A stretch of 64,000 nt of DNA from Nannochloropsis oceanica (lineage: Eukaryota; Sar; Eustigmatophyceae; Eustigmatales; Monodopsidaceae), in NCBI GenBank assembly GCA_004519485.1, contig CP038109.1, positions 768,001-832,000 of the forward strand, written 5' to 3'. Positions 1 through 64,000 of the stretch are shown piece by piece. A model generated the notes under the pieces. That model was not told the DNA's origin. It was given only the letters and a program-made list of their open reading frames with translations, and ran no database searches. The first letter of the stretch is position 1; the number at the start of each line of letters is the position of its first letter. Made by a program: the position numbers and the translations under genes.

Positions 1-2
1 TT

Positions 3-197
3 GACCCTTCCGACTTGGCCTTGAAGATTTTCAAGGCAGCAGCCGCGGGGAAAAAGGAGGCGGTGTATGCGCCAGTCGATGCCAGGGTGGCGATCTGGAT
101 GAGAAATGTAATGCCGGATTTGGTATTCAGCATATTAGGGAGTAAAGCCCGGAAGGCTCTGGGGGTGGGAAAGATAGAGGGGAAGAAGGAGGATTGA
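3..197 (+). CDS. Short-chain dehydrogenase/reductase, C-terminal end (5' part outside window)
   Basis: The frame is open from the window edge and ends at a stop at 195-197, so only about 64 C-terminal residues are present. They read DPSDLALKIFKAAAAGKKE and continue with an Arg-rich segment containing WMRNVMPDLVF and SILGSKARKALG. This matches the tail of DHRS7/DHRS7B-like membrane-associated SDRs, where a K/A-G-K-K-E patch precedes an LR-x-x-x-P-x-L-hydrophobic stretch and a SRARK-like end. The NAD(P) fold and the Tyr-x-x-x-Lys site must lie upstream and cannot be checked. The substrate cannot be deduced. The family call rests on the tail motif alone. Confidence 0.6.
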   Translation, partial: DPSDLALKIFKAAAAGKKEAVYAPVDARVAIWMRNVMPDLVFSILGSKARKALGVGKIEGKKED

Positions 198-878
198 TTG
201 ATTGAAAACTAGAAAACAACAAGAGTTGCTTATGGTGGGGGGCGCTTTGGAAATCATTTGTTGATTACTTGACAGGTTTTTTGATTTTTTTGTTTGCTTG
301 GTTTGATGCGTTGGTTCGAGGACGTGCCATTTTTCGCTACTTCTCGCTCTGTTCCACCTCCTCCCATTCTTCTTCCCCCGAAAAAGTAATCAAATATCTA
401 GTCTCTTGCTTTCTTTTCTTCTCCGTATTCTGTATTGTCATGGTCCTGTGTGCAGGTATCCCTCTCCTCTCTTTCAGCGTATTGCTGTGTATTCATTACT
501 TGGTGTGTCAAAACTCAACTTATGGTGAAAATGAAGTCCCCGGAAGGAGGGAGAGTGAATGACAGGGTTAATTAGTGTTCCTCCCTCCTTCTCCTTTTCT
601 GTATTAAATGTAATCATGAAGATTGTCTCTCCGTTTTTCATTTGCTCCAAAACAAGTGCGGGCATCTCCTTTGTGTATCTGAAGTAATGGGGCACGATTT
701 GATAAACTTCGTTTCTAGCCCCGCAAATGGCGTCTTGGCACTTCGAGAATCAACCAAAACTTATTCTCGTCGTCACCTTCCTCCTTTTTCAAAACCACCC
801 ACCTTCTTATCGATTAATACATCTCCCATTCTTCTCTCACACGGTGCTCACGCAAACGGGTTCAAACCTACATATATA
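198..878. other. Intergenic, convergent 3' ends
   Basis: This is the spacer between the end of the SDR gene (+) and the stop of the secreted repeat protein (-). It is T- and C-rich. Short open frames exist on both strands, but none has a recognisable motif or a good splice context. I see no gene here. Confidence 0.5.
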
Positions 879-3800
879 TTAGAAACCTCGGCGCGCCCGG
901 AGGTTTCCACCCTTCTTTCCTCCCTTCTTCCCCGCTGCCGTTGCCGTCGCGTTTATCGGGGCCTTCCCGTGGTCCACATCATTGTCATCCTTTCCTTCCG
1001 GCACCACCGCTGGTTCTGTAGGAAGGTCAAGGGAGGGAGGGAGGGTGGGCATTACCGTAATCACATCCTCAGGGACAAGAGCGACCGCTGGAGGGGTTGG
1101 ATTGGGGGTAGGGACGACCGTCTCTTCAGCCTCGCCAGATAGAGAAGCAGGGAGGGAGGGTGTAGCGGTGGGCAGGCTTGTTGGCTCGGCCACGGAAGGA
1201 GGGAGGGTAGGAAGGTCAACAACATCCGTGGTCTCCGGTACAGCGGGCTCCTCAACAATGGGCACAGCGGTGGGCACCACGGCTGCAGGAATAGCAGGGA
1301 CGGGAGGGAGGGCAGGGAGGGATGGAACGGGCGTGGCCGCAGGCGTCTCCGGTACTGCCGGTACAGCGGGCTCCTCGGCGACGGGCGCTGCGGCGGGCAC
1401 CACGGCTGCAGGAATAGCAGGGACGGGAGGGAGGGCAGGGAGGGACGGAACGGGCGTGGCCGCAGGCATCTCCGGTACTGCCGGTACAGCGGGCTCCTCG
1501 GCGACGGGCGCTGCGGCGGGCACCACGGCTGCAGGAATAGCAGGGACGGGAGGGAGGGCAGGGAGGGACGGAACGGGCGTGGCCGCAGGCATCTCCGGTA
1601 CTGCCGGTACAGCGGGCTCCTCGGCGACGGGCGCTGCGGCGGGCACCACGGCTGCAGGAATAGCAGGGACGGGAGGGAGGGCAGGGAGGGATGGAACGGG
1701 CGTGGCCGCAGGCGTCTCCGGTACTGCCGGTACAGCGGGCTCCTCGGCGACGGGCGCTGCGGCGGGCACCACGGCTGCAGGAATAGCAGGGACGGGAGGG
1801 AGGGCAGGGAGGGACGGAACGGGCGTGGCCGCAGGCATCTCCGGTACTGCTGGTACAGCGGGCTCCTCGGCGACGGGCGCTGCGGCGGGCACCACGGCTG
1901 CAGGAATAGCAGGGACGGGAGGGAGGGCAGGGAGGGATGGAACGGGCGTGGCCGCAGGCATCTCCGGTACTGCCGGTACAGCGGGCTCCTCGGCGACGGG
2001 CGCTGCGGCGGGCACCATGGCTACAGGGACTTGAGATCCTCCGGGGAGGCTGCTGGTGGTGGTAGTGGTTGAAGCAGGAGGAAGAGTGGCCTCGGCGTTC
2101 TGAGGCATAGGTGGCTCGATTTGGATTTCGCTGGGGTCAACGCTGGGGATAAGAGGAGCGGGAGGGAGGGTGGGGCTGATGGTTGGAATAGACAGCTCAC
2201 CGGCAGAATTAGGATCTTCTGCGGAAGGCGAGACAGCCGGGGGCTGTATGGGCAGGGGTGTGGAGGCGATGTCTTGAGATCCCTCGGATGTGGCGCCTTC
2301 AGCGACGGTGGCGGGGGATAGGGTTGCAGGTGCCACAGGTGCGGCGGTAGGAATCACGACCGGTGCGCTCGTAGCGGCCTCAGCGGCGGCAGCAGCAATA
2401 GCAGCGGGGGTCCCTGGAGCGGGAGGGAGGGACGGATCGACGGCTACGGGTGCATCGGTAGCAACAGGAAGAACTGAAGGAGAGGTGGGTTTGACATCGA
2501 CGACTGAAGCAGCAGTCTCTTCGAGGATAGGGGCAGGGGTGGCCAGGACAGCAGGCGCAACCTCAGTAGGGATTTGGGGAACCTCAGCGGTGCTCATTGG
2601 AGTGGGTTTAGGGACTGCAGACACGGCAGGAGCAGTGGCGTTGATCGAAGATACCCCTTCCTCCACCTGCACCCCCTCCTCCTCCACGGACTCCGCCACT
2701 GTCGGAGGCTTCCCCACAGGAACGGTGGCCGTGCCATTGGGCTTGGGCGCTGGCACCGTCTCGTTGTTCGAGACCGGCAGTGTGGCGTTTGGGATAGGGG
2801 GGGGGACGACGGGTGGTTTGACACTGCTCGAGTTTCCATTTGCAGTTATCACCGACTCCGCCGTTACATTGGCTCCACCTTCAACCACCACACCCGTGGC
2901 ATTCCCGCTCACGGTCGGGGAAGTCTCGCTCGCTGAAGCAACTGTTCCATCAGCGGACACGTTGACACTCGGAGGGGAAGGAAAGCTGCCGTTGCTCGAG
3001 ACCACGCCTGCAGCAGCAGACGCGACAGAAGGGAGGGAGCTGTTGACAGGCAACGATGCATTAGGAGCGTGCGCATTCGTGCCGTTCACCACAGCGGAAG
3101 CAGACGCATTCAGTGCAGCACCCACGGCGCCGGCGCTCGCGGCGGGGGAAGTCTCGCTCGCTGAAGCAACTGTTCCATCAGCGGACACGTTGACACTCGG
3201 AGGGGAAGGAAAGCTGCCGTTGCTCGAGACCACGCCTGCAGCAGCAGACGCGACAGAAGGGAGGGAGCTGTTGACAGGCAACGATGCATTAGGAGCGTGC
3301 GCATTCGTGCCGTTCACCACAGCGGAAGCAGACGCATTCAGTGCAGCACCCACGGCGCCGGCGCTCGCGGCGGGGGAAGTCTCGCTCGCTGAAGCAACTG
3401 TTCCATCAGCGGACACGTTGACACTCGGAGGGGAAGGAAAGCTGCCGTTGCTCGAGACCACGCCTGCAGCAGCAGACGCGACAGAAGGGAGGGAGCCGTT
3501 GACAGGCAACGATGCATTAGGAGCGTGCGCATTCGTGCCGTTCACCACAGCGGAAGCAGACGCATTCAGTGCAGCACCCACGGCGCCGGCGCTCGCGGCG
3601 GGGGAAGTCTCGCTCGCTGAAGCAACTGTTCCATCAGCGGACACGTTGACACTCGGAGGGGAAGGAAAGCTGCCGTTGCTCGAGACCACGCCTGCAGCAG
3701 CAGACGCGACAGAAGGGAGGGAGCCGTTGACAGGCAACGATGCATTAGGAGCGTGCGCATTCGTGCCGTTCACCACAGCGGAAGCAGACGCATTCAGCGC

Positions 3801-4409
3801 AGCACCCACGGCACCGACAGCAGCAGCAGCAGCAGTGGGCAAATCAGAGACATTCGTAGGTGCGCGTGTGGGCCCATCAGCCTTGGCCTTGTTCAGAGTA
3901 GTAGGGATGGGGGCCACCGGCACTGCTGTGATTCCATCCTCCTCCTCTCCTACCGCGACAATGTCATCGGTATCGTCCTCATTTTTGGAGAAGGGGGATG
4001 TGGCATTGACGGTTGAGTTGACGGTCGAGAAGGGTGTGGGCTCGACTGTGGGCTCGACCAATAGGGGAGCAGATGCATTGTCCGCCGGCTCCGGCTGCAA
4101 AGGGTCGGGCACCACGGTCGGCTCTCCGTCGTCCCCAACGACGGCAGGCGCCAGGTCATCGTCCTCGGCGTCGACGGGCTTGAGGATTGGAGGGAGAGTC
4201 GCCTCGGGTAGAGGCTCAATGACGGTCAGAGGCTCCGCGTCGGTCGTCGCGGGGGCGCTGGTGGAAGGGATAACCTCAGGCGTGGGTGTGGGTGTTGGCA
4301 AGGGTGTCTCGAGGATTTGTTTGGACGAAGCTCCATGAGCTTGTTGAGCCGTGAAGGCGATCACAGCCAGCAGCAAGCTGACAGTCCAAAATTGCCCGTT
4401 CTGCCGCAT
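879..4409 (-). CDS. Secreted Pro/Ala/Ser-rich tandem-repeat protein (cell-surface or wall type)
   Basis: An intronless 1176-residue frame starts at ATG 4407-4409. The N-terminus is a clear signal peptide: a short polar start, then a hydrophobic core (VSLLLAVIAFTA), with a likely cut after AHG. The mature part has almost no aromatic residues and is dominated by Ala, Pro, Val, Ser and Thr. Four near-identical 76-residue repeats rich in Asn-x-Ser/Thr sequons (for example NASA, NGTN, NGSL) lie in the middle, followed by about six 41-residue repeats of the VPAAAPVAEEPAVPAVP type. The tail is basic and Gly-rich (KKGGKKGG), with no GPI-anchor signal. The composition suggests a heavily N- and O-glycosylated extracellular or wall protein. 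No enzymatic domain is visible, and the exact role is unknown. The opposite strand carries long open frames only because of codon-biased repeats. Confidence 0.7.
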   Translation of the reverse strand: MRQNGQFWTVSLLLAVIAFTAQQAHGASSKQILETPLPTPTPTPEVIPSTSAPATTDAEPLTVIEPLPEATLPPILKPVDAEDDDLAPAVVGDDGEPTVVPDPLQPEPADNASAPLLVEPTVEPTPFSTVNSTVNATSPFSKNEDDTDDIVAVGEEEDGITAVPVAPIPTTLNKAKADGPTRAPTNVSDLPTAAAAAVGAVGAALNASASAVVNGTNAHAPNASLPVNGSLPSVASAAAGVVSSNGSFPSPPSVNVSADGTVASASETSPAASAGAVGAALNASASAVVNGTNAHAPNASLPVNGSLPSVASAAAGVVSSNGSFPSPPSVNVSADGTVASASETSPAASAGAVGAALNASASAVVNGTNAHAPNASLPVNSSLPSVASAAAGVVSSNGSFPSPPSVNVSADGTVASASETSPAASAGAVGAALNASASAVVNGTNAHAPNASLPVNSSLPSVASAAAGVVSSNGSFPSPPSVNVSADGTVASASETSPTVSGNATGVVVEGGANVTAESVITANGNSSSVKPPVVPPPIPNATLPVSNNETVPAPKPNGTATVPVGKPPTVAESVEEEGVQVEEGVSSINATAPAVSAVPKPTPMSTAEVPQIPTEVAPAVLATPAPILEETAASVVDVKPTSPSVLPVATDAPVAVDPSLPPAPGTPAAIAAAAAEAATSAPVVIPTAAPVAPATLSPATVAEGATSEGSQDIASTPLPIQPPAVSPSAEDPNSAGELSIPTISPTLPPAPLIPSVDPSEIQIEPPMPQNAEATLPPASTTTTTSSLPGGSQVPVAMVPAAAPVAEEPAVPAVPEMPAATPVPSLPALPPVPAIPAAVVPAAAPVAEEPAVPAVPEMPAATPVPSLPALPPVPAIPAAVVPAAAPVAEEPAVPAVPETPAATPVPSLPALPPVPAIPAAVVPAAAPVAEEPAVPAVPEMPAATPVPSLPALPPVPAIPAAVVPAAAPVAEEPAVPAVPEMPAATPVPSLPALPPVPAIPAAVVPAAAPVAEEPAVPAVPETPAATPVPSLPALPPVPAIPAAVVPTAVPIVEEPAVPETTDVVDLPTLPPSVAEPTSLPTATPSLPASLSGEAEETVVPTPNPTPPAVALVPEDVITVMPTLPPSLDLPTEPAVVPEGKDDNDVDHGKAPINATATAAGKKGGKKGGNLRARRGF
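1278..2030 (-). repeat. Tandem repeat, 123-bp unit, about six copies
   Basis: The same 123-bp block recurs at 1278, 1401, 1524, 1647, 1770 and 1893 with only scattered single-base differences, and a degenerate seventh start lies near 2016. It encodes the 41-residue Pro/Ala/Val repeat of the secreted protein. The near identity points to recent expansion or gene conversion. Confidence 0.9.
2917..3828 (-). repeat. Tandem repeat, 228-bp unit, four copies
   Basis: Four almost identical 228-bp units begin near 2917, 3145, 3373 and 3601. They encode the 76-residue sequon-rich repeat. Differences are a few silent or Gly/Ser changes. The 228-bp period is exactly 76 codons, so length change keeps the reading frame. 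Confidence 0.9.
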
Positions 4410-5151
4410 GTTAACGTCGTCTATGTCGTGTCGTGTGTTTTGGGATGGACATGTGGGGGATGAGTGATGGGCCTGCTAGCGTCCAACAGCGGTGGTTTGC
4501 TTACTTTCGTGACCTGGCAAGCAAGCACAATTGCACAACGGCAATCAAACTGTATGGAGGAAATGGAATGCTTGCCGGGCAATGAGCACAATGAGAGTGT
4601 AGTGTCAAGGTCTAAAAACAAAGAAGAGAATAAAAGCTAACATTGGTATGGGCCTTTCGGCCAGGGCTCTGGCGCCTTTCCTGTGGTGGTCGCACGACAC
4701 ATCTTGCCTCCAATTTTTGCGCGTTTTTAAAATCAGTCTCGACCGCGCCTACAAATTCACAACTTAGAAAAGTATACCACACAAAACCTCTGCCTTTTCA
4801 CTCGTTGGACAAGGTTTTTGAGGCCAAAATTGGTTCTAACTCTTGAATTATCTCGAAAGCTAACCTGTGTGGACCCACAATCCCGCCTTCGACCTCCTCT
4901 CCCCAGCCTCGCTGCCTGGCCCACCCATCCACTTGTTCCATTGCACATCCACTTGACGCGAGAATTTACATCACTCATGCTTAATGCCTTTCTTCTTTAA
5001 CTTTTACACAACCACACAGTGCTTCTTCAAGCCTTGTTCTTTTCTGTGAGTCCCGACCAGTCTCAACAAGTGACAACCACCCAGGGCGCCATCATCCCAG
5101 CCCCAGCAACCGCAAGCACAGTATCCTTCCCTCTACCGAAGACCCACGACC
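4410..5151. promoter_or_regulatory. Divergent intergenic region, secreted repeat protein (-) / NOP58 (+)
   Basis: This is a 742-bp spacer between two outward-facing start codons, so it should hold both promoters. It is pyrimidine-rich toward NOP58. I see no clear TATA box or conserved element and no additional gene. Confidence 0.5.
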
Positions 5152-7185
5152 ATGCTTCTGCTCTTTGAGACCTCCGCAGGGTATGCCCTCTTCAAAGTTT
5201 TAAAAGAAGCTAAGCTCCAGGATGTGGAGAACCTGTGGAAAGAGTTTGAGAACCCAGAAAAGGCGTCCTCCATGTACGTTTGCCGGAGTAGGGTGGCGTA
5301 GGGATGGGTGGTTGTATAGTTTGTGCAGTGGCGTCTGCTGCGTGTCGTGGCCTTTAAGCTTCAGTTGCAACTTGATCTATGGTATCTCTATCCGTTGTCC
5401 AGGGCATGCATTGAAACCTTAGAATATCTGGCCTTCCGTCTCTTGTCAGCCCACGGCCATCCCGCCGAAATGCCTCATTATCTCATTTCCCCCCCCCCTC
5501 CCTCTCCCCCACACTTTTCTCAGAGTCAAGCTTAAGGCCTTCCGCCCCTTCGACAGCACGGCCGAGGCCGTAGCCGCTGCCACCGATATGATTGACAGCA
5601 ACCTGGGGAAGGAGTTGAAGAAATTTCTCAAGAAGAGCATCAAGGATAAGGAGATGTCCGAGCAGCTTGCCGTGGCCGACCATAAGCTGGGCGGATTGAT
5701 CAAGGATAAGCTGGGATTAAATATCGCGACCGGTGAGATGGCCTCGGAGCTCTTCCGTGGAGTGCGCACGCAGTTGGATACTCTGCTGACGGGCCTGTCG
5801 GAGTCCAATATGAAGCAGATGCAACTAGGCCTTTCCCATTCCCTTTCTCGTTATAAGCTCAAGTTCTCGGCGGATAAGGTGGACACAATGATCGTGCAGG
5901 CCATTGGGTTGCTGGATGAGTTGGACAAGGAGATCAACACGTATGCGATGCGAGTCCGTGAGTGGTACGGATGGCATTTCCCGGAGCTGGTCAAGGTCGT
6001 TAATGACAACATTCAGGTAAAGGATTAGGACAGCAATTTACGTAATTATGTCCCCTCTTGTCCTCCTTTCATACATCTGTCAGTATACTTCTCCGGGGGG
6101 GTGTTTACAGTTTTCTGATTGATGCGGAAGGCACACCCAAAAGCATTCCTCTCACCTTTCTCTCCCTCCCTCCCTCCCTCCCTCCCTCCCTCCCTTCCTT
6201 CCTCTCTCCCCAGTACGCCAAAATCGTCGTCCGCGTCGGCATGCGCACGGCCATCAAATCCCACGATTTCTCCGACATCTTGGGCGATGACGCCGTGGAG
6301 CAATCGGTGAAGGAATCCGCGGAAATCAGCATGGGACAAGAAATCTCAGATAATGACCTGGCCTCCATCCGCTCCCTTGCCCAAGAAGTAGTGGATCTGG
6401 CCGCTTACCGCATCAATCTCTTTGAATATCTCAAGAACCGAATGCATGCCATTGCACCCAACCTCACCATCATGGTCGGCGAATTGGTAGGCGCCCGCCT
6501 CATCGCGCATGCCGGCTCTCTGCTCAATCTTGCCAAGCACCCGGCGTCAACCATCCAAATCCTCGGCGCTGAAAAAGCCCTTTTCCGCGCCCTCAAAACC
6601 AAGCACGACACGCCCAAATACGGTCTCATCTACCATGCCTCTCTCATCGGCCAAGCCCAACCGAAGCACAAGGGCAAAATTTCTCGGGTCCTGGCCGCAA
6701 AAACGGCGTTAGCCATCCGTGTGGACGCGATGGGCGACGAGACCGATACGACGATGGGGCAAGAAGCACGAGCCAAGGTAGAATTTAGGTTGCGGCAGTT
6801 GGAGGGAGGGCATAAAACCACCTTGACAGGAGGCAGCAGGAGCAGCACGGGGGCGGCGAACGGTGGCCCGGCCAAGTATGACAAGAAGGCGGCGAAGGAG
6901 GTAGGGGGGGAGGGGTATAACGCGGCGAGTGACATGGTGGGGATAACCACAGATGGAGGAAGTGCAGAGAAGAAGAAAAAGAAGAAGGAGAAGAAGGAAA
7001 AGAGAAAGAGGGAGTCGGACGACGAGGAGGAAGCAGCAGTTGCTCCGAATGGAGCGGCAGCGGAAGAGGCGGAGACACCGTCGAAAAAAAGTAAGAAGAA
7101 GAGCAAGAAAGAGTCGGTGGTGGAGGACGAGGAAGACGAGGAAAGCCCGAAGAAGAAGAAAAAGGACAAGAAGAAGGACAAGTAA
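5152..7185 (+). CDS. NOP58: NOP58, box C/D snoRNP core protein
   Basis: Three exons: 5152-5273, 5524-6016 and 6214-7185, giving 528 residues, the size of human NOP58 (529). The start [17 protein letters not shown] is the classic NOP58 N-terminus. The first intron splits an Ile codon, and the second falls before [19 protein letters not shown] in the coiled coil and Nop domain. The Nop domain (about 240-410) includes [20 protein letters not shown] and the [15 protein letters not shown] signature that contacts 15.5K/snoRNA. The tail is the usual Lys/Glu-rich (KKE/D) nucleolar extension. NOP58 with NOP56, fibrillarin and 15.5K forms the 2'-O-methylation guide complex for rRNA. The distinction from NOP56 rests on the N-terminus and tail. 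Acceptors are CAG with long pyrimidine tracts. Confidence 0.95.
6161..6210 (+). repeat. (CCCT)n polypyrimidine tract in NOP58 intron 2
   Basis: A run of CCCT units ends just before the CAG acceptor at 6211-6213, so the tetranucleotide repeat itself serves as the 3' splice-site pyrimidine tract. The same design recurs in the DNA ligase gene. Confidence 0.85.
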
Positions 7186-7632
7186 AGCAACGGTGGGGAG
7201 AAAAGTCGTGCGTGTGTGTGGTAGGAAGGCATTCAGGGACGCAGTGAGGAAAGAAGTGAAGAAACAGGAAGGAGGAGGGTTAGCATATGCACAAGAGCGA
7301 TCAAAAAGCCTGCCCACACGGACCTCCAAACGTCGTGAGTGGATCGACCAGTGACTGAGTTACTCGGTCGTCGCCGCTGTCTTTGCGCTGTAAAAAGGAA
7401 GGGGATAGAGAAGAAAAGAATATTGGAAAACAAACGCTACACCAGAACAACTACCCTGAGATGGCAAATTTTCGTCCCTCCTCGCTGACTTCTTTTTTCG
7501 ATACTCTCCTCTCCGATACACACTTCTCCTCTCTCACGCACACTCCTGATCTCCCACCCTTCCCCCTCTCTTCCTTTCCCATGCGCATACCCCGCCTCCC
7601 GTCTGCCCTCTCTGCTTCCCACCCTGTCCCAG

Positions 7633-8703
7633 CTAGTAAATGAAAGGTACCATCACCCACGTCTTCTTCTTATATTCCTCGAATTCCTCGTACTTCGCTA
7701 GGCTCTTATCCTTCTTGATCATATTCGGCACAAACGTAATCAAAACGAACGACGCCAGAATCCCCCACGCCACCTTACTCTGGCATAACAAGGCATACGC
7801 GCAATAAATCAACGTCTCGCCCAAGTAGTTCGGGTTTCGGACCCACGAGAACAACCCCGAGGTAATGAGTCCTCGGCCGCGATAGGTCAATGTGTGCGCC
7901 TTCTGACTGTCGGAAGCGAAATGCAGAAAGACGCCGTATCCCCACAGCAGGATGCAGGCGCACAGCTCCCAATCAGCGAGAAAGGGATCACGACGATATT
8001 TGCAGAGAAGGTAGGGGCCAACCCAGTACAGGTCTACGTAGAGGAAGACGACCAGGAAAAAGGGAAAGGACATCTTCTCGTCGAAGTTCTTGTCTCGGAA
8101 AGTCATGTGCTTTGTTATAAAGAGGTAAAGAAGGGCATATGACTATATTTCGTCTTCTTTATGACAAGAATGAAAGGCAGCTTTCACCTTTCTCGACCAT
8201 TATGCAAGCAGCGCAGTCAGGACACACACATCGACCCTTTAGCCTTACCTTGGTGAGCCAGCACCAGCAGTAGACAGAGTGGAGCATCAGGTACAGCAGC
8301 GCGGGTTGAGTGAAGTTGTTGAAGTAGTACATGAAGCCCAATACCACTGGAAACTGTCGTGGGCAAAAGAAGTTGGAGGGGATGAGAAGAAGAGAAAGAT
8401 GAGGAAGGTGTCGCGGTGGAAGTACTAAGAAGCATACAAAGTCCACGACAGGAAATGGACGAGCCGCATGAAGAGAGCAAAAGAGAGTAAGATCGACGCT
8501 CGGATATTTTATTCCGTCGCGCTGCCGAAACTTAGATGAACCTTCCTATCCTCCCCACTCCCCACTCCCATCCTCCCTTTCCACTTTTCACTCACCGTCA
8601 GTGCTTTATGGAGATTAATGGAGTGCGCGGCAGTCGAGCAGCCCAGCAGGCTCAGGGGCGGAGGCAGGGCCTTCTGCTCCGATTTGGTGTGGGAGCGGAC
8701 CAT
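7633..8703 (-). CDS. DUF1295 / steroid 5-alpha-reductase-fold membrane protein
   Basis: Three exons on the minus strand: 8703-8596, 8353-8249 and 8109-7633, all phase 0, giving 229 residues. The protein has several membrane segments and the family signature near the C-terminus: GRGLITSGLFSWVRNPNYLG, then a KKDKSLAKYEEFEEYKKKTW stretch before a short hydrophobic end. This is the DUF1295/ICMT-like fold, where R-N/H-P-N-Y-x-G-E helps bind NADPH or S-adenosylmethionine. HKALT-FPVVLGFMYYFNN-FTQ resembles the N-terminal part of the same family. The substrate is unknown; a sterol or other lipid reductase is possible. Exon 3 is placed at an AAAG acceptor because it restores the frame to HMTFRDKNFDEK. 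Start ATG 8701-8703 is the first in frame. Confidence 0.75.
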
Positions 8704-9357
8704 AGTTGCGTTGTCTGTGGTGGCATATGGAAGGAAAGTGAGGAGGAGGGTGCGTCAGCTTCATGATTATGACAGGCATATTTTTGGATGTCAAAGCCTG
8801 TAGAGGATGACAGCTGCAGCCTAAATCTCGGATGAAAGCACAAAAATCATGCTATTCTGCTGCTAAATGGGAGTGGGACGCGTTTAGATGGCATTGTAGG
8901 TGACTAAAGAGAGTATTGAACAACCTTACTCACAACTTCACTTCACGCTTGCGTCACTCTTCTTCAGGCTGGAGTGGAAAAAAATAATGGGCCATGTGTA
9001 GCAGGGTCCTCAGTACCCTCCTTTCTTTTCGTTTCCTTCCTCGGTCTCTCTAGTGCTTGTCTTGGCGCCAGTAGACATGTGAATGGCTTGTGTCACATTC
9101 CTGCCCGGAATAAACTCGTCGCGCAAGGTCATCAATCTCCCCAACGCAGCCAGATAACAAAACCAAACTGACTGTTCAATCTCATCCATCATATTCATCA
9201 TATCTGTCATTCTTCTTTTTGTACAGTCTCTAAACAAAACACTTTCTAGTTCCAAAAAAATATTTATCGCTCACCTCTTCTCTCCCCTCCACGTTTCATC
9301 CCTCCTCCTCCTAACCCGACATGACCCCGCCCCCGTCCCCCAAGCAACGGAACCACG
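8704..9357. other. Intergenic between two minus-strand genes
   Basis: This 654-bp spacer holds the promoter of the DUF1295 gene and the 3' flank of GCN2. The reading frames across it are short and lack motifs. I see no gene. Confidence 0.5.
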
Positions 9358-11365
9358 TCAAAACAATCCTCCAGCACACTGTACACATACACACTTCCTC
9401 CTCCGCCACCACCTCCCCCCCCCCCCCCCTGAACCCTTCCTCCCTTGGCCTCCTCCTCCCCACCCCTTCAAATGCTTCCTCTCCTCTTCCTCCAACGCCT
9501 CTCCCAACAATTTCATGCTCCTTTTATGTGCACCTCCCTGCTGACTCACCCAGGGATCCCTTAAGGCCTCCTCTGCCCCTAACCTCAAATAAGCCGTGCA
9601 AAACATACGAATAACCATGTAAGGGACCTCCATAGCTAGCACCACGACAGGCTCTCGCTGCGGTCCAGAACCCGCAAAAGGATGTCCTACCATACCCTGA
9701 ATATGAGCGCGCACCCTCCTCTCCAATGCAGCCATTTCTTTGAATGCCTTTCGTCGATCCCCTGCGGCATGCTGTGTGTGCTTGGTGTCTAGGCACGATA
9801 AAATCACCTCCACACCTCCTCCTCCTCCTCCTCCCCCTCTCTCTATACTCTGCCCGTGCCCATGGTGGTGATAATGATTGTGGCCATGATGATGGTGATG
9901 GTGCCCCACCCCTCCTCCTTCCCCTCCTCCCCCCATCCACGATGACTGCCCTCCCTGTGGTCCCATCACATTCGCCCTCACTCCCTCTCCTTCCCCCCCT
10001 CCTACCACACTCGACAACCTTTCCAATACCCTCCGCGCTAGCTCCTGCAGAGGTATAGTACGGTCGGGTACCCCTCCCTCCCTCACTGCCCTCAGCTTCA
10101 CGGCCTGCTTTTCTCTTAGCACGTGTGCCTTGATCATCACCAAATACGGTATTCCAATATTCAAACACACCGTCGTCGCCTCCTCCACTGACAGTTCCAC
10201 CATCATTCCCTCCCGTCTTCGCTTCCTCCACAAATCCTGAAAACAATAGTCTGCTTTGATTCCTCTTGACCATAACACACACGCCACAAGCAGTCGGTCA
10301 GGCATCCCTCCTGCTCCTAGCCCCGAGCCCATGGAGCAAATTAAGACATCGGGTGGCCCTGCACAAGAAGACGCCCGACGGGCTATTTCGAGGGAGGGGG
10401 GGAGGAGCTCGCCCAGGGTAAGGGCCGAAACGGAGGAGAAGGAGGAGGAAGACGCAAGGCCTAAGGTGGTGATGGAGGTGTTGGTGGAGGGAAGAGGCTG
10501 AAGGGCCATGCTGTGGGGAGAGGGAATGAAGAAGGAAGGGAATGATGGTCAGTTTTGGTGACCGAGAAAAAGAAAAAAATTAAGTAACTATCTCACCAAG
10601 GGTTAGAGGGGAAGGGCTGCAAGAGAAATAAAAAAATGGGAGAGGAAACGGAAAAGAAACGTACCGTGTCAGTTTTTCAATCGCCACCGTCATGCCCATC
10701 GCCAGGACCAGCGGAGATGCCCACTGAGCAGGAGTACGATGTTCGAGAATGAGACCGTCGTATCTCCCTCCCTCGATCACGCAATGGCGTTGATACCGAT
10801 GAAGAGCCGCAGTGGCTTGCCTTGACAAGGAGGAAGAGGACGAAGAAGAGGACGAGAACGAGGTCGCATTTGAACCATCATTCGCTGTGATAGTTGCTGC
10901 AGTAGTAGCAGTGAAAGAAGGAAACCCATCGCTGTGCGGTGGAGAGACAACTATCTGAAAAATCAACCCTGAATTGTAGTGAGACTTGCGACGGTATAGT
11001 CCCAAGTCAAGGATGACAGCTGCAGGCGCGTGCCCGCACTCCAGGGGGCCAACCACTCCCCTTGGTCCTCGCAATAGAGAGCTCTCAATCATGTAGGTGG
11101 GCTCCCTGGGGGACATACTGAAAGTGGAAGCGGCGGCTGCTGTTGCTGCTTTTGCTGCTGACGGGGAGGGAGATAAGGGGAGGGGTATTCCTCCTCCTGC
11201 TATGGAGTCATCGCCTATTTTGTCCTTTCTGGTGCTGTTGCTGGTATTTCTGCTGCTGCTGCTGCTGTAATCCGCTGAGGCTCCATTGGAAGCCATGTGA
11301 TGCGCCGTCGAGGAAACCCCTCGCGCACCTCTTTTCTCCCCTCCACCTGACGAAGAGGATTGTGT

Positions 11366-11398
<33 letters not shown>

Positions 11399-12358
11399 TG
11401 CAGCGACAGCAGCGGCCAAGGGCAACATACCCAAAGCATGGAGATAGTGCAAGAGGGTTCTCAGACTTAAAAGGGATTCCGACACACTCTTACACGCCAA
11501 CCGCAGACGCTTCAACTCCTTCCTTGAATACACATGCTGCCGCCCTCGTCCGGCTCCACCTCCTCCTCCTCCTGCTTCTCCTCCTCCTCCTCCTCCTCCT
11601 CCTCCTGCCGGCGCTGCTCCTGGCGGCATCAACACAGCTTGCACCTGGGGAAGGGAAGAGAGGACATCCTCGATTGCTTGTAAGGCGGCAAAAGGGTCGT
11701 TACCTGCTTCGAGCAGACGAGTCAAAAGTCGCTTCACTCCTTCCTTGCTCGCATGATGGGAAAGATTAGGCAGCTGCGGCTGCGATTGCTTCGATGGAAG
11801 GGCGGAATTAGATGCAGCCTTGGCATTATCATTGCCGATGCCACTACCCTCCCCAGATTCCCCACCAGCAGCAGTCGCAAAGCACGGGATAGTCTCCACC
11901 ATTGCCCCAACTGCCTTCCCCTGCCCCTGCCCCACCACCCCCATACACACACCCTCTAATAGATGCCAAACCGCCCTCCGTCCCTCAATCGGCACGTCCA
12001 AGAGCTCCAACGTCCCTTGCATCAAATGTACGCTATTCAGCCTCAATAAATAAGGCTGTCCGAGCACACCTCTCACTACCTGTCCCGCCGCCCACAGGAC
12101 CTCCGCCTCCAAAATCTCCCCTTGGCCCGCCGCATGCTTCCCATCACAGACCACATCCATTTGGGCCGACAACTCCTCCTTTGGATGTCCTCCCCCCACA
12201 TCCTGCCGGTGGTACACTCTGGATATCTCGTACCTCTTCATATGACTTACTTCCGTCCGGGCCACGTATCGGGCAAAGGGCACGAGCAAGTCAGTCGGGA
12301 GCCGGAGCACAGCACCCTCTGAATCCAAGAAATCCAATGCCTCCCCCGCTCCTCCTCC

Positions 12359-12393
<35 letters not shown>

Positions 12394-13625
12394 CCTCTCC
12401 TCCTCCTCCCGTCACCACCGTCGCCCTGGGTCGCAGTAAAGGAACGGACAGAGGCAAGGCCCCGTGGAGCTGAAACACAGTCCTCACATACTCACACACC
12501 GCCTCTTTCCCCGCCAGCTCCCGTGCGCCTACCTCTTCCTTATGCGCGGCAACCCAGTCCAGGTCCCACGTGGCCTCCACCTCTGGTGGGTTCCCGTGCG
12601 TGAATAAAGCGCGGACCAGTCGGCCATACGATAGGGATTGGGGATTGGTCAACGTGCCAAGAGCCTCTTTAAGATACACTTCCTCCACTTCCATTTTTCC
12701 CGGGAGCTCGCCCGAGGCAAGCAAAAAAGCTGCAGAGGGACGAAGTGAAGGGAGGGGGGCCACAAGCTGCAGGATGGTCTTGGAAACGAGCGGAGGAACG
12801 AGGGTCAGGAAGTCCGCAGGGAGCTGCTGATGCATTCGGAGCGCTGTGAGTGCCTTGGCACGTTCCATCATGGTGGCGAAGGGTGGATGAGTCATCTCAA
12901 ACCAAATGATACCCAGGGAATACATGTCTGCCTTGGTGTCATATCGCGTCCCCCCCATCCCTGACGCCTGCAACTGCTGCTCGGGGGCTATGTAAAAGTA
13001 CGTGCCTACTCCTCCGGTGATGCTTTCACTCCCTCCTTCCCACCCTCTCTCCTCCCCGAAGGTCTCCCCCAGATTTAGCCGCGCGAGTGACGACGGCTCA
13101 GTACAACTGGTCTCCTCCCCTCCTTCTCCTCCTTCTCTTATTTCGCCACCTCTACTACTCTCATGCTCCTGACCCTCTCCTCCACGCTTCCCTTTCACCA
13201 CTTCTCCTCCCGTCCCTCCCACCCTTCCTCCTCCTCCTCCTCCTCCTCCTCCTCCTCCTCCTCCTCCTCCTCCTCCTCCTCCTCCTCCTCCTCCTCCTCC
13301 TCCTCCTCCTCCTCCTCCTCCTCCTCCTCCTCCTCCCTCTCCTCTACGCGCACAGAGATCCGTGGTCGCCAGTCCAAAATCCCCTACCTTCACATTGCCC
13401 TCTCCGTCTAAGAAGACGTTGGCTGGTTTAAAATCTCTATGGATGATGCCTTTTTTGTGGATATAGACCAGGGCCTCGAGCATCTGCCTGAGTAGCCGCC
13501 AGCATTCGGGGAGGGACTGATAGAGCTTTCCCCCGTCGATGAGGCTCCGCAATGTCTGCGCACAGTACTCCATTTGGATGTAAAGGTGTTTTTTCGCGAA
13601 AGGCTTTTTCAGTGATTTTCGTTGC

Positions 13626-13661
<36 letters not shown>

Positions 13662-14085
13662 CCCCTGTCGCGGTTTAGAAGGCCCTTGCCCGCTGTTGTT
13701 GCTGTTGCGGCTAGAGCACTGCTGCTCTCCTTCCCCGCCCTCTTCTCATTGCCACCACCCGCCGCAATAGCAGCGGCAGTTGCAGCAGTATCTTTGGAAG
13801 GAGCAGGAGTGGTCGTCCGGTAAGCCGGTGAAAAGGACCAGGACAGCTCCCCCCGCTCTGGCGCACGAGCCATCGGGTTCAGGAGATCCATCAAGCCGCT
13901 CTCCTCACTATCTTCTTCTTCCGCCTCCTCGTCATTATCCTCATCCTCCTCGCTGCAAGAGTCATTGCTGTTGTCACTCTCCTCCTCTTCCATTTCTTTC
14001 CCCCCATCTTTGCGTCTTCGTCTTCGACAACGCCGCCCCCCCGTTGAAGACTGCGACGACTGGCTCCCTTCCTCCATCCCTTCAT

Positions 14086-14129
<44 letters not shown>

Positions 14130-15811
14130 CCGTCAGCGTCATCATCTTCTTCCATTTCCCCGAAAATGACCAAAGGCTCTTCCCCATGGCCCTTATCCCT
14201 TTTCCTGCCTCCCTTCTTCCCCCTCTTCCCCTCCTTTCCTCCCTCCTCCAAATCATGCCCCCCTATCCTCCACCGTGGGTCATCCTCGTCCTCATTCTCC
14301 TCCTCTTCCTCCTCCTCATTGTCAAGAATAATCTCTCCCGTCCCATCATCATCCTCCGTCTCCTCCTCTTCCTCCTCCCCATCCTCTTCCCCTTCCTCCC
14401 CCTCCTTCTGCGTCTCCACCCATGCCTGATAGTACCTGACTATATTTTTATGGTACATCCTACTAATGGTCGTCACCTCCCGCCTCAACTTACGATTCAC
14501 CTCCCGATCCATCGTGTCCAACTCAATCTTCTTCACTGCATAAAGACGCTTATCCAGCCGATTTCGCACCTTCACCACCTGCCCGCTTCCCCCCCTTCCC
14601 AAGGCTCCCAACTCCCGAAAATCGCTTTCATACCTCGAGGAAGATAATCCACCCCTCAACAACCCCACGCCTCCTTCTATCCCGCCCTCTTCGTCTTCCC
14701 CCTCGTCTGAAGTCTCACCACCCGCCGAGTCGTCGTCCTCTCCCCCTCCACCAGCATCGCCCTCCCCCTGCAGTGCTCCCACCCTTTCCTTCTCCCCTCC
14801 CTCCCTCCTTCCCTTCCTCCTCGCTAACTCAATTGCGACACTTCGCTCGTACTTTTCTCGTTCCTTCCGTGCTTGCGCCATGCGAGTCTTCTCTTCCTCC
14901 TTTGCTGCCTCCGCTTCCGCCTTTTCTGCTTCTTCTCGCTGCCGACGCTCGGCCTCTTGCCGCTGATGGGATTGGAGAGAGTGAGGGAAGGAGAGAGGAA
15001 GGGTTGATTGATTGATAAGAAGAAATACATGATGCAGAAGATGAATAGTATAGCTACACAAGAAAAATAGGCAAAAAACGAGATCCCTCGGTGCCTAGCT
15101 TCTGCCTCTTGACAGGCGCGTAGACCAAGAGGGGTGAACAAGGGATGAAAAATGAGGGGAAAGAATTGATGGGTGGAAGAATAAAAGCCCACCTGCTGCA
15201 TCTCATCGTAAATGGATACTTTGCGTGTCTTCTGGACCAAGAAGTCCTCTGCGTGTGAGGAGACAGAGGAAAGGAGGGGGGGGAGAGGAAAGAAGAGGAG
15301 AGGGATGGGAATCATTGTGCTGCCTCATCTGACAGAGATAGAAAGATATCTATAGTCTCACGCATGTATGCGCGTACCGGCTTGAAGTATAAGCTCGTAG
15401 ACCATCACCTCCCCAATTTGTTCTAGGGCTTTTTTGGTTAGCATGCCGAGCAGCTCTTGCTGTTCTGCTTCGGAGATCCCGCGGCGGTCGCTGAGTTCCA
15501 AGGAGGGTACCGTGGACGGGTAGGACTTTGAATACTAGGAGAAATCAAATTAAAACGAGGAAATGAGATAGATGGTTTGACAGCTTACTGGCCAGCAATC
15601 GTCTACAGCAAGCACGCATGCCACGTACCTTTACTGTGAGCGTGATCCAGGCATTCACCCCTTCGTCAATGAGACAAACGGGGCGGACCTTTATGGCAAA
15701 TGCGGGGCAATTCCAAATGCCAGGACGCTCTTCAAAATCATCCCCGTAAATGGCTTGTAAGGCCTCGATTTCTTGTGTCTGGGCAAGGCCGTGGTCCATC
15801 TCTATGAGCAT
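9358..15811 (-). CDS. GCN2: GCN2-type eIF2alpha kinase (RWD, kinase, HisRS-like, anticodon-binding-like)
   Basis: Five exons on the minus strand: 15811-15629, 15534-15378, 15248-15193, 14962-10665 and 10510-9358; about 1948 residues with consistent phases. The RWD domain (1-110) has EIEALQAIYGDDF and YPSTVPSLEL. A charged coiled coil follows. The kinase has LGRGGSGQVV, AVKKIELD, HRDFKPANVF, GDFGLATTD and GTYFYIAPEQ. The HisRS-like region (about 1010-1560) and a C-terminal domain with GSGLGAGGMPDRLLVACVLW complete the GCN2 order. GCN2 senses uncharged tRNA and phosphorylates eIF2alpha in amino-acid starvation. Oddities: very long acidic, Ala, Gln and Gly tracts, including a poly-Gly run between DFG and APE. 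The start is uncertain. ATG 15809-15811 is the first clear one upstream of the RWD motif, and an extra 5' exon cannot be excluded. No pseudokinase signs are visible. Confidence 0.92.
13225..13336 (-). repeat. (TCC)n microsatellite encoding about 37 glycines in the GCN2 activation segment
   Basis: A 112-bp uninterrupted CTC/TCC trinucleotide run on the plus strand reads as GGA-type Gly codons in the kinase frame. It lies after GDFGLATTD and before the APE motif, so it expands the activation loop. The length is probably polymorphic. Confidence 0.9.
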
Positions 15812-17605
15812 GGCGGCGGCTGCCCGCTCCTGCTGTATAGATAAACCCAAGTTGCTGCAAGTTTCAGCGGTTAGATGCTCGAGCCAGTCTGGCTGGCACT
15901 AGGTTTCCTTGGTCGCAGCCTTGCTGTTTCCGTGTGAGGGTGTGAAGCGTTTGATTTAGTGATAAGGGCTAAGCTGTAGTTTTTGCGTGCGGTAGTCGTA
16001 CGACACGCGTCGGGGAAAAAGGAGGCAGCCGTTGACAGAATTCTTCACAAAATTGAGTTCAGTGAGACTTCTGAGTCACTCCAGGTGAAAGTTGCGTCGT
16101 CCTTTGAACCTCGGGGGCACACCTATACAATCTTATAATTACCTTGGATGCTTTGGTTTGATTCACACGAGATGTGTATGCGGTACAACTCTTGATGTTA
16201 CTACTCAACCGAAGCAAGTAAAGGGTGGGGAGGTTTGTCGCTGCATTACGTATGCCTTTTCGCTTAAAACAAGTGTTTCAGAACTAAAATATAGCTGAGG
16301 CTTTCTCCCCTCAACTGCCTTTCGGCTGAATTTTATTTAATTTTTCCATCGAAGCAGCAACCGCCACCTTCCAGTCTCGTAGTCGAGAGAGAAAAGATGA
16401 GGATGTGGAGAAGGATGAGGATGAGCAAAGAGTGGAAAGGTTGGCTGGTGAACGTCTCAAGTCGAGATGTGCGTTTTACATGAAGCAAGACTCCCTTTCT
16501 CTTTGTGGTTAACGTGTCTAAGCTACGTACACCCATTCTTTATACAAGGATACTAACTCCTGCTCCTGCTGCTTTTGCTTTTCATGTTCTTGCTCTTCCT
16601 GCTGCTCATTTTTCTGCCGCCTTTGCTAGTGCTAGACGTGAGAAATAGTTTTAAATAATCTGGATGGGAGAGAAGAAAACTAGGATTTGGTTTGTGCCGT
16701 TCCAGGTGTGGGGAATACGAAGAGCAGAGCTGACTTTCAACCAAATGTAGAAGGGATGGAAATGGCGGATAAGCATAAGAGGTGCGATTGGTGGATAAAC
16801 TGAGGGGGGTGCCATTGCGTTTGACATCATTCCTTGAAGCAGTAAAGGATATAGGTGTGGAGGACGCGATCAGGGCGACCTTAATTTCCGAATGGTTTTG
16901 GGTGTAAGGACGGTAGATGTGGAAGGGGATAGGGACGTGGAACCAGGGAGGGCTGATGGTGGAGGAAGATGGAGGCCAGAGGCTGAGGAACGCAGATGAA
17001 AGACGTAAACAACAGTGAAGATGAGTGAGCGAGGTAAGAAATAAAGGAGTGGAAGGGCATTTTGGAGCAATTTGGAGAGGGCGAATGAGAAAATGGGATG
17101 CAGGACAAGTCCCTGGTCAGGTGGGGGTCTACGACGAGTGTATAAAAATTGTAAGAAGCAAAGACGCGATAGTGGGCAACTAGCCATCACAAGCACAAAG
17201 CACAATATCGAGAAAAGGACCATGGGCCGTCACTTTGGAACCAGCCATGTGAACAGCAGCAGCTCGATATGTCGTTCCACGTGCGTATCGTCCTCTCCGG
17301 TCCAACCCCGCTTTGCGGCAACTCGACGGCAACCGCATGCCTGAGCATTTTCCCTTTCCAACACAAGCATTGGGCTTGCCGACCACAATACGACACGCTA
17401 TTCTGTAACACTACCCCGTCCCTAAGCCCTTGCTACCCGTGGGTCGGTTGGCAGGACAAAGGCGAAGCATCTGGTAACCCGATCCTGCTGAACCAAACCC
17501 GAGACGCCTTTGCTGCTAGCAACGCACACTCACAACCACACCCTCACATCCTAACAAATTCTCCCCTTTACACAGCCGTCCGTCTTTCCATCTATTTTAT
17601 CTGAA
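15812..17605. other. Intergenic, no gene assigned
   Basis: This 1.8-kb spacer lies between the GCN2 start (-) and the epimerase start (+). One stretch on the minus strand, about 16640 down to 16508, reads as a Gln/Glu-rich coiled-coil-like tail ending LVSLYKEWVYVA and a stop. It has a possible TAG acceptor, but I found no convincing donor or start codon upstream. It may be the last exon of a small gene or chance. The 300 bp before 17606 should contain the epimerase promoter. Confidence 0.4.
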
Positions 17606-18406
17606 ATGGCTCGCCTTTCGCTTGTTGCCTGTGGCGTAGTTGTCATGGCCACGGTCACTCACGGCTTTGTTGTCCCGGCTCCCCGCACTTACTCCCGCGG
17701 CCGCATCGCCATGGCTGCCAAGAAGGACTTCTGGATTGCGCCCTCCATCCTCTCTGCTGACTTTGCCAAGCTTGGGCAAGAAGTGGACAACGTCCTGGCC
17801 GCTGGTGCTGACATCGTGCACTTCGATGTGATGGACAACCACTACGTCCCCAACTTGACGATCGGCCCCATGGTCTGCAAGGCCCTGCGCGACCACGGCG
17901 TCACCGCCCCCATTGACGTGCACTTGATGGTTTCCCCCGTTGACCGTATCATCCCTGATTTTGCTGATGCCGGCGCTTCCTTCATCACCTTCCACCCGGA
18001 AGCTACCAACCACATTGACCGAACCCTGCAACTTATCAAGAGCAAAGGGTGCAAGGCTGGCTTGGTCTTCAACCCCGCTACCCCCCTCACCATGGCCAAG
18101 CACGTCCTGGACAAAATCGACATCATTCTTCTCATGTCTGTGAACCCCGGTTTTGGTGGGCAATCCTTCATTCCCGAGACCCTGGTCAAGCTGCGTGAGG
18201 CCCGTAAAATGATCGACGAGTCCGGGTATGATATCCGCCTGGAGGTCGATGGTGGGGTTGGCGTGGCCAACATCAAGGAGATTGCCGAAGCTGGCGCTGA
18301 TTTCTTTGTGGCGGGGAGTGCTATCTTGAAGAACCCCCGCACCCAGGATGCCTACAAGGGGACGATTGACCAGATGCGTGCCGAGCTGGCGAAGGTGAGC
18401 AAGTAG
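17606..18406 (+). CDS. RPE: Ribulose-phosphate 3-epimerase, plastid-targeted
   Basis: A single exon of 266 residues. The N-terminus is a signal peptide ([14 protein letters not shown]) cut before [13 protein letters not shown], the Phe-led pre-sequence typical of complex stramenopile plastids. The enzyme starts at about residue 40 with [16 protein letters not shown]. Family marks follow: [20 protein letters not shown] (metal-binding His and Asp), [20 protein letters not shown] and LEVDGGV with the second catalytic Asp. It interconverts ribulose 5-phosphate and xylulose 5-phosphate as a TIM barrel with a divalent metal. With this targeting it should serve the Calvin cycle and the plastid pentose phosphate pathway. 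All key residues are present and the length is normal. Confidence 0.97.
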
Positions 18407-19202
18407 AGGGAAGGGTAGGCTTTACGGATATGTATCACCAGAAACGGTAGGACGAAAGGGTATAAGATAAATGAATGAATAATTTGATTTTTGTGCGTTT
18501 GCGTGGGTGGGGGGAGGGGGGAGGGTGTGATGGAGGGGGGGGATGGATGCGAGGTGGGGTTGGAAAGAACGAGAGGGCACAGAGTAGACGGGTTGTTTTT
18601 TTTAATTAGCTTACGACTGGCGCTGCCTCATTTGCTTTCGTATCTCCTTTTTCTTGGTTTGTTTAATTCTTTTGCTCGTGGGATTGTTTGGCAGAACGGG
18701 TAGGTGTGCAGCCCACCTTGCTACTCTTCTCTGTTCACCGGGCAAGGGGCACGTTGAAGACTACGCTGAAATATGTAGGAAATGGTACTGCTACAGAAAG
18801 AAAAGAGAAGAGAAAATAACACACACTAGTACAAACACACTCACACATACACATGATCAGTGCGGGAAAGAAGAATTGGAGAAAGACATTTAGGTCACAA
18901 ATCACCATTTCAGTCACATGTCACTACCTCCTTTTCATTCCTCGGTATTTCCCTCTATGACCACCACTCTAATTGTTAAGCACTACCCACCCTGATAACC
19001 CACTGAGTATACATGGGGGGAACAGGCACGCACAATATGCTTGAATGAAATTGAAATTCACCGCGGAAGCATCGACTAGCCTCTTTCTTCAATCATGCCT
19101 TTTTTTTTCTGCCTCCGTGCTGTTTTCTTCAACTGCTGCTATGGCTTCGGCGGTTGCTGCTGCTGCCGCTGCGGCGGCTGCTGCTGCTGTTGCTGCTCAT
19201 AT
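18407..19202. other. Convergent intergenic region
   Basis: This spacer holds the 3' flanks of the epimerase (+) and the light-harvesting gene (-). It has G-rich and ACAC-rich stretches but no supported gene. Confidence 0.5.
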
Positions 19203-20611
19203 TTAAGAGAAAAGGGGAACACCGGTGTAAAGGGTCTGGGCAATCAAACCCATGATGGCGATCTGGGGAGGGAGGGATGGAGGGAGTGCGGGAGGGAAGG
19301 AGGGAGGGAAACGATTATTGAGCCTCGCCAGGAAGGAAAATCATTTGAGGTTAAAAAAATAAAAATAGAGTAAAACTGATATAGAAATTCTTCTTCGAAG
19401 ACTCAGGACTGAATGAGGAGAGAAAAGAAGGAATTACCTACCATGGCAACGCGTCCGTTTTTGAGCTCCTTCACTTCCAAATCCTTCATCTGCTGCTCGG
19501 ACTTGCCCTGTAGGTTGAATTGGAGGAAAGGCAGGAGGACCATGAGCATAAGGAAGGCCGATACTGCAGGGATTCAGAAACGACCAGAAAGAGAAAGCCG
19601 TAAACTTTGTGAAACGTGGAGGGGGATCACAATTATGATATGCCTTTTCCAGCTCAAGACAAAAATACCTTCATATGCACACATTCTCTCTCACTCACGC
19701 ACACACTCTCACACTCTTGCGTACACACTAATGCACTTGCTTGCTGACTCACTAACTCACCTTGCTAAAGTTAAGCGGGTCAAAGCCCAAATCCCACGGC
19801 TTGTCCGCCGTGTAGGTCTGGTCTAATGTCGCCAGCTCAATCGCGCCGATGAACAGGAAGATCTGAATCTGGCTTAAGAGGGGCACGCTGGTCAGGGCCT
19901 TAAGAGGGTTGCTCTCTGCGTAGATCTCTCCGGGAAGGTGGACATATTGCTGCACAACCCAGCCAAGGAACCCAAGCATCGCCACGCGGCAGTGCTTGAG
20001 CTCCGCCGCACGGACGTATTTGAGGTTGGCGACCTGGGAGTAAGGAGGGACGACCAAGAGAGGATAAGGATAAGTTTTAATTGACTATACTTGCTCTCGC
20101 AAAACCAAACGGCTTGGAAACACTCTCACCAGTGACCCACTGGTCTCGGTCCGCGCCCTCCCTTCCTACCGCCTTTCCTCCCTGGCTCCTACCAAAATCT
20201 TCGCCTACCTGGTCCGAAATTCCCATGGGGTCGAAACCAAAGTCTCCTGCAAGGCTTCCATCCAGCTTCGCGGGAGCCTTGAGGAAAGGAAGGGCCTTCG
20301 ACTGCGCCATCGACATCACGCCGCGGGCGCGGGTGGCCTGTGCGTGGAACAAAAAAGGAAAAGAAGTTAGGACGACGACAGCAAGTCCGAGATCGGCAGA
20401 CGAAGGGAAGTCTTTCATCATATACTTATGCCGGCGTGAAAAGGTTTCTTACGAAAGACAGCCTATATTGAAGCCCTCCGGACATATTCTGAAGCATGCG
20501 AATCAAATCTGGCAAGTGGCTAGCTTGTACGCGTACCTTGGGGGCCGGAGCAATAAACGCGGATGCCAGAAGAGGGGCGGCGAGCAAAGAGAGCACGGCG
20601 GTGACTTTCAT
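19203..20611 (-). CDS. Light-harvesting chlorophyll-binding protein (stramenopile LHC family)
   Basis: Five exons on the minus strand, all phase 0: 20611-20537, 20337-20209, 20033-19761, 19507-19442 and 19262-19203; 200 residues. The signal peptide ends ASA before FIAPAPK, the plastid motif. The mature part has DFGFDPMGI, then helix 1 [19 protein letters not shown] with the Glu/Arg ion pair and the chlorophyll-binding His-Cys site. A middle helix reaches [11 protein letters not shown], and helix 3 [18 protein letters not shown] carries the matching ELKNGR-AM motif. Three membrane helices and about 20 kDa fit an antenna protein of the VCP/FCP or related clade. I cannot assign the subfamily. 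The short exons 4 and 5 are supported by the split of the conserved helix 3. Confidence 0.93.
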
Positions 20612-21710
20612 CTTGTCCCAAAGGTGGTGGTTGGTTGAGAGGGTGGTGTCCTGTGGGTGGGTCGGGGGAATGAAGAAGTTTACTATGAGTTATGGATTAG
20701 AGTAGGTATGAAAGACCGATTCACATGACTAGCTTGCTTCGTAAAGGGCATTGCGATCAGTCAGGAAAGGAACCCCTACTCGCTAGCTGCTGGTTGCGCG
20801 GGGAAAGCCAGGTCTCGAATTATATTTGTGTTTTGGCAAGACATAATGCAAACTGGCGTGCAACGTCGCCTCTCTTCTGGCCAGAATGCGCAAGTCGCCG
20901 ACTTGATCCTTGTCCAAGCCCGCAAAACCAACATGAAGGCTGCAGCAAGGACACCGCGTGCAGGCGAGCTGGCCTGTTCTCTGTAGTGCAAACTTCAGAA
21001 TAGAATGCGAGAAGTCCATGGCTAAAGAAGAAGCGAGGAAAAGAACACAGGCAACCGATAGAGACCGAAGCCAGTTGAGGCTTTGATCGTTCCTCAGCAA
21101 GCAAGCAAGCAAGGGTCTCATTGGTCATCTAAACTTTTTGTTTCACGTCGCTCGAAAGCTTGGGCGACCGTCCGCGCAAGAAAGTACTCGCCCTTGTCCT
21201 CATCCCCCTCCTCCACATCCTCCTCGTTGTCGTCGTCGTGGCATTGGCAGAGATTCTTAATTTGCTCTTTTGCTCCTGCGATCTTCGATTCAACGAAAGC
21301 CGTTGCGCGCAGAGCCTACCTCCTCCTCCCACCCAGAGAAATCGAAGTCATGGAAAAAGGCGAAACCTGAGTTGTGAGAGGCTGGGCACGCTATTCACTT
21401 TTTGGATGAGCCTCAATAATGTTGTTGCTGGTGCTTAGTAACCTTCTAAGCATATGGCTACTTCGAATTACTCACAAAAGCAGATCCCTGCATGCCTGCG
21501 TGGGCCGATCCGAGCTTCCTGCTCTTGCTTGCTTGCTTGCATGCTTGCTTGCTTGCTTGCTTACTTACTTGCATGAATGATCTTCTCTAATTTATGATTC
21601 ATTGTCATCATTTTCTCATTCATCGGTAAGGGTGGATTTCCCTGTGACCCTTCATATATCCTGCATCTCCACTAAACTACCTGACGTAGTGGTGATACAC
21701 CACACCGTTG
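20612..21710. other. Intergenic; LHC promoter and 3' flank of the ArfGAP gene
   Basis: A 1.1-kb spacer. It holds the LHC promoter (just upstream of 20611) and short GCTT/GCAAG tetranucleotide runs at both 21090-21112 and 21524-21571. The open frames on both strands have no motif and no splice support, so I call no gene. Confidence 0.5.
21524..21571. repeat. Imperfect (GCTT)n tetranucleotide repeat
   Basis: A run of GCTT units interrupted by GCAT, followed by TACT units. A shorter reverse-complement GCAA run lies about 430 bp away at 21092-21112, so the two could pair as a loose inverted repeat. Confidence 0.7.
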
Positions 21711-24700
21711 TCAAAACTTCAGCAAGTACCGTACAGTCTGCGCATGATGGCCCTTTGTCGCCAAGTCCAACGCAGTCAAATCCTCTCCATCTCGCACCGA
21801 CACATTTGCTCCGTTCTGGACGAGAAAAGCCACAGCTTCCACAACGGCATCCCCGCTTTGCGCGGCCAGGTGCAGAGCTGTCTGTCGCTTTTCATTTCCG
21901 TTTCCACCCGTCCAGTGAATGTCCGCTCCTTGCACTAAAGCCGCGAGGGCCGCACCCAAGTCGTTGCAAAGAACCGCATCGACAAGCGCTTGTGACGCTA
22001 GCTGGACTTGCTGTGCTTGTCCATAATTACCACTTCCTCCTTCTGCAACTCTGTCTCCTTCCCCTTCTCTTTTCAAAGCTCCTTTCTCCCCATTCATCAA
22101 AGGCGTAAAGCCCTTCCACACATACTTCGCCTTGACAAACTGCTCCCTCTTCAACCGCGGCTCGTCAGGGGAAGGCTTCTGCCACCCGTCCAAAAGCTTA
22201 TGTTCGTACACACGATTCACACTCGCATTTCCCAGCTTCGCCAATACCGCCAGGTCCGTCTCATCCATTTGGTCCAGGGCAAGACTCCTCACCTTACTCA
22301 CATGCACACCCAGGGAGCGGTGGACCCCCGAGCATTGCAAACAAATTACAACTCCCAGATTCAATGAAACCCAATCCGGGTGCGGTGCCTCACAGTCCGC
22401 GCACCGCGGGTTATTTTCCACCAGCTTCCTCAAATCTCGGTCCTCCATTATCTTAGGCGGGTAGTCCTCTTTATCCTGAGACGCAAAACCTCCTCCCTCT
22501 CCTCCTTCTCCTCTAGGACTCCCTCCCCCCCCAAATCCTCTTCTGGGACTCCTTTCTCCCTCTCTTCCCCCTCCCCCTCCTCCTCCTCCTAAGTAACTCT
22601 CTCTCAGCCCAAACCCTGACATAACCACCCTCCTTGGTGAAAACGTCAATGTGGACCTCAACAAGTTCGTCGGACTCAAACTCCTCACCCTCTCCGGTGA
22701 CGAGGGCGCACTTCTTCCCCTCGAAGGTAAATTCACTCCTTCCCCTCCTACTAATAAACGCTCGATTCGCCTTCGGAGAGCTTGAAGCCATGCGTGATAT
22801 TCGGTTGATCCTTCTGCTTGTAATACAAACGACTTGCGGTTCGCGGAGAAAATTTCGAGGCAATATGGTAGTGCCGGGGGGGCGTTCGGGTCGTTAGCGC
22901 TGCTACTACTACTGCCGTGGTTGTTATGGCTGCTGCTGCTGCTGCTGCTGTTATCCCCTGACGGAACTTCCCGCACACTCGATAGGACCACGTCACAGAC
23001 TAAGCTCCTTTCGGATCCCTCCACCACCTCCCCCAGCATGTCCCCCGCGTTCTCCCTGACATAGTAGAGACTACTCCCCTCCAGAACAAACCACCGTCGG
23101 GCCCAAGTGTAGCTTGCCGTCGTGGCCGCTGATTGAGAGGAGAGAAGAGGGAGAAAGGAGGGCAAGGAGAGAGAGAGGTGGATGGAAAGGGCAGGTTTGA
23201 AGAATTTATGAATCATATGTGGACTATTCCTCTGTCCCCCCCTGTCCCCCCCTCTTCGCTACCCTCCATCCCCCCCTTTCGCCCATCCCCCCATCCCTCC
23301 CTCTCACCCACCTAGTCCCTTTGTAGGCACTCGCATGTGCAAGAAGCTCTCGTGGTGCACTCCCGGCGCCGCTCGTGGCTGGAATAAAGTCCTTCTAAGA
23401 CTCTCCTGAATCTCCAACACTCCAAATCTCCGGTCAACCAGATCAAGCAAAGAGGTAGAAAGAGGGCTAACCGCAGCAGCTTCCACCGTCGAGAGGTGGG
23501 CGAATCGCGCTTCATCGCACGTGTCCACGCTCCGTTCAGCCACCTCTGTTGGCAGCAGCATGTCCAACATCTCGGCCCGTCGTTCCCATTGCTCGTCTCC
23601 CACCTTGAGACCATCCCTGGCTTTGCTCTGAGACGCCCTCAGCTCCTCTAGGGAGGGGCCGAGCGTCGACATGGAATCCACCAACATCGAATGATGTGCC
23701 TGAAATGCAAATAGGACCGCAACTACTCCCTCCGTCAACTCCAACGTTCGTCTCACGTCCAGCGAATCCACTGTACGGGCAAGTCGGTGTCGTGCTTGCT
23801 CCATGCCTCGCCGTCTCAGCCCCACGTCCTGTGCCCGGTTCGTGAGTGCAACGGCCGGAGGGGTCTTGCTACTGGTTCTGAGGGGTCCTCGAAGCAACTT
23901 GCCAAGGGAATCGGTGAATGCATGTTTTTCGTAGTGGTAGCTTTTTTCGTAGTCGCTGGCCTTGTCTGCTTCGTGTCTGCAGAACGTTTGCAGAGGGACG
24001 ACGAAGGATTGAGTGAGGGAGTGCACAAGCATGTCGTGTGCGGTGGCCATTTCATCCAGGGTGTTAGCGAAGCGGTGGAGGAGAGGGACAACTTCTATTC
24101 CCCCGAGGCTGGCTATTTTCGTGGCGACTTCTTTATTACTCTTGGCCAGGGATTTGGAGGCGTTGCTCATGGTGGTGGATGCCTTGCAGAGGTCTTTCAT
24201 GCCCTTGATCAACTCTTTGATGTTGCTGGAGCATTCTTGAACGTCTCGTAGCTGGATAGATTTTGGGGTTGAGGTGTGATTGAATTGGATGGTGTGGAAG
24301 GGAGAAGGAGGGTTGCAATGTGGGAAGGGAGGGATGGGAAGGTACTGGGCTCAGCAACGTCTTTGACAGCGTCCAGAACAACGAAAAGGGGGGATGAGAA
24401 TTACCTACCGAATTATGCGCCCGCTCTGCGAAATATGGTGAGTCTTCCTCCCACAATGCGGCCGCGGCGGGATGGTGATGCTGGGGTAAGTGTTCGTCAA
24501 ACTGGTCCAGGAAGCACTCGCCAGATTCAGACATGGCGTCCGACGCTTCTTGTCGCCCCCGCTCCTGAGGCTGCTGATCGTCCTCATCCTCCCTCTCCTC
24601 CTCTCCTTCCTTCTCCTCATCATCATCATCATCCTCCTCCTTCTCGTCGTCGTCATAAGCAGACAGGAAGGAGTAGACTGCCACGTCCGGCGGCGGAGAG

Positions 24701-24873
24701 GCGGCGCACGAATGCGACGAGGGTGATGACATGGCTTTGCTTGGGATGGAGCGTCGTGAAGAGTTCCAGTGTAGCCGATATCCACTCAGAGTACGGCTGC
24801 TGGTCTTGGCCCAATCAAAACCTTTTGTGCAGCGTGATGGTGGGGGGAAAGAGGGAGGGGCATCATGAGACAT
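21711..24873 (-). CDS. BAR-PH-ArfGAP-ankyrin protein (ACAP/AGD type)
   Basis: Three exons: 24873-24409, 24251-23312 and 23128-21711, giving 940 residues. The order is an acidic N-terminus, a BAR-like coiled coil (from LRDVQECSSNIKELIKGMK to about 460), a PH domain (ARRWFVLEGSSLYYV to SFVLQAEGSTEYHAWLQALR) and an ArfGAP zinc finger. The finger is CADCEAPHPDWVSLNLG with the second pair CLQC and the catalytic Arg in GVHRSLG. Two ankyrin repeats follow at the C-terminus (TALHLAAQSGD, DLTALDLATKGHH). Such proteins bind curved phosphoinositide membranes and stimulate GTP hydrolysis by Arf in endocytic traffic. Zinc ligands and Arg finger are intact. A second start at 24732 (MSSPSSH) is possible and would drop 47 residues. 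Low-complexity inserts split the PH domain. Confidence 0.9.
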
Positions 24874-25259
24874 GTGTCTTGCGATGGGCCGTTGTCACAC
24901 GGTGGCGCGTGTTGAGCGAGCGCACAGGAAAGAGAGATGAGAGAGAGAGAGAGAGATCGAGCTAGCGTTGCTAATCCCTCCATTCCTAAACCAGCAATGG
25001 ATGGCATCACTGCTTATCCACGCCAAATTCCTTCACATGAAGGATGAGAAGGAGAAGCGGAGCTTTTTCTGCGTTGCTCATTTTCATTTCGTGAAGACTT
25101 TGTCAAAACATTTCCTGCCGCTCATCATAAGGCTCCTCGACTCTCATCCCTTCAACTTGCCAAGGGCAGTGCCCTTCCACACACCACACTCACAGGGGTC
25201 GTGCACACACAAGACACACGCATTACAGGCCCTTACTATAACCAGATAAGACGGCAAGG
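24874..25259. promoter_or_regulatory. Divergent promoter region, ArfGAP (-) / UBA-Trx-PUB-UBX (+)
   Basis: This 386-bp spacer separates two outward-facing ATGs. It has a GA microsatellite at about 24935-24958 and CA-rich sequence before 25260. No clear core-promoter motif is visible. Confidence 0.5.
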
Positions 25260-28200
25260 ATGGCCTCGTCGGCAGCGTCGAGAAGAGTTTGGTTTTTGCC
25301 ACTGCCTACGTCCCTGGTGCTGGTGCTTCTTGTGCTAGCCTCGTGCCAAATGATGGTTCGAGTAGTGGAAGGAAGGACGTCGTCTTTACAATTGCGCGTA
25401 TGTGGTGGATTTTGCGGACGAAATGGGCCCAATCCCTCTTCTACTACACCGTCTGCTTTGCTGTGGGGTGTCCGCGGCGGCGCTGCTTCGCCTGACGATG
25501 AAGAAGGTGAGGACGCAGGTGCTGCTGCAGCTTCTGCTGCTGCCGCAGCGGGGAAAGACCATCCTCACTCTCAGCACTCCCACGCGCACCATTCGCACGG
25601 AGAACACTGCAACCATGAGAATAACCATGCAGCAGCAACGCCCGCCATCCCTCCTGGGATGGTCTGCGACGGCGACGTCTGCTACATGCCCGGCAATCCC
25701 AGCGCATCCGCCACTGCTGCTCCTGCTGCCCCCACTGCTCCTGCTGCTTATACAGACAAGCCCCACCCTGATTACTTCTCTGTGCAAGTGCATGAATTGG
25801 TGGGTAAAGGACATACTGCTCAGGAGGCTGAGCAGGCTTTGCATGCAGCTCGCTATGATGTAGCGGCTGCGGCGGCAATGCTCGAGGGAAATGAGAAAGG
25901 TCGACGCACTCATATCGAAGGAGGAGAAGGAGTTGGAGGTAGAGGTGGAGGTGGAGTTACAGAAGCAGTAACACCTCGATCCTCTCCACCATCTTCTGAA
26001 GAACCGCAGGCACCTGCGGCAACACCACCAAAAGTACCAGCGGCACCTTATTCTTCTCCTTCCCCGGCCCATGCACCAGCGCCAGCTGCCCCCGCCCCTC
26101 CCACAGCCGCCAGCACGCCTCCTCCTCCTCCACCTCCTCCTCCTCCTGTATTTTCCACCCCACCTCCTCCGTCTCCCTCCTCGCCTTCTTCCGAAGACGA
26201 GACAAAGGCCGAAAAGATCCACATCCCTCCCGCATACGTCGATGGAGTCAACACCTTAATCGCCAAGGGTCTCTCCCAAACCGACGCCCTCGAGCTCCTC
26301 ACAATGGCCAAAGGTGACCTCCCCACAGCATTTGAAATTCTTGACCAAGACAGTATGGCGCGGGACCTCGATGCTGCCGTGGAGGAGATGGTAAAGGAAG
26401 GGTGGGATGAGGACGTGGCCCGACAGGCCCTTTTAGCCCAGCGGGAGAAATCCAAAAACACGCCAGCTGCAGCTGTCACTGTTGCTACTACTACCGCTGC
26501 TGCCCCAACTCCTACTCCTCCTGCTTCTGCGGCCAAAAAGCCGGCAGCACCAGCGAAAAAGAAGGCGGGGCCAGCCAAGCCTTCCGTCCTAGCGGTGAAA
26601 AGGGAGGATGTAGTGTTTGAGAGTACGGAAGCGGACCTCCAGAGTTTGGTTATAGAGTCCCCTGTGCCTGTTTTGCTTGACGTGTACGCGGATTGGTGTG
26701 GACCGTGCAAGCAATTAGGACCCATGTTGGAGGAGCTGGCCGTTAAATCAGGAGGAATGTTCCGACTCGTGAAGGTGGACTCGGATAAAAATCGGGGAGT
26801 GAGTGACATGCTGTCCGTGCAGGCCCTGCCGTCGGTGTTTGCGTTCAGAGAGGGGGAATTGGTGGATTGCTTTGTGGGGATGCCGCCCCAGGCGACGCTT
26901 CAGGACTTTATGATGCGCTTGTTGATGGGCTCGAAGAGGCCAGAGGTTGATTTAGTCAAGGATCCCAATGCCAAGACAGAGGAAGACTTGAAGAGGATGG
27001 GGGGGAAGCTGGCGCATCTTGCGGGATTGGCCTCGTTCGGTGCCGCGAGGAAGGAAAAGCTTGAACGGGCTGTGGGAGGACTGGTGGAGGAGGTGATTCA
27101 GTTGGGCGAGGAGGGGGGGGACGGGGGGGAGGAAGGGCGAGGGAGGGAGGGGGCGATGAGAGCAATAAAGACAGTGAGTGCCTATTTGTCCAACTTGATG
27201 AAACATTTTGGGGGGAAGGAGGGGGAGAAATTCAGAAGTATTAATATGGAAAAAGAAGCGTTTCAATCACGCCTAGGACCGTACCCGCCCGCGATTCGGA
27301 TCTTGGAAAAAGTGGGCTTTCGGGACGAGGGAGGACGAGGGACGTTGATCCTCAAGCACAGGAATAGAGCTCCTATCATTGCCGCAGAGCAGGTAATTGG
27401 CAAATTTTTGGCGAGAGTCAGGATAGGAGGCGGGGGAAGGCCGGGGGGGTGGAGTGGAGGAGCAGGAGGGGCACCGATTTTCAGGAGTAAATCCTTGAGG
27501 CGGCCGGCGCCCGTGAAGGCTGCTAATGCAAATGCTGGATCTCCGAAAACAGCGGCTGATGGAGGCAAGAAGGGCAGTAGTACGATCTCTGTTCCTGATG
27601 CTTCCTCTGCTGTCAAGCCAAAACCCGCTGCTGCTGCTGCTACAGCTCCCGGTGGAATGCCAGCATCCAAACCTCAGATGGTGCCTCGTCGGGCTTTCAC
27701 TGCTCTCTCCATTCGCCTGCCGGATGGAAGCATCTTAAAGACAGGTCTTGGACCCACGGCTACCCTCGATGACGTTTTCAAAAAAGTCCGGATGGACAAG
27801 GAAAAAGAAACCGCGAAAGCAGCCGTGGGTGGATTAAAACTCGTGGCCCGCGTGCCGGTGGTAAGGACGTACCTGGAAGGAGGGAAAGAGGGAGGGAAGA
27901 AGCTAGGAGACCTCGAAATTGGTGGTGGGGAAGTCATTTTGAGTTTGGTAATCGTGTCCCCGGTAATGGAGGAAGGGAAAGAGGGAGGGAAGGAGGGGAG
28001 GAAGGAGAGGAAGGTGGTGTCGGCGGATGTGCTGGCTGCAAAAGCGAAGGCGAAAAAGGAGAAGCCAAGGAGAGGAGGCGCACATACTTTGTTTTCAGAG
28101 GGACATTTGGATGAAGTCCAGACGAAAGGAAATAGATACTATGGAGGAGGATCGACTTATTACGAAGCTAGTGTGGATGAGGAGGGCGAGGATGGGAGGG

Positions 28201-28619
28201 AGAAAGAGAAGGAGGCAGGGGGAGAAATTGCGGGGGAGGGGAAGAGTGAAAGAGTGGAGAAAGGAGAAAAGGAGGTGAACAAAGAGGTGGAGGTCGTAGC
28301 AGAGGAGGACGAGGACGAGGATGAAGATAATGATGATGATGATGATGAGGACGAGGACGAGGACGAGGACGAGGAAGACGACGAGAAAGACGACGAGGAC
28401 GAGGAAGACGACGACGACGAGGACGAGGAGGAGGATGAAAGTGACGATGAGGAAGAGGAGGAGGAGGAGGAGGAGGAGGACGAGGATGAGGAGGACCAAG
28501 AGGAGGACGACGACGATGATGAGGATGAGGATGAGGATGACGACGACGACGACGACGACGAGGACGACGACGACGCCGACGACGACGAGGAGGAGGACGA
28601 CGACGACGACGACGAATAA
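25260..28619 (+). CDS. UBA-thioredoxin-PUB-UBX multidomain protein with signal peptide
   Basis: One intronless frame of 1119 residues. A hydrophobic signal or anchor (SLVLVLLVLASC) is at residues 18-29, and a His-rich patch is near 100-125. Next come a UBA-like helix set (about 167-210, VHELVGKGHTAQEAEQAL) and two more (about 322-400). A thioredoxin domain (446-556) has the active site WCGPC, Cys480 and Cys483, and the cis-Pro in ALPSVF. A PUB-like domain (about 632-702) has SNLMKHFGGKEGEKFRSIN and AIRILEKVGF. A UBX-like domain (about 811-901) has ALSIRLPDGSILKTGLG. The last 105 residues are nearly all Asp and Glu. UBA binds ubiquitin, while PUB and UBX bind p97/Cdc48. Behind a signal peptide this set suggests an ER- or plastid-associated ERAD-like factor. 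The domain calls are by eye, PUB and UBX with moderate certainty. Confidence 0.82.
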   Translation: MASSAASRRVWFLPLPTSLVLVLLVLASCQMMVRVVEGRTSSLQLRVCGGFCGRNGPNPSSTTPSALLWGVRGGAASPDDEEGEDAGAAAASAAAAAGKDHPHSQHSHAHHSHGEHCNHENNHAAATPAIPPGMVCDGDVCYMPGNPSASATAAPAAPTAPAAYTDKPHPDYFSVQVHELVGKGHTAQEAEQALHAARYDVAAAAAMLEGNEKGRRTHIEGGEGVGGRGGGGVTEAVTPRSSPPSSEEPQAPAATPPKVPAAPYSSPSPAHAPAPAAPAPPTAASTPPPPPPPPPPVFSTPPPPSPSSPSSEDETKAEKIHIPPAYVDGVNTLIAKGLSQTDALELLTMAKGDLPTAFEILDQDSMARDLDAAVEEMVKEGWDEDVARQALLAQREKSKNTPAAAVTVATTTAAAPTPTPPASAAKKPAAPAKKKAGPAKPSVLAVKREDVVFESTEADLQSLVIESPVPVLLDVYADWCGPCKQLGPMLEELAVKSGGMFRLVKVDSDKNRGVSDMLSVQALPSVFAFREGELVDCFVGMPPQATLQDFMMRLLMGSKRPEVDLVKDPNAKTEEDLKRMGGKLAHLAGLASFGAARKEKLERAVGGLVEEVIQLGEEGGDGGEEGRGREGAMRAIKTVSAYLSNLMKHFGGKEGEKFRSINMEKEAFQSRLGPYPPAIRILEKVGFRDEGGRGTLILKHRNRAPIIAAEQVIGKFLARVRIGGGGRPGGWSGGAGGAPIFRSKSLRRPAPVKAANANAGSPKTAADGGKKGSSTISVPDASSAVKPKPAAAAATAPGGMPASKPQMVPRRAFTALSIRLPDGSILKTGLGPTATLDDVFKKVRMDKEKETAKAAVGGLKLVARVPVVRTYLEGGKEGGKKLGDLEIGGGEVILSLVIVSPVMEEGKEGGKEGRKERKVVSADVLAAKAKAKKEKPRRGGAHTLFSEGHLDEVQTKGNRYYGGGSTYYEASVDEEGEDGREKEKEAGGEIAGEGKSERVEKGEKEVNKEVEVVAEEDEDEDEDNDDDDDEDEDEDEDEEDDEKDDEDEEDDDDEDEEEDESDDEEEEEEEEEEDEDEEDQEEDDDDDEDEDEDDDDDDDDEDDDDADDDEEEDDDDDDE
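28290..28616 (+). repeat. GAC/GAG/GAT tract encoding the Asp/Glu tail
   Basis: About 320 bp of nearly pure GAN codons that encode the acidic C-terminal tail of the UBA-Trx-PUB-UBX protein. The mix of three codons argues against simple slippage at every point and suggests selection for charge. Confidence 0.85.
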
Positions 28620-29143
28620 AACCCAGCACACACCTCGTGTCTGTGTGACGCCGATAAAGTACCAAAGCATCACAGCTATCTAACAGAAGCTAAGAAATGA
28701 AAACAATTCGCGTGGGTATTCAGCCCTCCCGCTTTTATTATTGTTCACGTGTAAACGAATGAAAAGTCGCAGGGCTCTCTTTTTTTCTTTCTTTTTACTT
28801 TCTTGCTTTCCTGTTTAAGTATTGATTCTCTTTCTCTCTCAGCTTAACTTTTCTCCTGCCAATTTACCTTCTTCCCTCCCTCCTTCCTTTGCTTCCTCCT
28901 CCTTCCTGCAGCTACTGCTGATTATCCTCAATTTGTTTGTTGTGTGTAAGTGTGCGTAAAATCGTGTATATGTACTTCGGCGAGCGCCACGCGGGAAGGC
29001 AGCCGATTGAGTGAATGACGAACGAGGGATGTGTATTAAAATATGAGAAGAAAAGAGGAAGGGAAGAGACACCTCTCTATAGGTGTGGTAGAATAAGGAG
29101 GGAGAGAGGGATGGAGGGAGGGATGGATGAAGGGCAAATTTTC
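28620..29143. other. Convergent intergenic region
   Basis: A T-rich spacer between two converging genes. I see no supported feature apart from pyrimidine-rich stretches. Confidence 0.5.
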
Positions 29144-30790
29144 TCAGAATCCGCTGGCGGACATTTTGCTCTTCCTTATGGGCTTGTCAAACGCCGATAC
29201 ATCAGCTGTAGGAATAGGGCTTGCCCCTCCTTCCGTCGAAGCAGAATCAGCGGCAGTAGTGGCAGCAGCAGACATCCTCGCCTCCAAGCTCATCTCGGTG
29301 GGTGGCGGGGGAGGGACGATGTAATCAAGAATCTGTACTCCCAACCCTCCCACAATCGGCACGTAGCTTGTCACCGGCCTGGCCACATGGGCCACAGTCC
29401 CTTCCACTAGCCCCCAAATGATCCCACTACTCTTCTTCATCTGCTGCTTCTGCTGCTGTTGCGCCGGGGGCTCGACGACGACCATCTCCCCAGTCATCTG
29501 TTTCTTCAATGCCACCGCCTTCTTCAAGACCTGGTCTTTGGTCTGATCGATGCCCACATCAATCGTCGTAATCAGCCCAGTCACGACGTGGTCCAGCCGT
29601 GCAATGCCGCTCTCCGTCGCCACCATCTCCCCGGGTTGCTTCCGCAAAACAATGTGAGTGAGCACCCCTTCCACGACACACTCCCCCATCGACGGTCCCA
29701 ACCCCACGAGCGGGATGTGCTTCACACGTCGATACACCCGCTTGCTTAGGTCATAGTAAAAGCCGCCACGCATGTACCAAGGTCGCGGCCCCGAAAAATA
29801 TTGAACAGCTTGTTCGACAGATCCGACCCCAAAGCGGTTGCTGCTGCTGCTGTTGCTCCCTGACCTTCCCATGCCACTGCAGACAATAGGGGTGAAGCGG
29901 GCGGCAAGGCACACTTCCCCACACACCTCGCCATCGCGTTCCAGCTCGAACCAGGAGGCCTCTAGTATATTATGCGCGAATGAGTCCGCGGGGACTGGAG
30001 GAGGGGGTGTTAGGGGAGGGGGGGAGGAAGGACAGGAATAAATGAGGGAGATGAAGTGATAGGATAAGAGAAAAGGATGGGTAGACAAAAGAAGGAGAGT
30101 CATATAAGAGAGTCCCAAATTGAAAAATCTACGAATGTATAAAATAGACACACGCAAAGACACACACGGATGTTCGAGCTACCCCACGTACATTTGAGGC
30201 TGCCCAGCTCCTTGTCCCGCACTGTGTACTTCTCCATAATTGACACTTCTACAAACTCATTTACAGCCATACCCCCGGTCGACACCCAGTCATCCTCGTA
30301 GATCGGGTCTTCGCAGTCGTCCACCTCCTTGGTCCTATGCTCCTCGCCGCCGTACCGCACCACCACGTAGGTATCGGGTTTGCCCAGGATCTCCAGGGAT
30401 TTGATACCTTTCGCTGCCAACACTAGATGTATGGTGTAAAGGGATGTGTGATAGGAGGAAAAAGCTGAGTGCACTTGGATTTGTTCTTGCTGCTGCCTTT
30501 GTGGCCATTCTCAGCTTGCTTTTATCGCCACCCCCGAGGCACTGTTCACGCGTGTTTCACCACCTTGCTGCCGCCCTCCTCTCCAAATCCTTCTCTCAAT
30601 CGTCCTCTTATTCTGCACTCCATCAAATAGCTCACGCACTCGTCTTGCGGGTCCTCCATTCAAGCTTTCTTGCTTAGTCCTCCTTACCTCGAATATTGAC
30701 AATCCCGGGATGGATGACGCCGCGGTCGGCTATCGGTGTCCCGCGCGTAACGATGGAGAGCTCGGCTACCTTGTTCTGAATGGGGTCCAT
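29144..30790 (-). CDS. C2-domain protein of unknown function
   Basis: Three exons: 30790-30688, 30422-30192 and 29994-29144; 394 residues with matching phases. The first half is a C2 domain: VLAAKGIKSLEILGKPDTYV, then VRYGGEEHRTK, ED-P-Y-D-D spacing, VEVSIMEKYTVRDKELG, and finally ASWFELERDGEVCGEVCLAA. The Asp residues that would bind calcium are mostly kept. The second half has VKHIPLVGLGPSMGE, a repeat-like HVVTGLITTIDVGIDQTKD amphipathic stretch, a short Gln tract and a Pro run. It matches no family that I recognise. A membrane- or lipid-surface role is likely for the C2 half. The start is provisional: an upstream exon ending before CAACACAG at about 30810 is possible. The gene is divergent from the Pls-like gene. 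Confidence 0.72.
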
Positions 30791-31367
30791 TGGAATGTCG
30801 TGATAAGACGTGCACCCTGTGTTGTACCGTGTTGTGTGTAGGAAGGCGAGGTTGAGATGACGAATGAGGCTTGGGGAGAGGAACGTTTTGCATGGTAATT
30901 GGACAACACAACTTGCGGCTGGCCATTAGCACGACTGAGGCGTGGTACTGATGAATCAAGGCATAGATCTTATAGACATATATTCTCGGATTGTACAGAA
31001 GCCTAAGAGGCGTGCATAGGGCACAGTCTTGGATGTCCAAGGCCTCTCCTCTCGTTCGAATATGGGTCAAAATGGGCGCGCGTAACGTCTCAAAACAACT
31101 GCCGTCAAACCTCCCCATACACGGCAGCAACAGCGTGCTTAGGGAAACGTGACGGCTCGAAATGGGCATCCAGCGCACGATGCGACTGAGCGATTTAATG
31201 AGAGGTGAATCTACTTGCCTTGTCCCTCGGCATGTGCTTCCAAGTCCTCATCCTAATTTTTACACCCATTTCTTGCCCCTCCCCTTCGCCATACCACAGC
31301 ACAAACGCAAGAGCCACACCTTTCAAGACCTCCAATTTATTCGGTCACACCTATTTCTGGTGCAGTC
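30791..31367. promoter_or_regulatory. Divergent promoter region, C2 protein (-) / Pls-like synthetase (+)
   Basis: A 577-bp spacer between two outward-facing starts. No strong motif is visible. It could also hold an untranslated first exon of the C2 gene. Confidence 0.45.
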
Positions 31368-34300
31368 ATGGACTTTTTGGGCACTCTACTTTGCCAAATT
31401 TCCTGCGAAAAACTTCCCACAGACTACGACCGGGCGGCCAAAGTGGAGGAGCAAGAGTATGTACCTGGTGTTGTGCGCTCGGCTTCAACGTTGCCTCTTC
31501 TGAAGTACCAGGATGACAATGATGCCGATGCCGTAAATGTTAAATTTAATGATATCCCTTACAAGAATGAGGACCACCTCGGGCGCAAGCAAGCGACCAT
31601 GCTGGCGTTGTACGGCCTCTTGATGAAGCGGTACATGCGAGAGCCCGAGATCGAGCTGGCCATGATCATCGAGCGAGGTGCCTGGGTGGGTGTACCCTTA
31701 CATGGGGTCGCTGGGCTAGAAATCTCAATCATCGAGGCAGCTAAAAAAATTCATACCCTCCTGCAAGACCATGCGCCCCTGAATTCCTTTGTCTCCATCG
31801 ACGGTGATGACTTGAGCACCCGAGCCTTTGTGGTACGAGACAACATGCTTATTTCCCCGCCCAGAGAATGGCCACAATTATCGTTTGTGACGCCTCTTCT
31901 CTCTTGTGTAGCGGACATCTGCATGATCCTTGAGGAAGATCATTTCTTTACCCTTCTCTACAACAAACGTCTCTTCTCGAGCAACATGATGGAGGCCATG
32001 ATGCGCTGCTGGGAGACGCTGCTTACCCACGCTTGTCAAGACATGTCCGTGCGACAAGATCTGGTGCCTGTCGTAAGCCCTATGGATACAAAACGAATGG
32101 TGAGCGAGTGGAATCAGACAGAGATGCTGTTCCTACCACTCCGGCAAGGCATTCATGAGCTCTTTGAGGCGCGCGTTGACGAAGCCCCGAGCCGCCTGGC
32201 AGTGGTAGGCCCCGTTTCTGAAGAGGAGAGCGATATAGACCATTATCCCGCACGCGTGCAAGAAGTCACATATGGGGAGCTCGAACAACAAGCCAACCGT
32301 TTTGCCCATCATCTGCGACGGCAGGGCCTTCAAAACGAAGACATTGTGAGCATCTTCCTGGAGAGGTCCGTGGCCTTCTACGTGGTGATGCTCGGCGTGT
32401 TAAAAGCTGGTGCTGCCTACGTCTCGATTGACACCGACTATCCCGACGACCGCATTCAATTTATGCTAGAGGATTCAGGAGCCGTGGCGCTGGTGACAAT
32501 GCAAGCTCTTGCTCCCCGTGTCCAAGCCAAGGAGGAGATGTCACATCGACCCTTCCGTTTGGTCATATTGGATGACCCCTTACATTCGGCAGCTTTGGCT
32601 CAAGAACCTCCGACACGTCTTCTCCGTACAGTGATATCTCATGCCGTGGAAGCGCCGTGCTATGTCATCTACACCTCGGGCTCGACGGGCAGACCCAAGG
32701 GCGTGCAGATTAGCCATGCTAACGCACTCAACCTCATACAGGCTGAAGCGTACATTTACGGAATTCGACCCTCAGATCGGGTCCTGCAAGGTTTCTCTCC
32801 ATCCTTTGACGCCTCGGTGGAGGAGATGTGGATGGCTCTGCATAATGGTGCGGCACTGGTGGTGGGTACTAAGGAGCTGATGCGCTCGGGTCCCGATTTT
32901 CCTCGTTACTTGGCAGTGTTAGGTGTGACTTGTCTTTCAACTGTTCCGACACTTCTCGCTACCTTGGGAGCTCTGGAATGTTGCCAAAATGGTGACAATT
33001 GGGACACACAGCTGCTCCCCAATGTTCGGATCATTATCACGGGCGGGGAAGCATGCTCTAAGGAGCTTATGGCGCGCTGGACAACTTGCGGGCGCCGCTT
33101 CTTTAACACATACGGTCCTACCGAGGCCACCGTTGTTGCCACCTACAAGGAATATGGAACTACTGCTTCTTTTGAATCCTCTGTGCACCGCATCACCATC
33201 GGCAGACCTTTGCCCAACTACCAGATCTACGTGTTGGATGCGCATTTGAACCTGCTGCCTCCTGGGGCGCTTGGGGAGCTAGTCATTGGCGGTGTTTCCG
33301 TCTCCCGTACGGGGTACCTAAACCTGGTGGACAAGACTCAGGATGTATTTAAGCCTGATCCTTTCCGATCCGGCAAATCTTGCCGCTACCCGTTGTATCA
33401 GAGTGGCGATTTGGCGCGGATCTCGCTAGCCCCAGATAGCATGGGCGAAATTGAATACTACGGGCGGACGGATGCTCAAGTCAAGATCCGCGGATACCGT
33501 GTAGAGCCTAGTGAGATTGAGGCTGTGCTATGTGGGCTGCCAGGGATTCAATGTGCAGTGATAGACGTGCAACAGCAAGGTCCTGGGACGATGAAGCAGC
33601 TTGTAGCATTTGTAGTGCCTGCGGCTGGAGATGAGGGTACCTTGTTCCTGAACACAGCTGCGGTGATGCAAGCCATGCGTGAGAAACTGCCAGCATTCAT
33701 GATTCCGTCGCACATCGAGCCGGTGACTGCCTTTCCTATCTTGCCCTCTGGTAAGCTTGACCGACGCCGCTTCCCTCAAGTCTTACGTCCCGCCTCTCGC
33801 CGAGCGTTTGGTAAAAGCTTGACGAGGTCATTGTCGCGTGTCTTGGGGGCTAGTTGTGACGTTTCTGTGGCGAGGACCGGTGGTGACGTACTAGAGGAAG
33901 AGCATGATAAGCATCGGCGCGCGGTAACGTCAGCGTTTGAGCACGTGCTAGGTCTACCAGCCAAAACACTGGCAAGCCCAAAGGCAACTGACGCGGACTT
34001 CTTCGACCTCGGTGGCAACTCGCTACTAGTCTCCATGCTGGTCACCAAGCTCCGACATAAATATCCCGCCGTTGCAGCCCGAGATATCTACAACCATAGC
34101 GCAGTAGGATCACTTTCGGATGTCCTCAGGTCTTTGAGTCCCAAAACAGCCTCAGCAGCGACATCGACGACGGCACCACAATTTGTGACACTCAATAGCG
34201 AGGAAGAGAGACCCTACGCTACTAAGCTCACTGACGGTTGCAGTCAAGTGTCGTCTGCTTCATCTCCACCTTATGTTCCATGCATGGCCACCACCATTCT

Positions 34301-36536
34301 TGCCGATCTGGTCCAACTGGCTGCCATGTACATCGTTGCGGCCTATATGGGACTTAATGGCCTAGGTGTATATCTCCTGTACTTCAACTACAAGGACTTA
34401 CCCACGCTCAAGTTGCTGGCGATGCTCACGGGCGTCTCCGTTGCCCTCATCCCGCTGGCGTTTGTGGTGTTGGTGGCGACTAAGTGGCTCATGCTCGGGC
34501 GCGTTCAGGAGGGCGACCATCCTCTATGGCAATCATACCACCTGCGCTTTTGGTTCGTGCAGTCCTTGGACAGTGTATTTCGGCTCTTTTATATGGCGTC
34601 ACTAAAGGGCACGCCTGTGGTGGCATGGTATCACTGGGCCTTAGGCTCTCGCATGGGTCGAGGCATCTATCTACAGGGCAGTCTGGAGGGATACGATCTG
34701 GTTACAATTGGGGACGGCTGCACACTCAACTGTCAAGCCAATGTGAGCGCCGTAAGCATAGAAGGGAACTACCTGAAGCTGCGCAAGGTAATTCTGGGTC
34801 GAGGCGTGACAGTGGGCGTCCGTGCCATGGTCCAGTCGGAAGTTTGCATGGACGACTACTGCAAGATCGAAGCCTTGTCTCTCGTGCCTTCGGCGACCCG
34901 CGTGCCGACTCGTCAGATTTGGGCAGGGGCGCCAATCGTTTTTGTGGGCTTTAATGAAGACATCGGCTCAGCACCAACGGGCACCAGTGGTATCATTGGA
35001 ATACTACAAATTCTGTGGGGCGTGTTTGAAAAGGTCCTGGAAGCCAGCTTTCTGATGCCCTTCCTCTACATGCTTCGTGCGGTGCCGGTGCCATCCGTAA
35101 CAGAGGATGATCCTGTGGCTACCCGCTGGCACGCGGCAGGTACGACACTGCTTCATGTCACTTGGCTCTCGATGGTATTACAGATCGGCATTTTTTTCGC
35201 CAGGACATGTCTTGTGGCAGTACTCAAGCGCCTCCTCCTGCTCGGCGGTCTGCAGGAGGAGACCACCTACCCCCTGAGGTCGTGGACATTCTTTCGACAT
35301 TGGGCAGTAGATAATCTGATGGATTCCCTGGCCGTGTACACCAAACAGCTTCGGGGAACTCTATATTTACCGCTGTGGTACCAGCTGATGGGCGCACATA
35401 TTGGGCACTATGCAGAAATTTCGGCATTTGAAAACGTTTGTGCTGAGCGTCTAACACTTGGGGACCAAGTTTTTGTGGCAGACGACGTGATGCTGGGTAT
35501 GCCGCATGTAGATAGTGGGATAGTGACGCAACAACCAGTATCAATCGGAGATCGGACCTTTGTGGGCAACAATTCAGTCGTGGAAGGCGGCACGCATTTA
35601 CCCCAAGATGTGCTTGTCGGAGTCCTGACACTGCCACCCTCACAGAGGGCAACAACTGCCCCTGGGGAGACTTTGCTTGGCTGCCCACCCTTTCGGGTAC
35701 AAAAGCGGGCTGAACTTTCGTATCATGCTATTAACACGTATACCCCACCAAGTTGGATGGTATTTGTACGCTATGTAGTGGAAGGCGTGGGGTTCCTCCT
35801 ATTACAGATCTCGTTGGCGTCATGCTTTGCTCTGCTGTACGTGTCCATGACTTGGTGCTACAACGGGAACAACAGCAGTGCCAGCCTCGTGACATACTTG
35901 CTGACGCTGCCTTTGCTTGTTATTGGGGAAGGCATAGTGGCGGCCTTCCTTACCCTGTTTTGGAAGTGGGTTGTCATAGGCCGGTACCGTGCGGGGTCGT
36001 ACCCACTGTACGGAATATATGTGTGGCGAACTGAATTTGTAGAGCGTATAGAAGAGAACCTACTGCACACCCACACTTATCCATTAATTAGCGGAACAGT
36101 ATGGATGCAACTTGTGAATCAGGCCATGGGCGTGCGGATGGGGTGTCGAGCCTATCTAGAATTTCCTTACTTTTGCGAACCTGACCTTTGCACCGTGGGT
36201 GATTATTGCAACATGGAACGCACGGCTTCCTTACAAGCGCATTTGTTTCAGGATCGCGTGCGAACAACGGGTCCCGTCAAAGTGGGCAACTTTTGCAGCT
36301 TGGGTTCGGACTCGGTGGTCCTGTTGGGTGCAGTACTGGGGGACCACTGTGCCTTGAGCTCCATGTCGTTAGTCCTGCGGTCCGAGGAGTTGCCTTCACA
36401 TACGCAATGGCACGGCTTGCCCGCCGTCAAATTGCTGCCAGGGGTTCGGGACGCGCGGAAATACAATGATGAGGAAGTGCAGGAGGCCGGAGCAGTTGCG
36501 GTGGAAGCGGCGGGTAGAGTAAGAGAGGGCAAGTAA
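31368..36536 (+). CDS. Pls/PosA-type NRPS: lysine-type adenylation domain, carrier, six membrane helices, three tandem C-terminal domains
   Basis: One intronless frame of 1722 residues. Residues 1-250 look like the end of a condensation-type domain, with the linker SEWNQTEMLFLP, and lack HHxxxDG. The adenylation domain (250-800) has every core motif: LKAGAAYVSID, YTSGSTGRPKG, NTYGPTEATV, YQSGDLARI, GRTDAQVKIRGYRVEPSEIE and LPSGKLDRR. Its pocket residues read D-A-E-S-I-G-T-V-V-K, very close to the lysine code D-A-E-S-I-G-S-V-A-K that I recall for a bacitracin module. A carrier domain follows with FFDLGGNSLL (Ser near 882). After it, three membrane hairpins alternate with three related soluble domains, each with GTP/GTL or GTV...W then GARIG-like and IGD-like motifs. 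This is the layout of the epsilon-poly-L-lysine synthetase Pls. The product is inferred, not shown. Confidence 0.9.
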   Translation: MDFLGTLLCQISCEKLPTDYDRAAKVEEQEYVPGVVRSASTLPLLKYQDDNDADAVNVKFNDIPYKNEDHLGRKQATMLALYGLLMKRYMREPEIELAMIIERGAWVGVPLHGVAGLEISIIEAAKKIHTLLQDHAPLNSFVSIDGDDLSTRAFVVRDNMLISPPREWPQLSFVTPLLSCVADICMILEEDHFFTLLYNKRLFSSNMMEAMMRCWETLLTHACQDMSVRQDLVPVVSPMDTKRMVSEWNQTEMLFLPLRQGIHELFEARVDEAPSRLAVVGPVSEEESDIDHYPARVQEVTYGELEQQANRFAHHLRRQGLQNEDIVSIFLERSVAFYVVMLGVLKAGAAYVSIDTDYPDDRIQFMLEDSGAVALVTMQALAPRVQAKEEMSHRPFRLVILDDPLHSAALAQEPPTRLLRTVISHAVEAPCYVIYTSGSTGRPKGVQISHANALNLIQAEAYIYGIRPSDRVLQGFSPSFDASVEEMWMALHNGAALVVGTKELMRSGPDFPRYLAVLGVTCLSTVPTLLATLGALECCQNGDNWDTQLLPNVRIIITGGEACSKELMARWTTCGRRFFNTYGPTEATVVATYKEYGTTASFESSVHRITIGRPLPNYQIYVLDAHLNLLPPGALGELVIGGVSVSRTGYLNLVDKTQDVFKPDPFRSGKSCRYPLYQSGDLARISLAPDSMGEIEYYGRTDAQVKIRGYRVEPSEIEAVLCGLPGIQCAVIDVQQQGPGTMKQLVAFVVPAAGDEGTLFLNTAAVMQAMREKLPAFMIPSHIEPVTAFPILPSGKLDRRRFPQVLRPASRRAFGKSLTRSLSRVLGASCDVSVARTGGDVLEEEHDKHRRAVTSAFEHVLGLPAKTLASPKATDADFFDLGGNSLLVSMLVTKLRHKYPAVAARDIYNHSAVGSLSDVLRSLSPKTASAATSTTAPQFVTLNSEEERPYATKLTDGCSQVSSASSPPYVPCMATTILADLVQLAAMYIVAAYMGLNGLGVYLLYFNYKDLPTLKLLAMLTGVSVALIPLAFVVLVATKWLMLGRVQEGDHPLWQSYHLRFWFVQSLDSVFRLFYMASLKGTPVVAWYHWALGSRMGRGIYLQGSLEGYDLVTIGDGCTLNCQANVSAVSIEGNYLKLRKVILGRGVTVGVRAMVQSEVCMDDYCKIEALSLVPSATRVPTRQIWAGAPIVFVGFNEDIGSAPTGTSGIIGILQILWGVFEKVLEASFLMPFLYMLRAVPVPSVTEDDPVATRWHAAGTTLLHVTWLSMVLQIGIFFARTCLVAVLKRLLLLGGLQEETTYPLRSWTFFRHWAVDNLMDSLAVYTKQLRGTLYLPLWYQLMGAHIGHYAEISAFENVCAERLTLGDQVFVADDVMLGMPHVDSGIVTQQPVSIGDRTFVGNNSVVEGGTHLPQDVLVGVLTLPPSQRATTAPGETLLGCPPFRVQKRAELSYHAINTYTPPSWMVFVRYVVEGVGFLLLQISLASCFALLYVSMTWCYNGNNSSASLVTYLLTLPLLVIGEGIVAAFLTLFWKWVVIGRYRAGSYPLYGIYVWRTEFVERIEENLLHTHTYPLISGTVWMQLVNQAMGVRMGCRAYLEFPYFCEPDLCTVGDYCNMERTASLQAHLFQDRVRTTGPVKVGNFCSLGSDSVVLLGAVLGDHCALSSMSLVLRSEELPSHTQWHGLPAVKLLPGVRDARKYNDEEVQEAGAVAVEAAGRVREGK

Positions 36537-36850
36537 GAACTAATAAGGGAGAGGCGGGGAGGTGTCGGTCGTGACGAATAAACGTAAAATATGTGTAAAG
36601 TTGTGGCGAAGATAGAGATTGATAAGTAAGAATAAAGCGGGAAGGACACGCGAGCCAAACATTGGAAACTAGGCAAATAAGTGCAGTCATGGTGGGAAAT
36701 GAGGAGCACCGAGGAAATAATGGACTTTTTTTTTAACAACAGTACAGTTGACAGAGCCCCTTGTTCTTTACTTTACCGGCTTTTTTTGTGCTTCCTATAA
36801 CAAGCCAGTGTTAATCGTACATGCTCGCGGATTTTTAATACCGGGTTACA
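36537..36850. other. Convergent intergenic region
   Basis: A 314-bp spacer between the stops of the Pls-like gene and the prenyltransferase. It is AT-rich with a run of T near 36726. I see nothing else. Confidence 0.5.
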
Positions 36851-37984
36851 TTACACTCTTCCGTGATCTGCTTTCCCACCTTGTTGCTCTGTTGTTGCAG
36901 CAGCTGCCGGCTTGCATTCCGTCACTCTGCCAAAGCGCCTTCTCCTCCGTCCATAGCTTTCCAAGGCCGCAAGCAAATTTTCTTGCCTAAAATCGGGCCA
37001 CAAGGCCTCTGAAACAAAGAATTCGGAGTATGCGCATTCAAAAAGCATAAAATTGGACCATCGCTGCTCTCCAGATGTGCGGACAACTAGGTCTGGAGGA
37101 CGAAGGATTCCCTTTTGATGAGTTGATAGTCGTGACTCAAACAAGGTCTCATCAATCTCTTCCGGGTGGACCTCGCCCGTAGCCACTTGTTTAGCCAAGG
37201 CGCGACATGCCTGGACAATGTCATCGCGTCCACCGTAGCTTAACGCCAAGCACACCGTCATTCCATCCTCCTGTGTGTAGCCCGCAGTCTCTGCCTCGGC
37301 CCGTGTTACCAGCGCCTGAAGGCTTAGGGGGAGTCGGTGCATTTGCCCAATCACGACAAGGCGGATGCGGTTCTTGTGAGCATACTCCAGGTTAGCTCGG
37401 AGAGAATTCTCAATGCAGCCCAGGATTATGATGATCTCGGCTTGGGGCCGGCTCCAATTTTCCGTGCTGAGGCAATAGAGGGTCACTGTGCGAATGCCCA
37501 AGGCCTGCGATAATATCCATTGGAGTGGTTGGAACGTTGAGGATTAGATTTCTATATTGTGACGCAAATTCGTGTAACATGCACCCTCATCCTCTCGTCG
37601 TTTCTTACACGAAACTCTCCCAACCCTCTCTCCAGATTCCTTCCTCACCTGGCACGTCTTCAGGACGTCGAACGCCCTTTGGGTCCCCTCCATGTGCCCC
37701 GCGCCACGCGGCAACCCCCGCTGCTGCGCCCAACGTCCATTACCGTCTAATACCAAGGCTAAATGTTCAGGCACGACAACACTAGGTGGCAAGGCCGTGC
37801 GAGCGGCTTTGAGATGGCGATGAAGATGGAGGTTGCGATGCAGGAACCTTCTACTGTATGGTAGAGGCTGCAGAAATTGAAAGGCATCCACAGACAGGAC
37901 AAAGTACAGGAAGATGAGGGAAATTACTACGGAGGAGGACGGATGCAGCGCTGGTGATGGTCTTGATTTTAGTCGCGGCGGCAT
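36851..37984 (-). CDS. cis-prenyltransferase (undecaprenyl/dehydrodolichyl diphosphate synthase family)
   Basis: Two exons: 37984-37649 and 37504-36851; 329 residues. Conserved regions are intact: LVLDGNGRWAQQRGLPRGAG with the catalytic Asp of DGNGRWA, then TLYCLSTENWSRP, LSYGGRDDIVQA and RTSGEQRWSNFMLFECAYSE with the RxSGE substrate site. The enzyme condenses isopentenyl diphosphate in cis to make polyprenyl diphosphates. The N-terminus has a hydrophobic segment (VVISLIFLYFVLSVDA) cut before FQFLQP, so a plastid location is likely, rather than the ER-bound dolichol enzyme. The chain length made cannot be read from the sequence. The C-terminal tail is Ala/Gln-rich and divergent. Confidence 0.92.
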
Positions 37985-38359
37985 TGCGTGGTCTGTGTGT
38001 AATTGTGGTACAACTTATGATGTGCGTGAAAGGCAGACAACCTTTAGTTGAATTTAAAGCTAGGTAGACTCCGCCTTGGCCCTCCATGCTGCAGCTCTTT
38101 TTCCTTGCTTGCCCTAATATGCAGGACAGATGTTATCCCAATGTGTGTGGAGTGATGTTGGTGTACAGGTGATTTAAAGGGCGGGCGTGATCCGGGCAAG
38201 TATTGGAAGGGGGAGGAGGTTGTGCACGTATCGTCTGCGCTCGGGCAAGTCCATGGTTAGTTTTAAAAGGAATAACAAAACGAAGCGAGAAGGACTTGAG
38301 CATACAATTTCATTTCCCCTTCATGTCGTCAATTAATTTCTTGCCCTCACGGCTCATCA
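37985..38359. other. Intergenic between two minus-strand genes
   Basis: A 375-bp spacer with the prenyltransferase promoter and the 3' flank of the next minus-strand gene. No gene is seen. Confidence 0.5.
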
Positions 38360-39392
38360 CTACACCGTGCACTTAAACTCCTGGGAATAATACTGGCCCA
38401 TCGCAGGATCACATGATAAGGGAAAGCCCGCCGCCAACCACCCCTTAGATGCCAATCCATCCGCCAATGCATTCATCAATCTCATATTATCCACATCTCT
38501 ACCCACGCTTGCCTGCAGCACACTGCTATACCCACTGCTACCTCCGTCCCCGCCAAATCGGAAATACAAATCGTCGTCCTTCGACTGGAACGCGGCACGG
38601 AGCACATCGCTTCGAGAACCCCCACGGGCCTTAGACAAGCGGCCTCCGACGCGGACGACCACTTCTTGAAGCTCAGACAGGGCTTGCTCTTGGCTTTTGT
38701 GGAGGGGGAAACGCAGAGGCACGCCCTTGGCAGAGGAGAAGGCGAGGGGGCTGTCTTTTTCCTCGTCTTCGTCGGTGGCAAGTTTGCCATTTCTGTCAAT
38801 AGGAGAAAAAAGAAATGGATTATGACAAACTGACACAATTTTCAATGCTGTATTAGAAGAACAAGTATAATGAAGGAATCTATCTCGTCGAAGCTTTTCC
38901 TACCACCCTCCTATTATTCCTTCCACGTACTTGACGGGCAACACTACCCGCTCGGTGGCCTGGGCATCGCGCGCCATGGTCCCGCCCTTGATCACTGGAA
39001 TAACTGCCGCCTGTAGAGAGGGTATGCAGAGGAGGGAGGAAGGGTGAGATGATTGATGCCTACGTACTGCGTAATTTAACTTTCCCATACTTTCCTCCCC
39101 CTTCCCTTTTCCTCCCCCTTCCTGTTTCGCTTCCTTCATCCTTCTTGCTTTCCACACTTCAACGTACCGCAGCTAGTGCGCTCTTGAGCACGAAATCCGC
39201 CCGGCTCCATTTGGAGTAGAATCGCTCCGCCATCATGCGCGTCGTCGTGGCCTTCACTTGGCGGCGGCCGCTGCTGCTGTGACAGCAAGGAGGGACAAAG
39301 GCGAGCGTCGTGCTCCAAAAGGCAGCCATCAAAAGGCATAGGAAAAGAGAGGTCAAAAGCCTGGATGACAGGAGCAACGTGAGGCTGGCCAT
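38360..39392 (-). CDS. Unknown plastid-type protein with signal peptide
   Basis: Three exons: 39392-39168, 39010-38931 and 38792-38360; 245 residues. The N-terminus is a long hydrophobic signal (LLTSLFLCLLMAAFW) ending TLA before FVPP, then a basic stretch with MMAERFYSKWSRADFVLKSA. The middle is Lys/Glu-rich, and the C-terminal half has SELQEVVVRVGGRLSKARGG, DDLYFRFGGDGG and CDPAMGQYYSQEFKCTV. Phases across the two introns agree, and the second intron uses an internal GTACGTGG donor. I do not recognise the family. The tone (short, plastid-targeted, no membrane helix in the mature part) suggests a soluble or lumen-associated plastid protein of algae. Confidence 0.72.
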
Positions 39393-39626
39393 GATATTTA
39401 TTTGCGGGTGTATCCTGTGTCTTGTGTGCATGAGGATGTCGCCACGATTTGTGAGCTCAAGAGCCGGTTTGGACACCACCAGCCTGCAAGCCCCTTCTCA
39501 CAAAGCAGCAGTAAGCTTCCTGCAAGTCCATTCATTGAGCTTCTCACGCTCTTTATCCCGTCTCCGCTCGTCCATACCCGGCACACACATCCATAGAGGC
39601 CCGGTGCAAACACACAAACGCACGCC
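39393..39626. promoter_or_regulatory. Short divergent promoter region
   Basis: Only 234 bp separate the start of the plastid protein (-) from that of the FAD monooxygenase (+), so the two promoters must overlap or be shared. No motif stands out. Confidence 0.5.
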
Positions 39627-41694
39627 ATGACGACGTCGGGCGAGACAACAGGCCAGAAGTTGCATCCCGAAGACCGGCACTTCATTATTGTGGGGGCGGG
39701 CCCCGTGGGTCTCCTGGCCGCAATCCTTCTGGTCCAAGAGATCGACGCCCTTCAGGTAAAACACACACGCCTCAAGGATGGCATCACCGTACACTCTTGT
39801 CCAGAAGATAGAGGTGGTATGTCGTTGTTGATGTTAAGCCTTACTCGCCGAAGAGAGTTTGCATCAACATGGCCCGCCCTCCCGCCCTCCTTGCACCCTC
39901 CTTCAAACCCTTCCTTACGCACATGTATTCCCGCATCACCACATCACACACCAAAATAGGTGACAATATACGAATCTCGTGATGGCCTCATTACGGATCT
40001 GCAAGAGAGCTATCCCGTTGGCGTCAACCCTCGAGGGGCCAGGGCGTTGGATCGGGCTAGGCCCGACATGGCCATTGCCCTGCGCAAACGGGGCGTCATG
40101 GTTGATGCCTGGAAGATTTATGCTGGCAGACGGATGATCGCTGAGGTACCATCGGGCTTGGTGGTGGGTACTACGCGGAGCATGATTAACGAGATGTTGT
40201 ATGAGGAGGTCCGGAAGCATTTTCGAGGACGGATTGAAATCAAGTGGGGGCATCGCCTCAAGTCCTTGGACTTGCTCGAACGCCGCTTGGTCTTTGACGT
40301 AAAACAGCCAGCGACGGATCCTGACCTGGCACGGACATATGAGGAAGTGACGGTGGAGGGAGGGGGGGCAAGAATGTTGGCATGCGATGGGGTCTGGAGC
40401 GAGGTGCGTGCGTTTGCAGAGAACCACGTGGAGGGCTTCAAGAGTCAAATCACTCCCTGGGGGGTTCAATTTCGACTGCTCTTTTCTAAACCTGGTGCGG
40501 GAGCCTTGGCGCCGTACCTGAAACCTGAGAATCACTATGTAATGAGCGGGATCTACGTGTCAATCATTGAGGGCAACGTGTGGGTCATGGGCTTAGGGAT
40601 AGATGATGGTCTTCCTGCCCAAACCCGAGATCTCCTTCTCGCCACGGAATCGACGCCTACACGTGTGGCGGCCTTGCGGGCATATGTCACGAAGAAGGCA
40701 CCCTTGGCGGCCCCATTCTTGACGGAGGAGGATTTGAGTATGTATTTTAAGAGGAGGAGCTTTCGCGGAGCGATGGTGAAGGTTAACCGACTTAATCTTG
40801 GGGAGTGGGGCGTGTTGCTGGGTGGTACGTACAGAGGCGTGGGAGAACAAGAAGGGGAAATGATGAAGAGGGGGAGGGGCAATGGATTTGATTCCATGTT
40901 TTTTGCGTCGAGTACATGAGTAAATGTGACGTGTTTAAAAAAGGTCAGATATTATTTTTGTTATTTTGACTTATCCCTCTTTTGGTCGGGGCTCCTCTGT
41001 CCCCTGATGCGGCTCATTCCATCAATACTCTTTCAGTGAAGGATTTAGGGCCCAGGCGTCACAGACGATTCTGCACAGTGACCTTAAGAACCACTCCATC
41101 CCCCTTGCTGACGTACTCTCCTCCGCCCTTCCCACACAACCATACGCAGACGCCGCACACTGCGTCATTCCTCCCATCGGCGAAGGATTTAATTCCGGGG
41201 CGGAGGATGTGGAAGTCCTCATGGATGCCATGCACCACGACCTCGACCACCCCTTCAGCAAATACAACGAGTGGCGTCTCCCCGATTTGCACGCCCTGCA
41301 TGAACTGGCTTTCGATGTCAATCAATCGAATTTTGGAAATTTAGGCCCGGAAAAGATAAGTCGGTTGATAACTTCGATGATGGTAGGGCTTGCCAAGAGC
41401 TGCGGGGTGTTCAGGACAACGTGGGAAGACATGAGTTTTGGCGCGGATGCCTTCCCGCCCAAATCGTACCTGGAAATCGGGAGTGTGTGGCGGTGGCAGC
41501 GCTTGTTTCTTCTACCGCTGGCAAGGATAATTGTGTGGCCTATGTATTTATTGGTTTGGGTGGTGATGCGGCCGGTACAATTGATGTGGACGGTGATGAC
41601 GGGCCCTAATCGAGGAGGAGGAGGAGGAGGAGAAGGAGGAGGAGGAGAGAGAGGAAGAGGAGGAGACGGGACTCAGAAGTCGAAGCGGGCGTGA
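39627..41694 (+). CDS. FAD-dependent monooxygenase, kynurenine-3-monooxygenase-like
   Basis: Three exons: 39627-39755, 39960-40824 and 41150-41694; 512 residues. The Rossmann FAD site is HFIIVGAGPVGLLAAILL (GxGxxG at residues 23-28). The DG motif is LACDGVWSEVR. The second FAD site is GVLLGDAAHCVIPPIGEGFN, rebuilt across the last intron (Gly331-Asp332). A C-terminal membrane segment (LLPLARIIVWPMYLLVWVV) and the substrate-side region SYPVGVNPRG are in the style of kynurenine 3-monooxygenase, which sits on the outer mitochondrial membrane and hydroxylates kynurenine with NADPH and oxygen. Other aromatic hydroxylases of the UbiH/PHBH class cannot be excluded. The C-terminus is a Gly-rich run from GGA codons. 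Confidence 0.85.
41006..41058 (+). pseudogene. Possible decayed copy of the monooxygenase GDAAH exon inside its own intron
   Basis: Inside the last intron a 53-bp stretch reads DAAHSI in one frame and resembles the start of the real exon at 41149-41202. About 17 of the first 25 bases match, then GAAGGATTTA recurs at the equivalent place after one base of indel. It lacks a good acceptor and is out of frame after the indel. It looks like a decayed exon duplicate, or chance. Confidence 0.4.
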
Positions 41695-42002
41695 CGATAA
41701 CGACAAAGCACAGCGGAATTTAACGGCAAGAATTTATACAAGTAACAATGGCGCTGCAAAAATTGAAATATTATCGACAACACGACCCATGCACGCGCAA
41801 GACTTAAAGAAACTATATATCAAGCTGCACTTATCCACTCATTTGAACAAATACACGGGACTATCTTCCGTTTTCTTCTTCTTTGCGTCCCATTGGCATA
41901 TGCCACGGGCTGCTTGTCGGTCCAGGGCTTGCTGTACACTAGCTATGTCCTCGTCCTTCTCTTTGAATCATTAAACTCTACCTCCCCTCTTACACCCTCC
42001 AC
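41695..42002. other. Convergent intergenic region
   Basis: A 308-bp AT-rich spacer between the stops of the monooxygenase (+) and DNA ligase I (-). I see nothing else. Confidence 0.5.
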
Positions 42003-45000
42003 TTACAAAATATCTTCCCAGTAATCTTCCGCTTCCTCGACCCCTCCTCCTTCCTCTTCCTCCGCTGCCACCTTCTGCTTCCCTCCGCCCCCTCCTTTAC
42101 CCTCCCCATCCCCCTCCACCTCTACCCTCCTAATCTGCATCCTGAACAACTCTGCTATCTGCGCCGCAGTCGTTGCGTCCTCCACCCCCTTATCCTCCCT
42201 CACCTTCAAAAAGCGCGGAAACCTCAAACTCATCCCCTTCTGCTTGTCTACCAACCCCACCCCTGCCTTATGCACCGGGCTTATGGTCAGTTCCGCCCCC
42301 CGTATCTCCCAAACCTGACAGGGGTCGAACCATATCGGGCACGTCTCCCCTGTCCTGACGTAACTCTTAGGCGCGTCAATGATCCTCCCCTCACTCTGAT
42401 AAAATTTGGTGGTGTCGGCGTACATGGCATCGGTTAATCCCGACATGCACCGACAGAGGGACTGGAGCTCTTCGGTCTCGGGGTTGTAGCAGGCGAGGAG
42501 GATGGGAGAGAACCAACCGGCCTTGCGGCCGTTGCCGTACCTGTAGGAAAGGGAGGGAGGGAGGGAGGGAAAAAGAGGATCGGACGACAAGACAAAGAAG
42601 AAAGAAGGGCATGCGCCTAGACTGGAAGAAAAGCGCAGGGACGGGGGAAGAGAGGGATGGAAGGAGAAATGGAGGGAGGGATGGAGGGAGGGATGGAGGG
42701 AGGGATGGAGGGGTATGTACCAGGCGCCGATAGGGACCAGGTCGAGAGTGTCATGCAAACCCTCGATGTAATCTTTCTTCACCTTCAGCCAGGATTCAGT
42801 CCGCTTGGACGGCTCATACTCGTGGGAGAGGGACTTGCACTAGTTTGAAAGGAAGGAGAGCGGGGGAAGCAGAGAGCAAGAATGAGAGAAATCGTGCCCT
42901 ATTAACGGTATATACATACAATCACCCTCCCTCCCTCCCTCCCCCCCTCCCTCACCATGATCCCTTCGCATCCTGCCTCCAAAGCTTCTGTGAAAAATTC
43001 CTGCACCTTTTCCGGGTCCTTCGTCTCTCTATGGGTCGCAAAGTCAAAACGACCTTCAAACCCCCCCTCCTTCCCTCCCTCCTTCCCTCTCTCCTTCCCT
43101 CCCTCCACCACAGGTGCAAAGAGGGAGTACAGGAGGGTTCGCCGGGATTCAAGATGCTCCTTGAGATGCGACTGCCCATTGAGGAAGAGGAGATCAAAGG
43201 CAAACACGCAGATTTGCACCGTGACCCCCTCGGCGGTCACGTCCTTGCTGCGACGGAGGGAGGGAGGGAGGGAGAGAGGGAGGGAGGGAGGGAGGGAGGG
43301 AGGGTGGGAGAGGGAGGGAGGGTGGGAGAGGGAGGGAGGGAGGGAAAAAGACAAGGATTGACAAGAGGTCATAGTTCTGAACACCGCGCATCCCCTCCCT
43401 CCCTCCCTCCCTCCCTCCTCCCTCACTTCTTTCCTTCCCTCCCTTCATACCGTCCTCGGGTTGACAACGTCTGAAAGGCCAGGAGCTTGTTGCCCTGCGC
43501 TCGGTCCACAGCCACGAGTTCTGTGTCCAGGATGACGTCTACCAACGGTTGCTCGGAGGGGGAGGGAGGGAGAGAGGAAGGGGGGGAGGAACGGAGGGCT
43601 CGTTGCAGGTCGTGCATCAGCTGGACGACGTCAGGGTATTTGTCAGTCATGTCCTGGGAGGGGAGGGAAGGAGGGAGGGAGGGAGGGAGGGAGGGAGGGA
43701 GAGGTGAAAAGGGGTGTACGGGAAGAGGAAAAGAGCGTGAAGTGAAGGAAGGGAGAAATGGAAGGAAGGAGAGAGGGAGGGAGGGTGATAGGGAGGGTGG
43801 AGGGTACGGACCTCGATATGGCGATTGAAAATCTTGACGCTCCCGTCGCTGAGGAGGTGTACTTGGGCCCGTTGGCCGTCGTATTTGAATTCACAAGTAA
43901 ACGGCTCGGAACCGTATTTCTCCATGAGCTCAGGAATACCGCTTAGGGAGTAAGAAAGGAAAGGAGGAAGGAAGGGAGGGAGGGAAGGAGGGAGGAAAGG
44001 ATCAGTCATCTGGCAGGAAAATCTACACAACGCCCTCTTTCCCCCCCCCTCCTTTCCCTCCCTCCCTACCTGCAGATCTTGGCAAGCATAGGTTTGACCG
44101 GCGTGCCTACAGCTACCTCACAGGCCGTCTGCATGGCTTCCAAACCGCCCTCTACCAGGGCCTTGACGATGCGGGGAATGTCGGGACTGAGGAAGAGAGA
44201 AAGGTAGCAGGCAGGGAGGGAGGGAGGAAGGGAGGGAGGGAGGGGTATGTAGGATTTCAGAGTCTTCGATTTAGTGGAAAGTAAAAGGAATGGACATAGA
44301 GAGAGATGGAAGGGGGGAGGGCGAAGGGAAGCTTATACCAGCAGTTGTAGCATTCCTTAACTGCCACCTGCGCCGCCTTCAACCGTGCCTCCATCACTGC
44401 CTTCCCCCTCCCCCTCCCCGTCCCTCCCTCGGTCCCTCCCTCGGTCCCTCCCTCCTTCTCCCGCTCGGCGTGGTGCATGACGGCGGCCATGGCAAGAGCT
44501 GCCAGTACACTGGTGAGTGTTGCGCCCGTGCGGAGATTCTGGACGAGGGTGCGGACTTGGGTCGGGGGGGGAGGGAGGGAGGGAGGGAGGGAGGGAGGGA
44601 GGAGAGATGAAAGAGGGAGGGAAGGACGGGGGAAGGAAAGCAGTGAGAAATGGAAAGAGGGACGGAGGATAAGAGGTACCTTTCGTATTGATTAAACAGT
44701 GCATGACGGCGGCCATGGTAATATCACCACCAGCGAAATTTATATCACCATGCATGCATGTACAGTGAACCATTTACCCCCTGTCCCATCGTCCCACTAC
44801 CACCTCCTCCCCTACATACCGCCTAGCCTTAGATTAAGAATGTAAGGAAAGAAGGAAGGAAGGAAGGAAAAAATAGGATAGAGGGAGGGGGGGGGGGGAA
44901 GGAGGGAACGTAGGGCAAGACTCACCTAGGAACTTGGCTTCGGGGCCTCGACACGAGCGAATGAGACGCACCATCATCATGCGTTTCCGACCCTCGCATC

Positions 45001-46356
45001 CTTGCCCTTATTATTGCGTACGTATGATTGTAGGTGTCGTTTGTTGGAAGACATGCCGCGAGTCAAATTAAGGGAAGCGGGAGCGAAGACGCGCGGGAGG
45101 GAAGGACGGAGGAAGGAAAGGAGGAACGCTAGTTCCGTGGCTATAAAGGGAGGGAGGAAGGAAAAAAGAGGTACCTTTCATGCTGGCCATATCGATTATA
45201 GTCTGATAGACGCCTCGCACCGTCAGGGGCTCAGGGACCACGAGGAGGCGCTGCTTCACTCGCAGGGCTTGCGCCACATCCCCGAGATCCCTATGTTGGG
45301 AAGGGAGGAAGAGAGGAGAGGGAGGAAAGTATTTCAGGAGGTTGATTCCGATATGATTGGGCAACTAAATAATACAATTTATTATTTGATGGCAAGCGTT
45401 TGATCAGCCCTTTCCCTCCTTTCTCCCCCTGCTCACCCCAACTCCGTATACAACTGCTTCATCTTGTCTGACGACGTCCCAGTGGCGTGAATCACCGCCG
45501 CAGACACCGTCGAGCCGCCCACATTGATATCGATGCCCTCAAACGACGAGGCCAGCTTGTTGCTTGACAAATACACAGCAGGGAGGACGTCGTCCGGGGC
45601 CAGGGCCATAAGCGACCGAAACATGTTGACGAGGACATCGGCTTTTGTCAGGCGGCGGGTGGTGGAACAAAGCAGCTCGAACGCCCAAGCAAGGTGCAAG
45701 TAAGGCGCCGGCTGCCCCCGAGACCAACAACCGTCAGAGGAGGGCTGATAACGTGCACACGGAAGGTCGACGGGGCTGCCAGTCATGGAGGCGGTGGCTT
45801 TGCTGCTAGCGGCACCGGCGGCACTGAAGAAGGCTGAGGGAGATGTAGGAGGAGTGGGCAAAGGTATCGTGGCCGATTTATTCTTCCCGTCTCCTTCTGG
45901 TTTATGCTGTTTGCCAGCGCCCACCTCGTCGACAAAATCCTTGGCTTCGCGTTCCGGCAGCTTCTCCATGGCCTCGGTCAAGGCTTGGGTCTCATGTCGC
46001 TCTTTTGTTTCGGTAGCTGTCAGGTCAATCTGCGGGAGCACTTCCTGTTGCTCCTCCTCCACTTCGTCGTCATGAACACCGTCTTCTTCCGAGGTAAGAA
46101 GATCCACCATCTCTGCCGAATTCTTTTGCTTCTTTGTGCCTGCAGAAGAGGCAGCAGCCATGGCAGCAGCAGCGCTAGGAGAAGCAGCAGCCGACCCGCC
46201 GCCGCCGCCGTCGCCGCCCCCACCGAAAAAGGCAGTGATATTCGTCTGGCCAGGTGTCGAGGGGACTTTGCCAGCTAATCCGTTCGTGCCCTTAGCTTTT
46301 GTTGTCGCGGGGCTGGCACCACTGGTCATGGCGGCCTTGCGCTTCTTGGGAGGCAT
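42003..46356 (-). CDS. LIG1: DNA ligase I (ATP-dependent)
   Basis: Ten exons on the minus strand: 46356-45437, 45290-45175, 45006-44926, 44555-44339, 44186-44070, 43941-43812, 43653-43451, 43247-42956, 42839-42721 and 42540-42003; 910 residues (human 919), all phases consistent. The start MPPKKRK is followed by a PCNA-binding PIP box QTNITAFF (37-44). After a DNA-binding domain come the adenylation motif CEFKYDGQRAQ (catalytic Lys503), FNRHIE, LDTELVAVDR, FAFDLLFLNG, CEGIM and SWLKVKKDYIEG, then the OB domain GAWYGNGRKAGWFSP and LRFPRFLKVREDK. The enzyme seals nicks in lagging-strand synthesis and repair. Donor and acceptor choice in exons 3-4 was set by alignment to the family (GPEAKFL-VRTLVQNLR). 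Long CCCT tracts precede several acceptors. Confidence 0.95.
43255..43344 (-). repeat. (CCCT)n tract before the exon 8 acceptor of LIG1
   Basis: On the plus strand this is a 90-bp GGGA run with a few GGTGGGAGA breaks. In the gene's sense it is CCCT/TCCC sequence directly upstream of the CAG acceptor near 43248, acting as the pyrimidine tract. The purine strand has many GGG runs and could form a G-quadruplex. Confidence 0.85.
43656..43703 (-). repeat. (CCCT)n tract before the exon 7 acceptor of LIG1
   Basis: GGGA repeat on the plus strand. In sense orientation it is the polypyrimidine tract ending at the CAG acceptor of exon 7. Confidence 0.8.
44564..44612 (-). repeat. (CCCT)n tract before the exon 4 acceptor of LIG1
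   Basis: GGGA repeat on the plus strand, immediately upstream (in sense) of the AAG acceptor that starts exon 4 at 44555. Confidence 0.8.
44699..44718 (-). pseudogene. Fragment of LIG1 exon 4 duplicated in the preceding intron
   Basis: These 20 bases are identical to 44473-44492 inside exon 4 (coding MAAVMH). They sit in the intron between exons 3 and 4, in the same orientation. Nearby, 44838-44821 reads NLRLGG before a GTATGT, again like the NLRTGA of exon 4. A GTACCTTTC stretch at 44677 repeats the end of exon 2. This is a decayed partial duplicate, not spliced in the model. Confidence 0.6.
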
Positions 46357-46710
46357 ACGACTTGGTGGGGGCGTATGGAAGAACTTCAAGATTAGAATGT
46401 GGAGTCAAGCAAACAAAATGTGCCAAGGCCACAGCATGACTACCAAACGGAGCTGGGCATGATACGAATGCATCATAATCTTCGTGGTTTCGTTGTATAC
46501 CTACGTGTGCATGTCATGGGGTTCTGTCTCAATAACGCCCCGTTGCTCGGTCTGAGATCGCTGCTATCGCCTAAAAGACCAGGTTGCATGCGATAGTTCT
46601 AGAGAGATGTAGGCTCAAAAGACCAGCTTTCAAAAAAAACAAAAACAAAACAAAACAACAAAACAAAACAAAACAAAACAAAAAGAACAGACTACACACC
46701 TACGCAACGC
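46357..46710. promoter_or_regulatory. Divergent promoter region, LIG1 (-) / HSD10 (+)
   Basis: A 354-bp spacer with two outward-facing starts. A CAAAA/AAAAC repeat at about 46627-46684 lies just before the HSD10 ATG and is probably in its 5' leader. Confidence 0.5.
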
Positions 46711-48113
46711 ATGGTGCTCAGTCACGTCACGGCCCTCGTCACCGGCGCGGCTTCGGGCCTGGGCCAAGCCACAGCCCTGCGCTTCTTACAACAGGTAGGC
46801 CTCTTTTCCACCTGGCTCCCCTTGCTCTCCTTTCCTCGCTACATGCTCTGTACACACGACACATGGATCCCCCTGACCCCCTATGGTTCCTCAGTCAAGT
46901 TCGAGGGGAAACTCACTCCAACCTACCATGACACCAAAAAGGGAGCTCGCGTTGTGCTGGCAGATTTACCGGCCACCAAGCCTGCGGCATTGGCCTCTCT
47001 CCAAGAGCTTGACCAGGACATGCGGGCTCGCGGCGTTTTCGCGGGAGTCGATGTATGTGTTGGGCCGGTGAAAGTTTGTTGTGAGCGTGCGTATGTTGTT
47101 CCCCTTTCACCTGCTCTCTCCATGCCATTGCTATGCGGATATCCACAACCCAACCACCTCCCAATTCTCTTCGTCATCCTCCTTCCCCCGCACCTCCTCA
47201 TTTCGTCCATCCTTTCCCACTGACAGGTCCTCGACAGCTCCCTTGTCTCGGCGGGGCTGGATAGAGCTTCATCCCAATGGGGACAGACAGTGAATGTCGT
47301 GGTTAACTGCGCAGGTATCGCCGTGGCCCAACGCGTACTTGGAAAGAAGGGGCCGCATTCCTTAGAGGCTTTTCTCAAGGTCAGTACGGTGGCGGAGGCA
47401 GGAGGGAGCGGAGGAAGAGTTTCAGCGTTACACACGCGCACACAAGACAATGAGAGGTCTTGTTTTCATACTTCATGATACTTACCTCTTTTCATCCTCT
47501 TCCTTCTCATCCTCATCCTTCTCCTCTCCCTCCTCGTTGCCCACTAAATGATTTTCTTCTTTTACCTCCTCCTCTCGCGATAGGTTTTGTCGGTGAATGC
47601 CGGAGGTACTTTCAACGTCACCCGCCTCGCCGCAGAGAGGTAACGACCAAGTCTGTCTCGCACTCCTTCCATCCCCCCCTTTCTTTCCTCCCCCCTAATT
47701 CACCTCCTTTCCCTCCACATTCCCCAAGAATGAGCACTCAAGTCCCAGACAGCAACGGTATTCGCGGGGTCGTCGTTACCACGGCCAGCATCGCCGCCTT
47801 TGACGGTCAAATCGGCCAGGCTGCCTACGCCGCCTCCAAGGCCGCTGTTGCCGGTCTAACCCTCCCCCTTGCGCGTGATCTGTCTAGGGATGGCGTGAGG
47901 GTCGTCTCGATCGCGCCTGGATTATTCAAGACCCCAATGCTGGCAGCCCTGCCAGAACAGGTCCAGAAAGAGCTAGGGAGAACTGTACCGTTGCCTAACA
48001 GGCTGGGGGATCCGTCGGAATTTGCAATGCTGGTGCAGTCTATCGTGGAGAATCCCATGATTAATGGGGAGGTGATCCGGTTGGATGGGGCGTTGCGGAT
48101 GCCGCCATCTTGA
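46711..48113 (+). CDS. 3-hydroxyacyl-CoA dehydrogenase type 2 (HSD17B10-like SDR)
   Basis: Five exons: 46711-46794, 46942-47052, 47227-47379, 47584-47639 and 47729-48113; 262 residues (human HSD10 is 261). All SDR marks are present: [18 protein letters not shown] for [17 protein letters not shown] (NAG), [14 protein letters not shown] (catalytic Ser), [12 protein letters not shown] (Tyr-x-x-x-Lys), and the HSD10-type end [16 protein letters not shown], then [17 protein letters not shown]. The enzyme oxidises short 3-hydroxyacyl-CoA, as in isoleucine breakdown, usually in mitochondria. In animals it is also an RNase P subunit, which cannot be assumed here. No clear mitochondrial pre-sequence is seen; the start is almost at the Rossmann fold, as in the family. 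Confidence 0.93.
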
Positions 48114-48722
48114 GGGGGTGGAGGTGGGGGGGGGGGAAGCGAAGGGGGGAGGGGACGGGTAGGCACGGATATTTGTCTGGAGGTAGGGAAATGAAAGCAC
48201 CGGGAGTGGGGAGAGAATTGATAGCTGTTAATCAATGGTAGTGAACAGGAGCATCGCCGCATGACAGATTTGAGCGACATTTGGCTTATTGATGCAAAGT
48301 TCTGATCAACGAAGTGGCAGGAAGGCTTGTACAGGGGCGAGAGCGGGCCGACCGGGTGGGGAAGAGGAATCAAGAAGAGAGTTGGATGATGAGGAGGAAA
48401 TATACCGTGTACACTTGTAGATACGACCAAGCAAGGCGCGAAACCATATCAAAATGATCGTAGAACCTGCTCCATGTATACGCGCATGTTCACATTTAAG
48501 GCAAGCAGTTCGCCCCTGTCCGCTACTGTCTAGCATTCCTATGTTTGTTTTTTCTCGTGTGTATAGTACATGTTTTCTCGGCATCTTTCCAGGATCAGGG
48601 AAGCCTTGCGAAGTCCGCGCTTTCTGACTCCTTTCTTCATCCTTCAATTTTTTCCTCTTTCATTTCTCTCACTCAATTGTAAGTCAGTCATTTTTCCCGT
48701 CTCATTTTTTCTCCTTAGCTAA
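48114..48722. other. Convergent intergenic region
   Basis: A 609-bp spacer between HSD10 (+) and the TMEM184-like gene (-). It has a G-run near 48128. No gene is seen. Confidence 0.5.
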
Positions 48723-50241
48723 TCACACCACTTCCTCAGTCTCCGTCAAGGGCGTGGGCGACCGTTCGCTCCCTCGCAAACTGTTCCCTCGACTCGTAAA
48801 CAGCAACTCCCCAACCCCTACATCTTCTTCCTTCTTCTCTTCTTCCTTCTCCTCCGGCTCCTCCTCTTCTCCCACCCTTCCTTCCCTCCTCCATCCATTA
48901 CCTCCCTCCCCACTACGACTGAGGCTTAGTAAGGGTGAGGTGGCACTCACTGAACGCCCTGTCCTATGGTCTTTATGCAGCTTCAACCACGACAAGAAAG
49001 GATATGATACGAACGAATCGCTCTGCTGCTGCTGCTGCCGCAACTGATGATGCCGTGGCGATCGTTGGAAAGACGGCTCTAGCTCGCGCAACGGAAAAGC
49101 ACATAGCACCAACAATGTCAGCAGCGGGGACTCCGAGGCCAGCAACGCATTTGGGACAAGCACACTCAGACTCTCCCCGTCTCCCTGCCCCTCTCCTTTT
49201 CCCCCTCCCTCCTTCCTCCAGGCAAGCTCCGCAAAGACATACTCTTGGACAATCCCCACGATAATCAACAATTTGATTGAGATGAATTTCAAGGTGATCT
49301 GATGCTGGCGTGAGACATCGTCCAAGGAAGCCTTGTAGAGGATAAAGAGCCCCCACAAAGCCAGGAGGGAGGAAGCGAGTAGGAGGAAACGAAGCAGGTG
49401 CCACAGAGGCGTCTGCCTGTCGGTGCTGGAGGAGGAAGAGGAGGAGGAAGAGGTGAAGGAGAGGAGGACGGCGAGGAGGGAAATCGCGGGGGTGCTAAAA
49501 TTAAACTGACGCGTCAAGGCCAGGACTAGGTAAAGGGTGTCCTCGGTAAATGGCGTGGAAGGAAGACACCAGCAGAAGCAACAGAGGGGCGGAGCCCTTA
49601 ACCATTGCTGATTGCCGCGAGCGCGGAGCTTGGCGAGGGTGGTTGTCTTACCGCCCAGGCGCTCCACGATGAGCTGTGTGTAGATGTATGGGTGAAGGTT
49701 GATGACCAAAGAGAAAATGCGAGAGTCTGGACACCCGACAAAGAGGGAAAATAGCCCCGCATAAGGGCTATTGAAAAGTCTCCCAGCGATGTTCAATTTG
49801 TCTTGTACTGCTCCTGGTTCGACTTCCTCCCGCAAACACCCAACTCCAAACCCCGCACACACCAGCAATTTCAAATTCATTCCATGTCCCGTACGCTACC
49901 TGGTTTAGACTATGCAATGCCCATGCTTCGCACACATGCTGAAGCAACCCCCAGTAATCATCACTACGCGGGGCCAAGCAAGTCGCCAAGGCCGATACGG
50001 CGAAAACCAAGGGCAGCAGCACAGCAGCGAAATAGAATCTTCGTATTTTGGATGGGGGCCTGGCCAAGAGACATACCAGGTAAGGGAGAGCAACAAGAAG
50101 GGTCAGGCTAAACCCCGTCAAGGCTAACCCCCACAGGACCGAGTAGCGGTTGATGCTTGTGCTTGTGCTGCTGGTGCTGTTCGTGATGTTGCTGCCGTCC
50201 CCGACTAAGGACGTGATGCTCCACTCGTCTTCCTCCTCCAT
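48723..50241 (-). CDS. TMEM184/OST-alpha (DUF300) multi-pass membrane protein
   Basis: Two exons: 50241-49900 and about 49826-48723; about 481 residues. The first exon has NxT/S sites then membrane segments (VLWGLALTGFSLTLLVALPY, IRRFYFAAVLLPLVFAVSA) and the DYWGLLQHVCEAWALHSLNQ start of the family's middle. The second has VINLHPYIYTQLIVE, long hydrophobic segments (LLRFLLLASSLLALWGLFIL), the DUF300 signature RQHQITLKFISIKLLIIVGI-VQEYVF, and a polar tail. The family contains the organic solute transporter alpha subunit and TMEM184, with seven predicted helices in the secretory or vacuolar membranes. The acceptor at 49826 (GCGGGAG) was the only phase-0 choice I found, and it lacks a good pyrimidine tract, so a few residues are uncertain. 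Confidence 0.78.
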
Positions 50242-50783
50242 TTTGCTAGCTTGCTCCTGCTACTGCTCTTGCCTTAGATGTTTGTGTGGGTTCGACGAAG
50301 CGGTGTGGCGATGACAGAATTACGAACAAACGCCCGGCGAACACTGGAGCGGACGCTGAGCGAGAGGATGGTCTATGTGCTGTCGTGCGTCGTGTGACGA
50401 GTGGTCTGGTTGGGCGGATAATAGGACAGCGGGATGATATGATAAATGGTGTCTATCGAAAATTTGGAAAAAAAAGTGAATGACCTTGACATTCGAATAT
50501 TATATACTTGGCCTGCCCGCGGGGGACATATCCCGCGAGTTACGTGTTGTCGGTCTTACCATGGATCACGGGTCGCTCGAGCTCTGGCTTAGCATTTCTC
50601 GTAGCATTACTCGGATACCGCTTACACAAGCAGCTCACCCACTCGCTTATCTTTCTGATGCCCTTATACCCTCAGCCACAGGCCCAACAGGTGAGGGTGC
50701 GTTGAAGGCTCGGGCACCGGTTGTCGGCTCCTCACGCTCCTCAGTCGGAGGGCGATCGATCTCGCCTCTAATAATTGTTGCCC
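50242..50783. promoter_or_regulatory. Divergent promoter region, TMEM184-like (-) / Zn2Cys6 factor (+)
   Basis: A 542-bp spacer between two outward-facing starts. I see no clear motif. Confidence 0.45.
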
Positions 50784-51711
50784 ATGTCCCGACGCATGCA
50801 AAAATTCAATGGTGACGGCCGTCGGACATGCACAGCCTGTCGGAGCGCCAAGGTATTGGTGTCGGATTGATGGGGGAGGGGCTGGATATGCCGTGTTGCT
50901 CGATTATGGCTGCTTGTGATGAGGAAGATATGGCCACCACAAGGGTCATGGTAATGCACAGGGTGTACGGTGTGTGAAGTGATTGAAGTGGCAGGGCCAC
51001 ATAAAGGTGCTGGCTGAACGGGTTGAGGGTAGGACTTGTCATTGCAAGGCGTCTACTAGTACATTGACCATGACCACCCCTTCCTATCCTCCATTTCTCC
51101 ATACTTATGGCAGGTAAAATGCGACCGCGTTTCTCCCATTTGTGGCAGGTACATTTGTCTCAAATTGTCCCGTCCCTTCCTCCGCTTTCTTCCCCCCCCC
51201 CCGTTCCATTCCTTTTTTATTTTCAGCCATTTTCTCCCCGTTCACGCGTACAAATTACTACATCCCTCCCTCCCTCACACCCTCCCTCCCTCCCACTGTC
51301 CTATCCGCGCAGATGTAATCGCCTGCAACTCCCTTGTGTGGAGCAAGTACGGAAACAAGGTCGACCCACTCTCGCTTCCTACATGCCTGGTTTAAGTGTC
51401 GTAGGTAGCGGCGGAGGAGGACAAAATGGCTCGGTTTTTTTCCCGTTAGCTTCCTCGGTGGTGGAAGGAGGAGGGGGAGGAGGGAGGGGAGGAAGCATGC
51501 CGCCTCATTTTTTGCAGCAGCAGGGTGGATTCATGAGTGGATCAGGCTTGCAGCAGCACTTGCAGCTAGAGCAGCAGCACTTACAGCTACGACAGCAGCT
51601 ACAGCAGGGGCAGGAGCTACAGCAGGGGCAGCAGCTACAGCAGGGGCAGCAGCTACAGCAGGAGCAGCTACAGCAGCAGCAGCAGCAGCTACAGCAGCAG
51701 CAGCAGCAGCT

Positions 51712-51769
<58 letters not shown>

Positions 51770-53038
51770 CAATACTCGACGAACGACGACGACGACGACG
51801 GATATGAGGACGAAAAGCATGGCGGTAGAGGGGGAGGAGGAATTGCTTCCGTGCCCTCTCCCTCTCACCATAAGGGTAGTGGGGAAGTTGCTGAAAGGGG
51901 GGGAGAGGGGCTTTCGGTCAGCGAAGACGGCACCATCAGTCCGCAGATGATGACCTTTTTTATCATTACATCGTTCGAGAAGCTTCGAGAGCAAGGGGAG
52001 GTGGATGCACCCAAGGCACTAGGACTCCTTCGTAGCTTGTCCTTGCAGAAACAGTGCTGGAATCGTGATTTTTCCGGGGGACTGCTGGACCCACTTTTGA
52101 CCCGCCTCGGCCTCCCTCCTTCTCACCTCCTCAGGGCCACCATGGGATTTGATTGGACGCCGGGAACACAAGCAAGGCTGGCGGAGCTGGGGGTTAAGAT
52201 GGGGGAGGGAGGGAGGGAGGAAGGGACGGAGGGTGTGGTGGATTTTGGGAAAATTCCGCCGAGACTGTCGGCGCTGGACGACAGGGTGTCGGCATGTGCG
52301 TGTACAGTGCACCTCCATGGAGCTGCTTGTCGGGTGCTGGTTAACCAGCAATTCAAGGACTTATTTGGCTCCGCGTCTGAGCTGCTAGAGCGGATGCAGA
52401 ACGAGAATATGGCCCCGCCCTTGCTCTACGCCTTGATGGTGGCCGCGGAAGACAGGCTCGATTTTTTGGAGGCCATGACCAAGTATCTCTTCGGGCGTAC
52501 TAAAGAGATGGAGCTCAGCCAAATTGTCAAGGTACGGGATAGCATCGATGTGGCCTTCTTGGCAGTCATCCGCCTTCGTGTTCTTGCCCTTGCAGGTGGT
52601 GCCTATCTCGCAACCATGCTCTCCGTCGCCCCTGCCCCCTCCTCGAAGTACATCCGGGGAGGGAATTGGGAGGGTCCACCGGAGGGAGGATTGACATGGC
52701 TAGGCTTGAATAAAGCGGAGGAAAAATTTAGATTGAGGCCCCCAGCGCCGCCCCTGACACCCAGGGGTGATGCGGGGAAAGAGTTTGAGACCTGTAATGT
52801 GGAAATGGCGCGAGTGAGGGAGTTTGTGAGTGCGCAACAGGCAGCTCTTGGTGCCGCCGAACGAGGAAGAGATAGAGGGAGGGATGGAGGCATGGGACAA
52901 GGGATGGGAGAAGGAAGATTGATGACGAATCCAGCGCCTTTGGTGCCGTCGACTGTGCAGCAACCGCTTTGTGTGCTGCAACACAGTCACCAGCTACAGC
53001 AGCAGCAGCAGCTACAGCAGCAGCAGCAGCAGCTATAG
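50784..53038 (+). CDS. Zn(II)2Cys6 fungal-type transcription factor with poly-Gln tract
   Basis: Three exons: 50784-50852, 51114-51148 and 51313-53038; 609 residues. Splicing the first three exons gives a complete binuclear cluster: CTACRSAK-VKCDRVSPIC-GRCNRLQLPC, with six Cys spaced 2-6-6-2-6, as in the Gal4-type zinc cluster. A basic linker (VRKQGRP) follows. Then come a Gly-rich part, a 60-residue Gln/Leu tract, an acidic patch, and a globular region (from ISPQMMTFFIITSFEKLR to about 480). The latter includes CRVLVNQQFKDLFGSASEL, which resembles the PAS-like part of some fungal members. Such factors bind CGG-type sites; a Zn2Cys6 regulator controls lipid in Nannochloropsis, but identity with that gene is not shown. 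The frame ends at a TAG within a second Gln tract. Confidence 0.87.
51551..51766 (+). repeat. CAG/CTA repeat encoding Gln/Leu tract
   Basis: A CAG-rich array with periodic CTA (Leu) codons, about 60 residues of poly-Gln with Leu breaks, ending in a pure CAG run. It is likely to vary in length between strains and to be an activation or aggregation-prone region. Confidence 0.85.
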
Positions 53039-53100
53039 CAGCAGCAGCTATAGCAGCAGCAGCTACAGCAGCAGCAGCAGCAGCAGCTACAGCCGCAGCA
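52991..53100 (+). repeat. Second CAG/CTA repeat, containing the annotated stop
   Basis: The same CAG-CTA pattern as the first tract. At 53036-53038 and again at 53051-53053 the base after CTA is T, turning CAG into TAG. Confidence 0.85.
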
Positions 53101-53300
53101 GAGTCAGCCATTTAAACGACTGTTGGGGACCGAGACGGGGGGAGGAGGCGTGGGAGGAGGAGTGAATGGAGAGGGAAATCTGGGTCTTCGTCCGCTTTTT
53201 CCTCCTGCTCCTGCCCCGGCTCTTTCACCTCCTCCTGTTCCTTATTATGTAGTTTCTACATCTCAGTCCTTGCATTTGTCGAAGAAAGAGCAGCTAGAGT
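53039..53300 (+). other. Open in-frame extension after the Zn2Cys6 stop
   Basis: Past the two TAGs the same frame stays open to a TAG at 53298-53300. It reads as protein-like sequence: more Gln, then SQPFKRLLGTETGG, a Gly and Pro stretch, VPYYVVSTSQSLHLSKKEQL. This may be a former or conditional C-terminus. It is not included in the CDS. Confidence 0.45.
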
Positions 53301-54743
53301 AGAGCCGACCGCCAGCTCCCGCAACGGCGGTGGCAGCAGCAGCAGTAGCAGCAGCAACAACAATAGCACCAACAGCAGCAGTGGCAACGGCAGCAGCTGC
53401 TGCAGCACTAGCAACGAATTGCTAAGGTTCCAGCGACAACAGCAGTAACAATAGGAGCAGCAGACAAAGTCGTACATGGTGATACTGTGGCACATCCGAA
53501 AAAGAATGCCGCTGCTCGTGGCGATAATCTTGCTGTAGTTTTTTTTTGGGAGGCACAAAGTGACCTCGGGCGTAGATGATAGAAGATGAAGCAGTAAAAG
53601 AGGAGATCGTGGGCGAGGGGATGTGAGGTGGGAAGGAAGGTGTGAAGAATGAAGAAGCCAACTGGACGAATCTGTCTGACCTGTGGATGAAATAAAGAAG
53701 AGGGGGGAAGGAGAGAGGTTCGATATCCTGTTTATAAGCATAAAGATCGTAAATTTTATATTTAAGATATGACATCGATAAGGCTGCACGAATACAAATT
53801 CGAAGAGGGTGAAGGGAAGACTGATGTGTGGAGGTAAGACAAGAGGCTGCTCGATAGGAGAACAAGAGTGTGGCTAACTTGAACGAAGGGAGACGGTCTT
53901 TTGCGAAGAGTAGAAAGAGAGAATTCAGGTAATAAAAAGGACTAGGAGCACTAGTTGTCACTTATAGATGTGAATACCAGAGAAATCCAAGCAAAAGTAA
54001 AATGAGCCGCAACGTTTGAGGAGGGGGACGACTAAACTAGTCAAGGGGGCGCAGGGAGTGTTTACAACCAAGAGAAGATTTTGGTGGGGAACGACAAAAC
54101 AAACACCATAGCATACATATAACAAGAAACGATCAAATCGCTTGAATTGCCTTCTCATGGTATCCTGCAGCCTACGGAACAAGCTCGAAAAGCTTGACAC
54201 ACGCTTGGTAAGGTGTACGTACGTGCCAGATCGAGATCGGCCGCTCGCCCGCCCGTTACCCCTGCCTGTTGCAGCAACAACTTGTTGACTTGAGGGAGCG
54301 ACCCGAATCAACACGACATTGGTGGATGTGTCCTTGCTCCCGGCCTCAAATAAGCTTTGTTGCCGTAAGGAGACTGCTCCTCATTGTATTTGTAGCTGCA
54401 GGAGTTGCGGCACGGATTGCCCATTTGACGGTTGCAGTGGACAAATGACTCAAGAGGACTGGCAGAGGACCCATCAACCAATTGAACTACGACTAGCAAG
54501 CACAAGCAAACCCCACGACGTGCCGCGTGTTTATGCGCAGCTATATTCGGCCTCTAGACATGCATATAGTCTCCTTGCTACCTCAATCATGCAATAGTGT
54601 GGCATACACTTTCATGTCTTCCTCCCAACGTTGACACTAACACACACCACCTAAAGGAGCAGAGCAATCACGTTCGAGCAACTGCCTTGTGGGTGCGGTC
54701 CAAGCGCACGCACCACCACCAACCAAACACCACCTTAGAAATC
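53301..54743. other. Intergenic, no gene assigned
   Basis: A 1.4-kb spacer between two plus-strand genes. It has a GCA/CAG-rich start (53330-53430) that continues the repeat character, then mixed sequence. The open frames on the minus strand have no motif and no splice partners. It should contain the SET-MYND promoter near its end. Confidence 0.45.
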
Positions 54744-56860
54744 ATGACCTCCTCGGAGACCGCCCTCGCAACCACGACACATCCGCGTGCCGAGGCCATA
54801 AAAAAACTCCTGATCTGGTGCCGCAAGACCTCGCCTAACTTCATGATTAAGGAGCAGCTCGTAGGGTTCAAGACCCTGCCCGACGGAACAGTGACGGCCG
54901 TTGCTCTCAAGGATATCCCTGCTGACACGCGCCTCATCCGTGTCACACCTGAGCTCATGTTCAGCGCCCGGGATCTGAAGCGCAAGTGGCGTTCGGTTTT
55001 TAATGAAATTGAGTCCAAGGTCCGCCGGTACACGGAGACATGCACAGCAGGCTTCCTTACTGGCACTGAGTAAGTTCAGAGGGGCTAGGATGGGTTGTGC
55101 GTCAATCCGTCAATTCTTTTGGGCTTATCGCTTCTCAATCGATTGCCTCGTTTTACTACAATGTACACCTCCTTTTTCCTCGCTTCCACTCCTCGTATTC
55201 CTTCTTCCCTTCTCCCTCCCCCACAACCCATCGTCACCCATCAGGGCCGAAGAGCCCGCTACCACAATGGCCCTCGCCTTCGCCCTCCTTCTGGAGCTGG
55301 GCGACCCTGATTCGAAGTGGAAGCCGTACTGGGACTCATTCCCCCAGGAGGTGCCCTCTATATTTGATTTCGATGGAGATTACTCTCACCTTGACGGAAG
55401 TCCGTGGAAGGAGCAGTTAGAGGCGAAGCAGGCGGCGATGCTCCACATCTTGAAGGAGATCGTGCCCCCGATTTTGTCTAAAATTAAGGGGAAGTTGGGG
55501 GTAGATGACGTCGGTACGTGGACTGGAAGAAAGGCATGCAGGGAGGGAGAGGTGTGGTGATTTGCAAACCCATAAATGGTGACGACGTCCACCCCTCTTG
55601 TCCCTCCCCCCCCTCCCCCCCCTTCCTTGACAGATGGTACCCTCAAGCGCGCATACGGGCTGTGGCAGTCCCGGCAGCTAAAAGACGACGTACACAACAA
55701 GCGAGCCCAGTACTTGGTGCCGGTGCTGGACATGATCGACGGGTGAGGGAGGAAGGGATGGGGGCGGGGGGGAAGGGAGGAAGGGGAAAATAATAATAGA
55801 CTTTTTGACTTGCCTCGTTCTCATTTGTATGTATATACCAGTAGCGACGCTCGAAAAACCAGAAGGGATTGTTGTCTCATCGCCTCCCTTCCTCCCTCCC
55901 TGTTCTTCCTCCCACAGCGAGAGCGACAAGCTCAGCAACGTCATTGTTGACGACGGACCCGGGTCCACAGCCATGCACATGGAACTCATCCTCAAGAGCA
56001 GCCGCAAGATCGAGGCCGGCGATGAACTGCGGCAGATGTACGATTCGTGCTCCAACTCGTCTTACCTGCATTGGTATGGATACATCACCGATAGCATGGT
56101 TTTCGGGAATTTGAGTCATAAGACCTATATTACGACTAAGCAGTTATGCGCGACTGCCTTGGCGGCCGTGGAGAAGGAGGCGGAGGAAGGGAAGGCCTTG
56201 AAAGATGCCGAGAAGAAGAAGGAGGTGGAGGAGATCTGTGAGATTAAAAAGGCGCTGTTGATGCGGATCGTGGGAGATGGGAGCGCCGGGGGCTTACGCA
56301 TGTCGCTAGAGCTGACCCACCGTAGCGAGGTGTTTGAAGAGGCTGCTCTTGTCCTTGAGGTGATTGCCAAGATAGCTCTGTGTCCTTCCCTAGAGACGAT
56401 GAGGGCCTTGTCGGAGTCGTTGAAGAGCACGGACATCAAGGAACTGCTCCAAAATGCAGGGAAGCTTTTGACAGGGATGGAGGGAGAGACCCTGGCACCC
56501 GTGGCCCTCGGGGCGGTGGAGCAGATGCTCTCACAGCTCCGCCATGGGGACTCGTATTTGCACGACATGGTGGCCTTGGACAAGGCAGGCCTGAAGGAGT
56601 CTGACAGGCTTTTGATTAAGGTGCGGATGAGCGAGAAGTTTTTGTTATTGCGGGCCCGGGCAGAGGTCTGCAAGAGGCTGGGGGTGAAGGATCGGCACGA
56701 ACGACCTCGAGTCTGTGATAACTGTGCGACGTTCCGGGGTCTGCGGGCTTGCGGGCATTGTGGGACTACTGCCTACTGCTCCCGGCGATGCCAGGTGCTA
56801 AAGTGGAAGGAGCATAAGAAGGGCGTGGCGGCAGCGGGGGCCGTGTCGACGGCGGCGTAG
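54744..56860 (+). CDS. SET and MYND-finger protein (SETD3/LSMT-like)
   Basis: Four exons: 54744-55069, 55245-55513, 55634-55742 and 55918-56860; 548 residues with matching phases. The first half is a SET domain of the Rubisco-LSMT/SETD3 class: MIKEQLVGFKTLPDGTVTAV (start), MALAFALLLELGDPDSKWKP, YLVPVLDMIDG across exon 3/4, and ELRQMYDSCSNSSYLHWYG. The usual D-x-x-N-H of the active site is D-M-I-D-G here, so activity is uncertain. A helical Rubis-subs-bind-like region follows, and the C-terminus is a MYND finger: CDNCATFRGLRACGHCG, then YCSRRCQVLKWKEH. The last Cys of the usual pattern is missing. Substrates could be actin, histone or Rubisco-type Lys/His; unknown. Confidence 0.85.
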
Positions 56861-58104
56861 TGGAGGAGGAGGGAGGGAGGAAGGGAGAAAGAAAGGGAGG
56901 GTGGGACAGATGGTCAGGTGGAAGTGGGGAGATGGGCAGGGAAGAAAGAAGGAAGGCAGGGTTAGGAGACTGAGTGACGACGTGCGGGCATTCTCATGAT
57001 GGAGCCCCCATACGTATAACACCAGCAAATTAGAAGAGGAAGAGACTGGAAGCTTGCGTGAAAAAGAGAAGGGCGAGAGATGTCCCTTACACCAAGTCGC
57101 ACCCACACAGCCGACGCAAGTATAGTTGAGTGTGTGTGCGGCAGAGATAGAGCTGTGCGGAGCAATAGAGGCGTTCGTTATTTTCCATATATATACACCA
57201 CAATAAATGTAACCTGCATGAGCTAGATGTTTTCAGGTTGGTCGTCGATGACGGAGGTAGGTGAAGTGAGAGATGAAAAGATGCGGGTTGGAGAGAGCAC
57301 CAATCAAGGATAGCTAGGCGACTGTAAGGCAAGAACGACGGTGGCGCTAATAAATATGGTTCGGAAAGACGCAAGGGCCAGCTAGCAACGTAGAGCAATG
57401 CTTACAAAGGGGATGACGGGAGATGCGACCGCAATAGCAACAAACATAAATTAAGAGCCCTACCAAAAATTGGTGCCGCGCTGCGCTGCGTACAAACCAT
57501 AATTTTTACTTGCACAGATTCTTGACCTGCTCTCTCCTACGTGGGCTCTTGGTTTAGAGAATCCTGCAGATGTCTGCATATTGGCATTGAGTGAGTCATA
57601 AGTGGACAAACAAGAGTTCACATGATTAGGGGAAGAACATAACAAAATAATCTAAGCAATTTGGCTGACCAGACGCTCGAGCATCTTCCAAGGAAAGGTA
57701 TACGACGTGTTCAGGAAACGTAGTGGGAAAAAATACTTCTAAACAAAAGCTCGAATGAGTTCTGCCGCTGTCATTTAAACATGTAGAGATCTAATTAGCG
57801 TCGCTATTCAGGATAATAGGCAAAGATCAGCCTGATGCTAAGAAATGCTATGCTATGCCAACATAAAAGAGCAGCTCATACCCCCCCGGAAGAATAAGGA
57901 ACATTCTCTTGAGCGATGCATGGCGCCCTCCTTTGCGAAAACAGAAAAGGACAGAAGACGGACGAAGAACTGTAAATTAAAAAATACAGATTCTTGCGTA
58001 AATTCTTGACAGCCAGTATTCCTTTCATACAAACAGTCCAAGCCCCTTGCAACTCGCGGCCCCAAACCTACGTCCCCCAAAAAATAAAGCCGCCACCACG
58101 AGTC
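56861..58104. other. Intergenic, no gene assigned
   Basis: A 1.24-kb spacer between two plus-strand genes. It is AT-rich near 57600-57990. No open frame shows a recognisable motif. Confidence 0.5.
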
Positions 58105-59404
58105 ATGGCGTCCATGTCGATGAAAAATGTAATAAGCAACACCAGACGCTGGAGCTCAGGCGGGCAAGGGCCTAAGTCACCATCTGCGCCATTTCTCCCC
58201 TCCGTCTCTACGGTATACGAAGCCAGCCATCCTACAATGCGCCGCGTCCTTCCTAAACCAGAAAAGGAACTTACGCGAGTTCAGCCGGCTTCCTTGTTCC
58301 CATTTCCCGCGGATTGCCTCTCGTCGGCACGACAGCCTCAATAGCCTCTTGCAAACATTTACCTTTCCCATCCCGACCAAGCACGCATTGCTCGATTTCC
58401 TTGTGCACCCGTTGAAAGGGTAAGTATGTCTTTTTTGGGGAGGGTAAGGACAGAAAAGTAGAAATGGGTAGTATCTTAAGCTTGCTGGACTCTACGAAAA
58501 CAGATCGTATATATTTGACTTCCTCTCCTCTTTAACCCCTCCTCGCTTTTTTCTTTCACCAGGCTACAGACACCGCCCCTCTCCTCAAATTCCAAGACAC
58601 GGGCTTCTCCTCCCCCTCGGCTGACGCCGGCCCATTGATGCTCGCCGTCTATCATGGCTCCCTTTCCGATATCTGCTTTCTTCTTCGACACGGCGATTAT
58701 GACCCGGCCGCTGCGCATAATGCCTACGGGGAATCTCTCCTTCACCTGGCGGCCGCTTCCCCCTCCCCCAACGTCTCCACTGTCCTTAAAGAGTTTATGG
58801 AGGGAGGAGCGATGACGAATGTTAATTGCAAGGACAACGCGCGCCGAACTCCTTTGCATGTGACAGTAGCGGCCACGGGCCCGGCGGGAGTGAATACGCC
58901 GACGGTCGTTAATGCATTGGTTTCGAGGGGCGCTGATGTAGATGCAGAGGTAAGGAGAGAGAGAGGGAAGGAGGGTGGATGAAGGGAGAAGATTGCCAGG
59001 CATGAAAGAGGAAGGTTGTATACGAGCTCATCAACTCTCTCACTATGTCGCTCTTAATCTCTCAAACGCACACAAAGGACGAAGAAGGTCAGACGCCGTT
59101 ACACGTGCCTGTATCGGCCGGACGCCTTCAGGTCACGCGGTTGCTGCTCTCTTACAAGGCAAAAGTGGGAGGCAAGGACAAAGGGGGGCGAACGCCCCTG
59201 GCCTTGGCAGTTTCAATGGGAGACGTGAACTTAGTGCGGATGCTGCTGGCTCACGGAGCGAGGGTGGAGGGAGAGGAGCTAAAGGAGGGAGGAAGGGGAG
59301 AAGGGGGAGAAGAAGAGGGAAGGAGGAGGGAAATTGAGGAGGTACTTCGGGAGTATATCTGGAAGCAAGAGGAAATGCATCAAAAAGAGGAGGCCTTAGA
59401 ATAG
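58105..59404 (+). CDS. Ankyrin-repeat protein
   Basis: A model with four phase-0 exons: 58105-58212, 58345-58419, 58563-58949 and 59078-59404; 298 residues. Exons 3 and 4 are secure and carry four to five ankyrin repeats: PLMLAVYHGSLSDICFLLRH, ESLLHLAAASPS, RRTPLHVTVAATG with VNALVSRGADVDAE, GQTPLHVPVSAGRLQVTRLL, and RTPLALAVSMGDVNLVRMLL. Exons 1 and 2 are less certain. They were chosen because they start at an ATG, use GTATAC and GTAAGT donors and keep phase. The tail is Gly/Glu/Arg-rich with a short coiled coil (REIEEVLREYIWKQEEMHQK). No other domain is seen; a protein-binding scaffold is likely. Confidence 0.68.
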
Positions 59405-60180
59405 CAGCAGCATCATCTTCATCATCATCAGCAACAGAAGCAGCGGACTCGAGGCAGAATGACCTCGTCACCAGCATCCGTGTATGTGGTGGCGGGATTA
59501 GTGGTGAAGGAGATGATTGACATGCCACTTGTCCCTCCGGAGGAGACAGAGGAGAAGGAAGGTGTGGAGGAAGTCTGAGAGGATATAACATCGCATCCTC
59601 TTTTACTGTGGAGCTACCTTTCGACGGTCGATATGGAGGAGAAGAGGGAGGCATGAGGGCAGGAGGAGGGGCGTAGAAGAAAAGGAGAGGGGAGGTTATT
59701 CGGCATGCACTCAAGAGTGTATCGAATACGGAACCGAATGACGGTGTAAAAATGATGTATGCATGGTTTATGCACGTAGAAATGCCTAGAGATATGTTGG
59801 CATGTGAAGTTGTTGACGAATCACCTTTATTTTTCATACCAATTACATGGGCCCGCAGCCTTTGCCGCCAACACGACGCGGAAGGATGAGATCATAGCAC
59901 GACAGGAAAAAGATGTGATCCTTTGTAGATTTGTGCACATATGGATGTGATGGATACTGCTGGCTTGAAATTACCCGCAGCTTTCGTTCTTATCTCTCTT
60001 GCCTTTCTCACACCCTCCAGCTACCCTGCTGCGCAGGACCTTCGTACATGCTCGCTGTCCAACCCGGCTGCCCGATTCAACCACCTCACACTGCCACACT
60101 TACATCACGTCATACTCAAATCCCGATACCCACTCCCTTTAACCCTCTCTGTATAATCTATAGACCGTGTAGAAACAAGG
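59405..60180. other. Intergenic, plus-strand spacer
   Basis: A 776-bp spacer that starts with CAG and CATCAT repeats in the ankyrin 3' flank. It should hold the promoter of the HCF173-like gene. No gene is seen. Confidence 0.5.
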
Positions 60181-62803
60181 ATGCAATCGTCATCCAAAAG
60201 TCTGCGCCGCAGCGGATTGCTCCTTCTCTTTCCCTGCTTGTTCTGGGGCGTTGTCGCTTTCCTCCCGGCCCCGGTTTTACCCACCCGGGACCCCTCCTCC
60301 TCGTCCTCGTGCCTGCACGCGGAGAACAACAACAATAAAGAGCCGAACCCACTGAGCAAACTCTTTACTCCGCCCGCGACGACCAACCCATTTGCGTCCT
60401 TCGGACAGCAAGTCACGTCGTTCTTCGAGAAGCTCATGAGCGGTGGCGGGTTGCCTCCTGCTTCCTCTAAAGCCCTTCCCCCCCCGACACCCAAACCCCG
60501 CCGTCGCACCGGTGGGCCCGTTTCGGTTGTCTTTGGTGCCACTGGTCGGGCGGGGCGCGAGATCGTGCAAGCCTTGTTGAAAGAGGGCCATGACGTCATT
60601 GCCGCGGTGAGGAATGAGTCGAAACTGAACGATGTCTTTGGCTCCTACGCCCTGACGGGCACGACGCCCGCGGCCTCGGGGCAAGGACTGTTAGATTATG
60701 TGACGGGTGTGGACGTGACAAATCCAGCGACTTTAATGGAAGGAGACGTACCGGACGTTTTAAAAGAAGCGGCACATGTGGTCGTGGCCTTGGGACCCGT
60801 TGGGGGACTGCAGCCCGGGGGAGGTTTTGGATTTTTCCCAGGACTGACCAGTGAAGATGTGGACTATAAGGGTGTGGTGAAGGTGGTGGATGCCGTGGCG
60901 GCCGCCATGGGTGCAGGGAAGAAGGGGGGGAAGAAGGTTTCGATGGAGGAGGAGGAGGAGAAGAGGCAGACATTGTTTCGGTTTGAAACACCTGAGGACG
61001 TAGCCAAGTGGCAGCGGTTGGATGACGTGATCATGGGGTGAGTAAGACGTGAGAAAGGAAGGGAGGGAGTGAGAGGGAGAGCTAGTTGGGAGGAAGAGGG
61101 GCATCATGCAGGGGGGATGTCACAAGCATGCCTGACAGCGTTACCCCCCAGACCTCACACATTTCTCCCCGACCTTTGCTCATTTTCCCCGCTTCCACGC
61201 AGCGGCCGTTCTTCCTCCACCCTCCAATTAAACGCCGAAAAGGGCTATGCTACCTACACCGGGAGCTTGGTGGTTGAGGATGGGGGGTTTTGCGGTACCA
61301 GGGCCTCGGGGGCAGGAGTCTCGGTGGACCTGTCAGGCTTTGACGGCGTCCGTTTACGTGTCCGGGGGGATGGACGACGTTACAAATTAAACGTCAAAAC
61401 GACCGATACCCTCGCCTCGGAGAATGTGTACCAAGCCGCGTTTGACACCATGGACCTGGAGGAGGGGGAGGGCTGGCAGACGATTACTCTACCTTTCCAT
61501 CGGTTCTTCCCCGTGGTCCGGAATCGGGTTGATTACAGAGGAGCCCCCCTCCAGTCTTCCTCTCAGGTAGCCGTTAGCTTCGGTCTCGTCTATTCCCGGT
61601 TTGAATTTAATCGACAAGCGAATCCTTACTATGCCCCCGGGGCGTTTGCGTTGGCCATGCAGGAGCTGTCGCTGTACCGCAGCCAAAGGCCGGCGATTGT
61701 GTTGGTGTCGTCGGCGGGGGCGGAACGCAACGCCAAGGTGGAGACAGAGGAGGATAGGAAAAAGGTAGGTCGCCGTGTCCTTCGCGCCTTCTTTCCTGCA
61801 CTTCCTCCCTCCTCTCCTCCCTTCAATCGTCCAAAAATGCTTGTCATGCATATTTTCACCTCCCTCCCTCCCTCTCTTCTTCGTAGGAGATTCCAATCGT
61901 CATGCTTAATCCTGGCGGCATCCTCAACTGGAAGTATCGGTAAGCCACGAGTGGAGAAGGGAGGGCAGAAGGGAGGGAGGGAGGGAGGGAAAGAGGGAGG
62001 CTCCGACAGGCAGGGCGCTAGACCTCCCTCCCTCCACGTCCACGTCCCTCAGCACGGACGGATGCCTTTTTGCCCCCACCTGATTTCCGATGCCACTCCT
62101 CCTCGATGTGCTGGCACATCACCATTCAAGGAATAGAATTTGGGACCAACAGTTTTTCGGCAACCACTATCGCTCACTCCTCCCCTTCCTCCTCCTCCCT
62201 CCTTCCCTCCCTCGCCTCCTCCTCCCTCCTTCTCTCCCTCGCAGCGCCGAAACCTACCTTCGTGCGTCCTCCCTCCCCTATACCATCCTCCGACCCTGCG
62301 GCCTGGTTCCCGAGAAGGCATTTGGGGACGAGCCTCCCACCGGTAAGCTGCAAGCAGGGCAAGGCGACGTCATTACGGGGAGGTTGACGAGGCAGGACCT
62401 GGGCTCAGCAGTAGCCGCATCGCTGGCTTCGCCGTTCTCGGTGGGCAAGACGTTGGAAATCAGGAGGGACGAGGCGGCCGATGCGAATTCCAAGGCAGGG
62501 GTAGGGAAGAGGGAGAGGACGACTGACATGACGGCCATTGAGCTCTTCCAACCACTGGTGAAAGACAAAGACCGCGCCGTGAGCGGACAATTTAATCTGC
62601 TCCCATTCCCGGAGGCGGTGGATCCACCCGCGCCGGTGAGTAAAGAGAGGGCCCAAGAGATTTTGAACGATCCGCGAGTGAAGGCACAGCAGGAAAGGGA
62701 CCGGGCTTTGGTGGCGGAGAAGGGAATGAAGAAGGAGGAGGGGGGAGGGGGAAGGGTGGAGGAGGGAGAGTCACCTGCTGTGTCGGTGGGTGCCGCGAAA
62801 TAA
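60181..62803 (+). CDS. HCF173-like plastid protein: atypical SDR with inserted CIA30 domain
   Basis: Four exons: 60181-61037, 61203-61764, 61887-61939 and 62245-62803; 676 residues. A signal peptide ends at VVA before FLPAPVLP, so plastid import is likely. The NmrA-like Rossmann start is VSVVFGATGRAGREIVQALL. A CIA30-type beta domain is inserted: FRFETPEDVAKWQRLDDVIM-GGRSS through YKLNVKT and RFEFNRQ. The fold then returns with IPIVMLNPGGILNWKYR and TYLRASSLPYTILRPCGLVP. This is the layout of plant HCF173, which binds the psbA mRNA leader and is needed for D1 translation; human CIA30/NDUFAF1 has only the inserted domain. The Tyr-Lys catalytic pair of active SDRs is not obvious, which fits a non-enzymatic role. 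Assignment is by domain order. Confidence 0.88.
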
Positions 62804-63465
62804 TCAGGGGATAAGGAAGGAAAGGCGAATGAAAGGTGCTGGTTTTGAGAGATAGAGAAAGGGAGATAGATTTGTGTGTGAGTGAGTGTGTGTGTCTGTC
62901 AGTGTCTGTCTGTCAGTGTCTGTCTGTCTGTGTCTCTGTATGTATCTGCTTGTCCCAAGGGCGACTTCATTAAGAGCGATTTGAATCAAAACCAATGTAA
63001 TTGTTGATAATATGCGACCTTGATTGCCGAAGACTATAGTAAAATGAAGGACGATGGAGCAAGAAGTAGGAGGAGAAGAGTAGTAGTTGTAGTAGGTATA
63101 AGGCACTGCACTTATCAGTCATTCCCCTTCGCCTTTCACCATAAGTGCGAAAGCCCACTCCACTATCCATGAACAGAACGGCAACAAAGAGAACCATTCG
63201 TCTCCGAACCATCAACCTCTGTTATTAGTCAACTCAATTCTATTTGGGCCCTCTTGTTCAATTTAAAATTTATGGTTTCATCCCGTCCTGCTGTGGCGGA
63301 GTCAAAATCTATGGCTCTCGGTCCTCTTCTTCCCCGATCCTGCAGCTTGTCAGTCTACCCACTCTCAATCTCCCTTCTTTTCACTTATCTTACAACAAGA
63401 AACTTTCGTCACACTTTTCTCTCCCTCCCTTCTCCCTCATCCCTTCTCTCCTTCCATTTCTCCCC
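62804..63465. other. Convergent intergenic region with TGTC microsatellite
   Basis: A 662-bp spacer between the HCF173-like gene (+) and the GPR107-like gene (-). A (TGTC/TGTG)n tract lies at about 62875-62946. No gene is seen. Confidence 0.6.
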
Positions 63466-64000
63466 TCAGACAGAAACTATTGTGCTCTGCCCCCCCATCG
63501 GTCTCAAGATACCCCCACCCCCGCCCTGCCTCCTCCCTCCCTCCCTCATCTCTATCCCACCCTGATCCCTCCTCTCCCCTTCGTCGACCCCCTTCTCGTC
63601 ATCCTCCCCAAAATCATCCTCATAGTCATCCAGCCCAAATTCCTCCAGCTCCGCAGCGTCCCTCTCCTGTGTATTTACGGCCAGATAAGGGTTCGCATCC
63701 GCTGGCCTGAACTTGGCTCCTGTCACACAGTAAAATAAGAACGTCGCCCCCTCATCGAAAAGTGCCTGCAGCCACAGCAAATCGTACGGCAAGGTGGCCT
63801 GCACCAGGAAAATCACGATCCGCGTGAAGTAGATGTACGCAACCACCAGCAGGTAGAACTGACGGAATAAAGTAAGTTTCCTCAGGGTATCGCCTGCCTT
63901 CCCGTCGGCCGCGGCCGCTTGCCGAAGGTGGCGGATCGACCAAACAATGGGGAAAAGCACGGCGCAACAACACAGGATGTCGATGAGGTGGAAGATGTCC
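63466..64000 (-). CDS. GPR107/GPR108-like seven-helix protein, C-terminal part (5' part outside window)
   Basis: The minus-strand frame is open to the window edge at 64000 and ends at the stop at 63466-63468. It begins DIFHLIDILCCCAVLFPIVW and continues with SIRHLRQAAAADGKAGDTLR, FRQFYLLVVAYIYFTRIVIF and FLFYCVTGAKFRPADANPYL. These match the last helices and the conserved KFRPA-NPYL end of GPR107/GPR108 (lung seven-transmembrane family), which work in the Golgi and endosomes. The acidic tail (GLDDYEDDFGEDDE) follows the same plan. The N-terminal lumenal domain and the first helices lie outside the window. Confidence 0.88.
   Translation of the reverse strand, partial: DIFHLIDILCCCAVLFPIVWSIRHLRQAAAADGKAGDTLRKLTLFRQFYLLVVAYIYFTRIVIFLVQATLPYDLLWLQALFDEGATFLFYCVTGAKFRPADANPYLAVNTQERDAAELEEFGLDDYEDDFGEDDEKGVDEGERRDQGGIEMREGGRRQGGGGGILRPMGGQSTIVSV

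Follow-up and report, generated by a model that had tools for sequence, protein, structure and literature searches.

A long reading frame in the genome of Nannochloropsis oceanica raised the question of whether an alga encodes its own synthetase for a lysine homopolymer. The window analysed here is a 64,000-nucleotide stretch of that genome, and a first-pass annotation of its letters had read the frame as a single-module NRPS of the Pls type, with a lysine-like adenylation code, in an algal host.

Domain layout and origin of the gene

We found a complete coding frame of 1722 amino acids at window positions 31368..36536 (+) with no stop inside and no intron required; all features of the protein given below lie on the same strand (+). 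Pfam and motif reading placed an adenylation domain at residues 266-800 (32163..33767), comprising an AMP-binding match (residues 266-647, E 1.4e-82) and an AMP-binding_C match (residues 716-796), with the motifs YTSGSTGRPKG, NTYGPTEAT, YQSGDLAR and LPSGKLDRR all present. It is followed by a carrier (T) domain at residues 852-919 (33921..34124), identified by a PP-binding match and by Ser885 in an LGGNSL motif, and this order of adenylation and carrier domains is that of the Pls/PosA cationic homopoly(amino acid) synthetases. The Pfam scan called neither a condensation nor a thioesterase domain in the protein. A Pls/PosA terminal (polymerisation) module with repeats C1-C3 occupies residues 982-1686 (34311..36425), as judged from TIGR02353, Pfam and alignment. 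The TIGR02353 profile (NCBIfam 'Pls/PosA family NRPS') matched this module end to end (profile positions 2-695 of 695, E 9.7e-124) with 414.2 bits, slightly below the curated cut-off of 423.1, and Pfam added two Hexapep stretches, so the Pls layout proposed by the annotation was borne out. In the Pls/PosA family this part is described as six membrane helices paired into three hairpins, together with three left-handed beta-helix domains. Hydropathy alone placed membrane hairpin 1 at residues 972-1046 (34281..34505) and hairpin 3 at residues 1465-1537 (35760..35978), each with both helices, and a single region for hairpin 2, where just residues 1260-1293 (35145..35246) passed the threshold; the scan is unspecific, with four stretches of the soluble part also above threshold. 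The profile match covers all three repeats.

Six proteins (P0001-P0006), presumably from eustigmatophytes, matched the algal protein over its full length, with 67-99% identity in the terminal module, which places the observation far beyond chance. The presence of an adenylation-carrier-Pls/PosA-module gene in an alga is thus confirmed as a real observation. The genome spans 29.3 Mb in 32 contigs, and photosystem II reaction-centre genes on a plastid-type contig (C32) indicate that the host is photosynthetic, in agreement with the annotation. The gene itself lies on a 1.1-Mb contig among ordinary eukaryotic neighbours; ten neighbouring frames were scanned, and the matches include cis-prenyltransferase, C2-domain, thioredoxin/PUB and ArfGAP genes. 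The cis-prenyltransferase gene at window positions 36854-37984 (-) consists of two frames and is apparently split by an intron.

The sequence could also have come from a bacterial contaminant or from a very recent bacterial transfer, and the frame without an intron and the at least 581 stretches of prokaryote genome contigs that encode relatives fit such an origin. Against it, the best 80 of these loci, from many bacterial phyla and two archaea, reach 26-35% identity only. Furthermore, phylogenetic analysis grouped the algal gene at a support of 100 with its close relatives and with P0008, a 1729-aa protein that shares the pocket and likewise has a long N-terminus, all on a long stem. Contamination or recent transfer was rejected on the basis of this low identity, the tree, the plastid-type contig and the eukaryotic neighbours, and we give this origin a negligible probability. 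Trees were built with FastTree (124 rows) and IQ-TREE (54 rows, with four of the seven copies), omitting short rows and rows with a gapped pocket. The algal clade fell into the half of the FastTree tree that holds the actinobacterial Pls enzymes and near Bacteroidota in the IQ-TREE tree; because its position among prokaryotes is unstable between the two, no donor is named. The sole fungal relative placed in a tree, P0077 of Aureobasidium, has an ornithine-like pocket and grouped elsewhere.

A lysine-type substrate pocket

The pocket-forming positions were taken from GrsA. Alignment gave D481, A482, E485, S524, I557, G559, T581, V589, V590 and K796, that is DAESIGTVVK, in agreement at all ten positions with the code that the annotation had derived by hand. 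The first two residues lie at 32808..32813 (alignment including 7WEW), Glu485, the expected contact of the side-chain amine, at 32820..32822 (alignment and comparison with PosA), and Ser524 at 32937..32939; Ile557 and Gly559 fall within 33036..33044, Thr581, Val589 and Val590 within 33108..33137, and Lys796 of the A10 motif at 33753..33755, all by alignment. The pocket is identical at ten of ten positions to that of 7WEW, the solved adenylation domain of an epsilon-poly-L-lysine synthetase; the letters of 7WEW were read where P0036 aligns to it, the first aligned segment supplying nine of them and the next one the A10 lysine. Among 64 rows (the algal protein and 63 protein relatives), DAESIGTVVK occurred in 21, 20 of them relatives, and DAESIGTVIK in 7; the pocket was partly or wholly missing from five rows and doubtful in two. 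All six close relatives read DAESIGTV[V/I]K, five of them differing by V to I only, a change that occurs in further members of the family. In the best 80 of the at least 581 prokaryote loci, 12 carried DAESIGTVVK and 18 DAESIGTVIK, while 13 were incomplete at the pocket.

The first module of bacitracin synthetase 2, a lysine module, is an ordinary assembly-line NRPS module. Its pocket is described as conserved with those of bacterial Pls and fungal Epls in the available part of PMC7179176; the annotation had set the algal code close to that of a bacitracin lysine module. In PosA of Acinetobacter baumannii, a delta-poly-L-ornithine synthetase from the same family and with a matching layout, the two amines are held by an Asp and a Glu; Glu221 is assigned to the amine of the side chain, and chain length is attributed to Met218 (PMC10522769, accessible portion). 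Pls and the algal protein have Glu and a small Ala (Glu485 and Ala482) at these two positions. The adenylation domain very likely selects and activates L-lysine.

We also weighed a synthetase that would polymerise a different diamino acid (ornithine, beta-lysine, diaminobutyrate or diaminopropionate), as the substrate varies within the family according to the same excerpt of PMC10522769. PosA has Met, His and Asn where the algal pocket has Ala, Ser and Ile; the code DMEHNGTVSK, consistent with the PosA residues given in that paper, and rows like it sit in separate branches of the tree. The code for epsilon-poly-beta-lysine is given in that part of the paper as DGESISVVNK. The algal code differs from both and equals that of the solved Pls domain, by which an ornithine- or beta-lysine-type pocket was ruled out, and a different diamino acid is improbable. 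In addition, P0030, P0035, P0044, P0047, P0050, P0051 and P0052 formed a supported clade with the pocket DSECYGGVTK, which PMC10522769, in the part available, reports for a Bdellovibrionales enzyme with modest activity towards arginine.

We then compared the adenylation domain as a whole with 30 adenylation loci from five bacterial genomes. One of these, L105 (315 bits), also bears a Pls terminal module and was set apart; the other 29, ordinary NRPS domains, scored 151-290 bits with a median of 255. The best Pls-family match was P0073 (432 bits, 45%, code DAESIGTVIK), and 102 of 188 Pls-family rows, partial rows included and the six close relatives excluded, exceeded 290 bits. The annotation had stated that its reading would fall if a family other than Pls matched better. 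For the family at large no such match was found, the best Pls-family score standing well above the best ordinary one, but the Streptomyces Pls/PosA rows P0036 (192 bits) and L096 (219 bits) fell below the ordinary median, and in a PDB search 7WEW (229 bits) ranked behind several ordinary chains, among them 5u89 (281), 4d4g (277) and tyrocidine synthase 1 (263). On these scores the domain is nearest to non-actinobacterial lysine-code members of the Pls family, with no particular affinity to the enzymes of actinobacteria. The control therefore cuts both ways, and our confidence in lysine activation and in polymer synthesis was left unchanged by it.

The terminal module and the product

To describe the terminal module, near-invariant positions were defined as the 29 at which at least 93% of 53 outside relatives agree; these relatives are the 63 proteins minus four dropped and minus the six close ones, which were treated separately. 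The algal protein keeps 26 of the 29, compared with 233 of 683 positions overall, and the residues kept include Gln983, Arg1060, Asp1372 (35481..35483), Asn1401, His1625 in the QAHLFQDR motif of C3 (36240..36242) and Asp1629; by alignment Asp1372 and His1625 are identical in all 53 outside relatives. Three arginines, each conserved in 51 of the 53, are replaced (1090 by W, 1339 by Q and 1585 by Q), and the conserved arginine of C3 is gone from all seven copies (the algal protein and P0001-P0006). Mutational data on the C1-C3 domains were reportedly obtained by Kito in 2013.

We found Pls-like terminal modules in three other frames of the genome. A 16178-aa frame (G000:C2:533877-582410 (-), L009-L014) encodes a FAAL-ACP-multimodular type I PKS that ends in a Pls/PosA-like module; the domain scan covered parts of it, and antisense frames every 9339 bases along its length suggest repeated modules. 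A 3882-aa protein (G000:C12:706974-718619 (-), L015-L016), about 80-90 kb from the gene studied here, has the order FAAL-ACP-KS-AT-KR-ACP followed by the Pls-like module. It also contains a degenerate condensation-like stretch, with PRMLLDRW by eye at the place of HHxxxDG, and a condensation match under the Pfam cut-off (E 0.0024). The third, of 2382 aa (G000:C3:138469-145614 (+), L018), reads FAAL-ACP-Pls-like module-thioester reductase and has six close relatives (P0065-P0070), the next matches being Pls/PosA-type proteins; it may act in lipid or wall-polymer synthesis. These FAAL/PKS-type proteins are unlikely to make polylysine. Since three of them carry the module, its uses are wider and a terminal module alone is no proof of homopolymer synthesis, and they are our main reason for caution over that function.

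The algal enzyme could accordingly activate lysine and have its terminal module hand a single lysine, or a few, to a different acceptor, such as a lipid, a polyamine, a diol or a wall component. This is compatible with the FAAL-PKS and FAAL-ACP-reductase modules, which presumably act on acyl chains, with the loss of the C3 arginine from all seven copies, and with an N-terminal condensation-like lobe that could present a different acceptor. However, the three FAAL/PKS-linked modules keep just 15, 18 and 16 of the 29 near-invariant positions against 26 in the algal protein, and the equivalent of His1625, present in the latter, is absent from two of them. We therefore regard transfer to another acceptor as unlikely, albeit the foremost alternative, and probably the protein is a membrane-bound epsilon-poly-L-lysine synthetase, its expression being presumed from the sequence. 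The adenylation domain would pick L-lysine and form lysyl-AMP, and the lysine would be loaded onto the phosphopantetheine attached to Ser885. The C1-C2-C3 module, anchored in the membrane, would then link the lysine on the carrier, through its alpha-carboxyl, to the epsilon-amine of either a free lysine or the growing chain, giving epsilon-poly- or oligo-L-lysine with neither a condensation nor a thioesterase domain. Such iterative isopeptide polymerisation is the likely activity of the enzyme. The two ACPS-type phosphopantetheinyl-transferase matches in the genome could represent the proteins that prime the carrier domain. As for the product, a function in defence or as a polycation of the wall would be our guess. 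The annotation had read the sequence correctly, and most likely the function as well.

Bacterial Pls has the same adenylation-carrier-three-repeat membrane module. Compared with Streptomyces P0036, identity is about 27% in the C1-C3 region of the algal protein (175 of 653 aligned positions) and 32% in its adenylation domain; the alga differs from Pls in an extra N-terminal lobe of about 240 residues and in the missing C3 arginine. Among eukaryotes, Epls of the fungus Epichloe festucae shares this layout, judged by its published description, and its overexpression raised epsilon-polylysine production (PMC7179176, available part). Epsilon-polylysine is a commercial antimicrobial, and the synthetases described for it come from actinobacteria and certain ascomycetes (PMC8506220 and PMC7179176, in the portions available). 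Homologues of the Pls family are named in fungi, archaea, cyanobacteria, Metazoa, 'Alveota' and Amoebozoa, with eustigmatophytes unnamed in the accessible part of PMC10522769. A survey of algae called NRPSs by their condensation domains and, in its available part, lists PKSs with no NRPS counts in the Nannochloropsis rows (PMC4661987); as described there, this rule would miss the present gene. Among the papers listed in literature searches, none describes a polylysine synthetase from Nannochloropsis or another alga in its title or at the start of its abstract. The accessible sections of PMC10794256, PMC11211512, PMC7763478, PMC6562964, PMC8910654 and PMC10935295 likewise do not mention one; in these sections polylysine is ascribed to Streptomyces (PMC8910654, PMC10935295) or used for slide coating (PMC11211512). 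If the alga makes epsilon-polylysine, it would represent a new producer group, the polymer would be a candidate polycation for defence or for the wall, and production could be driven by light. Furthermore, the lysine-enzyme module and the FAAL/PKS-linked modules offer a natural comparison within one genome that could show the poorly understood role of C1-C3.

The N-terminal extension

What the first-pass annotation had not described, beside the three other terminal modules, is an extended N-terminus that looks like half a condensation domain, and the protein is most likely a known kind of enzyme in a new group of organisms plus this unexplained lobe. Residues 61-240 (31548..32087) show a weak but consistent likeness to the C-terminal lobe of an NRPS condensation domain. 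Motif reading found no HHxxxDG in the extension. No full condensation domain was found upstream of the adenylation domain. At the level of the genome, a six-frame search with PF00668 gave no match at E 0.001; the adenylation domain of the protein was the only one over the TIGR01733 cut-off, 12 of 24 genome candidates having been scored.

Residues 1-262 are kept in P0001-P0006 with 46-98% identity, and a search with the N-terminus found these six and, at E 0.47, the condensation-containing NRPS P0064; it missed the N-terminus of P0008, whose likeness rests on alignment. The bacterial members P0009, P0010 and P0036 have no counterpart of the extension in the alignment. A profile of the seven N-termini matched the end of the McyB condensation domain in the PDB (E 4.8e-7), with most of the score coming from a stretch that includes the condensation-adenylation linker. 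Weaker condensation matches in the same search (E 0.12-0.51) overlapped in score with unrelated SRP54 chains (0.47-0.88). When the linker-free N-terminus was compared by hhalign with two condensation domains of one protein, the score was 29.7 (probability 13%, 30 columns) versus 10-17 for seven controls, which is suggestive only. The structural model of the N-terminus was of low confidence (mean pLDDT 55, pTM 0.59), and the order of its helices and strands presumably fits the C-terminal lobe of a condensation domain. Taken together, the extension is quite probably half a condensation domain.

A lobe that looks like a remnant would also suit a decayed or inactive NRPS relic. The adenylation and carrier motifs are intact, though, and conservation among the close relatives is strong and, of the domains, highest in C3, so that decay seems highly improbable. 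Returning to an active lysine polymerase, one tentative and rather doubtful scheme is that the algal lineage has an ancient membrane-bound epsilon-polylysine synthetase of its own, with the condensation half as a new acceptor or initiation part, and has recruited Pls-type modules for off-loading or acyl transfer in FAAL-polyketide megasynthases; one family of modules would then serve a lysine polymer on the one hand and lipid or polyketide products on the other. P0129 of another stramenopile alga, Aureococcus anophagefferens, has by eye a condensation-half-like N-terminus together with a Pls-like terminal module. Its adenylation domain reads FFGVSEWE and seems to lack the pocket Asp that binds the alpha-amine; P0129 represents a related architecture, probably with a different substrate.
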